This document shows positions 1 through 51,507 of a DNA stretch of 51,507 nt, piece after piece (position 1 is the first letter of the stretch; each line of letters begins with the position of its first letter). The stretch spans positions 1 through 51,507 of the forward strand of contig JAADGE010000035.1 in the NCBI GenBank assembly GCA_013152535.1. Reading direction: 5' to 3'. The translations under genes and the position numbers were made by a program. Below the pieces are notes generated by a model. That model saw only the letters and a list, made by a program, of their open reading frames with translations, searched no databases and was not told the DNA's origin. The stretch comes from Chlorobiota bacterium. Lineage in GTDB: Bacteria; Bacteroidota; Bacteroidia; Bacteroidales; JAADGE01.

Positions 1-789
1 CTACATATGATTTATGTGTACCTTGCCTGTTTTGCTTCCGGTATGGCAACTCATACAAGCTGTTGTAGCAGTCGGATCAACATGTTCAAAACTATGCGGA
101 GTATGACAGTCAGTACAATTAAAACCTTTATGATTTTCCGCTACGTATGAACGGCTGTCACCTCCCTGAGGTCCGTAGTTAATATTATCAATAATAACTT
201 CAGGTTCTTCACCTTGATCAGCCGGATCATGACAAGAAAGGCACAGTTTTGTTGCTTGAACAGCAGGTTTTGTCTGATCAGGGTATGTATAGGTTGTGAT
301 AATACCCGTTGATAAAGACAGAATCTTCTGATAAGCGTCCGGTAATGCCGAAATCTTAATATAACCGGCACTCCAATTACCATCCAATAAGGATCCGTAC
401 TTGGCCAACTTAAAAGTATTGGTTGATGTCGGGTCATGACATACCTCACAGTTTGTTGCCTTCCAATCGCCGGCATTCTTTACGGTCCAAGTTCCTGCAG
501 GTGAACCAATTTGATCCACAGGAGATATGAAATGAGCTACACCAAGCGGAAACTGGAATGTTGAGTGGCACTTCAGGCAGTCATCAACGAGCAACTCTTC
601 TGTGTTATGATCTACGTTTGCCAGAACATCTGTTGCCGGCAGGGCATGTAAATTTGCCTGACTCGCCCATTGGCTTTGTTCAGTTGTATGACAACTGCCG
701 CAATCAGCGTTTGCCACATGAGGATCTGCTTCTTTTTTGCAGGAAGCAATTGTTGCTGTTACTGCTAAGATTAATAAAATTTTTTTCAT
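1..789 (-). CDS. Hexaheme c-type cytochrome lipoprotein
   Basis: The 262-residue product starts with a lipoprotein signal (MKKILLILAVTATIASC), so it should be exported and lipid-anchored at the Cys. Six CXXCH heme-binding motifs follow: CGSCH, CLKCH, CEVCH, CLSCH, CTDCH and CMSCH. This is the pattern of periplasmic or surface multiheme cytochromes that carry electrons, as in the NapC/NrfH-associated and cytochrome c554-like groups. An in-frame upstream Met at 900 would put 37 non-signal residues before the lipobox, so the Met at 789 is chosen. The stop codon is the first three bases of the window, so the gene is complete. The electron partner is not in the window; ApbE lies upstream, but in a separate unit. 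Confidence 0.85.
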   Translation of the reverse strand: MKKILLILAVTATIASCKKEADPHVANADCGSCHTTEQSQWASQANLHALPATDVLANVDHNTEELLVDDCLKCHSTFQFPLGVAHFISPVDQIGSPAGTWTVKNAGDWKATNCEVCHDPTSTNTFKLAKYGSLLDGNWSAGYIKISALPDAYQKILSLSTGIITTYTYPDQTKPAVQATKLCLSCHDPADQGEEPEVIIDNINYGPQGGDSRSYVAENHKGFNCTDCHTPHSFEHVDPTATTACMSCHTGSKTGKVHINHM

Positions 790-1136
790 GATGCGAATAT
801 ATTTAGTTAGAAAATAATATTTTTCAGGTTTATTAGAAATTATCATTTTAAAATAAGCTGTAAGAAGGCAAAAAACTAATTCTTTCGATTTTTGTTTCAA
901 GACTTTTTGTATAAATTTATTATGTCTTTTTCTTCTTCATTAATTTTGTTGCTAACTTGTTTTTATAGTCCGATCACTTTTATGATATTCTTACTAATAA
1001 GTACAATTTTATGAAATATTAGTTCGATATGTCAAATTTACTTGCGGGCAATTAATTTGTTTAAAGGTAAAAATTAAGTAGTGAGAATACAAATTATGCG
1101 AGAGGTTTTTTTTATGTTTTTTTTTACAATTATTTA

Positions 1137-1154
1137 AGCTCGAAATTTCGAGCT
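1137..1154. repeat. 18-bp perfect palindrome
   Basis: AGCTCGAAATTTCGAGCT reads identically on both strands with no spacer. It lies in the 636-base gap between the cytochrome gene and apbE, about 65 bases upstream of a plus-strand promoter. It has no T-run, so it is not a terminator. A binding site for a dimeric regulator is the simplest reading; this is inference. Confidence 0.6.
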
Positions 1155-1219
1155 GTTTAAAATGCTAAATGACTGAATTTTAATGAGATATGCAAAGTTC
1201 CGGATACTTATATATGTCA

Positions 1220-1249
1220 TTGTTTATATCTTTTTCAGATGTATCTTTG
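1220..1249 (+). promoter_or_regulatory. Canonical Bacteroidota promoter, no ORF downstream
   Basis: TTG at 1220-1222 is followed after exactly 19 bases by TATCTTTG at 1242-1249, matching the TTTG/TAnnTTTG pattern of Bacteroidota sigma-ABfr promoters. Transcription should begin near 1255. The only start codons downstream open peptides of a few residues, and a strong terminator follows at 1374-1404. Confidence 0.55.
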
Positions 1250-1254
1250 TTGTG

Positions 1255-1404
1255 AAAAATTACGGTAAATACATGAAATATTTATAGTGGTAAGCAACAT
1301 AAATGTTCCCGAAAATGAGGCAAAAAAGCAGAAGTTGAAAAAATATTTACTGTATTTTAATTTTGAGTATAATAAAAAAAGATGCCGTTACAGCATCTTT
1401 TTTT
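1255..1404 (+). ncRNA. Candidate small RNA between promoter and terminator
   Basis: A canonical promoter (1220-1249) and an intrinsic terminator (1374-1404) delimit about 150 bases with no plausible protein. The 5' part can pair with the 3' part: 1256-1262 with 1358-1364, and 1265-1271 with 1344-1350, closing a long AT-rich stem. No known RNA family (6S, tmRNA, RNase P, SRP) was recognised. The remaining bases of the 790-1425 gap hold only the palindrome at 1137-1154 and AT-rich sequence. Confidence 0.35.
1374..1404. terminator. Bidirectional intrinsic terminator
   Basis: A 12-bp stem, AAAAAAAGATGC pairing with GCATCTTTTTTT, encloses a 7-base loop. Runs of A before and T after make it work on both strands. 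It would end apbE (minus strand, stop at 1426) and the candidate small RNA (plus strand). Confidence 0.85.
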
Positions 1405-1425
1405 ATCATCAGAAAAAATGTAATT

Positions 1426-2424
1426 TTACTTTTTAACAATCATTTTTTTAACAGGGTCAGTGTACCAAACTTTGTATTCACCTGTTTCTTCGTCAGAATA
1501 GACAAAGTATGCATCCAATCCTATATTTTTAACAATTTCCTTACTTTTTTCCAGACCTGAAACCATACAAGCCGTAGCATAAGCATCAGCTGTCATACAA
1601 CTGTCTGCAATGATGGTTGCACTTAAAATATTTTGAAATGCAGGGTAACCTGTATGCGGGTCTATGGAGTGCGAATATTTTTTGCCGTCTCTGACATAAA
1701 ATTTCCTGTAATTTCCGGAAGTGGCAACGGCTTTATTCGTAATAGCCAAAATAGTTTGTAAATCTTGGCCGGCAACATTATTTCCTTCGTAGGGTTTATC
1801 AATTCCTACACGCCATTTTTTGCCGTCTTTTAATCCTTTAACAGCTAATTCTCCGCCTATTTCAATCATATAATTTTCTATACCTTGTTTTTTAAAGAAT
1901 TTTGCAATATAATCAACTGCTTGTCCTTGAGAAATAGCATTTCCTGAAAGTTTGATATTGTCATTTTCTTTAATAAGCCGGTTGTTAATAATTTTCACTT
2001 TATCCATTCCGACATATTGTAATAGGCTGTCAATTAATGCACTGTCAATTTTTGTTTCTTGTTTTCCGTAACCGAAACCATAAGCATTTATGAGCGGACC
2101 TACAGTAATATCAAAAGCACCGCCGGAATGTTTTGTAACTTCAGCAGCTTTATTAAACATTTGTGTAAATAATTCATCAACTTCAACATTATTGCCTTGA
2201 TTTACTTTTGAAATTGTTGAATACGGCTCGTAAGTTGACATAGACAAGTCGAAAATTTGCAGTAAAGAATCAACTTCTTTTTTCAAATTCGGATGCTCTC
2301 CCTGATAAATCATGTGATAAGTTGTGCCTTGAGTTTCTCCGGCAATTTTGTAAAAATCTTCTGTTTTATTACAGGATAAAACGGTGATGCTTAAGATAAT
2401 AAGTAATGAATTGATTCTTTTCAT
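1426..2424 (-). CDS. apbE: FAD:protein FMN transferase, lipoprotein
   Basis: This 332-residue protein has a lipoprotein signal ending in LSC at about residue 18. The ApbE family moves FMN from FAD onto Ser/Thr of exported flavoproteins such as the Rnf and Nqr subunits, and acts outside the inner membrane. Visible family motifs are GETQGTTYH near residue 30, FDITVGPLINAYGFG near 105, the flavin-binding stretch LSGNAISQGQAVDYIAKF followed by GGEL, then HSIDPHTGYP near 250 and DAYATACMVSG near 282. The length is typical. It is transcribed alone, with a -7 box at 2453-2460. No Rnf or Nqr target lies in the window, so the substrate is unknown. Confidence 0.93.
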   Translation of the reverse strand: MKRINSLLIILSITVLSCNKTEDFYKIAGETQGTTYHMIYQGEHPNLKKEVDSLLQIFDLSMSTYEPYSTISKVNQGNNVEVDELFTQMFNKAAEVTKHSGGAFDITVGPLINAYGFGYGKQETKIDSALIDSLLQYVGMDKVKIINNRLIKENDNIKLSGNAISQGQAVDYIAKFFKKQGIENYMIEIGGELAVKGLKDGKKWRVGIDKPYEGNNVAGQDLQTILAITNKAVATSGNYRKFYVRDGKKYSHSIDPHTGYPAFQNILSATIIADSCMTADAYATACMVSGLEKSKEIVKNIGLDAYFVYSDEETGEYKVWYTDPVKKMIVKK

Positions 2425-2452
2425 GATAGAATTTTTTTATGTAATTTTATTG

Positions 2453-2460
2453 CAAAGTTA
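2453..2460 (-). promoter_or_regulatory. -7 box of apbE
   Basis: The minus strand reads TAACTTTG here, an exact TAnnTTTG match, 29 bases before the apbE start codon. A clear -33 element was not found. Confidence 0.5.
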
Positions 2461-2533
2461 TACAGAAAATTTTGATAAAATATAGAATAAACAAGTTTGT
2501 TAAATTAAATTATATTTGAACAGCAATTTTCTG

Positions 2534-2541
2534 TAAATTTG
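2534..2541 (+). promoter_or_regulatory. -7 box of the GT2 gene
   Basis: TAAATTTG followed by CATC is an exact TAnnTTTG box. It overlaps an in-frame TTG at 2539, which therefore cannot be the start codon, and it supports the ATG at 2566. Confidence 0.55.
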
Positions 2542-2565
2542 CATCGTAAAAACAGTATTGATTAT

Positions 2566-3306
2566 ATGATTAATAATAAAAAAATAATTGTTGTTTTACC
2601 TGCTTATAATGCTGAGAAAACATTGGAACAAACCTATAATGAGATTCCTTTTGAAATTGTTGATAATGTCATTTTAACGGATGATTTAAGCAATGACGAC
2701 ACTGTTTCGGAAGCCGAACGAATCGGAATAAAACATATTATAAAACATGATAAGAATAAAGGTTACGGAGCTAATCAAAAATCGTGTTACAATAAAGCAT
2801 TGGAACTCGGTGCAGACATTGTTGTTATGTTACATCCTGATTATCAATATACTCCGAAGTTAATTCATTCTTTAACTTATTTGATTGCCAATGACGTTTA
2901 TCCTGTTGCGGTTGGTTCCAGAATTTTGGGAAAAGGTGCATTAAAGGGCGGAATGCCTTGGTATAAATATATAGCCAACAGATTTTTAACTCTGTTTCAA
3001 AATATTTTAATGAATCAAAAATTATCGGAATATCATACCGGTTACAGAGCTTTCTCCAAAGAAGTTTTGGAAAATATTAATTATAATATTAATTCGGACG
3101 ATTTTATTTTTGATAACCAGATGTTGGCACAAATATTTTTTAAAGGTTTTGAAATTGCCGAAGTAACTTGTCCGACAAAATATTTTGAAGAAGCATCATC
3201 AATTAACTTAAGTCGAAGTATGAAATACGGAATAGGCGTATTAGGTGTTTCTGTTTCGTATTGTCTTAATAAAATCGGTTTAGGTAATAATAAGATTTTT
3301 CAATAA
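2566..3306 (+). CDS. Family 2 glycosyltransferase (DPM1-like)
   Basis: The 246-residue protein has a GT-A fold signature of the GT2 / dolichyl-phosphate-mannose-synthase group. VVLPAYNAEKTL is at the N-terminus, TDDLSNDDT near residue 38 and MLHPDYQYTP near 85 (nucleotide-sugar and metal binding), with GSRILGKGALKGGMP near 117 and a YHTGYRAF motif near 158. It lacks C-terminal membrane helices and is probably cytosolic, using an NDP-sugar on a lipid or glycan acceptor. The ATG at 2566 is preferred because the -7 box covers the upstream TTG. The barrel-protein gene follows after 15 bases and is probably co-transcribed. Confidence 0.85.
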   Translation: MINNKKIIVVLPAYNAEKTLEQTYNEIPFEIVDNVILTDDLSNDDTVSEAERIGIKHIIKHDKNKGYGANQKSCYNKALELGADIVVMLHPDYQYTPKLIHSLTYLIANDVYPVAVGSRILGKGALKGGMPWYKYIANRFLTLFQNILMNQKLSEYHTGYRAFSKEVLENINYNINSDDFIFDNQMLAQIFFKGFEIAEVTCPTKYFEEASSINLSRSMKYGIGVLGVSVSYCLNKIGLGNNKIFQ

Positions 3307-3321
3307 ATACAGTTATTTCTT

Positions 3322-4752
3322 GTGAGTTATAAAATTCAGATTGTTTCTCGTATTAAATTTTTCCTTGTATTTGATATATTTGTATTATTGTTTGCATATC
3401 CCGTTTATTCACAAGAAAAAACAGATAGTGTTGTAATTTCGGAAATAATAATTTTAGGCAATTATAAAACTAAAGAAAATGTTATTCTGCGAGAATTGAC
3501 CTTTAAAACCGGAGATCGTATTTTGCTGAAGAATTTACCGAAACTTATAGAAGACAGCAAACTGAATTTATTGAAAATGCCTTTGTTTAATTTTGTCAAT
3601 ACGGAAATTCAATATTCTGATTCACAGCATATTGTAATTGTATTAACCGTAACCGAACGTTGGTATTTTTGGCCGCAGGCAGCAATTTATTATGCAGACA
3701 GAAATTTTACTAATTGGTTAAATAACAAAGATTGGTCAAGAACAGATTTTGGTTTGGGTTTAATAAAATATAATTTCAGAGGTCGGAATGAAAAATTGAG
3801 TTTTTATTCGATTTTTGGTTATGACGAGGAATTCATTTTGAATTATGAGCATATTTATTTTGATAAAAAACGGCAGCATTCGGGAGCTTTGTTTTTAAAA
3901 CAATTAAAACGCAAAGAAACCGGCTGTATGATTGAAAACGACCGAGTGAAGTTTATAAAATTAAGCGGTCAGTATGCTTTAAAAGCTTATAATGCCACTT
4001 TTAAATATCAATTCAGAAAAAAGATATATATATCAAATTCGCTGTATCTCGGTTTTGAACATCGCACAACAGCTGACAGTTTGTTTTTATGTAATCCTCA
4101 TTATACAATAAATCCGAATGCTCCGGTAAATTATTTCTTTTTAAAATACATTTTTTTAAATGACAAAAGAGATTCTCGAATATTCCCTTTAAAAGGTTAC
4201 CGAATAAAATTAAAAGCAGTGAAAAACGGTCTTTATATTTTTCCGGAATCTGAAATAAATTCATTGAAACTAAAAGGTGAATTCTCAAAATACTCTCAAT
4301 TAAATTCTAAATTTTATCTCGAAAATAATTTAACATTGCAAAAAACTTTCGGACAAAAGAATCCGTTTTTTTTGAATACGGCACTCGGATATTCTTCAAA
4401 CATAAGAGCTTATGAATATTATGTCGTGAACGGAGGCGATTTTATCTTATTGAAAAATACTTTAAATTACGAATTGCTTCCGAAAAAAATTATACGTCTT
4501 AATTTTATTCCTTGGAAGAAATTTAACACACTGTTTATTAAAATTTATGCTGATATTTTTACCGATGCTGCTTACGTGAAAAATGACGATGTGTTGTATA
4601 TTGAAAATAATACATTGGCAAATACTCTTTTATACAGCTGCGGAGCAGGAATTAATATTGTAACATATTACGATTGGTTAATACGACTTGAATATTCCGT
4701 AAACAGACAAAAAAATGCCGGATTTTTTCTGCATTTTGAAGTCCCTTTTTAA
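3322..4752 (+). CDS. Omp85-like outer-membrane protein with one POTRA-type domain
   Basis: The 476-residue protein has an N-terminal signal segment ending YPVYSQ. A POTRA-like domain follows (about residues 37-110: ISEIIILGNYKTKENVILRE), and then a long beta-rich region ending in phenylalanine, as in outer-membrane barrels. BamA/TamA-type proteins have this order, but with more POTRA domains; this is a small member of unknown cargo. No ATG fits; the start is GTG at 3322, 15 bases after the glycosyltransferase stop. Transport or surface assembly of something made by the GT2 neighbour is possible but not shown. Confidence 0.72.
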   Translation: MSYKIQIVSRIKFFLVFDIFVLLFAYPVYSQEKTDSVVISEIIILGNYKTKENVILRELTFKTGDRILLKNLPKLIEDSKLNLLKMPLFNFVNTEIQYSDSQHIVIVLTVTERWYFWPQAAIYYADRNFTNWLNNKDWSRTDFGLGLIKYNFRGRNEKLSFYSIFGYDEEFILNYEHIYFDKKRQHSGALFLKQLKRKETGCMIENDRVKFIKLSGQYALKAYNATFKYQFRKKIYISNSLYLGFEHRTTADSLFLCNPHYTINPNAPVNYFFLKYIFLNDKRDSRIFPLKGYRIKLKAVKNGLYIFPESEINSLKLKGEFSKYSQLNSKFYLENNLTLQKTFGQKNPFFLNTALGYSSNIRAYEYYVVNGGDFILLKNTLNYELLPKKIIRLNFIPWKKFNTLFIKIYADIFTDAAYVKNDDVLYIENNTLANTLLYSCGAGINIVTYYDWLIRLEYSVNRQKNAGFFLHFEVPF

Positions 4753-4766
4753 ATTTTATATTGAGT

Positions 4767-5120
4767 TCAGGTTATTAATGTTCGCAAATTTTCTGCTTTG
4801 TCAAAAATCATAAATGTTTTTGCAATTAAATCAGTTTTTTCGTTCAGAAATTTATCGTCGCATTTCAATTCTTTTAATTCCGTTAATAAAAAATCTGCTG
4901 TTAAAATCAGTTTTTCAGTATAGTTAATTTTTTTGTCGATACTTTCTTCGGTAAAAATCAAATCAATTAATGTTGTTAATTCTTCTGTTTTTTGTTTTAT
5001 GAAAAATAATTCGGATTTATTGTCTGAAACTTTCACTAAGTCATTAATAAACAAGCTTATATCGAGTTTGTAAACTGTAATTCTGCCGATAATTTCTTTT
5101 ATTGTTTCATTTGTTTTCAT
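4767..5120 (-). CDS. Small helical protein of unknown function downstream of engB
   Basis: I do not recognise this 117-residue protein. It has no signal peptide or Cys motif and looks almost entirely alpha-helical, rich in Lys, Glu, Leu and Ile, with possible coiled-coil stretches. Its start codon overlaps the engB stop by four bases, so translation is probably coupled. A role near ribosome assembly is only an inference from position. Confidence 0.7.
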
Positions 5121-5725
5121 TGCTGTTTCGTGAAAAGTTTATTCGTATCTTCAATAAAAGTTAAAATTTCATCTTTTCCGGCTTTATTTACTGCTGAACT
5201 GACAAAATAGTTCGGCAATTCTTCCCATGTTTTCAATAACTCCTTTTTGTAAAGATTGACGTTTTCTTTAATTTGTTTTTTAGAAAGTTTGTCAAGTTTT
5301 GTGAAAATTATTGCAAAAGGAACTTCGTTTTCTCCGAGATGTTGCATAAATTCCAAGTCATTGTTTTGAGGTTTATGGCGCGAATCAATTAAAACAAATA
5401 AATTCATTAAATTTTCACGGGTAAGGATGTAATCTTTAATAAATCCTTTCCAAATATTGCGTTCTTGTTTTGAAATTTTGGCGTAACCGTAGCCGGGCAA
5501 ATCAACTAAATACCAGTTGTTGTTTATTAAAAAGTGATTAATAAGACGTGTTTTGCCGGGTTTTCCCGAAATTTTTGCAAGTTGTTTTCTGCCTGTAAGC
5601 ATATTTATCAAAGAAGATTTACCAACATTGGAACGACCGATAAATGCGTATTCCGGTTTAGTCGGTTTCGGACATTTTTTTAAATCGGTATTACTTATAA
5701 TAAATTCGGAAGTTTTTATTTTCAT
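5117..5725 (-). CDS. engB: Ribosome biogenesis GTP-binding protein EngB (YsxC/YihA)
   Basis: This 202-residue protein is the TRAFAC-class GTPase needed for assembly of the 50S ribosomal subunit. The G motifs are clear: G1 GRSNVGKSS near residue 31, switch I threonine in GKTRLINH, G3 DLPGYG near 74, G4 TKLDK near 142 and G5 SSAVNKAG near 175. The length is normal for the family. It is the first gene of a two-gene unit with the small helical protein, and lies 54 bases downstream of the sirtuin gene on the same strand. Confidence 0.95.
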
Positions 5726-5779
5726 TTTAATGTTTAATTATTATTTCATCAATCTTCAAAAATCTCTTTTCAATCTTAT

Positions 5780-6622
5780 TCAATCTGAGATATTATTGGT
5801 AATGCCTGTAATTCCTTCAAGTGCACCGGCTTGAATTTCAATACCTTTGATATATGAGGGAATATGATAATCACGCGGATTAATACGAATTAATGTTGTG
5901 TCAAATTCCGAAGCCAATCTTTCTGATTTCATTCTTACAGTCGGAACAGCTTTGCCTGCACCAATTTCAATTACAACCGGTTTAACGTTTTGTTTCTTGA
6001 AATTTGATAAATAGTGATAAAATCTTTCGCTTTGTTCGACGGAACGACGAGACAGCCAATTCCAATCGCCGAACATTAAAATATTCGGTCTGGCAATTGC
6101 TCCGCATTTCGGGCAAACCGGCAAGGGTTCCTGTGCTTCAAATTCTTCCTTATCTATTTCAATTTGTAAATTCTTGTCTTCATAAATGTTTGAATTACAG
6201 GAAATACTGCATTGCAAATGATTTATTGAGCCGTGCACTTCTTCAATAAAATTTACGTCAAAACCTGCTTTTTGAAACTGTCCGTCAACATTTGATGTAT
6301 AAACAAAATAACCGTGTTCTTTTTTATTCCCCAGATTTAAAAGTATTTGAAAACCTTGATGCGGAGCGGTATTTTTATACAGATTGTAACGATGACCGTA
6401 GAATGCCCAAGCAAGTTTAGGATTGTCTTCAAACCAATGCGGATTTGCCATTTCAGAAAAAGAAATTCCGAGGTGTGAAATGGCTGGATATTCATTCCAG
6501 AAACCTTTATCTCCTCTGAAATCCGGCAAACCGGAATCAACTCCCATACCGGCACCTGAGGTATAAATTAATGCTTCTGCATTTTTAACAACTTTTGCTG
6601 CTTTTTTATAAACATCTTCCAT
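5780..6622 (-). CDS. Sir2-family NAD-dependent deacylase
   Basis: The 280-residue protein carries the sirtuin core: NAD-binding GAGMGVDSGLPDFRG at residues 23-37, YTSNVDGQF near 110, and the catalytic His in EEVHGSINHLQC near 128. A zinc site made of C-X3-C (CSISC) and C-X2-C (CPKC) follows, then RPNILMFGD near 180 and IGAGKAVPT near 222. Such enzymes remove acyl groups from lysine using NAD+, giving nicotinamide and O-acyl-ADP-ribose. The catalytic His is followed by GS, as in the classical group, not the macrodomain-linked group. Substrates are unknown. Confidence 0.88.
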   Translation of the reverse strand: MEDVYKKAAKVVKNAEALIYTSGAGMGVDSGLPDFRGDKGFWNEYPAISHLGISFSEMANPHWFEDNPKLAWAFYGHRYNLYKNTAPHQGFQILLNLGNKKEHGYFVYTSNVDGQFQKAGFDVNFIEEVHGSINHLQCSISCNSNIYEDKNLQIEIDKEEFEAQEPLPVCPKCGAIARPNILMFGDWNWLSRRSVEQSERFYHYLSNFKKQNVKPVVIEIGAGKAVPTVRMKSERLASEFDTTLIRINPRDYHIPSYIKGIEIQAGALEGITGITNNISD

Positions 6623-6672
6623 TATAACAGTTACTGAATTCCTACTTTTTATCTCTCAACTTTCAACAATAT

Positions 6673-7950
6673 TTACTTTTTGTTTTTTCTCATCTCATCT
6701 TTGTAAAGTGTAATCTGTTTGTCATTATAAACACTCATCGACGGTTTTCCGTATTTCTTTTTTACTGTACCCGAAACACATATTTTTTTATTCAGCAGAT
6801 ATTTTTGGGGATTATAACTGAAGTTTACGATATTATTTTTCCATATCGTACACCAAAATAATTGTTCCGGAAAGTCTTGGTCAAAATTAAGAAAATAATT
6901 ACCGCTTTTTGTTTCGTGAACTTCAACAACCGTTCCGCAGACTTTTGCTTTATTATCATAATAAGAGCGAGCCATTACCGTATTTATTGCTTCTTTCGGA
7001 AGTTTATTACGGTTTATCGGTTTTCTGTTATTTTGTCTGTTCTTTGTTTGCCAATGACGAATATCCGTAGTTTTTTCAAATTTAACCTGAATGCTGTCGG
7101 GTAAAGATGCGAAAAAATTGATTCCGGTTATTTTCTCTACCGAATCAATCGGAACGGCAAAACTTATTACAGGATAGTTACTTCCTTCGTTGGGGACAAT
7201 AAACGCAATGCCTTCCGGTATTTTACCTTCTAAATCAACTGCAACTTTATAAAATTCTTTGGGTATGCTGACTTGGTTAACACTTCTTTTAACTTTCGGT
7301 AAGTTATCTGATAAAATACCGCCTGTAACAACATATAAGTCGTGTTTGTTTTCTGCAACGTATTCTCTTAAAAAACTTTCGACACTTGCCCAAATTCCTC
7401 TGTTAAAATCAGGCAATTGGGGAGACATATTTGAATAAAAATACGATTCACTCATTGCTTCTTTGTTCCAACGGAAATCTGCCGAAGGTGCCAAATGTCC
7501 TCTGTCATAGCCGAAACCGTCATAAGTATAGCTGCCGTCAGAATTAAGATGTTTCAGAAAAAAATCTTTTTCTTCTGTTGAACCGGTTTTTACTAACGGA
7601 TCAGGTCGAAAATCATTGGTTCTGCTGAACCCTTTTCCGGTAATTTCTTTACTGATAATGTGAGCAACCCAATTTGCTTGTTCGTATTTTTCGTTATACG
7701 AAAGAATTATTGCGGGATGTTCAACAATTTCAACATCTCCGGAATATTTTGGTAAACCGTATTTCTTTAATTTATTGTGTAAAATTGTAAGTTTTATACT
7801 TTTGGCTAATAAATCTAATGAATCTTTTTTTGTATCAAGTTTGTGAATTTGATTTTCTATTCTGTTTATTTCTTTTTGATAATCTTGTGCAAAAGTTGAA
7901 AATGATAAAAAAATAAGTAAGAAAAATAGCGTAAATTGTTTAAGTTTCAT
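6673..7950 (-). CDS. Exported DNA/RNA non-specific endonuclease with C-terminal OB-fold
   Basis: A signal peptide (residues 1-21, ending TFAQ) precedes a charged helix with heptad-like spacing at about 22-55. The NUC1-type beta-beta-alpha-metal nuclease follows, with the diagnostic DRGHLAPSADF at about residue 150 and the metal-binding Asn in YSNMSPQLPDFNRG about 20 residues later. Residues 325-420 look like a nucleic-acid-binding OB-fold (VCGTVVEVHETKSGNYFLNF and KKICVSGTVKKK). It should cut DNA and RNA outside the cytoplasm, for scavenging nutrients or phosphate. At 425 residues it is longer than plain nucleases of the family because of the extra domain. It is transcribed alone, divergently from the LRR gene. 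Confidence 0.88.
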   Translation of the reverse strand: MKLKQFTLFFLLIFLSFSTFAQDYQKEINRIENQIHKLDTKKDSLDLLAKSIKLTILHNKLKKYGLPKYSGDVEIVEHPAIILSYNEKYEQANWVAHIISKEITGKGFSRTNDFRPDPLVKTGSTEEKDFFLKHLNSDGSYTYDGFGYDRGHLAPSADFRWNKEAMSESYFYSNMSPQLPDFNRGIWASVESFLREYVAENKHDLYVVTGGILSDNLPKVKRSVNQVSIPKEFYKVAVDLEGKIPEGIAFIVPNEGSNYPVISFAVPIDSVEKITGINFFASLPDSIQVKFEKTTDIRHWQTKNRQNNRKPINRNKLPKEAINTVMARSYYDNKAKVCGTVVEVHETKSGNYFLNFDQDFPEQLFWCTIWKNNIVNFSYNPQKYLLNKKICVSGTVKKKYGKPSMSVYNDKQITLYKDEMRKNKK

Positions 7951-7997
7951 ATTAAAATGTTTAATTTTACAGCGTAAATAAAATAATAGAATTCAGA

Positions 7998-9359
7998 ATG
8001 TTGACTTTTGATAAATATATTACAAAATTAGAAAAAGAAATCGGAAAAACCTTTAAAAACAGTAAGTTTAATATTGACGGATGGGTATTTGATAATTTTG
8101 CCAGATTTCAATTAAATGAAAATAACGAAATTATTAAACTGAAAATAACCGATGCCGAACTGACTCACATCCCTGAAACTGTTTTTGAAATTGAATCATT
8201 AGAAGAATTATCGCTTGAAAGTAACAATATTTATATTTTATCCGAAGGAATTAAAAAATTGTCCAAATTACGTTTTTTGAACTTGGCATATAATAATTTT
8301 GAAGTTTTTCCTAATGAAGTGTTGCATTGTGAAAATTTAGAAACTTTAATACTTACCGAAAACAGAATTAAAGAACTGCCTTGTGAAATAAAGGATTTTG
8401 AAAGTCTTCTTGAATTAAATTTAAGTCGTAATAATTTCGGTTCGCTTCCGGAATGTATTGAAAACTATTCCCGACTTTCATATTTAAATTTGTCGCAATG
8501 CGGATTAAGCTCATTACCTGAAAATTTTAAAGATTTAAAAAGTTTACAGGAATTAGATTTAAGCAATAATTTTTTTACGGAGGTTCCTGATGAAATATGT
8601 GAATTACCGATATTGTATCGTCTGTATTTGAGCGGAAATAAAATAAGTAAAATAAAAGATGAATTATTTAATATTTCGAAATTGGAATTTCTTAATATGG
8701 GATTTAATTCAATTTCGGAGATTCCGGCATCGGTTGGTAATTTACATCAAATCAGAACTTTGGTTTTTGATTACAATAATATTAAAAGCCTTCCTGAAGA
8801 AATAGCTTTGTTAAAAACATTACGTAAGTTGGATTTGTCCGGAAATAAATCGGAGCAGTTTTATCCGGAAATTTTCGGGATAATTAATTTACAGGAACTA
8901 AATTTAATAGGAAATAAAATCAGAGAAATTCCCGATAGAATTGGTGAATTACAACTTCTCAGAGTTTTATTGCTGATGGATAATGAGATTAGTGATATTT
9001 CAGATGAATTATTTAATTTACAAGAATTGCTGCATTTGGAATTGGGGATGAATTATATTTCGAAAATACCTGAAAAAATAAGTAAACTTGTTCACTTGGA
9101 AACTTTATCTCTTTCAAATAATAATCTTCGTGTGTTACCTGTTGAAACAGCTGATTTAAAAAATCTTAAAGAACTGGATTTGTCAAATAATTCATTAGAA
9201 TTTTTACCTGTTTTTCTTTTAGATTTGAATTTGCCTATTAATTTTGATGCTGATGAAGACGGTGTATTGTTGCAGAATAATCCGATTAGTTATCCGCCGA
9301 TTTCAGTTATTAAAAAAGGGAATAAGGCAATAAAAAAATTCTTCCGAAAAAATAATTAA
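7998..9359 (+). CDS. Leucine-rich repeat protein, 16 repeats
   Basis: After a 45-residue N-terminal segment, the protein is built of 16 tandem 23-residue repeats (about residues 46-413) of the form LxxLxLxxNxIxxLPxxIxxLxx, the bacterial LPX subtype that folds into a curved solenoid. A short basic tail follows (KKGNKAIKKFFRKNN). There is no signal peptide, membrane helix, kinase or Roc/COR domain, so it is probably a cytosolic protein-binding scaffold. The vsr-like gene starts five bases after its stop, suggesting co-transcription. The partner is unknown. Confidence 0.85.
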   Translation: MLTFDKYITKLEKEIGKTFKNSKFNIDGWVFDNFARFQLNENNEIIKLKITDAELTHIPETVFEIESLEELSLESNNIYILSEGIKKLSKLRFLNLAYNNFEVFPNEVLHCENLETLILTENRIKELPCEIKDFESLLELNLSRNNFGSLPECIENYSRLSYLNLSQCGLSSLPENFKDLKSLQELDLSNNFFTEVPDEICELPILYRLYLSGNKISKIKDELFNISKLEFLNMGFNSISEIPASVGNLHQIRTLVFDYNNIKSLPEEIALLKTLRKLDLSGNKSEQFYPEIFGIINLQELNLIGNKIREIPDRIGELQLLRVLLLMDNEISDISDELFNLQELLHLELGMNYISKIPEKISKLVHLETLSLSNNNLRVLPVETADLKNLKELDLSNNSLEFLPVFLLDLNLPINFDADEDGVLLQNNPISYPPISVIKKGNKAIKKFFRKNN

Positions 9360-9364
9360 GAAAA

Positions 9365-9781
9365 ATGGATCGTCATACTTCGGAACAAAGAAGACGGAAT
9401 ATGCAAGCCGTTAAATCAACCGGTACCAAAATTGAAATTATTCTCGGAAAAGCATTATGGAAAAAAGGATTTCGTTATCGAAAAAATGTAAAAACAATAT
9501 TCGGCAAACCTGATTTTGTTTTTAATAAATATAAAATTGCAGTTTTTTGCGACAGTGAATTTTGGCACGGAAAAAATTGGGAAACCAAGAAATACGAAAT
9601 AAAATCGAACAGAGATTTTTGGTATAAAAAAATTGAAAGAAATATTGAAAGAGACGTAGAAGTTAATACGAAATTAAAAAAAGAAGGTTGGACGGTTTTG
9701 CGATTTTGGGGTCAGGAAATTTTAAAAAATACAGATAATTGTGTAAAACAAATTGAAACAGAAATTTCAAAGAGAACCTAA
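9365..9781 (+). CDS. vsr: Very-short-patch-repair (Vsr)-type endonuclease
   Basis: Vsr enzymes nick next to T:G mismatches left by deamination of 5-methylcytosine. This 138-residue protein shows the fold order of the family: the N-terminal HTSEQRRRNMQAVKSTGTKIE with the metal-linked Glu, RYRKNV then FGKPDFVF, the catalytic-region FCDSEFWHGKNW at about residue 58, and WTVLRFWGQEI near 115. Compared with E. coli Vsr the structural zinc-binding cysteines around the WH motif are absent. No cytosine methyltransferase gene lies nearby, although vsr normally accompanies one. It follows the LRR gene by five bases. Confidence 0.85.
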   Translation: MDRHTSEQRRRNMQAVKSTGTKIEIILGKALWKKGFRYRKNVKTIFGKPDFVFNKYKIAVFCDSEFWHGKNWETKKYEIKSNRDFWYKKIERNIERDVEVNTKLKKEGWTVLRFWGQEILKNTDNCVKQIETEISKRT

Positions 9782-9807
9782 CAGACATTATTTTAAAAAG
9801 ATTTTTA

Positions 9808-9815
9808 TAAATTTG
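9808..9815 (+). promoter_or_regulatory. -7 box of ruvX
   Basis: TAAATTTG followed by CGGG is an exact TAnnTTTG match. It ends 14 bases before the TTG start of ruvX, so the transcript leader would be only about 8-10 bases. Confidence 0.5.
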
Positions 9816-9829
9816 CGGGTTTATTCGTT

Positions 9830-10246
9830 TTGGGAAGAATATTAGCTATTGATTACGGAAGAAAAAGGGTGGGAATTGCTGTTACCGATCCTTTAAAAAT
9901 AATTGCAAACGGTTTAACAACAGTTCACTCAAAAGATATATTTACATTTTTAAGTGATTATCTGTCAAAAGAATATGTTGAAACAATAGTTGTAGGTTAT
10001 CCGGTTAATTTAAAAAATGAAGGTTCTCAATCATTGCAGTTTATCAATCCTTTTATTAAAAAATTGATAAAACAATATCCCGAAATAAAAATTGAAACTT
10101 ACGACGAAAGATTTACTTCAAAAATGGCTAAAGCAGCTATGCTTGAAGGCGGATTAAAGAAAAAAGACAGGCAAAATAAAGCTTTGGTTGACAAAATAAG
10201 TGCAGTAATTATTTTGCAGTCGTATTTAGAATTTAAAAATATATAA
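9830..10246 (+). CDS. ruvX: Putative pre-16S rRNA nuclease / Holliday junction resolvase-like RuvX
   Basis: This 138-residue YqgF-family protein has the RNase H-like core: ILAIDYGRKRVGIAV at the N-terminus with the first catalytic Asp, VVGYPVNLKNEG near residue 62, and ETYDERFTSKMA near 92 with the next acidic residue. The C-terminal LVDKISAVIILQSYL supplies the last Asp. The family matures the 5' end of 16S rRNA and was first described as a Holliday-junction resolvase. The start is TTG at 9830, since no ATG precedes the conserved N-terminus. The def gene follows after one base. Confidence 0.93.
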   Translation: MGRILAIDYGRKRVGIAVTDPLKIIANGLTTVHSKDIFTFLSDYLSKEYVETIVVGYPVNLKNEGSQSLQFINPFIKKLIKQYPEIKIETYDERFTSKMAKAAMLEGGLKKKDRQNKALVDKISAVIILQSYLEFKNI

Positions 10247-10247
10247 A

Positions 10248-10811
10248 ATGATATTACCTGTTCATATAATCGGTTCTTCGGTATTACGAAAAGTTGCGGA
10301 AGAAATACCTGAAGATTATCCCGCTTTATCGGAACTTATTGACAATATGTACGAAACGATGTACAGTTCGGACGGAGTTGGCTTGGCAGCACCGCAAATC
10401 GGAAAATCAATACGATTATTTATTATTGATGCTTCGCCGATGGCGGAAGATGAGCCCGAACTTGAAAGTTTTAAACGTACTTTTATAAATGCTCACATTG
10501 TTGAGAAAAGTGATGATTTTATGAATTTTACAGAAGGTTGTTTAAGTATTCCGGATGTTCGCGAAGATGTTTCACGACATACAACCGTAACCATAGAATA
10601 TGTTAACGAACAATTTGAAGCTGTAACTGAAACATTTAAAGGAACTGCTGCCGTTATTTTACAACATGAATACGATCATACTGACGGAATTTTGTTTACT
10701 GATAAAGTCAGCCCTTTACGTAAGAAGTTTTTAAAGAGAAAATTAGCTCAAATTGCAAAAGGGAATTTTGAAAAACGATATAAATTTATTCTCGGACAAA
10801 AATACAGATAA
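10248..10811 (+). CDS. def: Peptide deformylase
   Basis: This 187-residue enzyme removes the formyl group from N-terminal methionine of new proteins. All three family motifs are present: GVGLAAPQIG near residue 45, EGCLSIP near 104 (metal-binding Cys) and QHEYDHTDG near 147 (two metal-binding His and the catalytic Glu). The stop of ruvX is one base upstream, so the two genes form an operon, an arrangement common in Bacteroidota. Confidence 0.97.
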   Translation: MILPVHIIGSSVLRKVAEEIPEDYPALSELIDNMYETMYSSDGVGLAAPQIGKSIRLFIIDASPMAEDEPELESFKRTFINAHIVEKSDDFMNFTEGCLSIPDVREDVSRHTTVTIEYVNEQFEAVTETFKGTAAVILQHEYDHTDGILFTDKVSPLRKKFLKRKLAQIAKGNFEKRYKFILGQKYR

Positions 10812-10814
10812 TAT

Positions 10815-11618
10815 TCATTGAGGTTTATAAACATTTTTACAAAAATCATTAATTAATTTTAATGATTTTTCTTTTTCTTCAATCATTCCCATATGTCCTG
10901 AATTCTCTAAAACAGCAATTTTATAATTTTTCGGCATATTCATTTTATTTAATACGTTCTCCGGAATAAAACGATCTTTTTTCCCGAGAATATACAAAAA
11001 AGGAACTTGCAGGTTTTCTAAAATATTATTTCTGTCTTTCCGTTCTCTCATTGTTAGTAATGAGGCAATTATACCTTCTTCCGAAACAGATAAGGCAATT
11101 CTTTTACCTTCTTTTATTTCTGCTTTAAATTTTTCAATATTATCATCGGCATAAACTGCTTTGGCATGTTCAGAGCAAATAATATTTTTATTTCCTTCTT
11201 CTGTTTGTTGTATCGTATTAAGCCTTATTTGTTTTTTTATTTCATCATCGGCAAAAGGCGAAGAGTGAAACAGGCATAAACCGGAAAGCATAAACGGATA
11301 ATTTTCCGCAAATGCCAAAGCAACATAACCGCCCATTGAATGTCCGACAATAATAGTTTCTGTAATATTTTCTTCATTTAAAATGTAATAAATACTTTCG
11401 GCATATTTACACATTGTTTCCGGTTCTTCATGAAGTTCACTTCTGCCGTGTCCGGGTAAATCAACGGTAATTACTTTGCAATTTTGAGATAATAATTTTG
11501 CAAAATCTTTCCAAGTTTCAGAAGTTTCTAAAAATCCGTGAACAAGCACAACAGCATTCCCTTTACCTTCAATCTTGTAATTTATTCTTAAATTATTGTT
11601 ATATATTTGTTTTTCCAT
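10815..11618 (-). CDS. Alpha/beta-hydrolase family protein
   Basis: The 267-residue protein has an alpha/beta-hydrolase fold with the oxyanion region VLVHGFLETSETW near residue 25, the nucleophile elbow GHSMGGYVA near 93, the acid in LGKKDRFIPE near 211 and the catalytic His in NSGHMGMIE near 241. There is no signal peptide. Substrate cannot be deduced; esterase or thioesterase activity on small esters is typical. It converges on def, leaving three bases, and diverges from the MBL-fold gene. Confidence 0.88.
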   Translation of the reverse strand: MEKQIYNNNLRINYKIEGKGNAVVLVHGFLETSETWKDFAKLLSQNCKVITVDLPGHGRSELHEEPETMCKYAESIYYILNEENITETIIVGHSMGGYVALAFAENYPFMLSGLCLFHSSPFADDEIKKQIRLNTIQQTEEGNKNIICSEHAKAVYADDNIEKFKAEIKEGKRIALSVSEEGIIASLLTMRERKDRNNILENLQVPFLYILGKKDRFIPENVLNKMNMPKNYKIAVLENSGHMGMIEEKEKSLKLINDFCKNVYKPQ

Positions 11619-11648
11619 AACAGAAATTTTTTCAAAAATAACTATAAG

Positions 11649-12494
11649 ATGAAATTATACAAAATTGAAACAGGAAATTTAAAATTAGACGGCGGTGCAA
11701 TGTTCGGAGTAGTACCAAAAGTTATTTGGCAAAAATTATATCCGGCAGATGAAAATAATTTGGGAAATTGGGCAATGCGTTGTTTATTGATTGAAACTAA
11801 AAGCTATAAAGTATTGATTGATACCGGAATGGGAGATAAGCAAGATGCTAAATTTTTTTCATACTATTATCCTAACGGAGACGAAACATTACAAAGTTCT
11901 TTAAAAAAAAGCGGTTTTATTTTTGAAGATATTACCGATGTAATTTTAACTCATTTACACTTCGACCACGTAGGCGGTGCCGTAAAATATAATGAAAAAC
12001 ACGAGCTTGTTCCTACTTTTCCGAATGCTGTTTATCACATCAGCGAATCCCATTGGAATTTAGCCGTAAACCCGAACAGAAGAGAAAAAGCATCATTTTT
12101 ACCCGAAAATTTTATGCCCTTACAAGAACATAATTGTTTAAATTTAGTAAAAAATGAAGGTGAACTTTTACCCGGAATAAGAGTGAAATTTTTTAACGGA
12201 CATACAAAGGGGCAAATGATACCTTATATTATGTATGAAAATACTGAGCTTGTTTTCGGCGGTGATTTATTTCCGTCAACAGCACATATTCCTATGCCCT
12301 ATATTATGGGCTACGATACAAACCCTTTAATAACATTAAAAGACAAAGAACGTTTTTTTGAAGAAGCAGTTCGTGAAAATCAAATTTTATTCTTTGAACA
12401 CGATTTATATAATGAATGTTGTACTTTAAAAGAAACAAAAAAAGGTGTGAGGGTGAATGAAACATTTTTATTGCAAAAATTCTTGAAAAATTAA
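11649..12494 (+). CDS. MBL-fold metallo-hydrolase (lactonase-like)
   Basis: The 281-residue protein has the metallo-beta-lactamase zinc motif THLHFDHVGG at about residue 104. Further metal ligands are the His in FFNGHTKGQM and the Asp in FGGDLFPSTAH, and a late His lies in FFEHDLYNE. Domain order and length resemble the AHL-lactonase / quorum-quenching subgroup, but that is not proof of substrate. An in-frame upstream codon at 11607 would add 14 unconserved residues; the ATG at 11649 begins the typical MKLYKIETG strand. Confidence 0.88.
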   Translation: MKLYKIETGNLKLDGGAMFGVVPKVIWQKLYPADENNLGNWAMRCLLIETKSYKVLIDTGMGDKQDAKFFSYYYPNGDETLQSSLKKSGFIFEDITDVILTHLHFDHVGGAVKYNEKHELVPTFPNAVYHISESHWNLAVNPNRREKASFLPENFMPLQEHNCLNLVKNEGELLPGIRVKFFNGHTKGQMIPYIMYENTELVFGGDLFPSTAHIPMPYIMGYDTNPLITLKDKERFFEEAVRENQILFFEHDLYNECCTLKETKKGVRVNETFLLQKFLKN

Positions 12495-12562
12495 TACATT
12501 TTTTATGAAATTGTTGTAACTTTAGCATCATAACAGTATAGTTATAATTATATCTTTTTATT

Positions 12563-12937
12563 ATGAAAAAAATTTACATTATCGGATTACTGTTTTCTTG
12601 GATAATTTTGAGTTCTGCTGTTCCTCCGACAAAAAATACAGAAGGAATAAAAGGTAAAGGATTGAAAGTCTATGTGGTAAAGTATGATTATCAGGCAGAT
12701 ATAAAAGTATTTGTTTGCGATTACGATTATCAGGCAGATTTAAAAGTGTATAAAGTCAAAAACGATTATCAGGCAAACGGTGACGGGAAATGGTATTTTA
12801 CCGATTATGACTATCAGGCAGATAAAAAAATCTACTTTACCGATTACGATTATCAGGCAGATTTAAAAATTTATTTTGTTGATTATGACTATCAGGCAGG
12901 ATGGAATAATAAATCAAAAATGCATTTAGTGTATTAA
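12563..12937 (+). CDS. Exported 7(1) septoil-knot (DUF6150) family protein
   Basis: The 124-residue protein has a signal peptide (about residues 1-19, ending LSSA) and then six near-identical short units centred on DYQA (KYDYQADIKVF, DYDYQADLKVY, NDYQANGDG, DYDYQADKKIY, DYDYQADLKIY, DYDYQAGW). From memory this pattern is the DUF6150 / Septknot family, whose members are predicted, and in one case reported, to fold into a 7(1) torus knot of short beta strands. The function of the family is unknown. The codons for YQA are TATCAGGCA in all six units, so the repeats probably arose by duplication or are homogenised. A weak -7 box, TAACTTTA, lies at 12517-12524. Confidence 0.82.
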   Translation: MKKIYIIGLLFSWIILSSAVPPTKNTEGIKGKGLKVYVVKYDYQADIKVFVCDYDYQADLKVYKVKNDYQANGDGKWYFTDYDYQADKKIYFTDYDYQADLKIYFVDYDYQAGWNNKSKMHLVY

Positions 12938-12958
12938 AAAGTGCAGAATGTTAAATTT

Positions 12959-12993
12959 AGGCATTGATTTTTTTTAAGTCAGTGCCTTTTTTA
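12959..12993 (+). terminator. Terminator after the septoil-knot gene
   Basis: AGGCATTGA (12959-12967) pairs with TCAGTGCCT (12979-12987), nine pairs including one G-T wobble, and is followed by a T-rich stretch. It separates the small repeat protein from coaX. Confidence 0.7.
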
Positions 12994-13001
12994 TATCTTC
13001 G
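12994..13001 (+). promoter_or_regulatory. Probable -7 box of coaX (TTCG variant)
   Basis: TATCTTCG followed by CA differs from TAnnTTTG in one base. It follows the preceding terminator directly and is 36 bases before the coaX ATG. Confidence 0.4.
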
Positions 13002-13036
13002 CAGTTTTAAATTTTATAAGCAAGTTCTGGTGTGTT

Positions 13037-13780
13037 ATGAATTTAATCGCAGATATAGGAAATTCGTTTACAAAATTGGCAGTTTTTAATGATAATTTTA
13101 TTATTGAAAAAAGAATTTTTGAAAATGAGAATGATAAAAATATACAAGAAGAAATTACGCTGATAAAACTGAAATATCCCGGACTGGAGAGAGTAATATT
13201 ATCCACCGTAAAAAATAAAGATGAAAAATTACAAAAATTAATTAAAGATATATTTCGGGAATATATTTTTTTTAATGACAAAACCCCTGTTCCGATAAAA
13301 AATTTATATAAAACTCCGGAAACACTGGGAAAAGACAGGTTAGCAGGTGTAATTGCCGCAAACAATATTTATCCCGATTCAAACGTTTTGGTTTTTGATG
13401 CAGGCACTGCACTTACGGTTGATTTTATTAATGATAAATCAGAATATATAGGAGGAAGTATTGCACCCGGTTTAAAAATGCGTTTTGAGGCATTAAATAA
13501 ATTTACGGATAAATTGCCGGAAGTGCATACGGAATCGGACTTTGAAAATATATACGGTAATGATACGATAAATGCAATTCGTTCGGGAGTTCAAAACGGA
13601 ATTATTTATGAAATTGAAGGACATATTAATAAATATTCGGAGAAATATTCGGATTTGAAAGTAACATTTACCGGAGGTGATACGTTTTTCTTTGAAAGAA
13701 AGATAAAAAAACAAATATTTGCAGAACCTAATTTAATACTAATAGGTTTAAACATAATTTTAAAATATAATGCGAAATAA
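13037..13780 (+). CDS. coaX: Type III pantothenate kinase
   Basis: CoaX phosphorylates pantothenate in the first step of coenzyme A synthesis. The 247-residue protein shows the acetate-kinase-fold motifs of type III enzymes: MNLIADIGNSFTKLAVF at the N-terminus, the pantothenate/dimer motif TLGKDRLAGVIAA near residue 95, VLVFDAGTALTVDFI near 118 and GGSIAPGLKMRFEAL near 140, with FTGGD near 213. The gene overlaps the following outer-membrane protein gene by 11 bases. Confidence 0.95.
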   Translation: MNLIADIGNSFTKLAVFNDNFIIEKRIFENENDKNIQEEITLIKLKYPGLERVILSTVKNKDEKLQKLIKDIFREYIFFNDKTPVPIKNLYKTPETLGKDRLAGVIAANNIYPDSNVLVFDAGTALTVDFINDKSEYIGGSIAPGLKMRFEALNKFTDKLPEVHTESDFENIYGNDTINAIRSGVQNGIIYEIEGHINKYSEKYSDLKVTFTGGDTFFFERKIKKQIFAEPNLILIGLNIILKYNAK

Positions 13781-15041
13781 ATTTTTAACAGTAACAGCAG
13801 TAATTTTGTTCTTTGTTTCGGAAATGAATGCTCAGGTTAATTTGGGTTCTCCTTATTCTCGATTCGGAATTGGTGATATTGAAAATCTAAATATCGGAAG
13901 ATCTAACGGAATGGGCGGAATTGCATTGGGATTGCGTTTACCTTATGAAATTAATCCTTCAAATCCGGCTTCTTATTCTGCAATACCCAATAAAACATTT
14001 TTATTCCAATCCGGGTTCAAAGCAAAAAGAACTGATTATTTAACAACTGATAATCAGGTTGTTGATTATGATTTTAAATTAAATTCAATTAATGCTGCTT
14101 TTAGTGTCAATAAATATTGGGGAATGAGTTTCGGTATGAATCCTGTGAGTACAGTCAGTTATAATATCCTTGTCTCCGACTCTGTTTCTTTGGATGATTA
14201 TACATCTCATTTTAATAATAAATATACCGGAGAAGGCGGTCTTACTGATGTTTATTTCGGGAATGCTTTTGTTTATAAAGGACTTTCTTTAGGATTTAAT
14301 GCTTCCTATTTATTCGGTCCGTTACTTAACAGAACGGAATCTGTTGAAAATGAGCAAGGATATTCTTCTTATGTTTATAGTCTTATCGATACTAAAGTAC
14401 GTGATTTCCATTTAAGATACGGAATTCAATATACTGATTCTTTATTCGGTAAATACAATTTTACAATCGGCGGTTTTTATGAAAATAAAACTGATTTGAA
14501 TACGATAAGAACAAAATTTGTATCACGAGTAATTAACCCTGCATCAGATTTTACTCGTTCAGATACGATTATGAATGATACATTGTCAGAAGGAACAATT
14601 CAAATACCGACGGCATACGGTGTCGGGGTTTCTTTTTTGACAAAACAATTTATTTTCGGAGCCGATTACAAAAAAGCAAACTGGAATGATGTGATGTTTT
14701 TTGATAAAAAACCGAGCAGTTTGACTAATTCAAGCTCTTTTGCTTTCGGTATTGAATATACAAAAGATTATACTTCAAAACAATATTTTAAAACATTAAA
14801 TTGGCGTTTCGGCGGACATTATACCAATACAGAACTTGTACTTAATAATACACAAATTAAAGATATGGGAATTAATTTCGGTGTCGGAATTCCTACTGAA
14901 CTCGGAGCAAAATTAAATTTCGGTATTGAAATAGGAAAAAAAGGAACTATAGAAAATAATCTGTTAAAAGAAAACTATTACATTCTGAATTTTAATATAA
15001 ATTTAGCAGATCGCTGGTTTATCAGAAGGAGATTCTTTTAA
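13770..15041 (+). CDS. Outer-membrane beta-barrel protein downstream of coaX
   Basis: The 423-residue protein has a signal peptide (ending EMNAQ, about residue 22), then NLGSPYSRFGIGDIENLNIGRSNGMGG and alternating hydrophobic strands up to a C-terminal phenylalanine (WFIRRRFF), as in outer-membrane barrels. It resembles a conserved Bacteroidota protein that regularly follows coaX and has a loose similarity to FadL-type porins. Its cargo is unknown. The start lies inside coaX, which suggests translational coupling. Confidence 0.8.
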   Translation: MRNKFLTVTAVILFFVSEMNAQVNLGSPYSRFGIGDIENLNIGRSNGMGGIALGLRLPYEINPSNPASYSAIPNKTFLFQSGFKAKRTDYLTTDNQVVDYDFKLNSINAAFSVNKYWGMSFGMNPVSTVSYNILVSDSVSLDDYTSHFNNKYTGEGGLTDVYFGNAFVYKGLSLGFNASYLFGPLLNRTESVENEQGYSSYVYSLIDTKVRDFHLRYGIQYTDSLFGKYNFTIGGFYENKTDLNTIRTKFVSRVINPASDFTRSDTIMNDTLSEGTIQIPTAYGVGVSFLTKQFIFGADYKKANWNDVMFFDKKPSSLTNSSSFAFGIEYTKDYTSKQYFKTLNWRFGGHYTNTELVLNNTQIKDMGINFGVGIPTELGAKLNFGIEIGKKGTIENNLLKENYYILNFNINLADRWFIRRRFF

Positions 15042-15101
15042 AAAATTCCGGCACAATTCATGAATTATATAAATTAAAATTAATATCAAATTACAAGAAA
15101 G

Positions 15102-16862
15102 ATGAAAAAGTATTTTTTTGCAATAGTGAGTTTGTTTTTAGCATTTCATATAAATGCACAAACTCCGGAGGAAGTGTTTAAAGCTAAATATACAGCTTTG
15201 CTGACAGAATTTAAAACTGACGGTTCAACAAAAGTTACATCCGATAATATTCAGATGTTCAGAGACCAATATAACCGATTACAAGACGGTTTAGAGGATG
15301 TTGAAGTATTTAAATTTGGCGGTGCTACAGAAGATAATTTAAAAGTATTTGAATATAAACAACTTAAATCTTTGGGACGAGACGGAAAATTAGTCGATTT
15401 AGAAAAAATCCTGAAAAAATACTCTGAAGATATGAAATTATTTTTGGGGCAAAACAATGAATACGGAATAGATAAAACAAAATGTTTAATAGCATATTCA
15501 AATTTTAAACAAAGTCTTAAACGTAAGGATTATACTGCAGCTTTCGGTTTCTGGAGAGAACTTTTTAAGTATTATCCTAAATTTAAAAATGCTTACTATA
15601 AAGGCGACGTGTTAATTCGTACAAAAATTAAAATGGTTAGAAATCAAGCTGCTGATGCCGGAAAAAATGCTTTAAAAGCCCAAAGTCAGAAAAAATATGA
15701 CGAAGCAAAAAAATTAGCTGATAAACAAAAAGAACTGTTAGCAGAAAGAGAACAGTGGATTGATACATTATTATTGATTTACGATCAAAGAATGAAATAC
15801 TTGGGTAGTGATAAATATTACGGAACAGGATATTTAATAGGTAAAAAAGGAAGTTATATTTATAAATACAGAAAAGATTCGGCATTAAGTCAGGCATATT
15901 CATTATTAAAAAAATCTGTTGAAACAGAAAAAGAAAATTCTAATTATGCAATTGTAAAAGATTTCTTTGATGCATCTTTCGATATGATTAAAGCCGGAAA
16001 AATAGAAACCGGTGAATCGGTAAACGATTATAATATGGCAACAAATGTTCTGAAGAAGAACTCAGATAAAATGAACGATTTTATTACAAAAGAAAAAGCT
16101 AAAAACTCTCCTAATAAAAAGCGAATTACGAATTGGGGAAAAGTGGCATCTAACGATGATAAAGTTTCCGAATATATTACGAAAAAATTTGCCAGTTCGG
16201 AATTCTCAAAATGTGAATATTTAATTCCGGCTTTCAAAACTCAGTTTAATAAAAATCAAAATAATAAGGAATGGCTGAAAACCGTTACCGGAATTTTAGC
16301 TTGGAAAGAATGTACTAATGATGAATTTTACGGACAAGCAGCGGAAGCTCTGTATAAATTAGAACCTTCGGCAAATGCAGCATTTCGTTTGGCATTATTT
16401 TATCTGAAAAAAGAACAATATCCTGATGCAGAAAAATATTTTAAAAATGCTTATACTCAGGAAACAAACACAGATAAAAAAGCTGAATATTATTATTATG
16501 CCGCTGTTGTAGCTTATGCTGAAAATAAATTAAACAATGCACGGTCTTTAGCATTAAAAGCTGCCGGGTTAAAAGAGCATTACGGTAAACCGTATATTTT
16601 GATTGCTCAAATGTATGCCGGAAGTGCAAAATCCTGCGGAACTGATAAATTCTCACAACACGCAGTTTATTGGGCTGTAGTTGATAAACTCGTAAAAGCC
16701 AGATCAATAGATCCGAGTGTAAAAGACGAAGCTAATAAATTAATAGGAAAATACAGCCAATTCTTTCCTAGTCAAGAAGAAGGATTTATGCTTACTTGGA
16801 CTGCCGGAAAAATATATACTGTGGGTGGTTGGATTAACGAATCAACCAGAGTAAGATATTAA
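15102..16862 (+). CDS. Exported TPR-repeat protein
   Basis: The 586-residue protein has a signal peptide (residues 1-19, ending HINAQ). A helical region follows, with a coiled-coil-like part around residues 185-215 and the block WIDTLLLIYDQRMKYLG at about 220, seen in a conserved Bacteroidota family. TPR-like helix pairs (for example NAAFRLALFYLKKEQYPDAE near residue 425) run to about 530. It should be periplasmic or bound at the outer membrane and act through protein contacts. It is 60 bases after the barrel gene and ends in its own terminator. Confidence 0.8.
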   Translation: MKKYFFAIVSLFLAFHINAQTPEEVFKAKYTALLTEFKTDGSTKVTSDNIQMFRDQYNRLQDGLEDVEVFKFGGATEDNLKVFEYKQLKSLGRDGKLVDLEKILKKYSEDMKLFLGQNNEYGIDKTKCLIAYSNFKQSLKRKDYTAAFGFWRELFKYYPKFKNAYYKGDVLIRTKIKMVRNQAADAGKNALKAQSQKKYDEAKKLADKQKELLAEREQWIDTLLLIYDQRMKYLGSDKYYGTGYLIGKKGSYIYKYRKDSALSQAYSLLKKSVETEKENSNYAIVKDFFDASFDMIKAGKIETGESVNDYNMATNVLKKNSDKMNDFITKEKAKNSPNKKRITNWGKVASNDDKVSEYITKKFASSEFSKCEYLIPAFKTQFNKNQNNKEWLKTVTGILAWKECTNDEFYGQAAEALYKLEPSANAAFRLALFYLKKEQYPDAEKYFKNAYTQETNTDKKAEYYYYAAVVAYAENKLNNARSLALKAAGLKEHYGKPYILIAQMYAGSAKSCGTDKFSQHAVYWAVVDKLVKARSIDPSVKDEANKLIGKYSQFFPSQEEGFMLTWTAGKIYTVGGWINESTRVRY

Positions 16863-16883
16863 TTTTTACATTATAAATAATTT

Positions 16884-16918
16884 AATCCCGAAGCATCTGT
16901 TTGTTTCGGGATTTTTAT
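16884..16918 (+). terminator. Terminator of the coaX unit
   Basis: AATCCCGAA (16884-16892) pairs with TTCGGGATT (16905-16913) and is followed by T's. It also excludes a TTG at 16901 as the start of the next gene, because that codon lies inside the hairpin. Confidence 0.85.
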
Positions 16919-16936
16919 TTATTTTTATCCTCCGAA

Positions 16937-18145
16937 ATGAAGCTGTTAATAAATAGGTTTACAGGGCTTATAATATTAGTTATTTTATTATTAGGTTTTT
17001 CGGCTTATGCTCAAAATCCTTATTATCTTAAAAAAATCCCCTTAAAAGGAGAGGGAACCTATGCTTTTCTGCGTCGTTTTCATCTTGATGATAATTCTTG
17101 TAATCTCAAAAAATTCTTGGAATTAAATAATTTGGAGAAAACCGATAATTTGTTTTTTGACAAAGAATATAAATTGCCGATATTAATTTATGCCTATAAC
17201 GGTAAAAGTATTCGCTCCACAATCGGGAATAATAATTATGATTTAGCTTTACAAATTCAAAAATATAATGAACTTATTTTATCGGAGAATTTAAGAAAAA
17301 CACATTACACCGAATCTGAAATTTTATGGGTTCCGTTTGGTATGTTTAAATGTCCGAACAGTATTTCTGTTGTTGAGAAAATAGGAGCGAGGCAGAAAAG
17401 TATCGGTACAAAAACCGTAAAACTCTTCGGAAATGAAAATAAAAAAGTTGAAATTGAAGATAAGTTATTGGAGAACAGAGTGTTCTACATCGTCAGCGGA
17501 CACGGAGGACCTGACCCCGGAGCACGTTATCTTGGTAAGCATCATACACTTTGCGAGGATGAATATGCTTATGATGTTGCTTTACGTTTGGCAAGAAATT
17601 TAATTCAGCACAGTGCAATTGTTTATATTATTATTCAGGACCCTAATGACGGTATTCGAGATAAAAAATATTTAAAATGCGATAAAGATGAAAAAAGTAT
17701 TCAGGGAAAATCTTTGCCGAGAGACCAAGTAAAACGTTTGAAACTACGTTGTGATGATATTAATCGAAATTACAGAAAATATAAAAAAATAGGGGTAAAA
17801 AGTCAAACTTCTGTAGTAATTCATGTGGATTCCCGAAGTTACCAAAAGCGACAAGATGTATTTTTCTATTATTATTTCGGCAGTAAACAAGGAAAACGAA
17901 CTGCTTTGGCAATTCATGAAAAATTTGCAGAAAAATATCGCAAAGTACAAAAAGGCAGAGGATATCACGGAACAGTTTCTGCCAGAAATCTTTACGTATT
18001 GAAGCATACTTTACCTACGGCAGTTTTTTTAGAGCTCGGAAATATTCGTAATACATACGATCAAAAAAGAATTATACTTCCCGATAACAGGCAGGCATTA
18101 GCAAATTGGATTTATTTAGGATTAAAAGATGCTTTGCTTAAATGA
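16937..18145 (+). CDS. N-acetylmuramoyl-L-alanine amidase (Amidase_3)
   Basis: The 402-residue protein starts with a signal anchor or signal peptide (ending FSAYAQ). A LysM-like region follows (about residues 30-85: GEGTYAFLRRFHL through DKEYKLP). The catalytic amidase occupies about residues 180-400. The zinc ligands are visible: His in VSGHGGPDPGA, Glu in CEDEYAYDVA and His in VIHVDSR; the catalytic Glu is in FLELGNI. It cleaves the bond between muramic acid and the stem peptide in peptidoglycan, so it acts in the periplasm during division or remodelling. The ATG at 16937 is chosen because the earlier TTG lies in the upstream terminator. Confidence 0.9.
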   Translation: MKLLINRFTGLIILVILLLGFSAYAQNPYYLKKIPLKGEGTYAFLRRFHLDDNSCNLKKFLELNNLEKTDNLFFDKEYKLPILIYAYNGKSIRSTIGNNNYDLALQIQKYNELILSENLRKTHYTESEILWVPFGMFKCPNSISVVEKIGARQKSIGTKTVKLFGNENKKVEIEDKLLENRVFYIVSGHGGPDPGARYLGKHHTLCEDEYAYDVALRLARNLIQHSAIVYIIIQDPNDGIRDKKYLKCDKDEKSIQGKSLPRDQVKRLKLRCDDINRNYRKYKKIGVKSQTSVVIHVDSRSYQKRQDVFFYYYFGSKQGKRTALAIHEKFAEKYRKVQKGRGYHGTVSARNLYVLKHTLPTAVFLELGNIRNTYDQKRIILPDNRQALANWIYLGLKDALLK

Positions 18146-18251
18146 TTTTTAAATTCTTGTTTTACTGTTTTAAAAGCAGCACTTACTGATTGAATTAAAT
18201 ATATTCTGATTAAAAAACCATTAAGTTGTGCCAAAATTAAATCGTTTAATT

Positions 18252-18259
18252 TAATTTTG
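18252..18259 (+). promoter_or_regulatory. -7 box of ktrB
   Basis: TAATTTTG is an exact TAnnTTTG match, 17 bases before the TTG start codon. A TTG at 18226-18228 could be the -33 element, though its spacing of 23 bases is slightly long. Confidence 0.5.
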
Positions 18260-18275
18260 CTTTTTTACAATTATA

Positions 18276-19568
18276 TTGAAAATTAAATTATCACATATTA
18301 AGTTAAATCCTTGGCAATATTTAATTTTGTCTTTCCTGATTTTAATAGGCTTAGGAACATTTTTTTTAAATTTACCTTTTGTAAGGCATCAAAACGGACT
18401 TACCTTTATTGATTCGTTATTTACTTCAACTTCAGCTGTTTGTGTTACGGGTTTGACTACAGTAAATACATCAGGTTTTAATTGGCAGGGTGAACTTGTG
18501 ATTTTAATTTTGATGCAATTAGGAGCAATCGGTATTATGACTCTGAGTTCATCATTTATTCTTGCCGTAAGAGGGAAAATAAGTTTGAAACATAAAATTT
18601 CATTTTTCAGAACTCAGGAAAATTCATCATTACATGATGTTAACGATATTTTAAGATTTATTCTTATTATAACATTTGTAAGTGAATTTTTCGGAGCTGT
18701 TTTATTAAGTATCGGTTTTGCTGCTCAGGGAAATTCTTTTTGGGAATCGGTACATCAAGGTATCTTTCATTCTGTTTCCGCATTTTGTAATGCGGGGTTT
18801 TCAACCTATGATTCAAGTCTTATGGGAATGAATGATATTATAAAATATACCGTTATGGCTTTAATTATTATTGGCGGTATAGGATATCATGTTATATATG
18901 AGCTTGTTAAAAAGTATAAGCTTAAAAAAAGATTGAGTTTACATACTAAGATTGTATTATTGACTACAACATCATTAATTTTCGGAGCAGCACTCTTAAT
19001 TTTTATTTTTGAAAGAGGACAAGTTTCGATTACCGACAGTTTATTTCAATCTGTTACTGCAAGAACAGCCGGTTTTAACACTGTTAATTTATTGAATTTA
19101 CATTATTTGAGTTTATTTCTTATTATTTTATTAATGTTTATAGGAGCTTCTCCGGGATCAACCGGAGGCGGAATAAAAACGACAACTTTTTTTATTGTTG
19201 CATTTTCAGTTTTTAAAATTTTAAGAGGACAGAAAAATGTCGTTGTATTTAATCGACAAATTCCCAATACTATTATTTTAAAATCATTTGCAATATTATC
19301 AGCATATTTTATGGTGGCATTTTTTGGCACATTAGCATTATTATATCACAATTCACACGGATTTTTAAATACTCTTTTTGAAGTTGTTTCAGCTCTCGGC
19401 ACTGTTGGTTTGTCATTGGGAATATCTGCCGAAGTCGGGATGTTCGGCAAATTAATTTTAATAATAATTATGTTTATCGGAAGAGTAGGTCCGGCTTCAA
19501 TTGCAATGCTGAATTTTAAAAATGAGAAAGAAATTAAAATAAAATTTCCTGAGGAATCGGTTTATTAA
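18276..19568 (+). CDS. ktrB: Potassium uptake channel subunit KtrB/TrkH
   Basis: This 430-residue inner-membrane protein has the four repeated membrane-pore-membrane units of the SKT family. Pore-loop sequences are visible: SAVCVTGLTT near residue 53, AFCNAGFS near 169, TARTAGFNT near 262 and ALGTVGLSLG near 368, the glycines lining the K+ filter. The conserved loop ASPGSTGGGIKTTTF near 292 matches the KtrB/TrkH gate region. The start is TTG at 18276, as no ATG lies before the first helix. The regulatory subunit KtrA follows after 17 bases. Confidence 0.93.
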   Translation: MKIKLSHIKLNPWQYLILSFLILIGLGTFFLNLPFVRHQNGLTFIDSLFTSTSAVCVTGLTTVNTSGFNWQGELVILILMQLGAIGIMTLSSSFILAVRGKISLKHKISFFRTQENSSLHDVNDILRFILIITFVSEFFGAVLLSIGFAAQGNSFWESVHQGIFHSVSAFCNAGFSTYDSSLMGMNDIIKYTVMALIIIGGIGYHVIYELVKKYKLKKRLSLHTKIVLLTTTSLIFGAALLIFIFERGQVSITDSLFQSVTARTAGFNTVNLLNLHYLSLFLIILLMFIGASPGSTGGGIKTTTFFIVAFSVFKILRGQKNVVVFNRQIPNTIILKSFAILSAYFMVAFFGTLALLYHNSHGFLNTLFEVVSALGTVGLSLGISAEVGMFGKLILIIIMFIGRVGPASIAMLNFKNEKEIKIKFPEESVY

Positions 19569-19585
19569 TTTATAAAAATCAGACA

Positions 19586-20245
19586 ATGAAAAATAATAAA
19601 GATATTGCTGTAATAGGATTGGGAACTTTCGGCTATGAAGTAGCGACACAATTGCATGCTGCAGGTCATTATGTGTTGGCTGTAGATGCTAAATCGGAAA
19701 TAATAAACCAAATAAAAGATAAGGTTACGATTGCTGTTCAGGCCGATGTTACAGATGAAGATGTTCTGAAAAAACTTGATATCGGGAAATTTAATAAGGT
19801 AATTTTAGGGATGAGCAATTCTCTTGAAACGCTTATTCTGACGGTAACATTTCTTAAAAAATTAAATACGAATTGTATAATAGTAAAGGCAAACACCGCG
19901 ATACAAAAAGAAATTCTTTTAAAAGTCGGTGCAGATGAAGTTATTCAACCGGAAGTTGCAATGGCAAAAATGTTAGTAAGAAAAATTTCATACCCTTATG
20001 TGTTAGAATCATTAACAGTTGATTCTAAAAATTCATTGATTGAAATATCCGTACCTAAGAAATTCTCGGGAAAATCGTTGATAGATTTAGATTTACGTAA
20101 TAAATACGGAATAATTGTTGTCTTAAAATCCGAAAAAGACCGCTACCATATTGTAACAAATCCTGAAACTATTTTATTTCAGGGAGAAAAAATATTTGTT
20201 GCCGGTGAAGAAGAGAAAATTTTAACTTTATTTGGTGATAATTAA
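19586..20245 (+). CDS. ktrA: Potassium uptake regulator KtrA (RCK protein)
   Basis: The 219-residue cytosolic protein has an RCK-N Rossmann domain (residues 6-130), with the nucleotide-binding VIGLGTFGYEVATQL and the acidic residue in LAVDAKSE that binds the ribose. An RCK-C domain follows (about 135-215). KtrA forms a ring under KtrB and opens it in response to nucleotide. It is co-transcribed with ktrB and convergent with the next gene, leaving two bases. Confidence 0.93.
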   Translation: MKNNKDIAVIGLGTFGYEVATQLHAAGHYVLAVDAKSEIINQIKDKVTIAVQADVTDEDVLKKLDIGKFNKVILGMSNSLETLILTVTFLKKLNTNCIIVKANTAIQKEILLKVGADEVIQPEVAMAKMLVRKISYPYVLESLTVDSKNSLIEISVPKKFSGKSLIDLDLRNKYGIIVVLKSEKDRYHIVTNPETILFQGEKIFVAGEEEKILTLFGDN

Positions 20246-20247
20246 AT

Positions 20248-20718
20248 TTAACTCTTTGATTCAATAATTTTTAAAGCCGTTTCAAAATCAACATTAAAAA
20301 ATGTATTTGCTTCTTCACCTTCTAAAATAAGTGTATCTTTTGTTATTTTAATAATCTGTAAACCTTTATTTTCGCCGTATAAATATGCTTGATTATTAGG
20401 ACTTAATTGGAGAATACTGATACCTTTTTTATTGTCTTTTAAAGCATTTAAATCATTAAAAATATGACCCGGATTTGAGAATTTTAATACTAAATCCTGT
20501 GTAACGGAAATCATTCCTTTTTGAACGGTTTCAATTTCAGGTTTTTCCGTTAATATAATCTCTTCAAATTTATATTTTGGATCGTGTTGAACCTCAATTA
20601 TAACTCCTGCTTTGTCAGAATCGGTATTTAAAATATTTTCGGTTTTCATAAAAAAAACACGATGTGATTTCGGTTCTCTGTAAAAAGTTCTGAAGAGTGT
20701 ATTGAAAAATGCTTTCAT
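20248..20718 (-). CDS. Protein of unknown function
   Basis: I do not recognise this 156-residue protein. It has no signal peptide or membrane helix. The composition looks like a mixed alpha/beta cytosolic protein, with a basic N-terminus (TFYREPKSHRVFF) and beta-rich middle. It stands alone, ends two bases from the ktrA stop and has no obvious partner. Confidence 0.65.
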   Translation of the reverse strand: MKAFFNTLFRTFYREPKSHRVFFMKTENILNTDSDKAGVIIEVQHDPKYKFEEIILTEKPEIETVQKGMISVTQDLVLKFSNPGHIFNDLNALKDNKKGISILQLSPNNQAYLYGENKGLQIIKITKDTLILEGEEANTFFNVDFETALKIIESKS

Positions 20719-20788
20719 TTAATTTTTTTTAAGGATTTATTATGCAAAAATAATTTTTTATTCAGAACAGAGAAACCAAAAAGAAGAA

Positions 20789-21433
20789 TTATTTTTCGTA
20801 AAAGTGCATTTCTTTCAGATACTTCCAAGCACGTTCGGGCATAAAATACCGAATATCTTTCTTGTTTTTGACTGATTCTCGTATAAAACTTGCAGAAATT
20901 TCCATTAAAGGTGCGTTTATTATTTCAAGTTTAGGAATAACGCTATAATCTTTTTGTATAAAATTCGGGCGAGGATATACTATTATTTTATAATTATTAA
21001 TTATTTGATTATAATTTTTCCATTTATGAAAGTTTAGGAGATTATCACTACCCATAATTAACGAAAATTCTTTTTTTGGGTATTTTTCTTGTAAATAAGT
21101 TAAAGTATCAATGGTGTAGGAAGGTTTTGGCATTTTAAATTCAATATCACTGGCAAGATATTTATCGTTATCTCCTATGGCTTCCTGAACTAATGCTAAA
21201 CGATGATAATCTTCAAGTAATCCGGATTTTTTTTTAAAAGGATTTTGCGGACTGACAACGAAAAAAATTTGTTCCAAATCAGAAAATTCAAGAATGTAGT
21301 TGGCAATAATCATATGCCCGTTATGAATAGGATTAAATGTGCCGAAAAACAAACCGATTTTGTTTTTTCTGAATTTATCAATTCTGTGCGGGTCGGGAAT
21401 TAATATATTTGATATGGTTTTATCGAAGCCCAT
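20789..21433 (-). CDS. nadD: Nicotinate-nucleotide adenylyltransferase
   Basis: NadD joins nicotinate mononucleotide to AMP in NAD synthesis. The 214-residue protein has the nucleotidyltransferase motif GTFNPIHNGH (residues 30-39) and the C-terminal ISASFIRESVKN, the counterpart of the usual ISSTxIR. About 20 extra residues lie before the first strand compared with common members; no later ATG precedes the motif. It is the last gene of the pheT unit and begins immediately after the stop of the FAH-family gene. Confidence 0.93.
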   Translation of the reverse strand: MGFDKTISNILIPDPHRIDKFRKNKIGLFFGTFNPIHNGHMIIANYILEFSDLEQIFFVVSPQNPFKKKSGLLEDYHRLALVQEAIGDNDKYLASDIEFKMPKPSYTIDTLTYLQEKYPKKEFSLIMGSDNLLNFHKWKNYNQIINNYKIIVYPRPNFIQKDYSVIPKLEIINAPLMEISASFIRESVKNKKDIRYFMPERAWKYLKEMHFYEK

Positions 21434-22042
21434 TTATTTTATATCAAAATCAAACATCAATTTATTCTCAATATAGCCTTTCAAATTATCACCTATTTTA
21501 ACCTGACCGACTCCGTCAGGTGTTCCGGTAAAGATTAAATCGCCTATTTTAAGCGTAAAAAATTGCGAAATGTAGCTGATTAATTTGTCGACAGAAAAAA
21601 TCATGTCTTTTGTATTTCCGGTTTGTACGGTTTTTCCGTTAAGTTCCAATGCGAAATTTACATTATCAGGCAAATCTTTTTTATTAATGAAATGTTCGGA
21701 TATAGGAGCCGAGTGTTCAAATGCTTTAGCAATTTCCCAAGGATGTCCTTTTTCTTTGCATTCTCTTTGTAAATCTCTTGCCGTAAAATCAATTCCGAGT
21801 CCTGTTTCTGAATAATATCGGTGTGCAAATTTTTCGTCAATATGTTTCCCGAGTTTATCAATTTTGATAATTATTTCGGTTTCGTAATGTATTTCTTTTG
21901 AGAAATCGGGATAATAAAACGGACGATTTTTTAATAATAAAGAGGTTTCCGGTTTCATAAAAAACATCGGTTTATCCGGAACTTTATTGTTCAGTTCTTT
22001 AGCGTGATCGATATAATTTCTTCCGATACAGATTATTTTCAT
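21434..22042 (-). CDS. Fumarylacetoacetate hydrolase family protein
   Basis: The 202-residue protein begins with KIICIGRNYIDHAKEL and has the FAH-fold markers PMFFMKPETSLL, HYETEIIIKI (metal-binding Glu residues), GLGIDFTARDLQ, and GDLIFTGTPDGVGQV. Short single-domain members act as acylpyruvate hydrolases or oxaloacetate decarboxylases (FAHD1 type). The exact substrate is not deducible. It abuts nadD without spacing, so the two are co-transcribed. Confidence 0.9.
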   Translation of the reverse strand: MKIICIGRNYIDHAKELNNKVPDKPMFFMKPETSLLLKNRPFYYPDFSKEIHYETEIIIKIDKLGKHIDEKFAHRYYSETGLGIDFTARDLQRECKEKGHPWEIAKAFEHSAPISEHFINKKDLPDNVNFALELNGKTVQTGNTKDMIFSVDKLISYISQFFTLKIGDLIFTGTPDGVGQVKIGDNLKGYIENKLMFDFDIK

Positions 22043-22068
22043 TTTTTAATTTGTTGATGTAACTATAC

Positions 22069-22842
22069 TTAATTAATAAGTCCGCTTTTTCTTAATTTTA
22101 TTTCAGTCAATACTTTTTTTGTATAAAGCGGAAAATCTGCATTTAACATCCAAGAGAAATAGCCCGGTTCTTTTTCTAAAACTTCTTCTACGGTTTTTCC
22201 TTTATGTTTCCCGAAATTAAAAATTTCTTCTCCTTTGCTGTTGAATACAATTCTTCCTGCCAGGTCGGCACTTTTTCTGTGGTATGAAATTTTTGAAAGT
22301 TCTTCTACGTCGTTGGTTAAATTATCATATTTATCAATTTGTGCCTGCAAAACTTCGTATGTTGCCATTGTATCTGCTTCGGCTCCGTGAGCACCTTCCA
22401 AATCTTTTTTACAATAAAATTTATAAGCTGCAGATAATGTGCGTTGTTCTATTTTATGATAGATAACCTGTACATCAATAAATTTTCTGTTTTTGACGTT
22501 AAAATCAACATCAGCTCTCAAAAATTCTTCTGCCAATAAGGGGATATCGAATTGGTTTGAATTGTAACCGCCTAAATCACAACCCTCTATAAATTTGGCA
22601 ATTTCTTTGGCTACTTGTTTAAAAGTAGGTGCATCTATTAAGTCTTCATCTGTAATTCCGTGAATTTTTGATGCTTCTTTCGGAATCGGAACGGTCGGAT
22701 TAATACGCATAGTTTTACTTTCCGTACTTTGGTTAGGGTTTACTTTAAGGATTGCAATTTCTACAATTCGATCTTTGCTGACGTCAACACCTGTTGTTTC
22801 AAGGTCGAAGAAAGCAATTGGTTTTTTTAAATTTAGTTTCAT
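22069..22842 (-). CDS. DnaQ-like 3'-5' exonuclease
   Basis: The 257-residue protein is a DEDDh exonuclease of the DNA polymerase III epsilon-like group. Exo I is FFDLETTGVDV (residues 12-22), exo II is GGYNSNQFDIPLLAEEF near 91, and exo III is HGAEADTMAT near 152, where the His and Asp complete the site. About 90 residues follow exo III, including GEEIFNFGKHKGKTVEEVL, a motif seen in related Bacteroidota exonucleases. It probably acts in DNA proofreading or repair. It lies five bases after pheT. Confidence 0.9.
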   Translation of the reverse strand: MKLNLKKPIAFFDLETTGVDVSKDRIVEIAILKVNPNQSTESKTMRINPTVPIPKEASKIHGITDEDLIDAPTFKQVAKEIAKFIEGCDLGGYNSNQFDIPLLAEEFLRADVDFNVKNRKFIDVQVIYHKIEQRTLSAAYKFYCKKDLEGAHGAEADTMATYEVLQAQIDKYDNLTNDVEELSKISYHRKSADLAGRIVFNSKGEEIFNFGKHKGKTVEEVLEKEPGYFSWMLNADFPLYTKKVLTEIKLRKSGLIN

Positions 22843-22847
22843 ATTTT

Positions 22848-25295
22848 TTATCTTAATTCTGCACCTAACTCTTTTTCAAAGGTATATTGCAGTTTTTTCA
22901 TTATTTTGTCTATTTGCTTGTCTTTTAGTGTTTTTATTTCGTCCTGAATAATAAAACTTACGGCATATGATTTTTTGTTTTCTCCGAGTTTTTTATCTTC
23001 AAATACATCAAAAACAGTAACTTCTTTAAGAAGTTTTTTTTCTGTTTTGTAGGCAAGTTTTTTAATATCGGCAAATTTTATATTTTTATCAAGAAGCAAA
23101 GCTAAGTCGCGTTTAACGGCAGGATATTTTGATATTTCTTTAAATTTGGGTGTGTGAGGTATTTTGTTAATAAGGGTATTCCAGTTTATGTCTGCGTAAA
23201 AAACATCTTTTTCAATGTCGAATGCAGCTAAATTTTTGTTGCTGATTCTTCCGAATTCTGCCAATACCTTATTATTATATGTGTATTTTAATCCGTAGGC
23301 AAAATTTGTATTGTCGATTTTTTCGGTTTTTATTTGTTTCAAATTAAAATTTAACCGTATTAAAAGACTTGTAACAATTTCTTTAAGATAATAAAAATCA
23401 ACCGGTGTTTCAGCAGTATTCCAATTAACTTTATTTTTATTTCCTGAAACAGTAATTGCAATATGGTGTTCTTCTTTATAAGAATTTAAAGAATTTCCAT
23501 CTTCAGTTTTACGGTAATGATAGGTATTCCCGAATTCATATAATTTAATATTTGTATTTTTATGATTGATATTTCTGATAACGGCTTCCAAACTTCCGAA
23601 AATTAAATCTTGTCTTAATACATTCAAATCATTACTGAGTGCATTCAGTATTTTTACGGACTGAGCAGGATCAAATCCTTCGGTATCTTCGTAATATCTC
23701 GCTTTTGTAAGCGAATTTGACATTGCTTCGGAAAATCCGACAGAACTTAAAAAATCGGAAATCTTATTTTTTAATTTAGTTTCGTCGGGTTTAGCGGCAT
23801 AGGATAAAGTCGATTTTACCGATGTCGGAGATTCAACATTATTGTATCCGTAGATTCTTAATATTTCTTCAATAATGTCGGCTTCGCGAGTTACATCTAC
23901 ACGATAAGGCGGTACTTCAACCGTAATTTCGGTGTTTGTTTTTTCGGTAATTTTAATTTCAAGAGCTTTAAGAATCGTATCAATTATTTCTCGGTCAATT
24001 TCTTTCCCTATTAAACGGTCAATATGAGAATAGGATACATTTATTTTAAAATCCTTTACGGGTTCCGGATAAATATCAACAATTTCAGAAGAAATTTTTC
24101 CTCCTGCAAGTTCTTTAATCAATAATGCAGCACGTTTTAAAGGATAAATTGTATTGTTCGGGTCTGTGCCTCGTTCAAAACGAAATGATGCATCGGTTTG
24201 TAATGCATGTCTTTTAGATGTTTTTCTTACGGAAACCGGATTGAAATAAGCACTTTCCAAAAAAATATTTTTAGTGTTTTCACTGACTCCTGATTCGGCT
24301 CCCCCGAAAACACCGGCTATGCACATTCCTTCATTTTCATTGCAAATCATTAAATCTTCCTGATGCAGTTTGCGTTCTTCTTTATCCAAAGTTTTAAAAA
24401 CGATATTGTTTTTAAGAGTTTTAACGATTATTTTGTTTCCTGTAATTTTATCTGCATCAAAGGCGTGCAAGGGTTGCCCGGTTTCATGCAGAACATAATT
24501 TGTAATATCAACAATATTATTTATGGGTTGTAAGCCAATTGCTTTCAGCCGATTTTTCAACCAATCAGGGGATTCGGTAACCTGAATATCAGATATTGTA
24601 ATTCCCGAATAACGTTTGCATGCTTCGGTATTTTCTATTTTAACAGAAATCTGTAAATCGGTATTATCAACTTTAAAATTACTGACATCAGGTTTTTTAA
24701 GTTCAATATTTTTTCCCTGATATTTGAACCAAGCAATTAAATCGCGTGCAACTCCGATATGCGATGCTCCGTCTGCTCTGTTTGGTGTTAATCCGATTTC
24801 AAAGATAATGTCTTTTTCAATGTTAAAATAGTCTTTTGCCGGAGTCCCGATTTCGGCATTGTCGGGTAAAACTAAAATGCCTTCGTGCGAAGTTCCGGTT
24901 CCGATTTCATCTTCGGCACATATCATTCCCATTGACACTTCACCTCTTATTTTTCCTTTTTTTATCTGAATTTCATCATTGTTGAAATATAATTTGGTTC
25001 CGACGGTTGCAACAATAACTTTTTGTCCGGCAGCAACATTGGGTGCTCCGCAGACTATGGATAATAATTCTCCTGTGCCGGTATCAACGGTTGTAATGCT
25101 TAGTTTATCGGCATTAGGATGTTTTTCGCAAGTTTTTACTTCGCCAATTATAAGACCTTCGAGTCCGCCTTTTATGCTTTCGTATTCTTCGGTTCCTTCA
25201 ACTTCGAGTCCTATATCTGTCAGAATTTGAGACAGTTCTGTATAGGGTATATTTATATCAATATATTGTTTTAATTGATTGTAGGATATTTTCAT
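22848..25295 (-). CDS. pheT: Phenylalanyl-tRNA synthetase beta subunit
   Basis: This 815-residue protein is the large subunit of the alpha2-beta2 enzyme that charges tRNA-Phe. The N-terminal MKISYNQLKQYIDI is followed by a tRNA-binding domain (residues 40-150, LIIGEVKTCEKHPNADKLSITTV). The B3/B4 editing domain follows (NNIVDITNYVLHETGQPLHAFD near 255), then B5 and the catalytic-like fold. A C-terminal anticodon-binding ferredoxin-like domain (residues 720-815, YPAVKRDLALL) ends the protein. The length is normal. pheS is not adjacent, as is common in Bacteroidota. It leads the four-gene unit ending in nadD. Confidence 0.96.
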   Translation of the reverse strand: MKISYNQLKQYIDINIPYTELSQILTDIGLEVEGTEEYESIKGGLEGLIIGEVKTCEKHPNADKLSITTVDTGTGELLSIVCGAPNVAAGQKVIVATVGTKLYFNNDEIQIKKGKIRGEVSMGMICAEDEIGTGTSHEGILVLPDNAEIGTPAKDYFNIEKDIIFEIGLTPNRADGASHIGVARDLIAWFKYQGKNIELKKPDVSNFKVDNTDLQISVKIENTEACKRYSGITISDIQVTESPDWLKNRLKAIGLQPINNIVDITNYVLHETGQPLHAFDADKITGNKIIVKTLKNNIVFKTLDKEERKLHQEDLMICNENEGMCIAGVFGGAESGVSENTKNIFLESAYFNPVSVRKTSKRHALQTDASFRFERGTDPNNTIYPLKRAALLIKELAGGKISSEIVDIYPEPVKDFKINVSYSHIDRLIGKEIDREIIDTILKALEIKITEKTNTEITVEVPPYRVDVTREADIIEEILRIYGYNNVESPTSVKSTLSYAAKPDETKLKNKISDFLSSVGFSEAMSNSLTKARYYEDTEGFDPAQSVKILNALSNDLNVLRQDLIFGSLEAVIRNINHKNTNIKLYEFGNTYHYRKTEDGNSLNSYKEEHHIAITVSGNKNKVNWNTAETPVDFYYLKEIVTSLLIRLNFNLKQIKTEKIDNTNFAYGLKYTYNNKVLAEFGRISNKNLAAFDIEKDVFYADINWNTLINKIPHTPKFKEISKYPAVKRDLALLLDKNIKFADIKKLAYKTEKKLLKEVTVFDVFEDKKLGENKKSYAVSFIIQDEIKTLKDKQIDKIMKKLQYTFEKELGAELR

Positions 25296-25352
25296 TTTTT
25301 ATTCAGTATTTTAACATTATATTTCAGACAACAGCAGTCCGGTTTTGAAGTA

Positions 25353-25383
25353 CAAAAGTAACAAAAGGAAGTCTTTTTGCAAA
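25353..25383 (-). promoter_or_regulatory. Canonical promoter of pheT inside a dyad
   Basis: On the minus strand TTTG (25380-25383) is followed after exactly 19 bases by TACTTTTG (25353-25360), a perfect TTTG-N19-TAnnTTTG promoter. An inverted repeat, AAGGAAGT (25365-25372) and ACTTCCTT (25384-25391), straddles the -33 element and spacer, so a repressor site or attenuating structure is possible. Confidence 0.6.
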
Positions 25384-25489
25384 ACTTCCTTCTTAAAAGA
25401 TATTTTGTTAACTTTTTGCTAACATGTTTTTAAAAACAGCATACTAATTTATTGCATATTTGCATAATTATTAATTAAAAATCAAAAAA

Positions 25490-25959
25490 ATGTTAGAAAA
25501 TTTATTATCAGATATAAAAGACCAAGCACTCGGAGCAATTGACAGTAATCCGGAAATTCCTAATAAAAAATTAGGAGATATTATGAATATTATAGGTAAT
25601 GCTACCAAAGAACATGTTGCTAAAGAAGCTGCAAATTCAGGAGGTTTAGGTAATTTAATGAATTTATTTTCAGACAATGACAATAATTCCAATGCTAATT
25701 CATTACAGGGAAATATAATGAACAGTGTAACAGAAGGATTGACGAAAAATGCAGGTCTGAACAGTTCCGGAGCTTCTGCTGCCGCTTCGGTATTGATACC
25801 TATGGTTTTGCAATAACTTCAAAAAATAATTCTACCCCTGCAAATGATTCTTCGCCTTTAGCAGATATTTTCGGTTCTGTAATATCAGGTGCTGTGTCCG
25901 ACGAGAGTTCAAAAGCAGGCGGAATTCTTAGCACGTTAGGCAGTTTATTTAAAAAGTAA
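25490..25959 (+). pseudogene. DUF937-like small protein, frameshifted by one base
   Basis: The reading frame from 25490 gives 108 residues, ends at 25814-25816, and begins MLENLLSDIKDQALGAI, with the helical, Gly/Asn/Ser-rich character of DUF937-type proteins. The next 140 bases in the -1 frame continue the expected family C-terminus (SPLADIFGSVISGAV through GGILSTLGSLFKK), ending with TAA at 25957-25959. One extra T in the TTTT run at 25806-25809 would join both parts into a protein of about 156 residues. The terminator sits after the second stop, not the first. A true mutation, a sequencing error or regulated slippage are all possible. Function is unknown. Confidence 0.7.
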
Positions 25960-25984
25960 TTTTATTAAAAATTACAGCTAAATA

Positions 25985-26018
25985 AAAAAATCCTTCAGCA
26001 GTAAATGAAGGATTTTTT
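25985..26018. terminator. Bidirectional terminator between the DUF937-like gene and gyrB
   Basis: AAAAAATCCTTCA pairs with TGAAGGATTTTTT over 13 bases around an 8-base loop. It serves the plus-strand gene ending at 25959 and gyrB, whose stop is at 26037. Confidence 0.9.
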
Positions 26019-26036
26019 ATTATTGAATATATTTTT

Positions 26037-28004
<1,968 letters not shown>

Positions 28005-28042
28005 TTATTTTTCTCCTTTTGTTTCTTTCGGAAACAAGATTG

Positions 28043-28050
28043 CGAATTTA
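28043..28050 (-). promoter_or_regulatory. Probable -7 box of gyrB (TTCG variant)
   Basis: The minus strand reads TAAATTCG followed by CAATC, one base from TAnnTTTG and 45 bases before the gyrB start. No -33 element was recognised. Confidence 0.35.
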
Positions 28051-28175
28051 TAAAAAACTCGTGAGATAATAAAAAATAAATGAAAAAGTTTTGAACATAT
28101 TTTTCGGGATGTTGTTAATTTGTAAATATAAGAATATCAGGCAGTTATGATAATAATAATTATTCTCGAAAATGC

Positions 28176-28206
28176 TTTGTTCGGAATTATTAATTTGCTA
28201 TTTTTG
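28176..28206 (+). promoter_or_regulatory. Canonical promoter of the NUDIX gene
   Basis: TTTG (28176-28179), 19 bases, then TATTTTTG (28199-28206) is a full Bacteroidota promoter. It lies inside an in-frame extension that starts at 28147, so translation must start downstream, at the ATG at 28228. Confidence 0.6.
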
Positions 28207-28227
28207 AAAGATATAAACTTGAATTTT

Positions 28228-28686
28228 ATGAATGATAAAAACGTATATTGTTATAAATACCCGAGACCTGCATATACTGCTGATTGTATTATATTTACAG
28301 AAAAATCGGAGTATGCTGAAGTTGTGTTGATAAAACGTGCTTTTGAACCGTTTAAAAATTATTGGGCTTTTCCGGGCGGATTTGTTGATATTAATGAAAC
28401 CGGCTATGATGCTGCAAAACGTGAACTTTTAGAAGAAACCGGTTTGAAAACAGATAACTTATCAGAATTCGGAGTTTTTGATACACCGGGGAGAGACCCG
28501 CGAGGGAGAACGGTTACGGTTGTTTATTACACTTTTAATAATGAAGCGGCAATAAATTTAATTGCAGGAGATGATGCTGCTGAAGTAAAATTATTTTCTG
28601 TTAAGAATTTACCTGAATTGGCATTTGATCATAAAAAGATTCTTCAAAAAGCTGTAAATGAGCTGATTTATAATATTCAGTTATAA
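28228..28686 (+). CDS. NUDIX hydrolase
   Basis: The 152-residue protein contains a complete NUDIX box, GGFVDINETGYDAAKRELLE followed by ETGL, at about residues 51-74, which binds Mg2+ and hydrolyses nucleoside diphosphates linked to another group. The N-terminus (YKYPRPAYTADCIIF) and the pattern FDTPGRDPRGRTVTVVYYT are typical of the ADP-ribose pyrophosphatase-like group. The substrate is unproven. A 27-residue upstream extension is rejected because the promoter lies within it. The gene converges on the arginine deiminase gene and overlaps it by six bases. Confidence 0.88.
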   Translation: MNDKNVYCYKYPRPAYTADCIIFTEKSEYAEVVLIKRAFEPFKNYWAFPGGFVDINETGYDAAKRELLEETGLKTDNLSEFGVFDTPGRDPRGRTVTVVYYTFNNEAAINLIAGDDAAEVKLFSVKNLPELAFDHKKILQKAVNELIYNIQL

Positions 28687-29946
28687 TTGTTTTCTTCTTA
28701 TCGGCATTGTCATACATCTTGCACCGCCTCCGCCTCTTGCCAGTTCTGAACCATGAATAGTAATAACAATTTTTTTATAGTCATTAATATTAACTTTATT
28801 GTTAATGATTTCTTTTGCTCGAATTACTTCAAACCCATTTTTGTTTAACTCTTCAATGGTATGATTGTTTCTTTCGTATCCGATGATTTTTCCGGGTGCA
28901 AAAGCAAAGAAATTTGCTCCGCTGTGCCATTGTTCGCGTTCTTGATTTTGAATTTCTTTACCGCCGCAAAAAATAGGTTTAACAGGCATGCCGAGTTCTT
29001 TCAGAACTGCAGGAATATTTGCTTTTTCTTTAATTGATGTTATTTTTCCGTTTTCAACAATTATATGAATGGTTGCAAAACGTGTTGTTTTCATTATTAA
29101 AGGTTCGTAAACCATACATTTATCATGATCTGTAAGTGTAAAAACCATATCAAGATGAATAAAGGATTCCGGTTTTTCGGGAAGTTCCTGAACAATTATA
29201 TGACGCGGGTATTCGCGACTTTCAATTTTACGTGCAATATGGTCTATCCCCTGAGAAGATGTTCTGCTGCCTGTTCCTATTAAAAGAATATCTTTTCGGG
29301 CAACTAAAATATCACCGCCTTCCATTGTAATTTGGTCATTAAATTTTCGGCTGTTTTCCGGATTAACGGTTCGTGTAATAAAAGCAGGATGATAATCGAA
29401 TATTGCTTCCATAATAACAGATTCGCGTTTTCTGATGTTGTTTGCCATTCTGTTAATTAAAACGCTGTCATTAATAGCTGATGATGCATCTCGGGTAAAA
29501 AAGAAATTATGCAGAGGGTCTAATTTGAAATAGTTTTTTTGCAAATAGTCGGTTAAAGTATTAACTTGAACAGGAACACCTTCAATAAGCATATCAGTCA
29601 AGTGTTCGGGGGATTGCTCTGTTAAAATATTTTTGATATCCGGCACTTTACAGCTTTCGGTAATTCGATTTATCAATGTATTTTTTACATCATGATTTTT
29701 CAGTATATCTTTCAGCAGTTCACGAATTTCAAAAGTTTTTGTAACTTTAGAAAGAATTTCTTTTAATTGGGCATATTCTTTTTGTGCAACAGAGAGATTG
29801 AGGATGTCACTGTATAATGCTCGTTCGGCATTTTCCGGTGTCATGTTTTCAACTTCATTGCCGGGTGTGTGTATTATAACACCCTCTAAATCGCCTATTT
29901 CGGATTCTATTTGGACTTTCATTTTTTTATTATCTGCTATTTCCAT
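28681..29946 (-). CDS. arcA: Arginine deiminase
   Basis: This 421-residue guanidino-group-modifying enzyme should convert arginine to citrulline and ammonia. The substrate and catalytic residues are visible: FTRDASSAI near residue 163, MEGGDILV near 217, HLDMVFTL near 275, and the nucleophilic Cys in GSELARGGGGARCMTMP at the C-terminus. No ornithine carbamoyltransferase, carbamate kinase or antiporter gene is adjacent, so it is not in an arc operon. The Met at 29946 overlaps the end of mltG by ten bases; a Met at 29922 is an alternative start. Some family members with this length have other guanidine substrates. Confidence 0.87.
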   Translation of the reverse strand: MEIADNKKMKVQIESEIGDLEGVIIHTPGNEVENMTPENAERALYSDILNLSVAQKEYAQLKEILSKVTKTFEIRELLKDILKNHDVKNTLINRITESCKVPDIKNILTEQSPEHLTDMLIEGVPVQVNTLTDYLQKNYFKLDPLHNFFFTRDASSAINDSVLINRMANNIRKRESVIMEAIFDYHPAFITRTVNPENSRKFNDQITMEGGDILVARKDILLIGTGSRTSSQGIDHIARKIESREYPRHIIVQELPEKPESFIHLDMVFTLTDHDKCMVYEPLIMKTTRFATIHIIVENGKITSIKEKANIPAVLKELGMPVKPIFCGGKEIQNQEREQWHSGANFFAFAPGKIIGYERNNHTIEELNKNGFEVIRAKEIINNKVNINDYKKIVITIHGSELARGGGGARCMTMPIRRKQL

Positions 29947-30983
29947 ATTTTCTTTTTGTTTAATGCTTGTTGGTATTTTCGAGCATAAATTCCGTGTTGT
30001 CGTACATTTGTCGAAAAGTTGTGATAACCTGAAAAATCGTCTTTGGCACACATAAAAATATAATTATGTTTTTTATAATTTAAAACAGCATCAATTGAAG
30101 AAATATCAGGCATATTAATCGGTCCCGGCGGCAATCCTGCATATTTATATGTATTATACGGCGAATCAATTTCTTTATCTTTATTCAGAACTCTTTTTTT
30201 TGTAAAATCACCGGAAGCAAAAATTAAGGTAGGGTCGGACTGCAACAACATACCTCTGTGTAATCTGTTAATATATAATCCGGCAACTTTCGGACGTTCA
30301 TCCGGATGTGCTTGTTGCTCAGCTTGAACGATTGAAGCTAAAATACTGACTTCTTTTTGTGTGAGATTAAGTTGTTTTGCTTGATTTTTTCGTTTATCGT
30401 TCCAAAATTTATTGTATTCTTTATTCATTCTTTTTATGAAATCTTTTGCAGAGATATTCCAATATATTTCGTATGTATTGGGAATAAACATTCCTATTAT
30501 ATTTCGAGAATTAAAGCCGAATTGTTTAATAAAATTTGTATCGTTAAGTTCTTTGATTATTTCTGCTGAATCGGCTTCAATGAATTTGGAAACTTTTGCT
30601 GCAAAATCATAAATTGTTCTGCTGTTATTAAATGTTAATTTAACCGGAGTTTGTCTTCCCGAACGCAGAATGTTAACAATTTTATTATTCGTCATTCCTT
30701 TTTTAAGTATATATTTTCCGGGATGTATGTTTTTATTGAAATTTTTAAGTTGAGCTGTTTTTTTAAAAGAATTAATATCTGACAAACTGTTTAAAGATTG
30801 CAAAGAATCAATAATTGTCTGAAAATTTGAACCGGTCGGAATAAATAATACTGTTTCGGTTTTAACATTTGATTTAAATATATCTTTGTATGTTGAATAT
30901 GCAAAAATTACGGCAATAAGTATGAGAATAATTGCAATAAAAAATGAAAATTTAATGATTTTTCTTTTTTGTGATTTCAGCAT
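29937..30983 (-). CDS. mltG: Endolytic murein transglycosylase MltG
   Basis: The 348-residue protein has one N-terminal membrane helix (residues 11-30), a LysM-like region and a YceG domain. The catalytic Glu is in ILASIVQAEQQAHPDERPKVAGLY near residue 215. The family markers LLQSDPTLIFA and YNTYKYAGLPPGPI are present. MltG cuts nascent glycan strands in the periplasm and sets their length. The gene overlaps arcA, which may therefore be translationally coupled. A -7 box TACTTTTG lies at 31005-31012. Confidence 0.94.
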   Translation of the reverse strand: MLKSQKRKIIKFSFFIAIILILIAVIFAYSTYKDIFKSNVKTETVLFIPTGSNFQTIIDSLQSLNSLSDINSFKKTAQLKNFNKNIHPGKYILKKGMTNNKIVNILRSGRQTPVKLTFNNSRTIYDFAAKVSKFIEADSAEIIKELNDTNFIKQFGFNSRNIIGMFIPNTYEIYWNISAKDFIKRMNKEYNKFWNDKRKNQAKQLNLTQKEVSILASIVQAEQQAHPDERPKVAGLYINRLHRGMLLQSDPTLIFASGDFTKKRVLNKDKEIDSPYNTYKYAGLPPGPINMPDISSIDAVLNYKKHNYIFMCAKDDFSGYHNFSTNVRQHGIYARKYQQALNKKKIWK

Positions 30984-31004
30984 CGACTAATAGTTTTATT
31001 TTTG

Positions 31005-31012
31005 CAAAAGTA
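31005..31012 (-). promoter_or_regulatory. -7 box of mltG
   Basis: The minus strand reads TACTTTTG, an exact TAnnTTTG match, 22 bases before the mltG start codon. Confidence 0.5.
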
Positions 31013-31046
31013 AAATTTGTTGAGAATTATAAAAATTTGATTTATT

Positions 31047-31201
31047 ATGCAGAAAATTACAGTAACATTATTTGTGATTTTATTTGCATTTTCTAATGTA
31101 TTTTTGCAAAAGGGATAAGTGTTAAAGGAAATGATATAGGAGGTACCGGAGGAAATACTTATTACAGTATGGTTTTCGGCGGATTGAATGTGATGTTTTA
31201 G
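31047..31201 (+). pseudogene. Small secreted glycine-rich peptide gene, frameshifted
   Basis: From ATG at 31047 a signal-peptide-like sequence MQKITVTLFVILFAFSNVF is read, then a stop at 31116. In another frame the sequence continues as AKGISVKGNDIGGTGG and on to FGGLNVMF, with a stop at 31199-31201. One extra T in the T5 run near 31101-31105 would restore one frame of about 51 residues, with a signal cleavage site near FFA. A terminator at 31213-31245 follows directly. I do not recognise the mature peptide, about 30 residues and rich in Gly. It may also be the remnant of a larger exported protein. Confidence 0.5.
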
Positions 31202-31212
31202 CATAATTTGCA

Positions 31213-31245
31213 AAAAAGCGGTATTTTATTTGAATACCGCTTTTT
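31213..31245. terminator. Bidirectional terminator
   Basis: AAAAAGCGGTATT pairs with AATACCGCTTTTT over 13 bases with a 7-base loop. It ends the small peptide gene on the plus strand and the formylglycine-generating-enzyme-like gene on the minus strand. Confidence 0.9.
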
Positions 31246-31263
31246 ATAATAAAAATTCAAGAC

Positions 31264-32064
31264 CTATTTATTTTTTGCAATTCTGAAACCCAAATTTACC
31301 GCTTTAAAATCAGCTGTATTGTAATAACGTTTTGAAATTCTCAAGCCTTCTTCGGAACTGTCGTAACTTCCGCCTCTGCTGACTCTGTGAATACTGCCGG
31401 TTTCATTAACAGGGTTTTCTGAGGGACTGTGCTTGTAATAATCCGAAGTATATACATCAAAAACCCATTCTTGAGCATTTCCTGACATATCATAAATTCC
31501 GGCAGAATTTGCTTTTTTTTCGCCGACCGGATGAAGCATTTTCCCTGTTCCGGCATACCAAGCAACTTTGCTTGCATCGTTGCCGCCGCTGAAAGCATAG
31601 CTTTTACCTGTATTTCCGCCTCGTGCAACATATTCCCATTCTGCTTCGGAAGGCAGGCGATACCCGTTTGCTGTTTTATCAAAAATAATTTTTATTGTAC
31701 CGGTTTTCGGGCTTCTGAGAATTTTATAGCATTTATCAAGATGCCTGAAACGACTTAACCAGTTACAATACATACATGCTTCTTCCCAAGTAATATTTGT
31801 AATTGCTGTTTTCGGATTTCCGGAAGGCAAAGTGAAACCTGCAGTTCGGCAAAATCCCGTATATTCTTCGATGGTTACTTCATATTTTCCGATGTAAAAA
31901 TCATTAATTTTCACTGTATGTGCCGGAAATTCATCAAAATATTTGCTTTCTCCGTTGCCCATTCTGTATGAGCCGCCTTCAATAAAAACAGTTTCGGGGA
32001 CTTTGTTTTGAGCAAAAATGATACTTGATAAAAATAAAAAATAAATCAGATTCAGAAGTTTCAT
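31264..32064 (-). CDS. Exported formylglycine-generating-enzyme-like (SUMF1 fold) protein
   Basis: The 266-residue protein has a signal peptide (residues 1-18, ending IFAQ) and one FGE-sulfatase domain: VFIEGGSYRMGNG, INDFYIGKYEVTIEEY, ITWEEACMYCNWLS, RLPSEAEWEYVARGG, YDMSGNAQEWVFD and SRGGSYDSSEEGLRISKRY. The two cysteines needed for copper in true FGE near the C-terminus are not seen; the ending is LGFRIAKNK. It is more like the non-catalytic FGE-fold proteins, such as the GldK type, than a sulfatase activator, and no sulfatase is in the window. A -7 box TATATTTG lies at 32090-32097. Confidence 0.82.
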   Translation of the reverse strand: MKLLNLIYFLFLSSIIFAQNKVPETVFIEGGSYRMGNGESKYFDEFPAHTVKINDFYIGKYEVTIEEYTGFCRTAGFTLPSGNPKTAITNITWEEACMYCNWLSRFRHLDKCYKILRSPKTGTIKIIFDKTANGYRLPSEAEWEYVARGGNTGKSYAFSGGNDASKVAWYAGTGKMLHPVGEKKANSAGIYDMSGNAQEWVFDVYTSDYYKHSPSENPVNETGSIHRVSRGGSYDSSEEGLRISKRYYNTADFKAVNLGFRIAKNK

Positions 32065-32089
32065 AGCATGTGTTTCATATTAAACTCAA

Positions 32090-32097
32090 CAAATATA
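32090..32097 (-). promoter_or_regulatory. -7 box of the FGE-like gene
   Basis: The minus strand reads TATATTTG, an exact TAnnTTTG match, 25 bases before the start codon. It lies in the 46-base gap after the penicillin acylase family gene, implying separate transcription. Confidence 0.5.
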
Positions 32098-32110
32098 ATT
32101 AGTTTCATTA

Positions 32111-34504
32111 TTATTTTGACGGTAAAAATACAGCCGTATAAACAGCATTTTTTTTAATTTTATCTAATCCGATATAATCCGGATGATATTCGCCTTTTAT
32201 ATACATATTTGTTTGGTCACAGTAATGTTTGCTTGCCGGAATACCGCTGACGCCGGTAGGAATAATACTCAATGATTGATCGAAATCTGCCGTATTATAA
32301 ATGTGTCGTTCGGAAGCTCCGTGATGAACAAGATAAGGATCTGTAAAATTATATGAGTAAGCACTGACGGTATGATAGCTGCCGCCAACCGAAATCAAAC
32401 GGTTCAGATTAAATGCGATATCCAACATTTTTACTTTACCCAAGGGATGTTTTAAATCTAACTTATGAAGAGTTTCCCATGTAGTTTCGGTAATATCTTT
32501 TCCGGTACGTTTTTTAAATTCGGGTATTAATTCTTTAAACGATTTTTGAACCATATCTTTTAATGTTTCAACTTTTTCGGTATTGACATCATCGCACCAT
32601 TCCGAGCCGTTATTTTTTATGATATTATCAATTAAATAATTAGTCAGCAAATCCATTTTCTGAAATTCTGCATATAATTTATCACCGGTTTCATCTTCAA
32701 TAATGTTTTTTGCTAAAACAAGATAAAATTCTTCAAAAATTAAAGGAGCAATCTTATCTTTCGAATAAATATTATTCCAATCTTTCAATAATTTCAGGGC
32801 TTTTTGTTCTTTGGGAGTTAAATCTGTCATTTCTTCAATGTATTTTAAAATAACCGGTTTCATATCATCTGCAAGAACAGAATGCTTATCGTTTTGCATT
32901 TTTTTAAAATCGTCAATTGATAATTTGTCTTTCGCTGTAAGCATTTGTTTTATACGGTTTGCTCGGTTCGGCAGGTCAAACCATTCGCTGATGTAATAGG
33001 GATAATTATTTCCTATGGTTCTGTTATTAGCTGAAAATACATAGCCGCATTCAGGATTATAAGTGTAGGGCAAAGAATCAAAAGGAACAAATGAATTCCA
33101 ATCATAAGCACTTGTATCTCCGGGGAAAAATAAATAACCGGGTGCTTTTCTTTCGGGAATACCGGCACAACATTGTAAACCGATGTTTCCTTTTTTATCT
33201 GCATAGGCAATATTCTGACTTACAGATTTAAAACTGCTGCAGGCATCTCTGAAAGTTTTCCAGTCAGATGCTCTGTTCAAAAGAAAAATTGATCGTAATT
33301 CATTACTCGGGTCATTACCAATCCAGTGCATCGAAACAGTTTTATCTTTAATGTTTTTAAATCCGCTTATAACAGGACCTCTGTGCGTAAATCGTATTTC
33401 TCGTTCAACCGGAGTATCTTCACCGCTAACTTTAATTTTTTCTTTTCGTACTTCCATATCTCTCCACTTACCGTTGTATTTGTATTGATTTTTATTCTCG
33501 GGATTCAGAGTTTCAATGTAAAAATCGGCACCGTCGAGCATTACATTTGTCATTCCCCAAGCAATATCGGCATTGTGTCCGGCAATTACAAACGGTTGTC
33601 CGGGTAAAATTACGCCGGTAACATTTAATTTGCCGTCAACATATTGATGAATTTGAGACCAAATTCCGGGAATCATTAAACCGAGGTGCATATCATTTGC
33701 GAAAATCGGCATTCCGGTTGTGCTTTTTTTACCTGCTGCAACCCAATTGTTACTGGCTCGAAATACGGGAGGTGCAATAGTTGCTATTTTTTTTAGTCCG
33801 GATATCAATGCAGAATCTGCGAGTTGTGCTTTTTTATCAAATTGAGGAAAAACTACTGTTTTTTGAAGGTCCATTTCGGGTAATAATTCCTTAAATTTAG
33901 ATTTGCTTACGGCATTTCTCATCTTATACATAATTGATTCGGTTCCCCAACCCATTTCCAAATTCCAAGCCATATAACCAATTAAATTTATTGATTCTTT
34001 CGGTGTCCATTTTTCCGGTTTATAACCGAGAACTTTAAATTCAAAAGATAAGTTATCTTCTTCAATATACTGATTTACACCATCGGCATATGCCTGAAGA
34101 GCCTTTAACATTTTCGGGCTTATAATTTTTAATACCATATCGGATTTTTCGGGCATTCTTAAAGAACGAAGTATTACATCGGATTCAATCATATCTTTTC
34201 CGAAAATTTCGGACAGACGACCTTGTGTAACTCGTCGGAGCAAATCCATTTGCCACATACGGTCTTGTGCCTGAATGTATCCCGTAACTTTGTATAAATC
34301 ATCTTCATTGTTTGCAATAATGTGAGGAATACCATATGCATCTCTGTAAACCGTAACTTTATCTTTTAAGCCTTTTATTTTAACTTCTTTATTATAATCA
34401 ACTAATCCGGAACTTTTAATATTGTTAACAAAAATATAACCGACAATTGATAAAATGAAAATTACAAAAAGGATAATTACCAGAATTTTTTTTCCGCGTT
34501 TCAT
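32111..34504 (-). CDS. Penicillin acylase family protein
   Basis: The 797-residue protein has an N-terminal membrane helix or signal (residues 6-27) and the Ntn-hydrolase architecture: alpha chain, linker, then the autocatalytic cut before the nucleophilic Ser in RASNNWVAAGKKS at about residue 249. ANDMHLG follows, and GHNADIAWGMTN near 309 contributes to the oxyanion site. The family hydrolyses amide bonds of acylated compounds (penicillins, N-acyl-homoserine lactones and others) in the periplasm. The real substrate is unknown. It is transcribed alone from a -7 box at 34536-34543. Confidence 0.92.
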   Translation of the reverse strand: MKRGKKILVIILFVIFILSIVGYIFVNNIKSSGLVDYNKEVKIKGLKDKVTVYRDAYGIPHIIANNEDDLYKVTGYIQAQDRMWQMDLLRRVTQGRLSEIFGKDMIESDVILRSLRMPEKSDMVLKIISPKMLKALQAYADGVNQYIEEDNLSFEFKVLGYKPEKWTPKESINLIGYMAWNLEMGWGTESIMYKMRNAVSKSKFKELLPEMDLQKTVVFPQFDKKAQLADSALISGLKKIATIAPPVFRASNNWVAAGKKSTTGMPIFANDMHLGLMIPGIWSQIHQYVDGKLNVTGVILPGQPFVIAGHNADIAWGMTNVMLDGADFYIETLNPENKNQYKYNGKWRDMEVRKEKIKVSGEDTPVEREIRFTHRGPVISGFKNIKDKTVSMHWIGNDPSNELRSIFLLNRASDWKTFRDACSSFKSVSQNIAYADKKGNIGLQCCAGIPERKAPGYLFFPGDTSAYDWNSFVPFDSLPYTYNPECGYVFSANNRTIGNNYPYYISEWFDLPNRANRIKQMLTAKDKLSIDDFKKMQNDKHSVLADDMKPVILKYIEEMTDLTPKEQKALKLLKDWNNIYSKDKIAPLIFEEFYLVLAKNIIEDETGDKLYAEFQKMDLLTNYLIDNIIKNNGSEWCDDVNTEKVETLKDMVQKSFKELIPEFKKRTGKDITETTWETLHKLDLKHPLGKVKMLDIAFNLNRLISVGGSYHTVSAYSYNFTDPYLVHHGASERHIYNTADFDQSLSIIPTGVSGIPASKHYCDQTNMYIKGEYHPDYIGLDKIKKNAVYTAVFLPSK

Positions 34505-34535
34505 GATTTAAATTTTTAATAAGTTAAATAATATT

Positions 34536-34543
34536 CAAATATA
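34536..34543 (-). promoter_or_regulatory. -7 box of the penicillin acylase family gene
   Basis: The minus strand reads TATATTTG, an exact match, 31 bases before the start codon and downstream of the terminator of the preceding gene. Confidence 0.5.
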
Positions 34544-34558
34544 TAAAATTTATATAAA

Positions 34559-34592
34559 AAAAAGAGCTTCCTGAATACAGAATGCTCTTTTT
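34559..34592 (-). terminator. Terminator of the DUF2892 gene
   Basis: AAAAAGAGC (34559-34567) pairs with GCTCTTTTT (34584-34592), with extra TTC/GAA pairs inside. On the minus strand the hairpin follows the stop of the small membrane-protein gene by 19 bases and ends in T's. Confidence 0.8.
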
Positions 34593-34610
34593 ATAAAGTA
34601 AAGAAATTTA

Positions 34611-34829
34611 TTATTCAGCTTTATCTTTTTTTAAAGGGCAGGAACTTAGTCCGAAAATTACATATAAACCGCAAAAATTAATAAGTGCTGTAACTAATGA
34701 AATTCCTGCGGCAACGAGGAATATAATTCCTAAAGTTCCGGTTACAGCATGTGTGAAATATAATGCAACTAAAATAATCGCAAGAACAATTCTGATAATT
34801 TTATCAGTTTTACCGATATTTTTTTTCAT
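34611..34829 (-). CDS. DUF2892 / YgaP-like membrane protein
   Basis: The 72-residue protein is read from MKKNIGKTDKIIRIVLA, with two membrane helices (about residues 10-30 and 32-55) and the ending CGLYVIFGLSSCPLKK. The pattern, including the N-terminal KNIGKTDKIIR and the CGLY...CP pair, is that of DUF2892 proteins, which in other organisms are fused to rhodanese domains. The cysteines may bind a sulfur group, but this is not established. An upstream Met at 34874 would add 15 residues and lies before the -7 box TATTTTTG at 34861-34868. Confidence 0.85.
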   Translation of the reverse strand: MKKNIGKTDKIIRIVLAIILVALYFTHAVTGTLGIIFLVAAGISLVTALINFCGLYVIFGLSSCPLKKDKAE

Positions 34830-34860
34830 GATATAATTATTTAAAGTTTTTAAATTATTG

Positions 34861-34868
34861 CAAAAATA
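34861..34868 (-). promoter_or_regulatory. -7 box of the DUF2892 gene
   Basis: The minus strand reads TATTTTTG, an exact TAnnTTTG match, 31 bases before the ATG at 34829, which it helps to fix. Confidence 0.5.
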
Positions 34869-34914
34869 CAGCAAGTTAAACTGCCGGATTGTAACTTATA
34901 TCACAAAAAATATT

Positions 34915-35961
34915 TTACTGCAATTTTATTTTTGCCTTTACCGGTTGATGATCCGAAAATTCAAAACCGACATCAATATTTTTAACCGATACACCTTTTA
35001 TATTGGGTGATAATAATAAAAAATCAATGACGGTTGTAAGTGTTTTACCTTTTTTATAAGGAGCGGTAACTCTTCTGTTTGTGGGCAAAGTATTGTCATA
35101 CAGCCAAGTCCATTTTGGTAAATAGTCCGTTGCAATATCTGTTCTTACAATGGTATCCTGTATGTTTGTTTTAAAGTGCGATTTAAAATTTGGCGGACAT
35201 TGATTCCAATCACCTGCAACAACAATGTAATTTCCTTTTTTATATTCCTTATTTAAAAACGATTTTAAATAAGTCATTTGTTGAGCCTTTAAAGTTCCGT
35301 CATCATAAGCCGAGTTATGTGTATTTATGATTAATAATTCTTTTTCGTTTGCAAGTTTGTATCGATTTACTAAAAAACATCGATCTAACATAAACAGACT
35401 TGTAGGCCATGAATAATTTCCCGGAAATGAATGTCGGACTGATGTCAACGGTGTATATTTACTTATTGTCATTAATCCGCCGTTAACTTTTCCCATTGGG
35501 TCGGTTGGCGGAGTAGGGACAAAAAAGACATCATAATTTGTACCGTAAACACTTGTTCTTTCCGGAAATGTATTTTCAAGTGTGTCAAATTCATTAAAAT
35601 AGTAACTTCTTTTAGATTTTTTATCAACTTCTTGTATTAAAATAAAATCGGTATTACCGTTTTTTTGTATATAGGACTTTACTCCTTGTATATTTTCTTT
35701 AACTTTATTTTCCGGAGGTCTTACTAGTTTTCCGCCGTCATAAAAAAAATCCATTTCTTTATTTAATCCGCAATAGCCGATATTCCAAATCATTATTGAA
35801 TATGTAGTTGTGTCGCTTAATATATCAGGATTATCGGAAGTAAAAACCGTAATTTTTTCTTTTGGTTTATAATCGTTGACACTTGCATAAATTAAAAAAA
35901 TACCGAAAGCAACAATTACAATAATAATCAAATACAAGAATAACTTTAATATTTTTTTCAT
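34915..35961 (-). CDS. Membrane-anchored endonuclease/exonuclease/phosphatase family protein
   Basis: The 348-residue protein starts with a membrane helix (residues 5-27), and its catalytic part should face the periplasm. EEP-fold motifs are present: MIWNIGYCGL near residue 57, FILIQEVDKKS near 106 (metal-binding Glu), IVVAGDWNQCPP near 246 and a C-terminal SDHQPVKAKI with the catalytic Asp-His. Family members hydrolyse phosphodiesters in DNA, RNA, lipids or inositol phosphates. The substrate here is unknown. A -7 box TAATTTTG lies at 35988-35995. Confidence 0.87.
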   Translation of the reverse strand: MKKILKLFLYLIIIVIVAFGIFLIYASVNDYKPKEKITVFTSDNPDILSDTTTYSIMIWNIGYCGLNKEMDFFYDGGKLVRPPENKVKENIQGVKSYIQKNGNTDFILIQEVDKKSKRSYYFNEFDTLENTFPERTSVYGTNYDVFFVPTPPTDPMGKVNGGLMTISKYTPLTSVRHSFPGNYSWPTSLFMLDRCFLVNRYKLANEKELLIINTHNSAYDDGTLKAQQMTYLKSFLNKEYKKGNYIVVAGDWNQCPPNFKSHFKTNIQDTIVRTDIATDYLPKWTWLYDNTLPTNRRVTAPYKKGKTLTTVIDFLLLSPNIKGVSVKNIDVGFEFSDHQPVKAKIKLQ

Positions 35962-35987
35962 TATTTCATTTTTTAGAAATTTATCTT

Positions 35988-35995
35988 CAAAATTA
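35988..35995 (-). promoter_or_regulatory. -7 box of the EEP-family gene
   Basis: The minus strand reads TAATTTTG, an exact TAnnTTTG match, 27 bases before the start codon. Together with the plus-strand box at 36037 it makes this a divergent promoter region. Confidence 0.5.
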
Positions 35996-36036
35996 GTTTT
36001 TTTTAAGTTAATGCTGTTTTTTTTTAATATTTTTTT

Positions 36037-36044
36037 TAGATTTG
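36037..36044 (+). promoter_or_regulatory. -7 box of the surface-antigen gene
   Basis: TAGATTTG is an exact TAnnTTTG match, 29 bases before the start codon at 36073. Confidence 0.5.
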
Positions 36045-36072
36045 TGATATATATAAATTTAAATAAATAATT

Positions 36073-37398
36073 ATGAGGAAGTTTACTTTTTTATTATTCG
36101 GTTTTTTATTTATTGCTTTTGCTGCTTTTGCACAAACGGATTCTCTTAAAAAAGAAAAAGTGAAAACAGGTTTTAGTATGGGCGGTGTTCCTGTAGTGGC
36201 TTACGATGCGGATACCGGTTTTAAATACGGCGGATTAGTTAATCTTTATTTGTACGGAGACGGGAGCAATTATCCTAATTATAACCATTCTTTGTATTTA
36301 GAATTGTCAAGAACTACAAAAGGAAGCGGTATTAATCAGTTAACTTACGATGCACTAACCTTAATTCCGAAAACCAGGGTGACCTTCGATATGTCTTATT
36401 TAACCGAACAAGCACTTAATTTTTATGGGTTTAACGGTTATCAGGCAGAATATAATTCAGCTTTTGAACTTACCGGAGGTAATGATTATATTTCACGTAT
36501 GTACTATCGTCATTCAAGAAAATTGTTCCGAATAAAACTTGATTTTCAGGGTGATATATCAGAAAATTTCGGAAAAAAATTACGTTGGTTAGCCGGTGTG
36601 GCACATTACAGAACAACTATAGATAAAGTTGATATTGCTAAACTGAATGAAGGAAAAGAAACAGATTTATTACCGGATACAGCTACTTTATATGATAATT
36701 ATGTTGCTTGGGGAGTTATTCCTGCAGATCAAGCAAAAGGCGGTAATGTAACTTTTTTAAAAGTCGGTGCTGTTTATGATACCCGGGATAATGAAGCAAA
36801 CCCGAACAAAGGAATGTGGTCGGAAGCCTTGGTGTTAACTGCTCCCGGATTTCTCGGTAATGATTATGCTTATACGAAGTTGTTACTTTCTCACAGACAA
36901 TATTTTACAATTTTTCCTGATAAATTAATTTTTGCATATCGCTTAAGTTATCAAACAAAAATAGCAGGAGATATTCCTTTTTATATGCTTCCTTATGCTA
37001 TTGATTCAAAAGCAACAAAAGACGGACTCGGCGGTTCTAAAAACATCAGAGGCGTATTGAGAAACAGAGTAGTAGGTGACGGTGTTGCTTTCGGAAATTT
37101 TGAGTTGCGTTCTAAATTTTTTAAAACCGTTATTTTAAATCAAAATTTTTATCTTGGGGTAAATGCTTTTGTTGATATGGGTATGGTTACTTCTTCTTAT
37201 CATTTTGATACAACAAATGTTCCGGCTGCAGAACTTGCAGGTTTGGATTTTGCCGATGAAAGTTTACACATAGGATACGGCGGCGGAATTCGTTTTGTTA
37301 TCAACAGTAATTTTATTATTGCAGTTGACTACGGTATTGCAGCAAAAAAACAAGACGGAACAAAAGGTCTGTATATCGGGCTTAATTATTTATTTTAA
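36073..37398 (+). CDS. Outer-membrane surface-antigen (Omp85 C-terminal) barrel protein
   Basis: The 441-residue protein has a signal peptide (residues 1-20, ending AAFAQ) and a beta-barrel of the bacterial surface antigen family without an obvious POTRA domain. VGAVYDTRDNEANPNKGMW near residue 231 and GGSKNIRGVLRNRVVGDG near 319 match the conserved strand and inward loop with the VRGF/Y-like Arg of Omp85 proteins. The sequence ends in LNYLF with the usual terminal Phe. Its role could be in outer-membrane lipid or protein handling; this is unproven. Confidence 0.82.
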   Translation: MRKFTFLLFGFLFIAFAAFAQTDSLKKEKVKTGFSMGGVPVVAYDADTGFKYGGLVNLYLYGDGSNYPNYNHSLYLELSRTTKGSGINQLTYDALTLIPKTRVTFDMSYLTEQALNFYGFNGYQAEYNSAFELTGGNDYISRMYYRHSRKLFRIKLDFQGDISENFGKKLRWLAGVAHYRTTIDKVDIAKLNEGKETDLLPDTATLYDNYVAWGVIPADQAKGGNVTFLKVGAVYDTRDNEANPNKGMWSEALVLTAPGFLGNDYAYTKLLLSHRQYFTIFPDKLIFAYRLSYQTKIAGDIPFYMLPYAIDSKATKDGLGGSKNIRGVLRNRVVGDGVAFGNFELRSKFFKTVILNQNFYLGVNAFVDMGMVTSSYHFDTTNVPAAELAGLDFADESLHIGYGGGIRFVINSNFIIAVDYGIAAKKQDGTKGLYIGLNYLF

Positions 37399-37412
37399 TA
37401 TAAAACAAACCG

Positions 37413-37437
37413 TTGAGACAGCTTGCGGCTGTCTCAA
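37413..37437. terminator. Perfect hairpin after the surface-antigen gene
   Basis: TTGAGACAGC and GCTGTCTCAA form a 10-bp stem with a 5-base loop, 15 bases after the stop. No T-run follows, so it could be a Rho-dependent or weak terminator, an mRNA-stabilising structure, or a short interspersed repeat. Confidence 0.5.
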
Positions 37438-37585
37438 TATTACGGCTGTATCGTGATAAAAAAACAGTTGTGTTTTTTAAAAACATTAACATATTATAAT
37501 ATGTTAAGAAATATGTTTAAACTAATTATTTTTCATTTAATTTAGCCGAATAAAAAATAGATTTTTAAATTAAAATATTATTATC

Positions 37586-38524
37586 ATGGATAAAGTTACA
37601 GTAATAGGTGCAGGAAATGTCGGCGCAACAGTTGCCTATTCAGTTGCACGAAAAGACATTGTTAAAGAAGTTGTTTTAATTGATATTAAAGAAGGTTTAT
37701 CGGAAGGCAAAGCTCTTGATATGTGGGAATCTTCAGCAATTGATCAATTCAGTACGAAAGTTACAGGTTCTACTAACGATTATGATAAAACAAAAAATTC
37801 TGATGTTATTGTTATTACTTCCGGATTGCCGCGTAAACCCGGGATGTCAAGAGATGATTTAATTTCTACAAATGCAAAAATCGTTCACGATGTAACAAAA
37901 AAAGCATTGGAAAAATCACCCGATGCAATTATCATTATCGTTTCAAATCCTCTGGATGTAATGAGTTATGCTGCTTTTAAAACAGCCGGTATTTCTTCTC
38001 ATAAAGTTTTCGGAATGGCAGGAATACTTGACACAGCTCGCTTTCGTGCATTTTTAGCTGATGAAATGGGAACTTCACCCAAAGATATTCAGGCATTATT
38101 ACTCGGCGGACACGGAGATACAATGGTTCCTCTGCCAAGATTTACAACAGTAAACGGAATTCCTATTACACAATATATTAAAGAAGATCGTCTTAATGAA
38201 ATTGTTACACGTACTAAAAAAGGCGGAGGAGAACTTGTTAATTTAATGGGTACTTCTGCTTGGTATGCACCCGGTGCTGCTGCTGCTCAAATGGTTGAAG
38301 CAATCGTAAAAGACGAAAAACGAACTTTTCCCGTATGTGCACTTCTTAACGGTGAATACGGAATGGAAAATATTTATCTCGGCGTTCCTGTTGTTCTCGG
38401 AAAAAACGGTATCGAAAAAATTATTGAATTAGATTTATCCGAATCTGAAATGAATGATTTAAAAGTATCTGCCGATGCAGTAAAAAAAGTGATGAATGTA
38501 TTAGATGATATGAATATTATTTAA
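37586..38524 (+). CDS. mdh: Malate dehydrogenase
   Basis: The 312-residue LDH-like NAD-dependent enzyme interconverts malate and oxaloacetate. VTVIGAGNVGATVAY (residues 4-18) binds NAD, with Asp in VLIDIKEG for NAD over NADP. Substrate-binding arginines lie in SGLPRKPGMSRDDL near residue 80, and in GILDTARFRAFLA near 150, and the catalytic His is in LGGHGDTMVPL near 176. The Arg in the mobile loop (RKPGMSR) marks it as MDH, not lactate dehydrogenase. It is transcribed alone and ends in a terminator at 38558. Confidence 0.96.
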   Translation: MDKVTVIGAGNVGATVAYSVARKDIVKEVVLIDIKEGLSEGKALDMWESSAIDQFSTKVTGSTNDYDKTKNSDVIVITSGLPRKPGMSRDDLISTNAKIVHDVTKKALEKSPDAIIIIVSNPLDVMSYAAFKTAGISSHKVFGMAGILDTARFRAFLADEMGTSPKDIQALLLGGHGDTMVPLPRFTTVNGIPITQYIKEDRLNEIVTRTKKGGGELVNLMGTSAWYAPGAAAAQMVEAIVKDEKRTFPVCALLNGEYGMENIYLGVPVVLGKNGIEKIIELDLSESEMNDLKVSADAVKKVMNVLDDMNII

Positions 38525-38557
38525 AAGATATTGAGTATTATTATATTCAGTTGTTTC

Positions 38558-38592
38558 AAAGCAGTTCGGAATTTATATTCGAACTGCTTTTT
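38558..38592 (+). terminator. Terminator of mdh
   Basis: AAAGCAGTTCG (38558-38568) pairs with CGAACTGCTTT (38580-38590) and is followed by T's. Confidence 0.85.
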
Positions 38593-38712
38593 ATTTGTCA
38601 GATAATAAATATATTACATAATATGAGAATTAATAAATATTATTTTTTGAAAATGAATGAAATATTTTAAAATTTAGCCGCATATTTTTAATTATATATT
38701 AAAAAAAAATCA

Positions 38713-38758
38713 ATATATTTGCACCCCTGAAAATCAAAGTTATATATAATTAAAGGAG
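38713..38758 (+). promoter_or_regulatory. Promoter -7 box and strong Shine-Dalgarno of secDF
   Basis: TATATTTG (38713-38720) followed by CACCCC is an exact -7 box, giving a leader of about 40 bases. The leader carries AAGGAGA at 38752-38758, eight bases before the ATG. This is the only clear Shine-Dalgarno sequence I noticed in the window, where most starts have none. Confidence 0.6.
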
Positions 38759-38766
38759 ATTAAGAA

Positions 38767-41700
38767 ATGCAAAACAAAGGAGTTATTACTTTTCTTGCCA
38801 TATTGTTGGCAGTGGCAAGTATCTATCAATTATCGTTTACTTATGCAACGTGGCGAGTAAAAAAACAAGCACGTGAATATGCAAAAGGCGATTTGAACAA
38901 AGAAAGCAATTATTTGGATTCTGTTGCTACAATGCAAGCATATCCGTTTCCGGCATATACATTTAAAGAATGTCAAGACAGAGAACTTAATTTAGGACTT
39001 GACTTAAAGGGCGGAATGAATGTTATGTTGGAAGTATCCGTTGCTGATTTGATTGTAAATTTAGCAGACGGAAACAGAGACACTACTTTCAGAAAAGCAA
39101 TTAAAATTGCTAAAGAAAGAGAAGCGACTTCACAATCTGATTTCATAACTTTATTTTATGACGCATTTAAAGAAATTGATCCGAATGCACAATTAAGTGC
39201 TATTTTCGGAACATATAGTTTGAAAGACAGAATAAAACACGGAACATCCGATCAGGATGTTTTAAAAGTGTTAAGAGAAGAAGCAAATGATGCCATAGAC
39301 AATACCTTAAATGTGCTTCGTTCCAGAATTGATAAATTTGGTGTTGTTCAGCCTTCTATCCAAAAAATTGAGGGTAATTCAGGCAGAATATTAATCGAAC
39401 TTCCGGGAGTAAAGAATCCTAAACGTGTTAGAAAATTATTACAAGGAACAGCAAATCTTCAATTTTGGGAAACTTATTATTATCCAGATGTTTACAGTTA
39501 TTTTATGAAAGCAAATGAGCGTTTGAAAGAGATATATGCGCTTAAAAAAGAAATTTCTGCTGATAAATTAAAAAATGATACGACAAAACATGATAATCTG
39601 TTATTAAAAACAGATACTGTAAAAGCAGATACAACATTGCAAGAGAGTTTACTCGGAGATACAACTGACAATGTTAATCCGCTTATTGAGAAATCAAATA
39701 ATGATCTTTCAAAAAAAGAGGGTTTCAATGAATATCAAAAAAAATATCCGTTGTTTGCTGTATTAGTTCCTTATTTAGATAAAAGAAATCAGCCTATTAA
39801 TTCGGCAGCAGTTGGTTTTGCTCATATGAAAGATACTGCAGAGGTTGACCGGATTTTAGCAATGAAACAAATAAAATCTATTTTCCCTAAAGAAATGCGT
39901 TTAAAATGGGCAGAAAAAGCGTTCGATAAAAAAGGAGAACTTTTTAAACTCTACGCTTTAAAAGCTAAAAGAGCCGGCAAACCGGCTTTAGAAGGTGATG
40001 TTGTTGTAAATGCAAGAGAACAAACGGATCCTGTTACCGGTCAATGGGAAGTGTCAATGAATATGAATGCCGGAGGTTCTCAAAAATGGGCTTTGATTAC
40101 CAAAGAAAATATAGGCAGACAAATTGCCATTGTTTTAGATAATTATGTGTATTCATCACCTGTTGTTAATGCCGAAATTAAAGGAGGAAGTTCTTCAATT
40201 TCCGGTCATTTTTCTCAGGAAGAAGCTAAAGATTTAGCAAATATTTTAAAATCCGGTAAATTACAAGCACCCGCATTAATTATTGAAGAACAAGTTGTGG
40301 GTCCGTCGTTAGGTCAACAAGCTGTTAACCACGGAATGTTATCATTTATATTTGCATTTATGCTTATTTTGGTTTATATGATATTCTTCTATAAAACAGC
40401 CGGTTATATTGCCGATATAGCACTTCTTGCAAATATATTTTTAATATTCGGTGTATTGGCATCACTGCATGCAGTATTAACTTTGCCGGGTATTGCCGGT
40501 ATTGTTCTTACAATAGGAATGTCGGTTGATGCAAATGTATTGATTTATGAGAGAATAAAGGAGGAATTGGCACTCGGGAAAGGATTAAAACTGGCAGTTC
40601 AGGACGGATACAAAAATGCCTATTCTGCAATTATTGATTCAAACTTAACGACTTTAATTACAGGTATCATCTTATTTATTTTTGGTCACGGACCAATTAA
40701 AGGTTTTGCTACAACCTTGATTATAGGTATTTTAACATCATTATTTTCTGCTATTTTTATAACTCGTTTGATTTTTACCTCACGTTTGGCCAAAAATAAA
40801 AAAACAGAATTTTATACCCGATTTACCAAGAATGCTTTCAAAAATACAAAAATAGATTTCATAGGAAAACGTAAAATCTTTTATGTAATTTCTGGAACTA
40901 TTATAATTCTCGGTATAGGATCTTTATTTACAAACGGATTAAATTACGGTGTTGATTTTAAAGGGGGAAGAACCTTTGTTGTAAAATTTAATCATCCGGT
41001 AGTTACACAAGATATTGCAAACGATTTGAAAGTTTTATTCGGAGAAGCTCCTGAAGTAAAAACATACGGTACATCAGATCAAGTTAAGATTGTTACTAAA
41101 TTTATGGTTAACAATAAATCACAAGATGCAGATAATATTGTTGAACAAAAACTTTATGAAGGATTAAAACCGGTGATAGGTCCTGATGTTACATTAGACG
41201 AATTTTTGAGTGACTACCGAGAGAGTTCTCATAAAGTAGGCCCTACCATTGCTGATGATATTAAAGTTGCGGCTTTGTGGGCTATTGTATTTTCACTGAT
41301 TGCAATTTTCTTATATATTTTTATTCGTTTCCGGAACTGGCAGTTTGGTCTCGGTGCTATTGCTGCATTAGCACATGATGTATTAATTGTAATCGGCTTA
41401 TTTTCATTGTTATATAATTTTATGCCATTCTCTTTAGAAGTAAATCAGGCGTTTGTTGCGGCAATTCTTACGGTAGTGGGATACTCCGTTAATGATACGG
41501 TGGTTGTATTTGACCGTATCAGAGAATACTTGCAATTTTCTAAAACAAGAGAAAAGAAGACACTATATAATAATGCTTTGAACAGTACTTTAAGTCGTAC
41601 TTTTAATACTTCTATGAGTACATTTATTGTATTACTGGCAATCTTTATTTTCGGCGGTGAAGCAATTCAAGGATTTGTATTTGCATTATTATTAGGTATA

Positions 41701-41841
41701 GTTGTAGGTACATATTCTTCATTATTTATTGCTACTCCGATTGTTTATGACTCTGTAAGACATAAAATTACAGAATCTGTTTCAAAGAAAAAAAACAGAG
41801 AATATCTCGGAAGTAAAAAGAAAAATAAAGATAATAAATAA
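38767..41841 (+). CDS. secDF: Protein translocase subunit SecDF (fused)
   Basis: SecD and SecF are fused in one 1024-residue inner-membrane protein, usual in Bacteroidota. SecDF uses the proton gradient to pull proteins through SecYEG into the periplasm. The SecD half shows LGLDLKGGMNVMLEV near residue 77, a large periplasmic P1 domain, and GMSVDANVLIYERIKEEL near 588. The SecF half starts near residue 690 and shows GVDFKGGRTFVVKF near 730, VGPTIADDI and VVGYSVNDTVVVFDRIRE near 908. About 12 membrane helices fit. A stretch of about 60 residues rich in Lys, Asp and Thr (residues 255-320) looks like a flexible insertion. Confidence 0.97.
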   Translation: MQNKGVITFLAILLAVASIYQLSFTYATWRVKKQAREYAKGDLNKESNYLDSVATMQAYPFPAYTFKECQDRELNLGLDLKGGMNVMLEVSVADLIVNLADGNRDTTFRKAIKIAKEREATSQSDFITLFYDAFKEIDPNAQLSAIFGTYSLKDRIKHGTSDQDVLKVLREEANDAIDNTLNVLRSRIDKFGVVQPSIQKIEGNSGRILIELPGVKNPKRVRKLLQGTANLQFWETYYYPDVYSYFMKANERLKEIYALKKEISADKLKNDTTKHDNLLLKTDTVKADTTLQESLLGDTTDNVNPLIEKSNNDLSKKEGFNEYQKKYPLFAVLVPYLDKRNQPINSAAVGFAHMKDTAEVDRILAMKQIKSIFPKEMRLKWAEKAFDKKGELFKLYALKAKRAGKPALEGDVVVNAREQTDPVTGQWEVSMNMNAGGSQKWALITKENIGRQIAIVLDNYVYSSPVVNAEIKGGSSSISGHFSQEEAKDLANILKSGKLQAPALIIEEQVVGPSLGQQAVNHGMLSFIFAFMLILVYMIFFYKTAGYIADIALLANIFLIFGVLASLHAVLTLPGIAGIVLTIGMSVDANVLIYERIKEELALGKGLKLAVQDGYKNAYSAIIDSNLTTLITGIILFIFGHGPIKGFATTLIIGILTSLFSAIFITRLIFTSRLAKNKKTEFYTRFTKNAFKNTKIDFIGKRKIFYVISGTIIILGIGSLFTNGLNYGVDFKGGRTFVVKFNHPVVTQDIANDLKVLFGEAPEVKTYGTSDQVKIVTKFMVNNKSQDADNIVEQKLYEGLKPVIGPDVTLDEFLSDYRESSHKVGPTIADDIKVAALWAIVFSLIAIFLYIFIRFRNWQFGLGAIAALAHDVLIVIGLFSLLYNFMPFSLEVNQAFVAAILTVVGYSVNDTVVVFDRIREYLQFSKTREKKTLYNNALNSTLSRTFNTSMSTFIVLLAIFIFGGEAIQGFVFALLLGIVVGTYSSLFIATPIVYDSVRHKITESVSKKKNREYLGSKKKNKDNK

Positions 41842-41860
41842 TAAATATTTAAATTTTTTT

Positions 41861-41893
41861 AAAAGCCTTGGTATAATATCAAGGCTTTTTTTT
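41861..41893 (+). terminator. Terminator of secDF
   Basis: AAAAGCCTTG (41861-41870) pairs with CAAGGCTTTT (41880-41889) and is followed by T's. The tatA -7 box begins right at its end. Confidence 0.85.
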
Positions 41894-41900
41894 ACATTTG
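41893..41900 (+). promoter_or_regulatory. -7 box of tatA
   Basis: TACATTTG is an exact TAnnTTTG match, 13 bases before the tatA start, directly after the secDF terminator. Confidence 0.5.
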
Positions 41901-41913
41901 AAAAAAAATAATT

Positions 41914-42177
41914 ATGATAATTTTATTTATAAGCGGCGGTGAAGTTATTTTTATTTTGTTGGCTGTTCTTTTGTTGTTCGGGGCAGATAAACTTCCGGAA
42001 ATTGCACGAACAATAGGTAAAGGCATCAAACAATTTAAAGATGCTGCCGAAGATATTAAAAATGAAGTAAGTAAAGAAGAAAATGATGTTGTTGATGATT
42101 TAAAAGAAATAAAAAAAACAGCCGAAGATATTAAGAAAAATGTAAAAAAATATAAAATCTTTGAAAATAACGATTGA
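41914..42177 (+). CDS. tatA: Sec-independent translocase subunit TatA/TatB
   Basis: This 87-residue protein has one N-terminal membrane helix (residues 4-22), the hinge LFGADKLPEIARTIGKGIKQF with the conserved Phe-Gly, and an amphipathic helix followed by an acidic, Lys-rich tail. That is the plan of TatA/TatB, which forms the pore that moves folded proteins across the inner membrane. TatC is not in the window. A weak case for TatB over TatA cannot be excluded. It lies 32 bases before the receiver/ATP-grasp gene. Confidence 0.9.
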   Translation: MIILFISGGEVIFILLAVLLLFGADKLPEIARTIGKGIKQFKDAAEDIKNEVSKEENDVVDDLKEIKKTAEDIKKNVKKYKIFENND

Positions 42178-42209
42178 TTTGATAATATAATTCTTGTTTA
42201 ACTATTTCT

Positions 42210-45200
42210 ATGAATATTAATAATAATATTGTCAATGAAATATTAAAAACAGCTTATTCAAAAAGTGAAGTTTTGTATAAAATAATGAATTTTCGAGTTA
42301 AGAAAATTCTTTTGGTTGCCCATTTGTATGATGCTTTAAGTATAGAAAGAGAAGGGCGTTTAGACGACGCCGTCAGAGGAGATTATTTTAAGATGAATCT
42401 TTCGGCAGCTCCCGAAATTATTAAAGCACTTTCTCATCAGGATGTTTTAAAAAAACTTAAAAATGCCGATTTTGATCTTGTCATTATTATGGCAGGTATC
42501 GACAAAAGAACTCCTCTTAAAATTGCAGATAAAATTAAATCTAACTATGCAGAACTACCTGTATATCTTCTGGTTAATAATAATGCTGATATTACGTTTT
42601 ACAAAAAAAATAAAGAAAAACTTTATAATATTGAAAATATTTTTGTTTGGAACGGTGACTCAAATATCTTTTTATCAATAGTAAAATTATATGAAGATAA
42701 AGTTAATGTAAAAAATGACACAAAAATAGGTTTGTCCCGAATTATATTATTGGTTGAAGATACTGAACGTTATTATTCCCGTTATATCCCGATATTGTAT
42801 AAAAGTGTTATGGAACAGACACAACGAATAATTAACGACACTGATAAATCTGATGATTTACAGAAACTTTTAAAAATGCGTTTGCGTCCTAAAATTTTAT
42901 TGGCAACAAATTATGAAGAGGCAATAACAATCTATAAGAAGTATAAGAAATATATTTTAAGTGTTATTTCTGATGTAGAATTTAAAAAAAACGGAATAAA
43001 AAATAAAAAAGCAGGTTTTTTACTGATAAATTATATAAAATCAAAAACCCCGAATGTTCCTACTGCCATCCAATCTTCAAATGTTCAAAATAAATTTCTT
43101 GCCGAAACAAAATACAAATCTCGATTTATTGATAAGAATTCCAATAGTTTACTTGCTGATATTAAGGATTTTATAATGTATAATTTGGGTTTCGGCGACT
43201 TTATTTTTCGTAATATTAAAGGAGAAGAAATTGCGAGAGCTGTTGATATGGATGATTTTTATTTAAGATTATCTGATATCAGTGATGAAAGTTTGGCTTA
43301 TCATGCCCGAAAAAATCATTTTTCATTATGGTTGCGTGCCAGAGGAGAACTTAGTTTGTCCGATAAAATAGAACCCGTTAAAATAGCTGATTTTAAGAAT
43401 ATTAATGAATTAAGAGAACATTTGATAAAATCTTTTTTTGAAAATAAAGTTGAAAAAAACAAAGGTAAAATTATAAGTGTTGATGATCCTGCAATTATTG
43501 ACGAGAGTAATATCGGAAAATTGGCTAACGGTGTTTTAGGAGGTAAAGGGAGGGGAATTGCCTTTATTAACAGTTTGATACATAATTTTAATATCAATAA
43601 ATATATTCCCGGGATTAAACTTAAAATGCCGAAAACATTTTTTATAGGAACCGATGAATATGATGAATTTATTAAAAAGAACAGTTTATTTCTTAAAGCA
43701 GAGAAAAATTCAGACGAAAATGAATTATATAAATTATTTTCCGATAATAATTTAAGTCCTTTATTGGTCAGACGTTTATTGAAAGTTTTGGAGTTAACAA
43801 GCAAACCTTTAGCTGTACGTTCCTCAGGACTGTTTGAAGATTCTTTAATGCAACCTTTTGCAGGTGTTTTTTCAACTTATCTTCTTCCTAATAATCATAA
43901 TGATATTAATCACCGTTTAAAAGAATTGATTACAGCAATAAAATTAGTATTTGCTTCGGTCTTTTCCGAAACTTCTAAAAATTATATTAATGCCGTAAAT
44001 TATGAAATTGAGGAAGAAAAAATGGCAATTGTTATTCAGGAAGTTGTCGGAAATAAATACGGAGAATATTATTTTCCTCATATAAGCGGTACGGCACAAT
44101 CGTATAATTATTATCCTTTCGGGAAGATTCAGCCTGAAGACGGTACGGTAGTTGCCGCTGTGGGACTTGGTATTTATGTTGTTGAAGGAGAAAAAGCATA
44201 TCGGTTTTCACCGAAACATCCTACATTGCAAAATCACACCGTTAAAGATTTATTAAAAAATACTCAAACTGAATTTTATGCGGTTGATTTAAGTAAACAT
44301 TCTATCAATTTTCATAAAGGAGAAACTGCCGGTTTGATTCGCTTGTCAATCAGCGAAGCAGAACACTTAAATCCCGACAGACTTAAACATTGTTTATCGG
44401 TTTTTCATCCTGATAATAATGCCGTTTATCCGGGAATTAATTCTGAAGGACCGAGAATTGTAAACTTTGAAAATATTTTGAAATATAATTATATTCCTTT
44501 GGCAGATTCTATATCCGTTATATTAAATATTATGCAACAAACAATGGGTTCTCCCGTGGAAATTGAATTTGCAGCAGATATAAATCTTGATGAAAATAAA
44601 GAAGCATCTTTATATCTTCTCCAGGTAAAACCTTTGATTGGTAATGCAACAGATTACAGTATAAATATTTCTGAAACAAATATTGAAAAGGCATTTTTAA
44701 TTTCCGAAAATGCAATGGGCAACGGTAAAATAAAACATATTAAAGATGTTATTTATGTTAATCCTGCAACTTTTGATAAATCTGAAACCGAACAAATTGC
44801 AAAAGATATTGATGCCTTTAACAAAAAAATGATAAGTAAAAATAAGCATTATTTGCTAATCGGTCCGGGAAGATGGGGAACACGAGATAAATGGATTGGT
44901 ATTCCGGTAAAATGGACACAAATTTCAAATGCCAAAGTAATTGTTGAAACAAGTTTGGAAGATTTCCCGCTGGAGGCATCGGCAGGTTCTCATTTTTTTC
45001 ATAATCTCACTGCAATGAATGTTGCATATATGTCAGTTAATCACAATAGTGAGAAATGTTTTGTAAAATGGGATGTGTTGGAAAAACAAAAAATAATTGA
45101 ACAAACAAAATTTGTAAAACACTGTATATTTGAAAAAGAATTAATAATCCAAATCGACGGAAAAAAACGAATTGCTGTTATTGAAAAAGGTAAGAAATAA
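42210..45200 (+). CDS. Receiver-like / PEP-synthase ATP-binding domain protein of unknown function
   Basis: The 996-residue cytosolic protein joins three parts. Residues 30-165 resemble a degenerate receiver domain without the acidic pocket. Residues 177-330 look like a receiver with VEDTE, a possible phospho-acceptor Asp at about 255 (SVISDVEF) and a Lys in FIDKNSN. From about 430 comes a PPDK/PEP-synthase N-terminal ATP-binding domain: VLGGKGRGIAF, LAVRSSGLFEDSLMQPFAG, VIQEVVGNKYGEY, GLGIYVVEGEKAYRFSP and LLQVKPL. A last domain has LLIGPGRWGTRDKW. The swivelling phospho-histidine domain and the PEP-binding barrel of true PEP synthases are absent, so it should bind ATP and phosphorylate, or pyrophosphorylate, something else. 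Similar proteins occur across Bacteroidota. Confidence 0.82.
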   Translation: MNINNNIVNEILKTAYSKSEVLYKIMNFRVKKILLVAHLYDALSIEREGRLDDAVRGDYFKMNLSAAPEIIKALSHQDVLKKLKNADFDLVIIMAGIDKRTPLKIADKIKSNYAELPVYLLVNNNADITFYKKNKEKLYNIENIFVWNGDSNIFLSIVKLYEDKVNVKNDTKIGLSRIILLVEDTERYYSRYIPILYKSVMEQTQRIINDTDKSDDLQKLLKMRLRPKILLATNYEEAITIYKKYKKYILSVISDVEFKKNGIKNKKAGFLLINYIKSKTPNVPTAIQSSNVQNKFLAETKYKSRFIDKNSNSLLADIKDFIMYNLGFGDFIFRNIKGEEIARAVDMDDFYLRLSDISDESLAYHARKNHFSLWLRARGELSLSDKIEPVKIADFKNINELREHLIKSFFENKVEKNKGKIISVDDPAIIDESNIGKLANGVLGGKGRGIAFINSLIHNFNINKYIPGIKLKMPKTFFIGTDEYDEFIKKNSLFLKAEKNSDENELYKLFSDNNLSPLLVRRLLKVLELTSKPLAVRSSGLFEDSLMQPFAGVFSTYLLPNNHNDINHRLKELITAIKLVFASVFSETSKNYINAVNYEIEEEKMAIVIQEVVGNKYGEYYFPHISGTAQSYNYYPFGKIQPEDGTVVAAVGLGIYVVEGEKAYRFSPKHPTLQNHTVKDLLKNTQTEFYAVDLSKHSINFHKGETAGLIRLSISEAEHLNPDRLKHCLSVFHPDNNAVYPGINSEGPRIVNFENILKYNYIPLADSISVILNIMQQTMGSPVEIEFAADINLDENKEASLYLLQVKPLIGNATDYSINISETNIEKAFLISENAMGNGKIKHIKDVIYVNPATFDKSETEQIAKDIDAFNKKMISKNKHYLLIGPGRWGTRDKWIGIPVKWTQISNAKVIVETSLEDFPLEASAGSHFFHNLTAMNVAYMSVNHNSEKCFVKWDVLEKQKIIEQTKFVKHCIFEKELIIQIDGKKRIAVIEKGKK

Positions 45201-45218
45201 AAGATTGTGTCCTTTGAA

Positions 45219-45626
45219 TTATTTAAAATACTTTTTTAACTTGTCAGTAAACTCTTGCGGCGGATTTGTAAGTCTTCCGGTTTTCATATCAACAAAAACC
45301 AAAGTTGTATTACCTTTGTTTATTAATTTGTTTTGTTCGTTGAATACTTCGTATTCAAATTCCATCTTCTTTGTAGGCATATTTTTCACGACAACTTTAA
45401 CCGTTAATTCTTCGTCATAAAATGCAGGGCGAATATATTTTACGTTTAAAGAAGCAACGGGCATCATAACTCCGCTTTTTTCCATTTCACCGTATGTCCA
45501 ACCGATTTTTTTAATCATGTCGGTTCTGGAAACTTCATAGTAAAGCGGATAATTACCGTAATAAACATATCCCATTTGATCGGTTTCGCCGTAGCGAACG
45601 CGTATTTTTGTTTCTGATTTCAGCAT
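45219..45626 (-). CDS. Acyl-CoA thioesterase (4HBT, YbgC/FadM type)
   Basis: The 135-residue hotdog-fold protein has the active-site motif RYGETDQMGYVYYGNYPLYY, in which the Asp corresponds to the catalytic Asp of YbgC-type thioesterases. EFEYEVFNEQNKLINKGNTT and VFVDMKTGRLTNPP follow as usual. It hydrolyses acyl-CoA, chain length unknown. The ATG at 45626 is preferred to a TTG two codons upstream. It is convergent with the preceding gene, with 18 bases between. Confidence 0.9.
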   Translation of the reverse strand: MLKSETKIRVRYGETDQMGYVYYGNYPLYYEVSRTDMIKKIGWTYGEMEKSGVMMPVASLNVKYIRPAFYDEELTVKVVVKNMPTKKMEFEYEVFNEQNKLINKGNTTLVFVDMKTGRLTNPPQEFTDKLKKYFK

Positions 45627-45666
45627 TGTCAAATTTCGGAATTAATAATAAATAACATTAAGTTGT

Positions 45667-45674
45667 TATCTTTG
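45667..45674 (+). promoter_or_regulatory. -7 box of surE
   Basis: TATCTTTG followed by CGG is an exact TAnnTTTG match, 26 bases before the surE start codon. Confidence 0.55.
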
Positions 45675-45699
45675 CGGCTAAATTATAAAAAGAAAGAGA

Positions 45700-46482
45700 A
45701 TGTCAGAAAAAAGACCTTATATTTTAATAACAAATGATGACGGCATAACAGCAAAAGGATTAAGAATTTTAATTGAAACAGCAAAGAAATTCGGTGATGT
45801 ATTAGTGGTTGCTCCGGATTCTCATCAATCTGCAAAGTCGCATTCAATCACACAAGCCGCTCCAATACGATTTGATAAAATTATTGAAAAAGTCAGTTTT
45901 ACTGAATATTCAATATCAGGAACTCCGGTTGATTGTGTCAAGTTAGCTTTACACGAATTATCCGAAAGAAAACCCGACTTAATTCTTTCCGGGATTAATC
46001 ACGGAGCAAATACTTCCGTAAGTGTGTTATATTCCGGAACTATGGCGGCAGCAATTGAGGGCGGTTTGCATAATATTAATTCTGTCGGATTTTCGGTTGA
46101 TAATCATTCTTCTGAAGCTGATTTTTCTCCGGTTATTCCGTATATGGAAAAAATTATTAAAGAAGTTATTGAAAAAGACTTGCCGGAAGGTGTAAGTTTA
46201 AATGTAAATTTTCCTGATGTTACAAAAGTTAATATCAAGGGTATGAAGACTATGAGAGGGGCAAACGGAGTTTGGGGCGAGAAATTTGTTCCCGCAAATG
46301 ATCCGCATAAGCGAAATTTTGTGTGGATAACAGGAAAACTTACCAATTACGATGCAGGTAAAGAAGACACGGATTTGTTTTTTATCGAAAAAGGATATGC
46401 AACAGTAACACCGATTAAAGTTGATTTTAATTATTATTCATTTATTGAAGAACTTTCATCTTGGGAATTTAATAATGCGTAA
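45700..46482 (+). CDS. surE: 5'/3'-nucleotidase SurE
   Basis: This 260-residue metal-dependent phosphatase dephosphorylates nucleoside monophosphates and exopolyphosphate and helps stationary-phase survival. The metal-binding ILITNDDGITAKGLRIL at the N-terminus, VVAPDSHQSAKSHSIT near residue 37, SGTPVDCVKLAL near 73 and LILSGINHGANTS near 92 are all present, with SGTMAAAIEGG near 110. The length is normal. Confidence 0.96.
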   Translation: MSEKRPYILITNDDGITAKGLRILIETAKKFGDVLVVAPDSHQSAKSHSITQAAPIRFDKIIEKVSFTEYSISGTPVDCVKLALHELSERKPDLILSGINHGANTSVSVLYSGTMAAAIEGGLHNINSVGFSVDNHSSEADFSPVIPYMEKIIKEVIEKDLPEGVSLNVNFPDVTKVNIKGMKTMRGANGVWGEKFVPANDPHKRNFVWITGKLTNYDAGKEDTDLFFIEKGYATVTPIKVDFNYYSFIEELSSWEFNNA

Positions 46483-46572
46483 AAGTTTGCATTTGAAATA
46501 GTAATTTATATGTAATAGTTTCTGTTACCGGCAGATACTGTTAAGTAAAGATATTTTGTTTGTTAAGGTAAA

Positions 46573-47691
46573 ATGAAGCATACAAAAAATAAAATAATTA
46601 TTTCCGTTACCAACGATTTGGTTGCAGACAAGCGTGTTAATAAAGTTGCAAATTCTCTGATTAAATTTGGTTTTGATGTATTGCTTGTCGGAAGAAAATT
46701 GCCTGACAGTTTACCTGCAAATTTTTCTTTTAAAACGAAACGATTTAATTTGCTCTTTCAAAAAGGTGTTTTGTTTTATGCTTGTTTTAATATCCGTTTA
46801 TTTTTCTTTTTATTGTTTCAAAAATCAGATATTTATCTTTCAAACGATTTAGATACTTTGCCTGCCAATTTTATTGCTTCAAAAATCAGAAAAAAGAAAC
46901 TCGTTTACGACAGCCACGAATATTTTACCGAAGTTCCGGAGCTTGTAAACCGACCGAAAATAAAACGTATATGGGAACAAATTGAGAGAATAATATTGCC
47001 GAAAGTGAAACATTCATACACCGTATGCTCTTCGATAGCTGATATTTACAATAAAAAATACGGTATTAAAATGAAAGTTGTACGCAATATTCCTGTATGT
47101 GAATTTGTTAAAAAGCAGGTCTCTTTATTCTTGCCGGGAAAAATAAAAAACCGAAAAGTTATTCTGTATCAAGGAGCTGTAAATATCGGAAGAGGAATCG
47201 AGCAAATGATAAAAGCAATGCAATATATCGAAAATGCCGTTTTTTTAATTATCGGAAGCGGCGATATTCTCGAAAATCTTAAAACACTTGTGCAAAAGTT
47301 GAATTTAAAAGATAAAGTATTTTTTACCGGAAAAATTCCTTTCGATGAATTGTATTTCTATACAAAAAAAGCCGATATCGGTATTTCGCTCGAAGAAAAT
47401 AACGGTTTAAATTATTATTATGCACTTCCGAATAAGTTGTTTGACTACATCAGAGCAAACGTTCCTATTTTGGCAAGTAAACTTCCTGAAATTGAGAACA
47501 TTGTAACAAAATACTACATCGGTTGCTTTATCGAAAATCACAATCCCGAACATATTGCCGAAAAAATAAATTTTATGCTCAATTCTCCGGAAAAAATGCA
47601 AACTTGGAAAGAAAACCTCAAAAAAGCATCTTCGGAACTGTGTTGGGAAAACGAAGAAATGGTTTTGAAAGATATTTTTTTAAATTTGTAA
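46573..47691 (+). CDS. GT4-type glycosyltransferase
   Basis: The 372-residue protein is a GT-B glycosyltransferase. The N-terminal half (TNDLVADKRVNKVANSLIKFGFDVLLVGRK) is of the GT4-associated type, and the C-terminal half holds the donor site: ILYQGAVNIGRGIEQMIKAM near residue 199, FFTGKIPFDELYFYTKKADIGISLEE near 257, with the acidic pair in GISLEEN, and LPNKLFDYIRANVPILAS near 281. It is the first of the surface-polysaccharide genes here and is followed by two orphan exported proteins. Confidence 0.87.
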   Translation: MKHTKNKIIISVTNDLVADKRVNKVANSLIKFGFDVLLVGRKLPDSLPANFSFKTKRFNLLFQKGVLFYACFNIRLFFFLLFQKSDIYLSNDLDTLPANFIASKIRKKKLVYDSHEYFTEVPELVNRPKIKRIWEQIERIILPKVKHSYTVCSSIADIYNKKYGIKMKVVRNIPVCEFVKKQVSLFLPGKIKNRKVILYQGAVNIGRGIEQMIKAMQYIENAVFLIIGSGDILENLKTLVQKLNLKDKVFFTGKIPFDELYFYTKKADIGISLEENNGLNYYYALPNKLFDYIRANVPILASKLPEIENIVTKYYIGCFIENHNPEHIAEKINFMLNSPEKMQTWKENLKKASSELCWENEEMVLKDIFLNL

Positions 47692-47694
47692 AAT
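47675..47694 (+). repeat. 20-bp direct repeat, left copy
   Basis: Seven T's, AAATTTG, then TAAAAT. The same 20 bases recur at 49423-49442. This copy covers the 3' end of the GT4 gene and lies directly before the orphan lipoprotein gene. The sequence is AT-rich and includes a TAnnTTTG box, so chance or a shared promoter is an alternative. Confidence 0.45.
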
Positions 47695-48135
47695 ATGGAT
47701 GTTATTAAGTATGTTATTGTTGTTTTTTTGTTTTTTAATTCTTGTAATGCTGATAAAGATTCGAAAACTGAAAAAGAATATCCGGATGTTGATATTTTTT
47801 GGATGCAATTTGTAAAAGCAATGGAAAATAATGAAGTAAATTTTTTGGTCAAAAATTCTCTTGATACAGTATCTTGTTTTGATTGCAATATTGATTTAAA
47901 TAATGAAGTAAATTATTTTGATGCAAAATCTATTTTTCAAAATCATATGAATAAAATAATGCATCTGAAATCATTAAGCAAAAAGGAATATTTAGTTTCT
48001 GAAGTTGACAGCAATTTGATGAAAATTGTTTATAACGTTAAAACACCAAAAGCTCCGGAGGGCGGATACAGTTTGATTTTTTCTTTGATAAAAAAAGATG
48101 GTAAATATTTTTTTCAAGGAATGATGGTGCAATAA
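47695..48135 (+). CDS. Lipoprotein of unknown function
   Basis: I do not recognise this 146-residue protein. It has a short signal with a lipobox-like FFNSC at about residue 17. The mature part is acidic then mixed alpha/beta (FWMQFVKAMENNEVNFLVK through SLIFSLIKKDGKYFFQGMMV), similar in layout to small NTF2-like exported proteins. It starts three bases after the glycosyltransferase stop, but its AT-rich codon use and orphan status suggest an insertion into the polysaccharide region. Confidence 0.65.
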   Translation: MDVIKYVIVVFLFFNSCNADKDSKTEKEYPDVDIFWMQFVKAMENNEVNFLVKNSLDTVSCFDCNIDLNNEVNYFDAKSIFQNHMNKIMHLKSLSKKEYLVSEVDSNLMKIVYNVKTPKAPEGGYSLIFSLIKKDGKYFFQGMMVQ

Positions 48136-48145
48136 TTAAATTTAT

Positions 48146-48171
48146 ACCACCGTGCCACGCTATAGTATGGT
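48146..48171. repeat. REP-like hairpin element, left copy
   Basis: The core GTGCCACGCTATAGTAT (48152-48168) matches the reverse complement of 49278-49294 at 15 of 17 positions. Flanking ACCA (48146-48149) and TGGT (48168-48171) can pair. A second small hairpin, AACCC-gca-GGGT, follows near 48178-48189. Confidence 0.5.
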
Positions 48172-48228
48172 TTCATAAACCCGCAGGGTGTTTAAAATTA
48201 TAAATAAAAATTTTTAAACGAATATATA

Positions 48229-49251
48229 ATGAAGTTCTCAATATTTTTTTTAATAATAAGTACATTTTTTTTGAATTTACTGGTAGCTCAAAAAGAAAAT
48301 ATAATATTTGATGATTTAAATTGGAATTCTACAACAGAAGATATTAGAAGAATATTCGGCAATGATTTAATTTTAAATGAAAAGGATAAATATTCAAATG
48401 GTAGTATTGAGTATTTTTTAAACGATTATGTTTTTTTGAATTCTAATTTTAAAGTTTATTTCATTATAAATAATAAAACAAACAAATTAAATAAAATACT
48501 GTTAAAATCGAAAAATACAAATTCCGGTACAAATAAAGTCGTTTTAAATGAACAATATGATAAAACTTTTAGATTAATATTATTGAAATATGGTACACCA
48601 ACTTTTTCTAAACCTTCAAAATTAATAGATTATTATTATTTGTATAATGATACCGTTATTATATCAATAAGCAAAACTCACTCTAATTGGAGAAACAATA
48701 TGGAGAAAAGTGTAATAAGTAAAATTCCTAAATTAACGATTACCTTTCAACAAAGGAAACCATATTTTGATTTTAGGCAGATAATGTGGGCTTGTTCAAA
48801 AGCGAAGGTTTTAGAGACAGAAAAATTAAATCCGATTGTAAATATTACAGATACGTTGAAATATAAATCAACAGTTTTAGATATTAATTGCATTATTGAA
48901 TATTTTTTCCAAAATGATAATTTAATAACAGCAAGGTATAATATTAAAAATTTAAAAAGTGAAAATGAATATATTGAAAGTTATTATAAACTCAAAGATT
49001 GGTTAGAAAATAAATATGGTAATACATTTTTAGATTATGATAATTTCCCGTACGAACGAGATTCTTTAATTGGTAAAGAAAGTATTCATTTGTCAGGTAA
49101 AATGTATTATTCTTATTGGACACAAGATGATACATCTATTGAGATTATGTTAACAATTGAAAATAATAGAAGTGAATTAGTTGTTCAATATTCTTGTACA
49201 AATTTTACAGGTATTTGCCCATTTTACAAAAGTAGAAAATTAAATGAATAA
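48229..49251 (+). CDS. Exported protein of unknown function, two related halves
   Basis: I do not recognise this 340-residue protein. It has a signal peptide (residues 1-20, ending LLVAQ). Two halves look like copies of one domain. The first has FDDLNWNSTTEDIRRIFG, then LILLKYGTPTFS; the second has FDFRQIMWACSKAKVLE, a beta hairpin, then LKDWLENKYGNTFLD. The layout (short strands, then a helix ending in a KYG motif) resembles small exported alpha/beta proteins of unclassified families. The gene is richer in A and T than its neighbours and is bracketed by an inverted pair of short hairpin repeats. Confidence 0.68.
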   Translation: MKFSIFFLIISTFFLNLLVAQKENIIFDDLNWNSTTEDIRRIFGNDLILNEKDKYSNGSIEYFLNDYVFLNSNFKVYFIINNKTNKLNKILLKSKNTNSGTNKVVLNEQYDKTFRLILLKYGTPTFSKPSKLIDYYYLYNDTVIISISKTHSNWRNNMEKSVISKIPKLTITFQQRKPYFDFRQIMWACSKAKVLETEKLNPIVNITDTLKYKSTVLDINCIIEYFFQNDNLITARYNIKNLKSENEYIESYYKLKDWLENKYGNTFLDYDNFPYERDSLIGKESIHLSGKMYYSYWTQDDTSIEIMLTIENNRSELVVQYSCTNFTGICPFYKSRKLNE

Positions 49252-49270
49252 TAAATATTGTATATCTTGA

Positions 49271-49296
49271 CAGTGCGATGCTACAGCGTGGCACTG
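49271..49296. repeat. REP-like hairpin element, right copy
   Basis: CAGTGC (49271-49276) and GCACTG (49291-49296) form a stem. The interior, read on the minus strand, gives GTGCCACGCTGTAGCAT, close to the left copy at 48152-48168. The two copies are inverted and flank the 340-residue orphan gene. Further on, 49362-49388 holds another imperfect GC-richer hairpin. Confidence 0.5.
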
Positions 49297-49422
49297 ATAT
49301 TACAAAACTCGTTACGGATAAAAAATGCTCTTTTTAATTTCATAAATTTATCATAATGTAGAGGCAGTCCGGCAGGCTGTCGTCTCATTTACATTTTAAT
49401 CACCGGATAAATAAACCGCAAT

Positions 49423-49442
49423 TTTTTTTAAATTTGTAAAAT
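49423..49442 (+). repeat. 20-bp direct repeat, right copy, with -7 box
   Basis: This is the second copy of the 20 bases at 47675-47694. It contains TAAATTTG at 49429-49436, a possible -7 box for the deacetylase gene, although that would leave almost no leader before the ATG at 49441. Confidence 0.45.
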
Positions 49443-50772
49443 GCAAATCAATATCCGGATACCCCACAATAATATTCCCGAAAGAAAATATATAATTGAC
49501 GTATTACTTTCCGGTTTTCTCGGTACAGGATATGAGCTTAAAGTTTCGGATACTGATATTTACGAAATTTCTTTTGCGGATAAAATCATAGAAATAAAAG
49601 ATGTTTTTTTTAATCAATTTCCCGAAGAATTAGCCTACCTTAAAAAAGAAAATATTCCCGAAAAAATAATTTTTGCAAAAAATAAATTTACTCCCGAGGC
49701 AGATATACCCGTTATTTACGGAAACGTGGATATAGAAATTGAGCAAAATCTTATCAGATGCGGCATTGATATTTTTGCATCATCGTTTTTTATGCTTACG
49801 CGTTGGGAGGAATATGTTTTGTCGGACAAAGACCGGCACGGCAGAACACCTGATGAGGCACAGCTTTCCGTAAAACATAATTTTAACGAAAGACCCGTTG
49901 TAAATGAATATGCCGAAATGCTGCAGCGAATGTTTGCATATCTCGGATTTAAAATTGAAAACAAGCATAAATATACGCCCGTAATTACGCACGATATTGA
50001 TTTTTTTGCCCGCTACTACAAATTGCCGAAAGTTATTAAAGCATTGGGCGGTGATATTTTAAAACGTAAAAATCTTAAAAAAGCAATTCATACGTATAAG
50101 TCTTATTTTCAAATTAAAAAAGGCAAGATAAAAGACCCCTACGATACTTTTGATTATTTAATGAACTTATCCGAGAAGTCGGACTTAAAGTCACGCTTTT
50201 ATTTTATTCCGGCAATGCGTGGCGAAGAAGACGCTCAATATAACATTACCGATGATGCTGCTACTTCAAAAATGCGAAGCATTTTAAAAAGAGGGCATAT
50301 TGTCGGAGTTCACGGGACATATCGTTCGTATAAAAACAAAGAACTGTTTCAAGAAGAATTGCAACGCTTCCCGAAAGAAATTAAAATTACGGAAAGCAGG
50401 CAACATTTTTTGCGTTTTTCAAATCCGGAAACTTGGCAAATGCTAAACGATGCCGGAATTAAAACTGACAGCACCGGCGGTTTTATAAATAATGTAGGTT
50501 TTCGTTCAGGAACTTGTTATGAATATTCTGTTTTTAATATTCTTACAAGACAAAAACTCGTATTGAAAGAACGCCCTCTGATTTTTATGGAACAGGCGGC
50601 AAGAAAAAAATATCCTGATAAAGAACTATTTTTTAGTAAGTTTGCGGTTTTAAAAAACAGTGTTAAAAAATACGAAGGAAATTTTGTTATTTTATGGCAC
50701 AACAATAATTTTAACATTGATGAATGGGAAGATTTTAAAAAAATTTACGAACGCATCATAAGAACTTTATAA
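49441..50772 (+). CDS. Polysaccharide deacetylase-like protein
   Basis: The 443-residue protein has an N-terminal domain of about 170 residues common in Bacteroidota homologues, ending near FMLTRWEEYVLSDKDRHGR. A NodB-type deacetylase domain follows (about residues 175-440). THDIDFFARYY near residue 182 corresponds to the TFDD metal motif, IVGVHGTYRSY near 286 supplies a His, and VILWHNNNF near 420 the late His. The family removes acetyl groups from sugar polymers using a metal ion. No signal peptide is seen, so it may act on a cytosolic or lipid-linked precursor. It precedes rfbA by 40 bases. Confidence 0.8.
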   Translation: MQINIRIPHNNIPERKYIIDVLLSGFLGTGYELKVSDTDIYEISFADKIIEIKDVFFNQFPEELAYLKKENIPEKIIFAKNKFTPEADIPVIYGNVDIEIEQNLIRCGIDIFASSFFMLTRWEEYVLSDKDRHGRTPDEAQLSVKHNFNERPVVNEYAEMLQRMFAYLGFKIENKHKYTPVITHDIDFFARYYKLPKVIKALGGDILKRKNLKKAIHTYKSYFQIKKGKIKDPYDTFDYLMNLSEKSDLKSRFYFIPAMRGEEDAQYNITDDAATSKMRSILKRGHIVGVHGTYRSYKNKELFQEELQRFPKEIKITESRQHFLRFSNPETWQMLNDAGIKTDSTGGFINNVGFRSGTCYEYSVFNILTRQKLVLKERPLIFMEQAARKKYPDKELFFSKFAVLKNSVKKYEGNFVILWHNNNFNIDEWEDFKKIYERIIRTL

Positions 50773-50812
50773 ACTTTTAACTTTACACTTTTAACTTATT
50801 AACTGACACTTA

Positions 50813-51507
<695 letters not shown>

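Follow-up and report, generated by a model that had tools for sequence, protein, structure and literature searches.

Q9PR55 of Ureaplasma (PDB 8IWA, 8IWB and 8JRM) is reported to carry a 7_1 knot, described as the most complex of the confirmed protein knots. The knot was predicted by Brems et al., who placed the knotted core at residues 27–83 (PMC9278004), and its confirmation by X-ray is also reported (PMC13352647, PMC11223836). For a homologue, P73136, a 5_1 knot is predicted (PMC9278004, PMC13352647). A route to such topologies is described for designed knotted tandem repeat proteins, in which q repeats, each turned by p × 360/q degrees, yield a (p,q) torus knot; the designs reported are (2,3) and (2,5) torus knots, are alpha-helical and have three or five repeats (PMC10598012). 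A natural repeat protein whose coils are out of sequence order is the Knotted Solenoid of Brevundimonas, described as a dimeric, triangular beta-solenoid with a 3_1 knot whose nearest unknotted kin are pentapeptide repeats (PMC13123833).

The family described here, DUF6150, is natural and mainly strand plus turn, unlike the designed knots, with which it appears to share the principle of a constant turn per repeat. It differs from the Brevundimonas protein in its probable knot type, shape and bacterial group. We analyzed one stretch of 51,507 nucleotides from a Chlorobiota bacterium (hereafter the window), in which a single frame without internal stops encodes a full member of the family. In a Pfam profile search its product matches PF19647 (DUF6150) at E 1.3e-29 and 102.5 bits, against a gathering cut-off of 27, and the domain is near-complete (profile 9–98 of 98). 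A preliminary description of this DNA had proposed the family and suggested an HMM search, and the search bears the assignment out. No NCBIfam or PHROGs family matched the protein. Its features are as follows (plus strand throughout; coordinates are those of the window).

12563–12937 (+): DUF6150 gene, 124 aa, stop included; open reading frame and PF19647 profile match
12563–12622 (+): likely Sec signal peptide, about residues 1–20 (Lys-Lys, a hydrophobic stretch, Ser-Ser-Ala); helix 2–17 in the AF2 model, then a low-confidence linker at 21–29
12662–12877 (+): six short strands alternating with the words below, residues 34–38, 47–51, 60–65, 76–80, 88–93 and 101–105; DSSP on the AF2 model, same pattern in the second model
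12683–12700 (+): word 1, YDYQAD, residues 41–46; from sequence, a helical turn in the AF2 model
12722–12739 (+): word 2, YDYQAD, residues 54–59; from sequence
12761–12778 (+): word 3, NDYQAN, residues 67–72, with two extra residues in the linker after it (GDGKW); from sequence
12806–12823 (+): word 4, YDYQAD, residues 82–87; from sequence
12845–12862 (+): word 5, YDYQAD, residues 95–100; from sequence
12884–12901 (+): word 6, YDYQAG, residues 108–113; from sequence
12899–12934 (+): C-terminal partial seventh coil and short helix, residues 113–124, GWNNKSKMHLVY; helix 117–122 in the AF2 model, covariation mainly with strands 3, 5 and 6

The repeat pattern of the protein is far beyond chance. 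Units are spaced by 13, 13, 15, 13 and 13 residues, the longer step being due to the small insertion that follows unit 3. Six YDYQAD units had been counted in the preliminary description; there are indeed six repeats, but YDYQAD itself occurs in four, since unit 3 reads NDYQAN and unit 6 YDYQAG.

The N-terminal lysines and hydrophobic stretch are what we take to be a signal peptide. A hydrophobic segment precedes the core in 234 of the 240 family ORFs that could be located (of 241), but this crude count is an overestimate because it reads upstream of possible start codons; L144, for example, is included in it even though the probable start codon is found immediately ahead of the core. Together with the AF2 helix and linker, the count makes the export proposed earlier likely for the window protein, and DUF6150 proteins in general seem to be mostly exported.

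Two AF2 models were made, one of the window protein with 26 sequences (block pLDDT 95–98 over residues 41–110) and one of the mature core with an alignment of 60 of the 86 selected diverse rows (mean pLDDT 95.9, pTM 0.83). Each unit is modeled as a strand of 5–6 residues followed by a three-residue helical turn that carries the word. In both Foldseek searches of the PDB, the four top rows are Q9PR55 chains (best E 9.6e-4 and 4.7e-3). These are the only chains below E 0.1 in either search, and the rows after them have E of at least 0.8. The Foldseek superposition is poor (rmsd 10–10.8 Å, TM by target 0.35–0.42). VIA-align superposes the model on residues 22/23–84 of the Q9PR55 chain with Z 6.9, which is in the middling range by the tool's own scale, and an rmsd of 2.0 Å over 62–63 residues; this span takes in the whole published knotted core and leaves 21 model residues out. 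Since 83–84 model residues are needed to cover these 62–63, the coils of the DUF6150 model look about three residues longer, or the chain makes one extra excursion.

Q9PR55 is thus the best and only convincing structural match. Profiles of 26 and 60 family members searched against the PDB do not return Q9PR55 at E ≤ 10, and phmmer and profile searches for a sequence link to any solved structure gave weak matches (best E 0.15) or none. A viral structure library gave 0 of 33 rows with E ≤ 0.001. The models support the same three-dimensional arrangement as in Q9PR55 over the knotted core, with the Foldseek rmsd of 10 Å as a caveat. We consider it probable that the backbone forms a 7_1 knot, as the preliminary description had proposed; the fold agrees with that proposal, and the knot type is read from the fold match. 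AF2 is reported to be able to pass chains through each other, and caution is urged for knots (PMC10672856).

Members of the family were collected in several samples. DUF6150 is encoded in 33 of 60 relatives, including all 13 same-genus genomes searched, in 105 of 393 genomes of the order, in 20 of 395 drawn across the phylum and in 16 of 164 of a second order, some of which were counted already in the earlier samples. The 14 control genomes had no copy. A collection of 84,980 species genomes was also scanned once with a pattern, and 531 of the 586 stretches that matched it code for relatives. The best 80 of these are mostly named as Bacteroidota, Chlorobi or Ignavibacteria, mainly MAGs with a few isolates; the exceptions among these 80 are three entries named 'uncultured bacterium', one Rhizobium and one Competibacteraceae MAG. 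The first table of relatives kept 112 of 137 hits, leaving out ten remote or broken loci (L007, L124–L132) and identical genes, and a larger set kept 254 of 289 domain hits after identical cores were dropped.

An alignment-based scan of a viral collection found 19 contigs or loci with DUF6150. A single-sequence scan of viral contigs gave no relative, and tblastn gave no match at E ≤ 1e-5 in plasmid and phage record collections. Ten of the viral-collection contigs with a DUF6150 gene (L182, L184, L185 and L189–L195) have several neighbor genes in common, one of which matches a phage metal-dependent phosphohydrolase family, and DUF6150 may be a phage cargo gene there. A 344-kb contig of this collection encodes a DUF6150 protein with the word YKYD in 6/6 units (L180:2944–3273, +).

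The source genome (3.3 Mb, with the window on contig 67) has a second DUF6150 gene, with the word TEAWAD (L002), so its two paralogs differ in word (YDYQ versus TEAW). Four more genomes of this genus also carry TEAW (L141, L142, L143 and L145), whereas the words of some second copies in the genus are different or mixed (L147, L148 and L151). Elsewhere, two copies lie next to each other (L018:1074–1415, +, and L018:1456–1788, +). One has six YKSD words, and in the other all six are different (SYND, FKNQ, SEKE, DEKD, YKTD and NKKY). It is possible that a constraint was released after duplication.

The central result concerns the first four residues of the word, which are often nearly identical over the six units of one protein and different between proteins, as in YDYQ, YESQ, YKSD, TEAW and SKYD. 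Statistics were computed on the 229 complete sequences of the 254, from which 116 representatives below 80% identity were taken. Among these representatives, identity at word positions 1–4 is 0.75, 0.57, 0.83 and 0.77 of unit pairs within a protein versus 0.31, 0.20, 0.27 and 0.31 for the matching unit of different proteins. The relation is reversed at positions −5 and −3 and at word position 6 (27, 18 and 34% within versus 69, 54 and 64% between). Position −6 and word position 5 are about equal within and between proteins, and at scaffold positions −4, −2 and −1 identity is somewhat higher within proteins than between them, by 0.05–0.10, so that unison extends a little beyond the word. When four-residue blocks are compared, words score 0.729 within versus 0.271 between proteins, and scaffold blocks score 0.371 versus 0.537 (positions −5 to −2), or 0.389 versus 0.425.

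At least five of the six words are identical in 41 of the 116 representatives. Shuffling units between proteins gives a mean of 0.02 such proteins and a maximum of 1 in any of 1000 shuffles. Among the 229 complete sequences, 27 different words each occupy five or six of the six units of one protein or more; YESQ, YDYQ, YKSD, SKYD, TEAW, ADYK, NRYD, WKSE, SESY and SEAF are among them. The alanine after the word is nearly constant (1342 of 1446 units). At the other end, three words or fewer equal the protein's own consensus in 59 of the 116 representatives, and lineages with heterogeneous words exist (L262, L265–L268, L270 and L271, for example). Because there are such members, unison is not demanded by the fold alone. 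On a tree built from the alignment columns outside the word (177 rows, 67 columns), 50 word changes were counted over 102 uniform rows; with only 11 of 174 inner branches starred, that number is unreliable, and we rely on the count of distinct words instead.

If the protein is wound as Q9PR55 is, then coils that are adjacent in the ring are not adjacent in sequence. The (2,7) torus knot calls for seven coils; the DUF6150 protein has six words and a partial seventh coil. With seven coils turned by 720/7 degrees each, the ring neighbors of coil i would be i+3 and i+4, not i+1. Covariation was examined by mean-field DCA of 241 of 301 aligned rows (effective number 131). The top scaffold couplings include strand 2 with 6, 3 with 6 and 3 with the C-terminal coil, and many are at separations of 41 and 54 residues, in register. 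Among the 10 highest couplings, 6 are at unit offsets of 3 or 4 and 2 at offset 1; among the highest 30, the numbers are 15 and 9. Over all unit pairs, relabelling gives p 0.033 for the (2,7) pattern versus 0.63 for a plain solenoid. For word couplings the combined p is 0.075 for (2,7) and 0.050 for (2,9), and among single positions only position 2 falls below 0.05 for (2,7).

Residue sharing between unit pairs (193 of 239 rows) gives a less uniform picture. Shared departures from the word favor (2,7) neighbors at p 0.006 raw; after removal of per-unit bias p weakens to 0.067, and a 3+3 duplication pattern does equally well (0.067). Sharing of scaffold residues favors sequential units (p 0.039 raw, 0.003 centered), perhaps through the likeness of units 5 and 6, and word sharing is stronger for unit pairs 2–5, 2–6 and 5–6 than for others. 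Covariation is compatible with a seven-coil double winding but mixed, and since several patterns and statistics were tried, we read it as mild support.

Charges within the word suggest what might hold the units together. Positions 2 and 4 are opposite in charge in 17 of the 18 distinct consensus words that are charged at both (Fisher p 3.8e-4, with distinct words not being independent lineages), and positions 3 and 4 in 6 of 7. The opposite charges at positions 2 and 4 point to pairing, and covariation is compatible with such pairing either within or between units. If the words occupy equivalent turns of a ring, pairing between ring neighbors would tie all six together.

The explanation that we favor, with a probability of about 50%, is that these are envelope proteins with a 7_1-like ring in which selection on the exported protein matches the six words. 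Sec export would come first, after which a mature protein of about 95 residues would fold into a ring of repeats, with six complete coils and a C-terminal partial seventh. A short strand and a helical turn would make up each coil, and the ring would be traversed twice by the chain as in Q9PR55. With the word on the turn of every coil, the six words would lie in equivalent places, and selection on the protein would hold them alike and change them together. The likeliest reason for the unison would be that words of ring-neighbor coils touch, position 2 of one pairing with position 4 of its neighbor; the closed ring of contacts that results would accept matching words alone. In the cell, the product would most likely be a very stable small envelope protein. 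We hold more tentatively, at somewhat less than even odds, the fuller proposal that the seven-coil torus-knot fold carries an interchangeable, symmetric code of at least 27 words, each kept in at least five of the six sites of some member by selection on the protein, in which the contacts or a binding surface switch in concert while the scaffold stays constant.

The six words might instead form a multivalent surface for a repetitive or symmetric partner, such as a glycan strand, a lattice or a surface polymer, matching because each binds the same thing, with a new word marking a new partner. Such a role would fit words that move in unison while the scaffold does not follow, the different words of the two paralogs of the source genome and the recurrence of TEAW in its genus, as well as the presence of the family on viral contigs. 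It would also fit the domains found with remote members. In one, a DUF6150 domain is fused to an OmpA domain (L274:7–1239, −; E 1.1e-15), and in another it occurs with a SPOR match below cut-off (L273:1328–2179, −; E 0.04); by eye, these two loci have the same two genes side by side. A third has an SH3_3 match below cut-off (E 4.3e-5) and, by eye, a likely membrane segment (L129:985–1701, −). Domains of the OmpA, SPOR and SH3 types often act at peptidoglycan, and together with the N-terminal segments they point to an envelope protein. The third protein lacks both the unit-3 insertion and an N-terminal signal peptide; its five regular 13-residue units (KYEAD, AYEAE, AYEAD, AYDAD and AYEAD) are followed by a Ser-rich stretch and then the membrane segment, and it is possibly a five-coil variant.

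In the gene neighborhoods, no neighbor was found to go with the family beyond near relatives. In the window, a metallo-beta-lactamase-fold gene lies upstream and a type III pantothenate kinase gene downstream; the former is common to 8 loci and the downstream genes to 6 each, all of them near relatives. Some upstream genes recur in L039, whose protein is identical to that of L008, a locus from a different genus within the family, and a further set of relatives has common neighbors of its own (L046, L052, L198, L202, L205 and L227). Two large groups of neighbor genes (19 and 17 loci), by eye an alpha/beta-hydrolase and probably a sensor kinase, recur as well and seem to belong to common, abundant gene families. 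The window also encodes a Vsr mismatch endonuclease (9365–9781, +; PF03852, E 7e-31) and, about 4 kb downstream of the DUF6150 gene, an N-acetylmuramoyl-L-alanine amidase (16901–18145, +; PF01520, E 1.6e-16). Besides the gene neighborhoods, the opposite charges at positions 2 and 4 look like internal pairing, and word sharing is uneven over unit pairs. On this evidence, a binding surface is a rather unlikely primary reason for the matched words.

A different account places the cause in the DNA, with unit duplication or gene conversion spreading a word. The preliminary description had noted that all six Tyr-Gln-Ala codon triplets of the window gene are identical, and they do read TATCAGGCA in 6/6 units. 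It had also found the absence of CAA unusual. CAG makes up 22.8% of the 399 Gln codons in the other long ORFs of the window, so that six CAG codons by independent draws would have a probability of about 1.4e-4 (0.228^6), but six equal Gln codons of either kind would be expected with a probability of about 0.21. For all codons over word positions 1–5, a Monte Carlo test gives p 0.0135. Among the 218 of 229 family genes with enough background codons for this test, 19 have p ≤ 0.01 (about 2 expected). The codon uniformity of the window gene is therefore mildly unusual, not exceptional. One of the more uniform genes (L233, 1960–2319, +) has the word codons TAC GAG TCG CAA in all six units and is a good candidate for recent DNA-level copying or strong codon preference.

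Several comparisons speak against recent duplication or gene conversion, which the preliminary description had suggested, as the general cause of the unison. The TATCAGGCA uniformity is kept in the closest, near-identical relative (L019; p 0.03) and lost in L022, L016 and L014, which have the same word but mix CAA with CAG and use several Ala codons. Across the 41 uniform representatives, codon match is 0.561 in words versus 0.512 expected (+0.049, interval 0.015 to 0.085) and 0.607 in the scaffold versus 0.555 expected (+0.052, interval 0.016 to 0.089), with expectations taken from the usage of neighboring ORFs, not whole genomes. Since the excess has the same size in words and scaffold, it probably reflects the general codon usage of these genes. 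In addition, the scaffold blocks beside the words are not homogenized, with positions −4, −2 and −1 only slightly more alike. The silent differences inside words thus argue against recent unit copying, which on these codon data is unlikely as a general cause.

Some codon patterns do fit a copying step. Codon match is clearly above expectation at word position 3 (0.553 versus 0.404), and below it at position 2 (60.4 versus 65.5%). Ser word positions mix the TCN and AGY boxes in 20 of 55 cases, but had the codons arisen independently, more mixing would be expected (44.7 of 52 positions versus 19 observed), and this relative uniformity probably accounts for the excess at position 3. When a new residue comes to fill the six units, its copies would thus often follow one codon route, either through old copying or through equal mutation from an equal codon. 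Older copying at the DNA level may have taken part in the origin of a word, and protein-level selection appears to keep the words equal now. As the explanation of the unison as a whole, homogenization at the DNA level is improbable.

Side-chain ladders of beta-helices, such as asparagine ladders, place identical residues at equivalent places of stacked coils, whereas DUF6150 proteins switch a four-residue word together and their neighboring coils need not be sequential. An ordinary unknotted beta-solenoid in which matched words form such ladders between sequential coils would suit the regular 13-residue coils, the high Foldseek rmsd to Q9PR55 and the scaffold sharing between sequential units, but we think it quite unlikely given that Q9PR55 chains alone fall below E 0.1 among PDB rows, that VIA-align superposes the whole published knotted core at 2.0 Å and that scaffold DCA couplings have no preference for sequential coils (p 0.63).

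Within the literature searched, whose scope did not extend to subscription papers and preprints, no paper was found with DUF6150, PF19647, Septknot or YDYQAD, and none in which 'knotted protein', 'concerted evolution' and 'tandem repeat' occur together. With no earlier description found, we regard the word unison in DUF6150 as a new observation. Six positions of a single chain here behave as one in evolution, apparently without recent DNA copying, which is unusual. If the inference on the fold holds, then DUF6150 is a widespread, mostly exported natural family built on a 7_1 knot, and two questions become testable: how such a knot ties after export of the unfolded chain, and whether knots constrain evolution. 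The words of the family would also be natural symmetric sequence solutions for the design of torus knots, which is reported to have reached (2,5) (PMC10598012).
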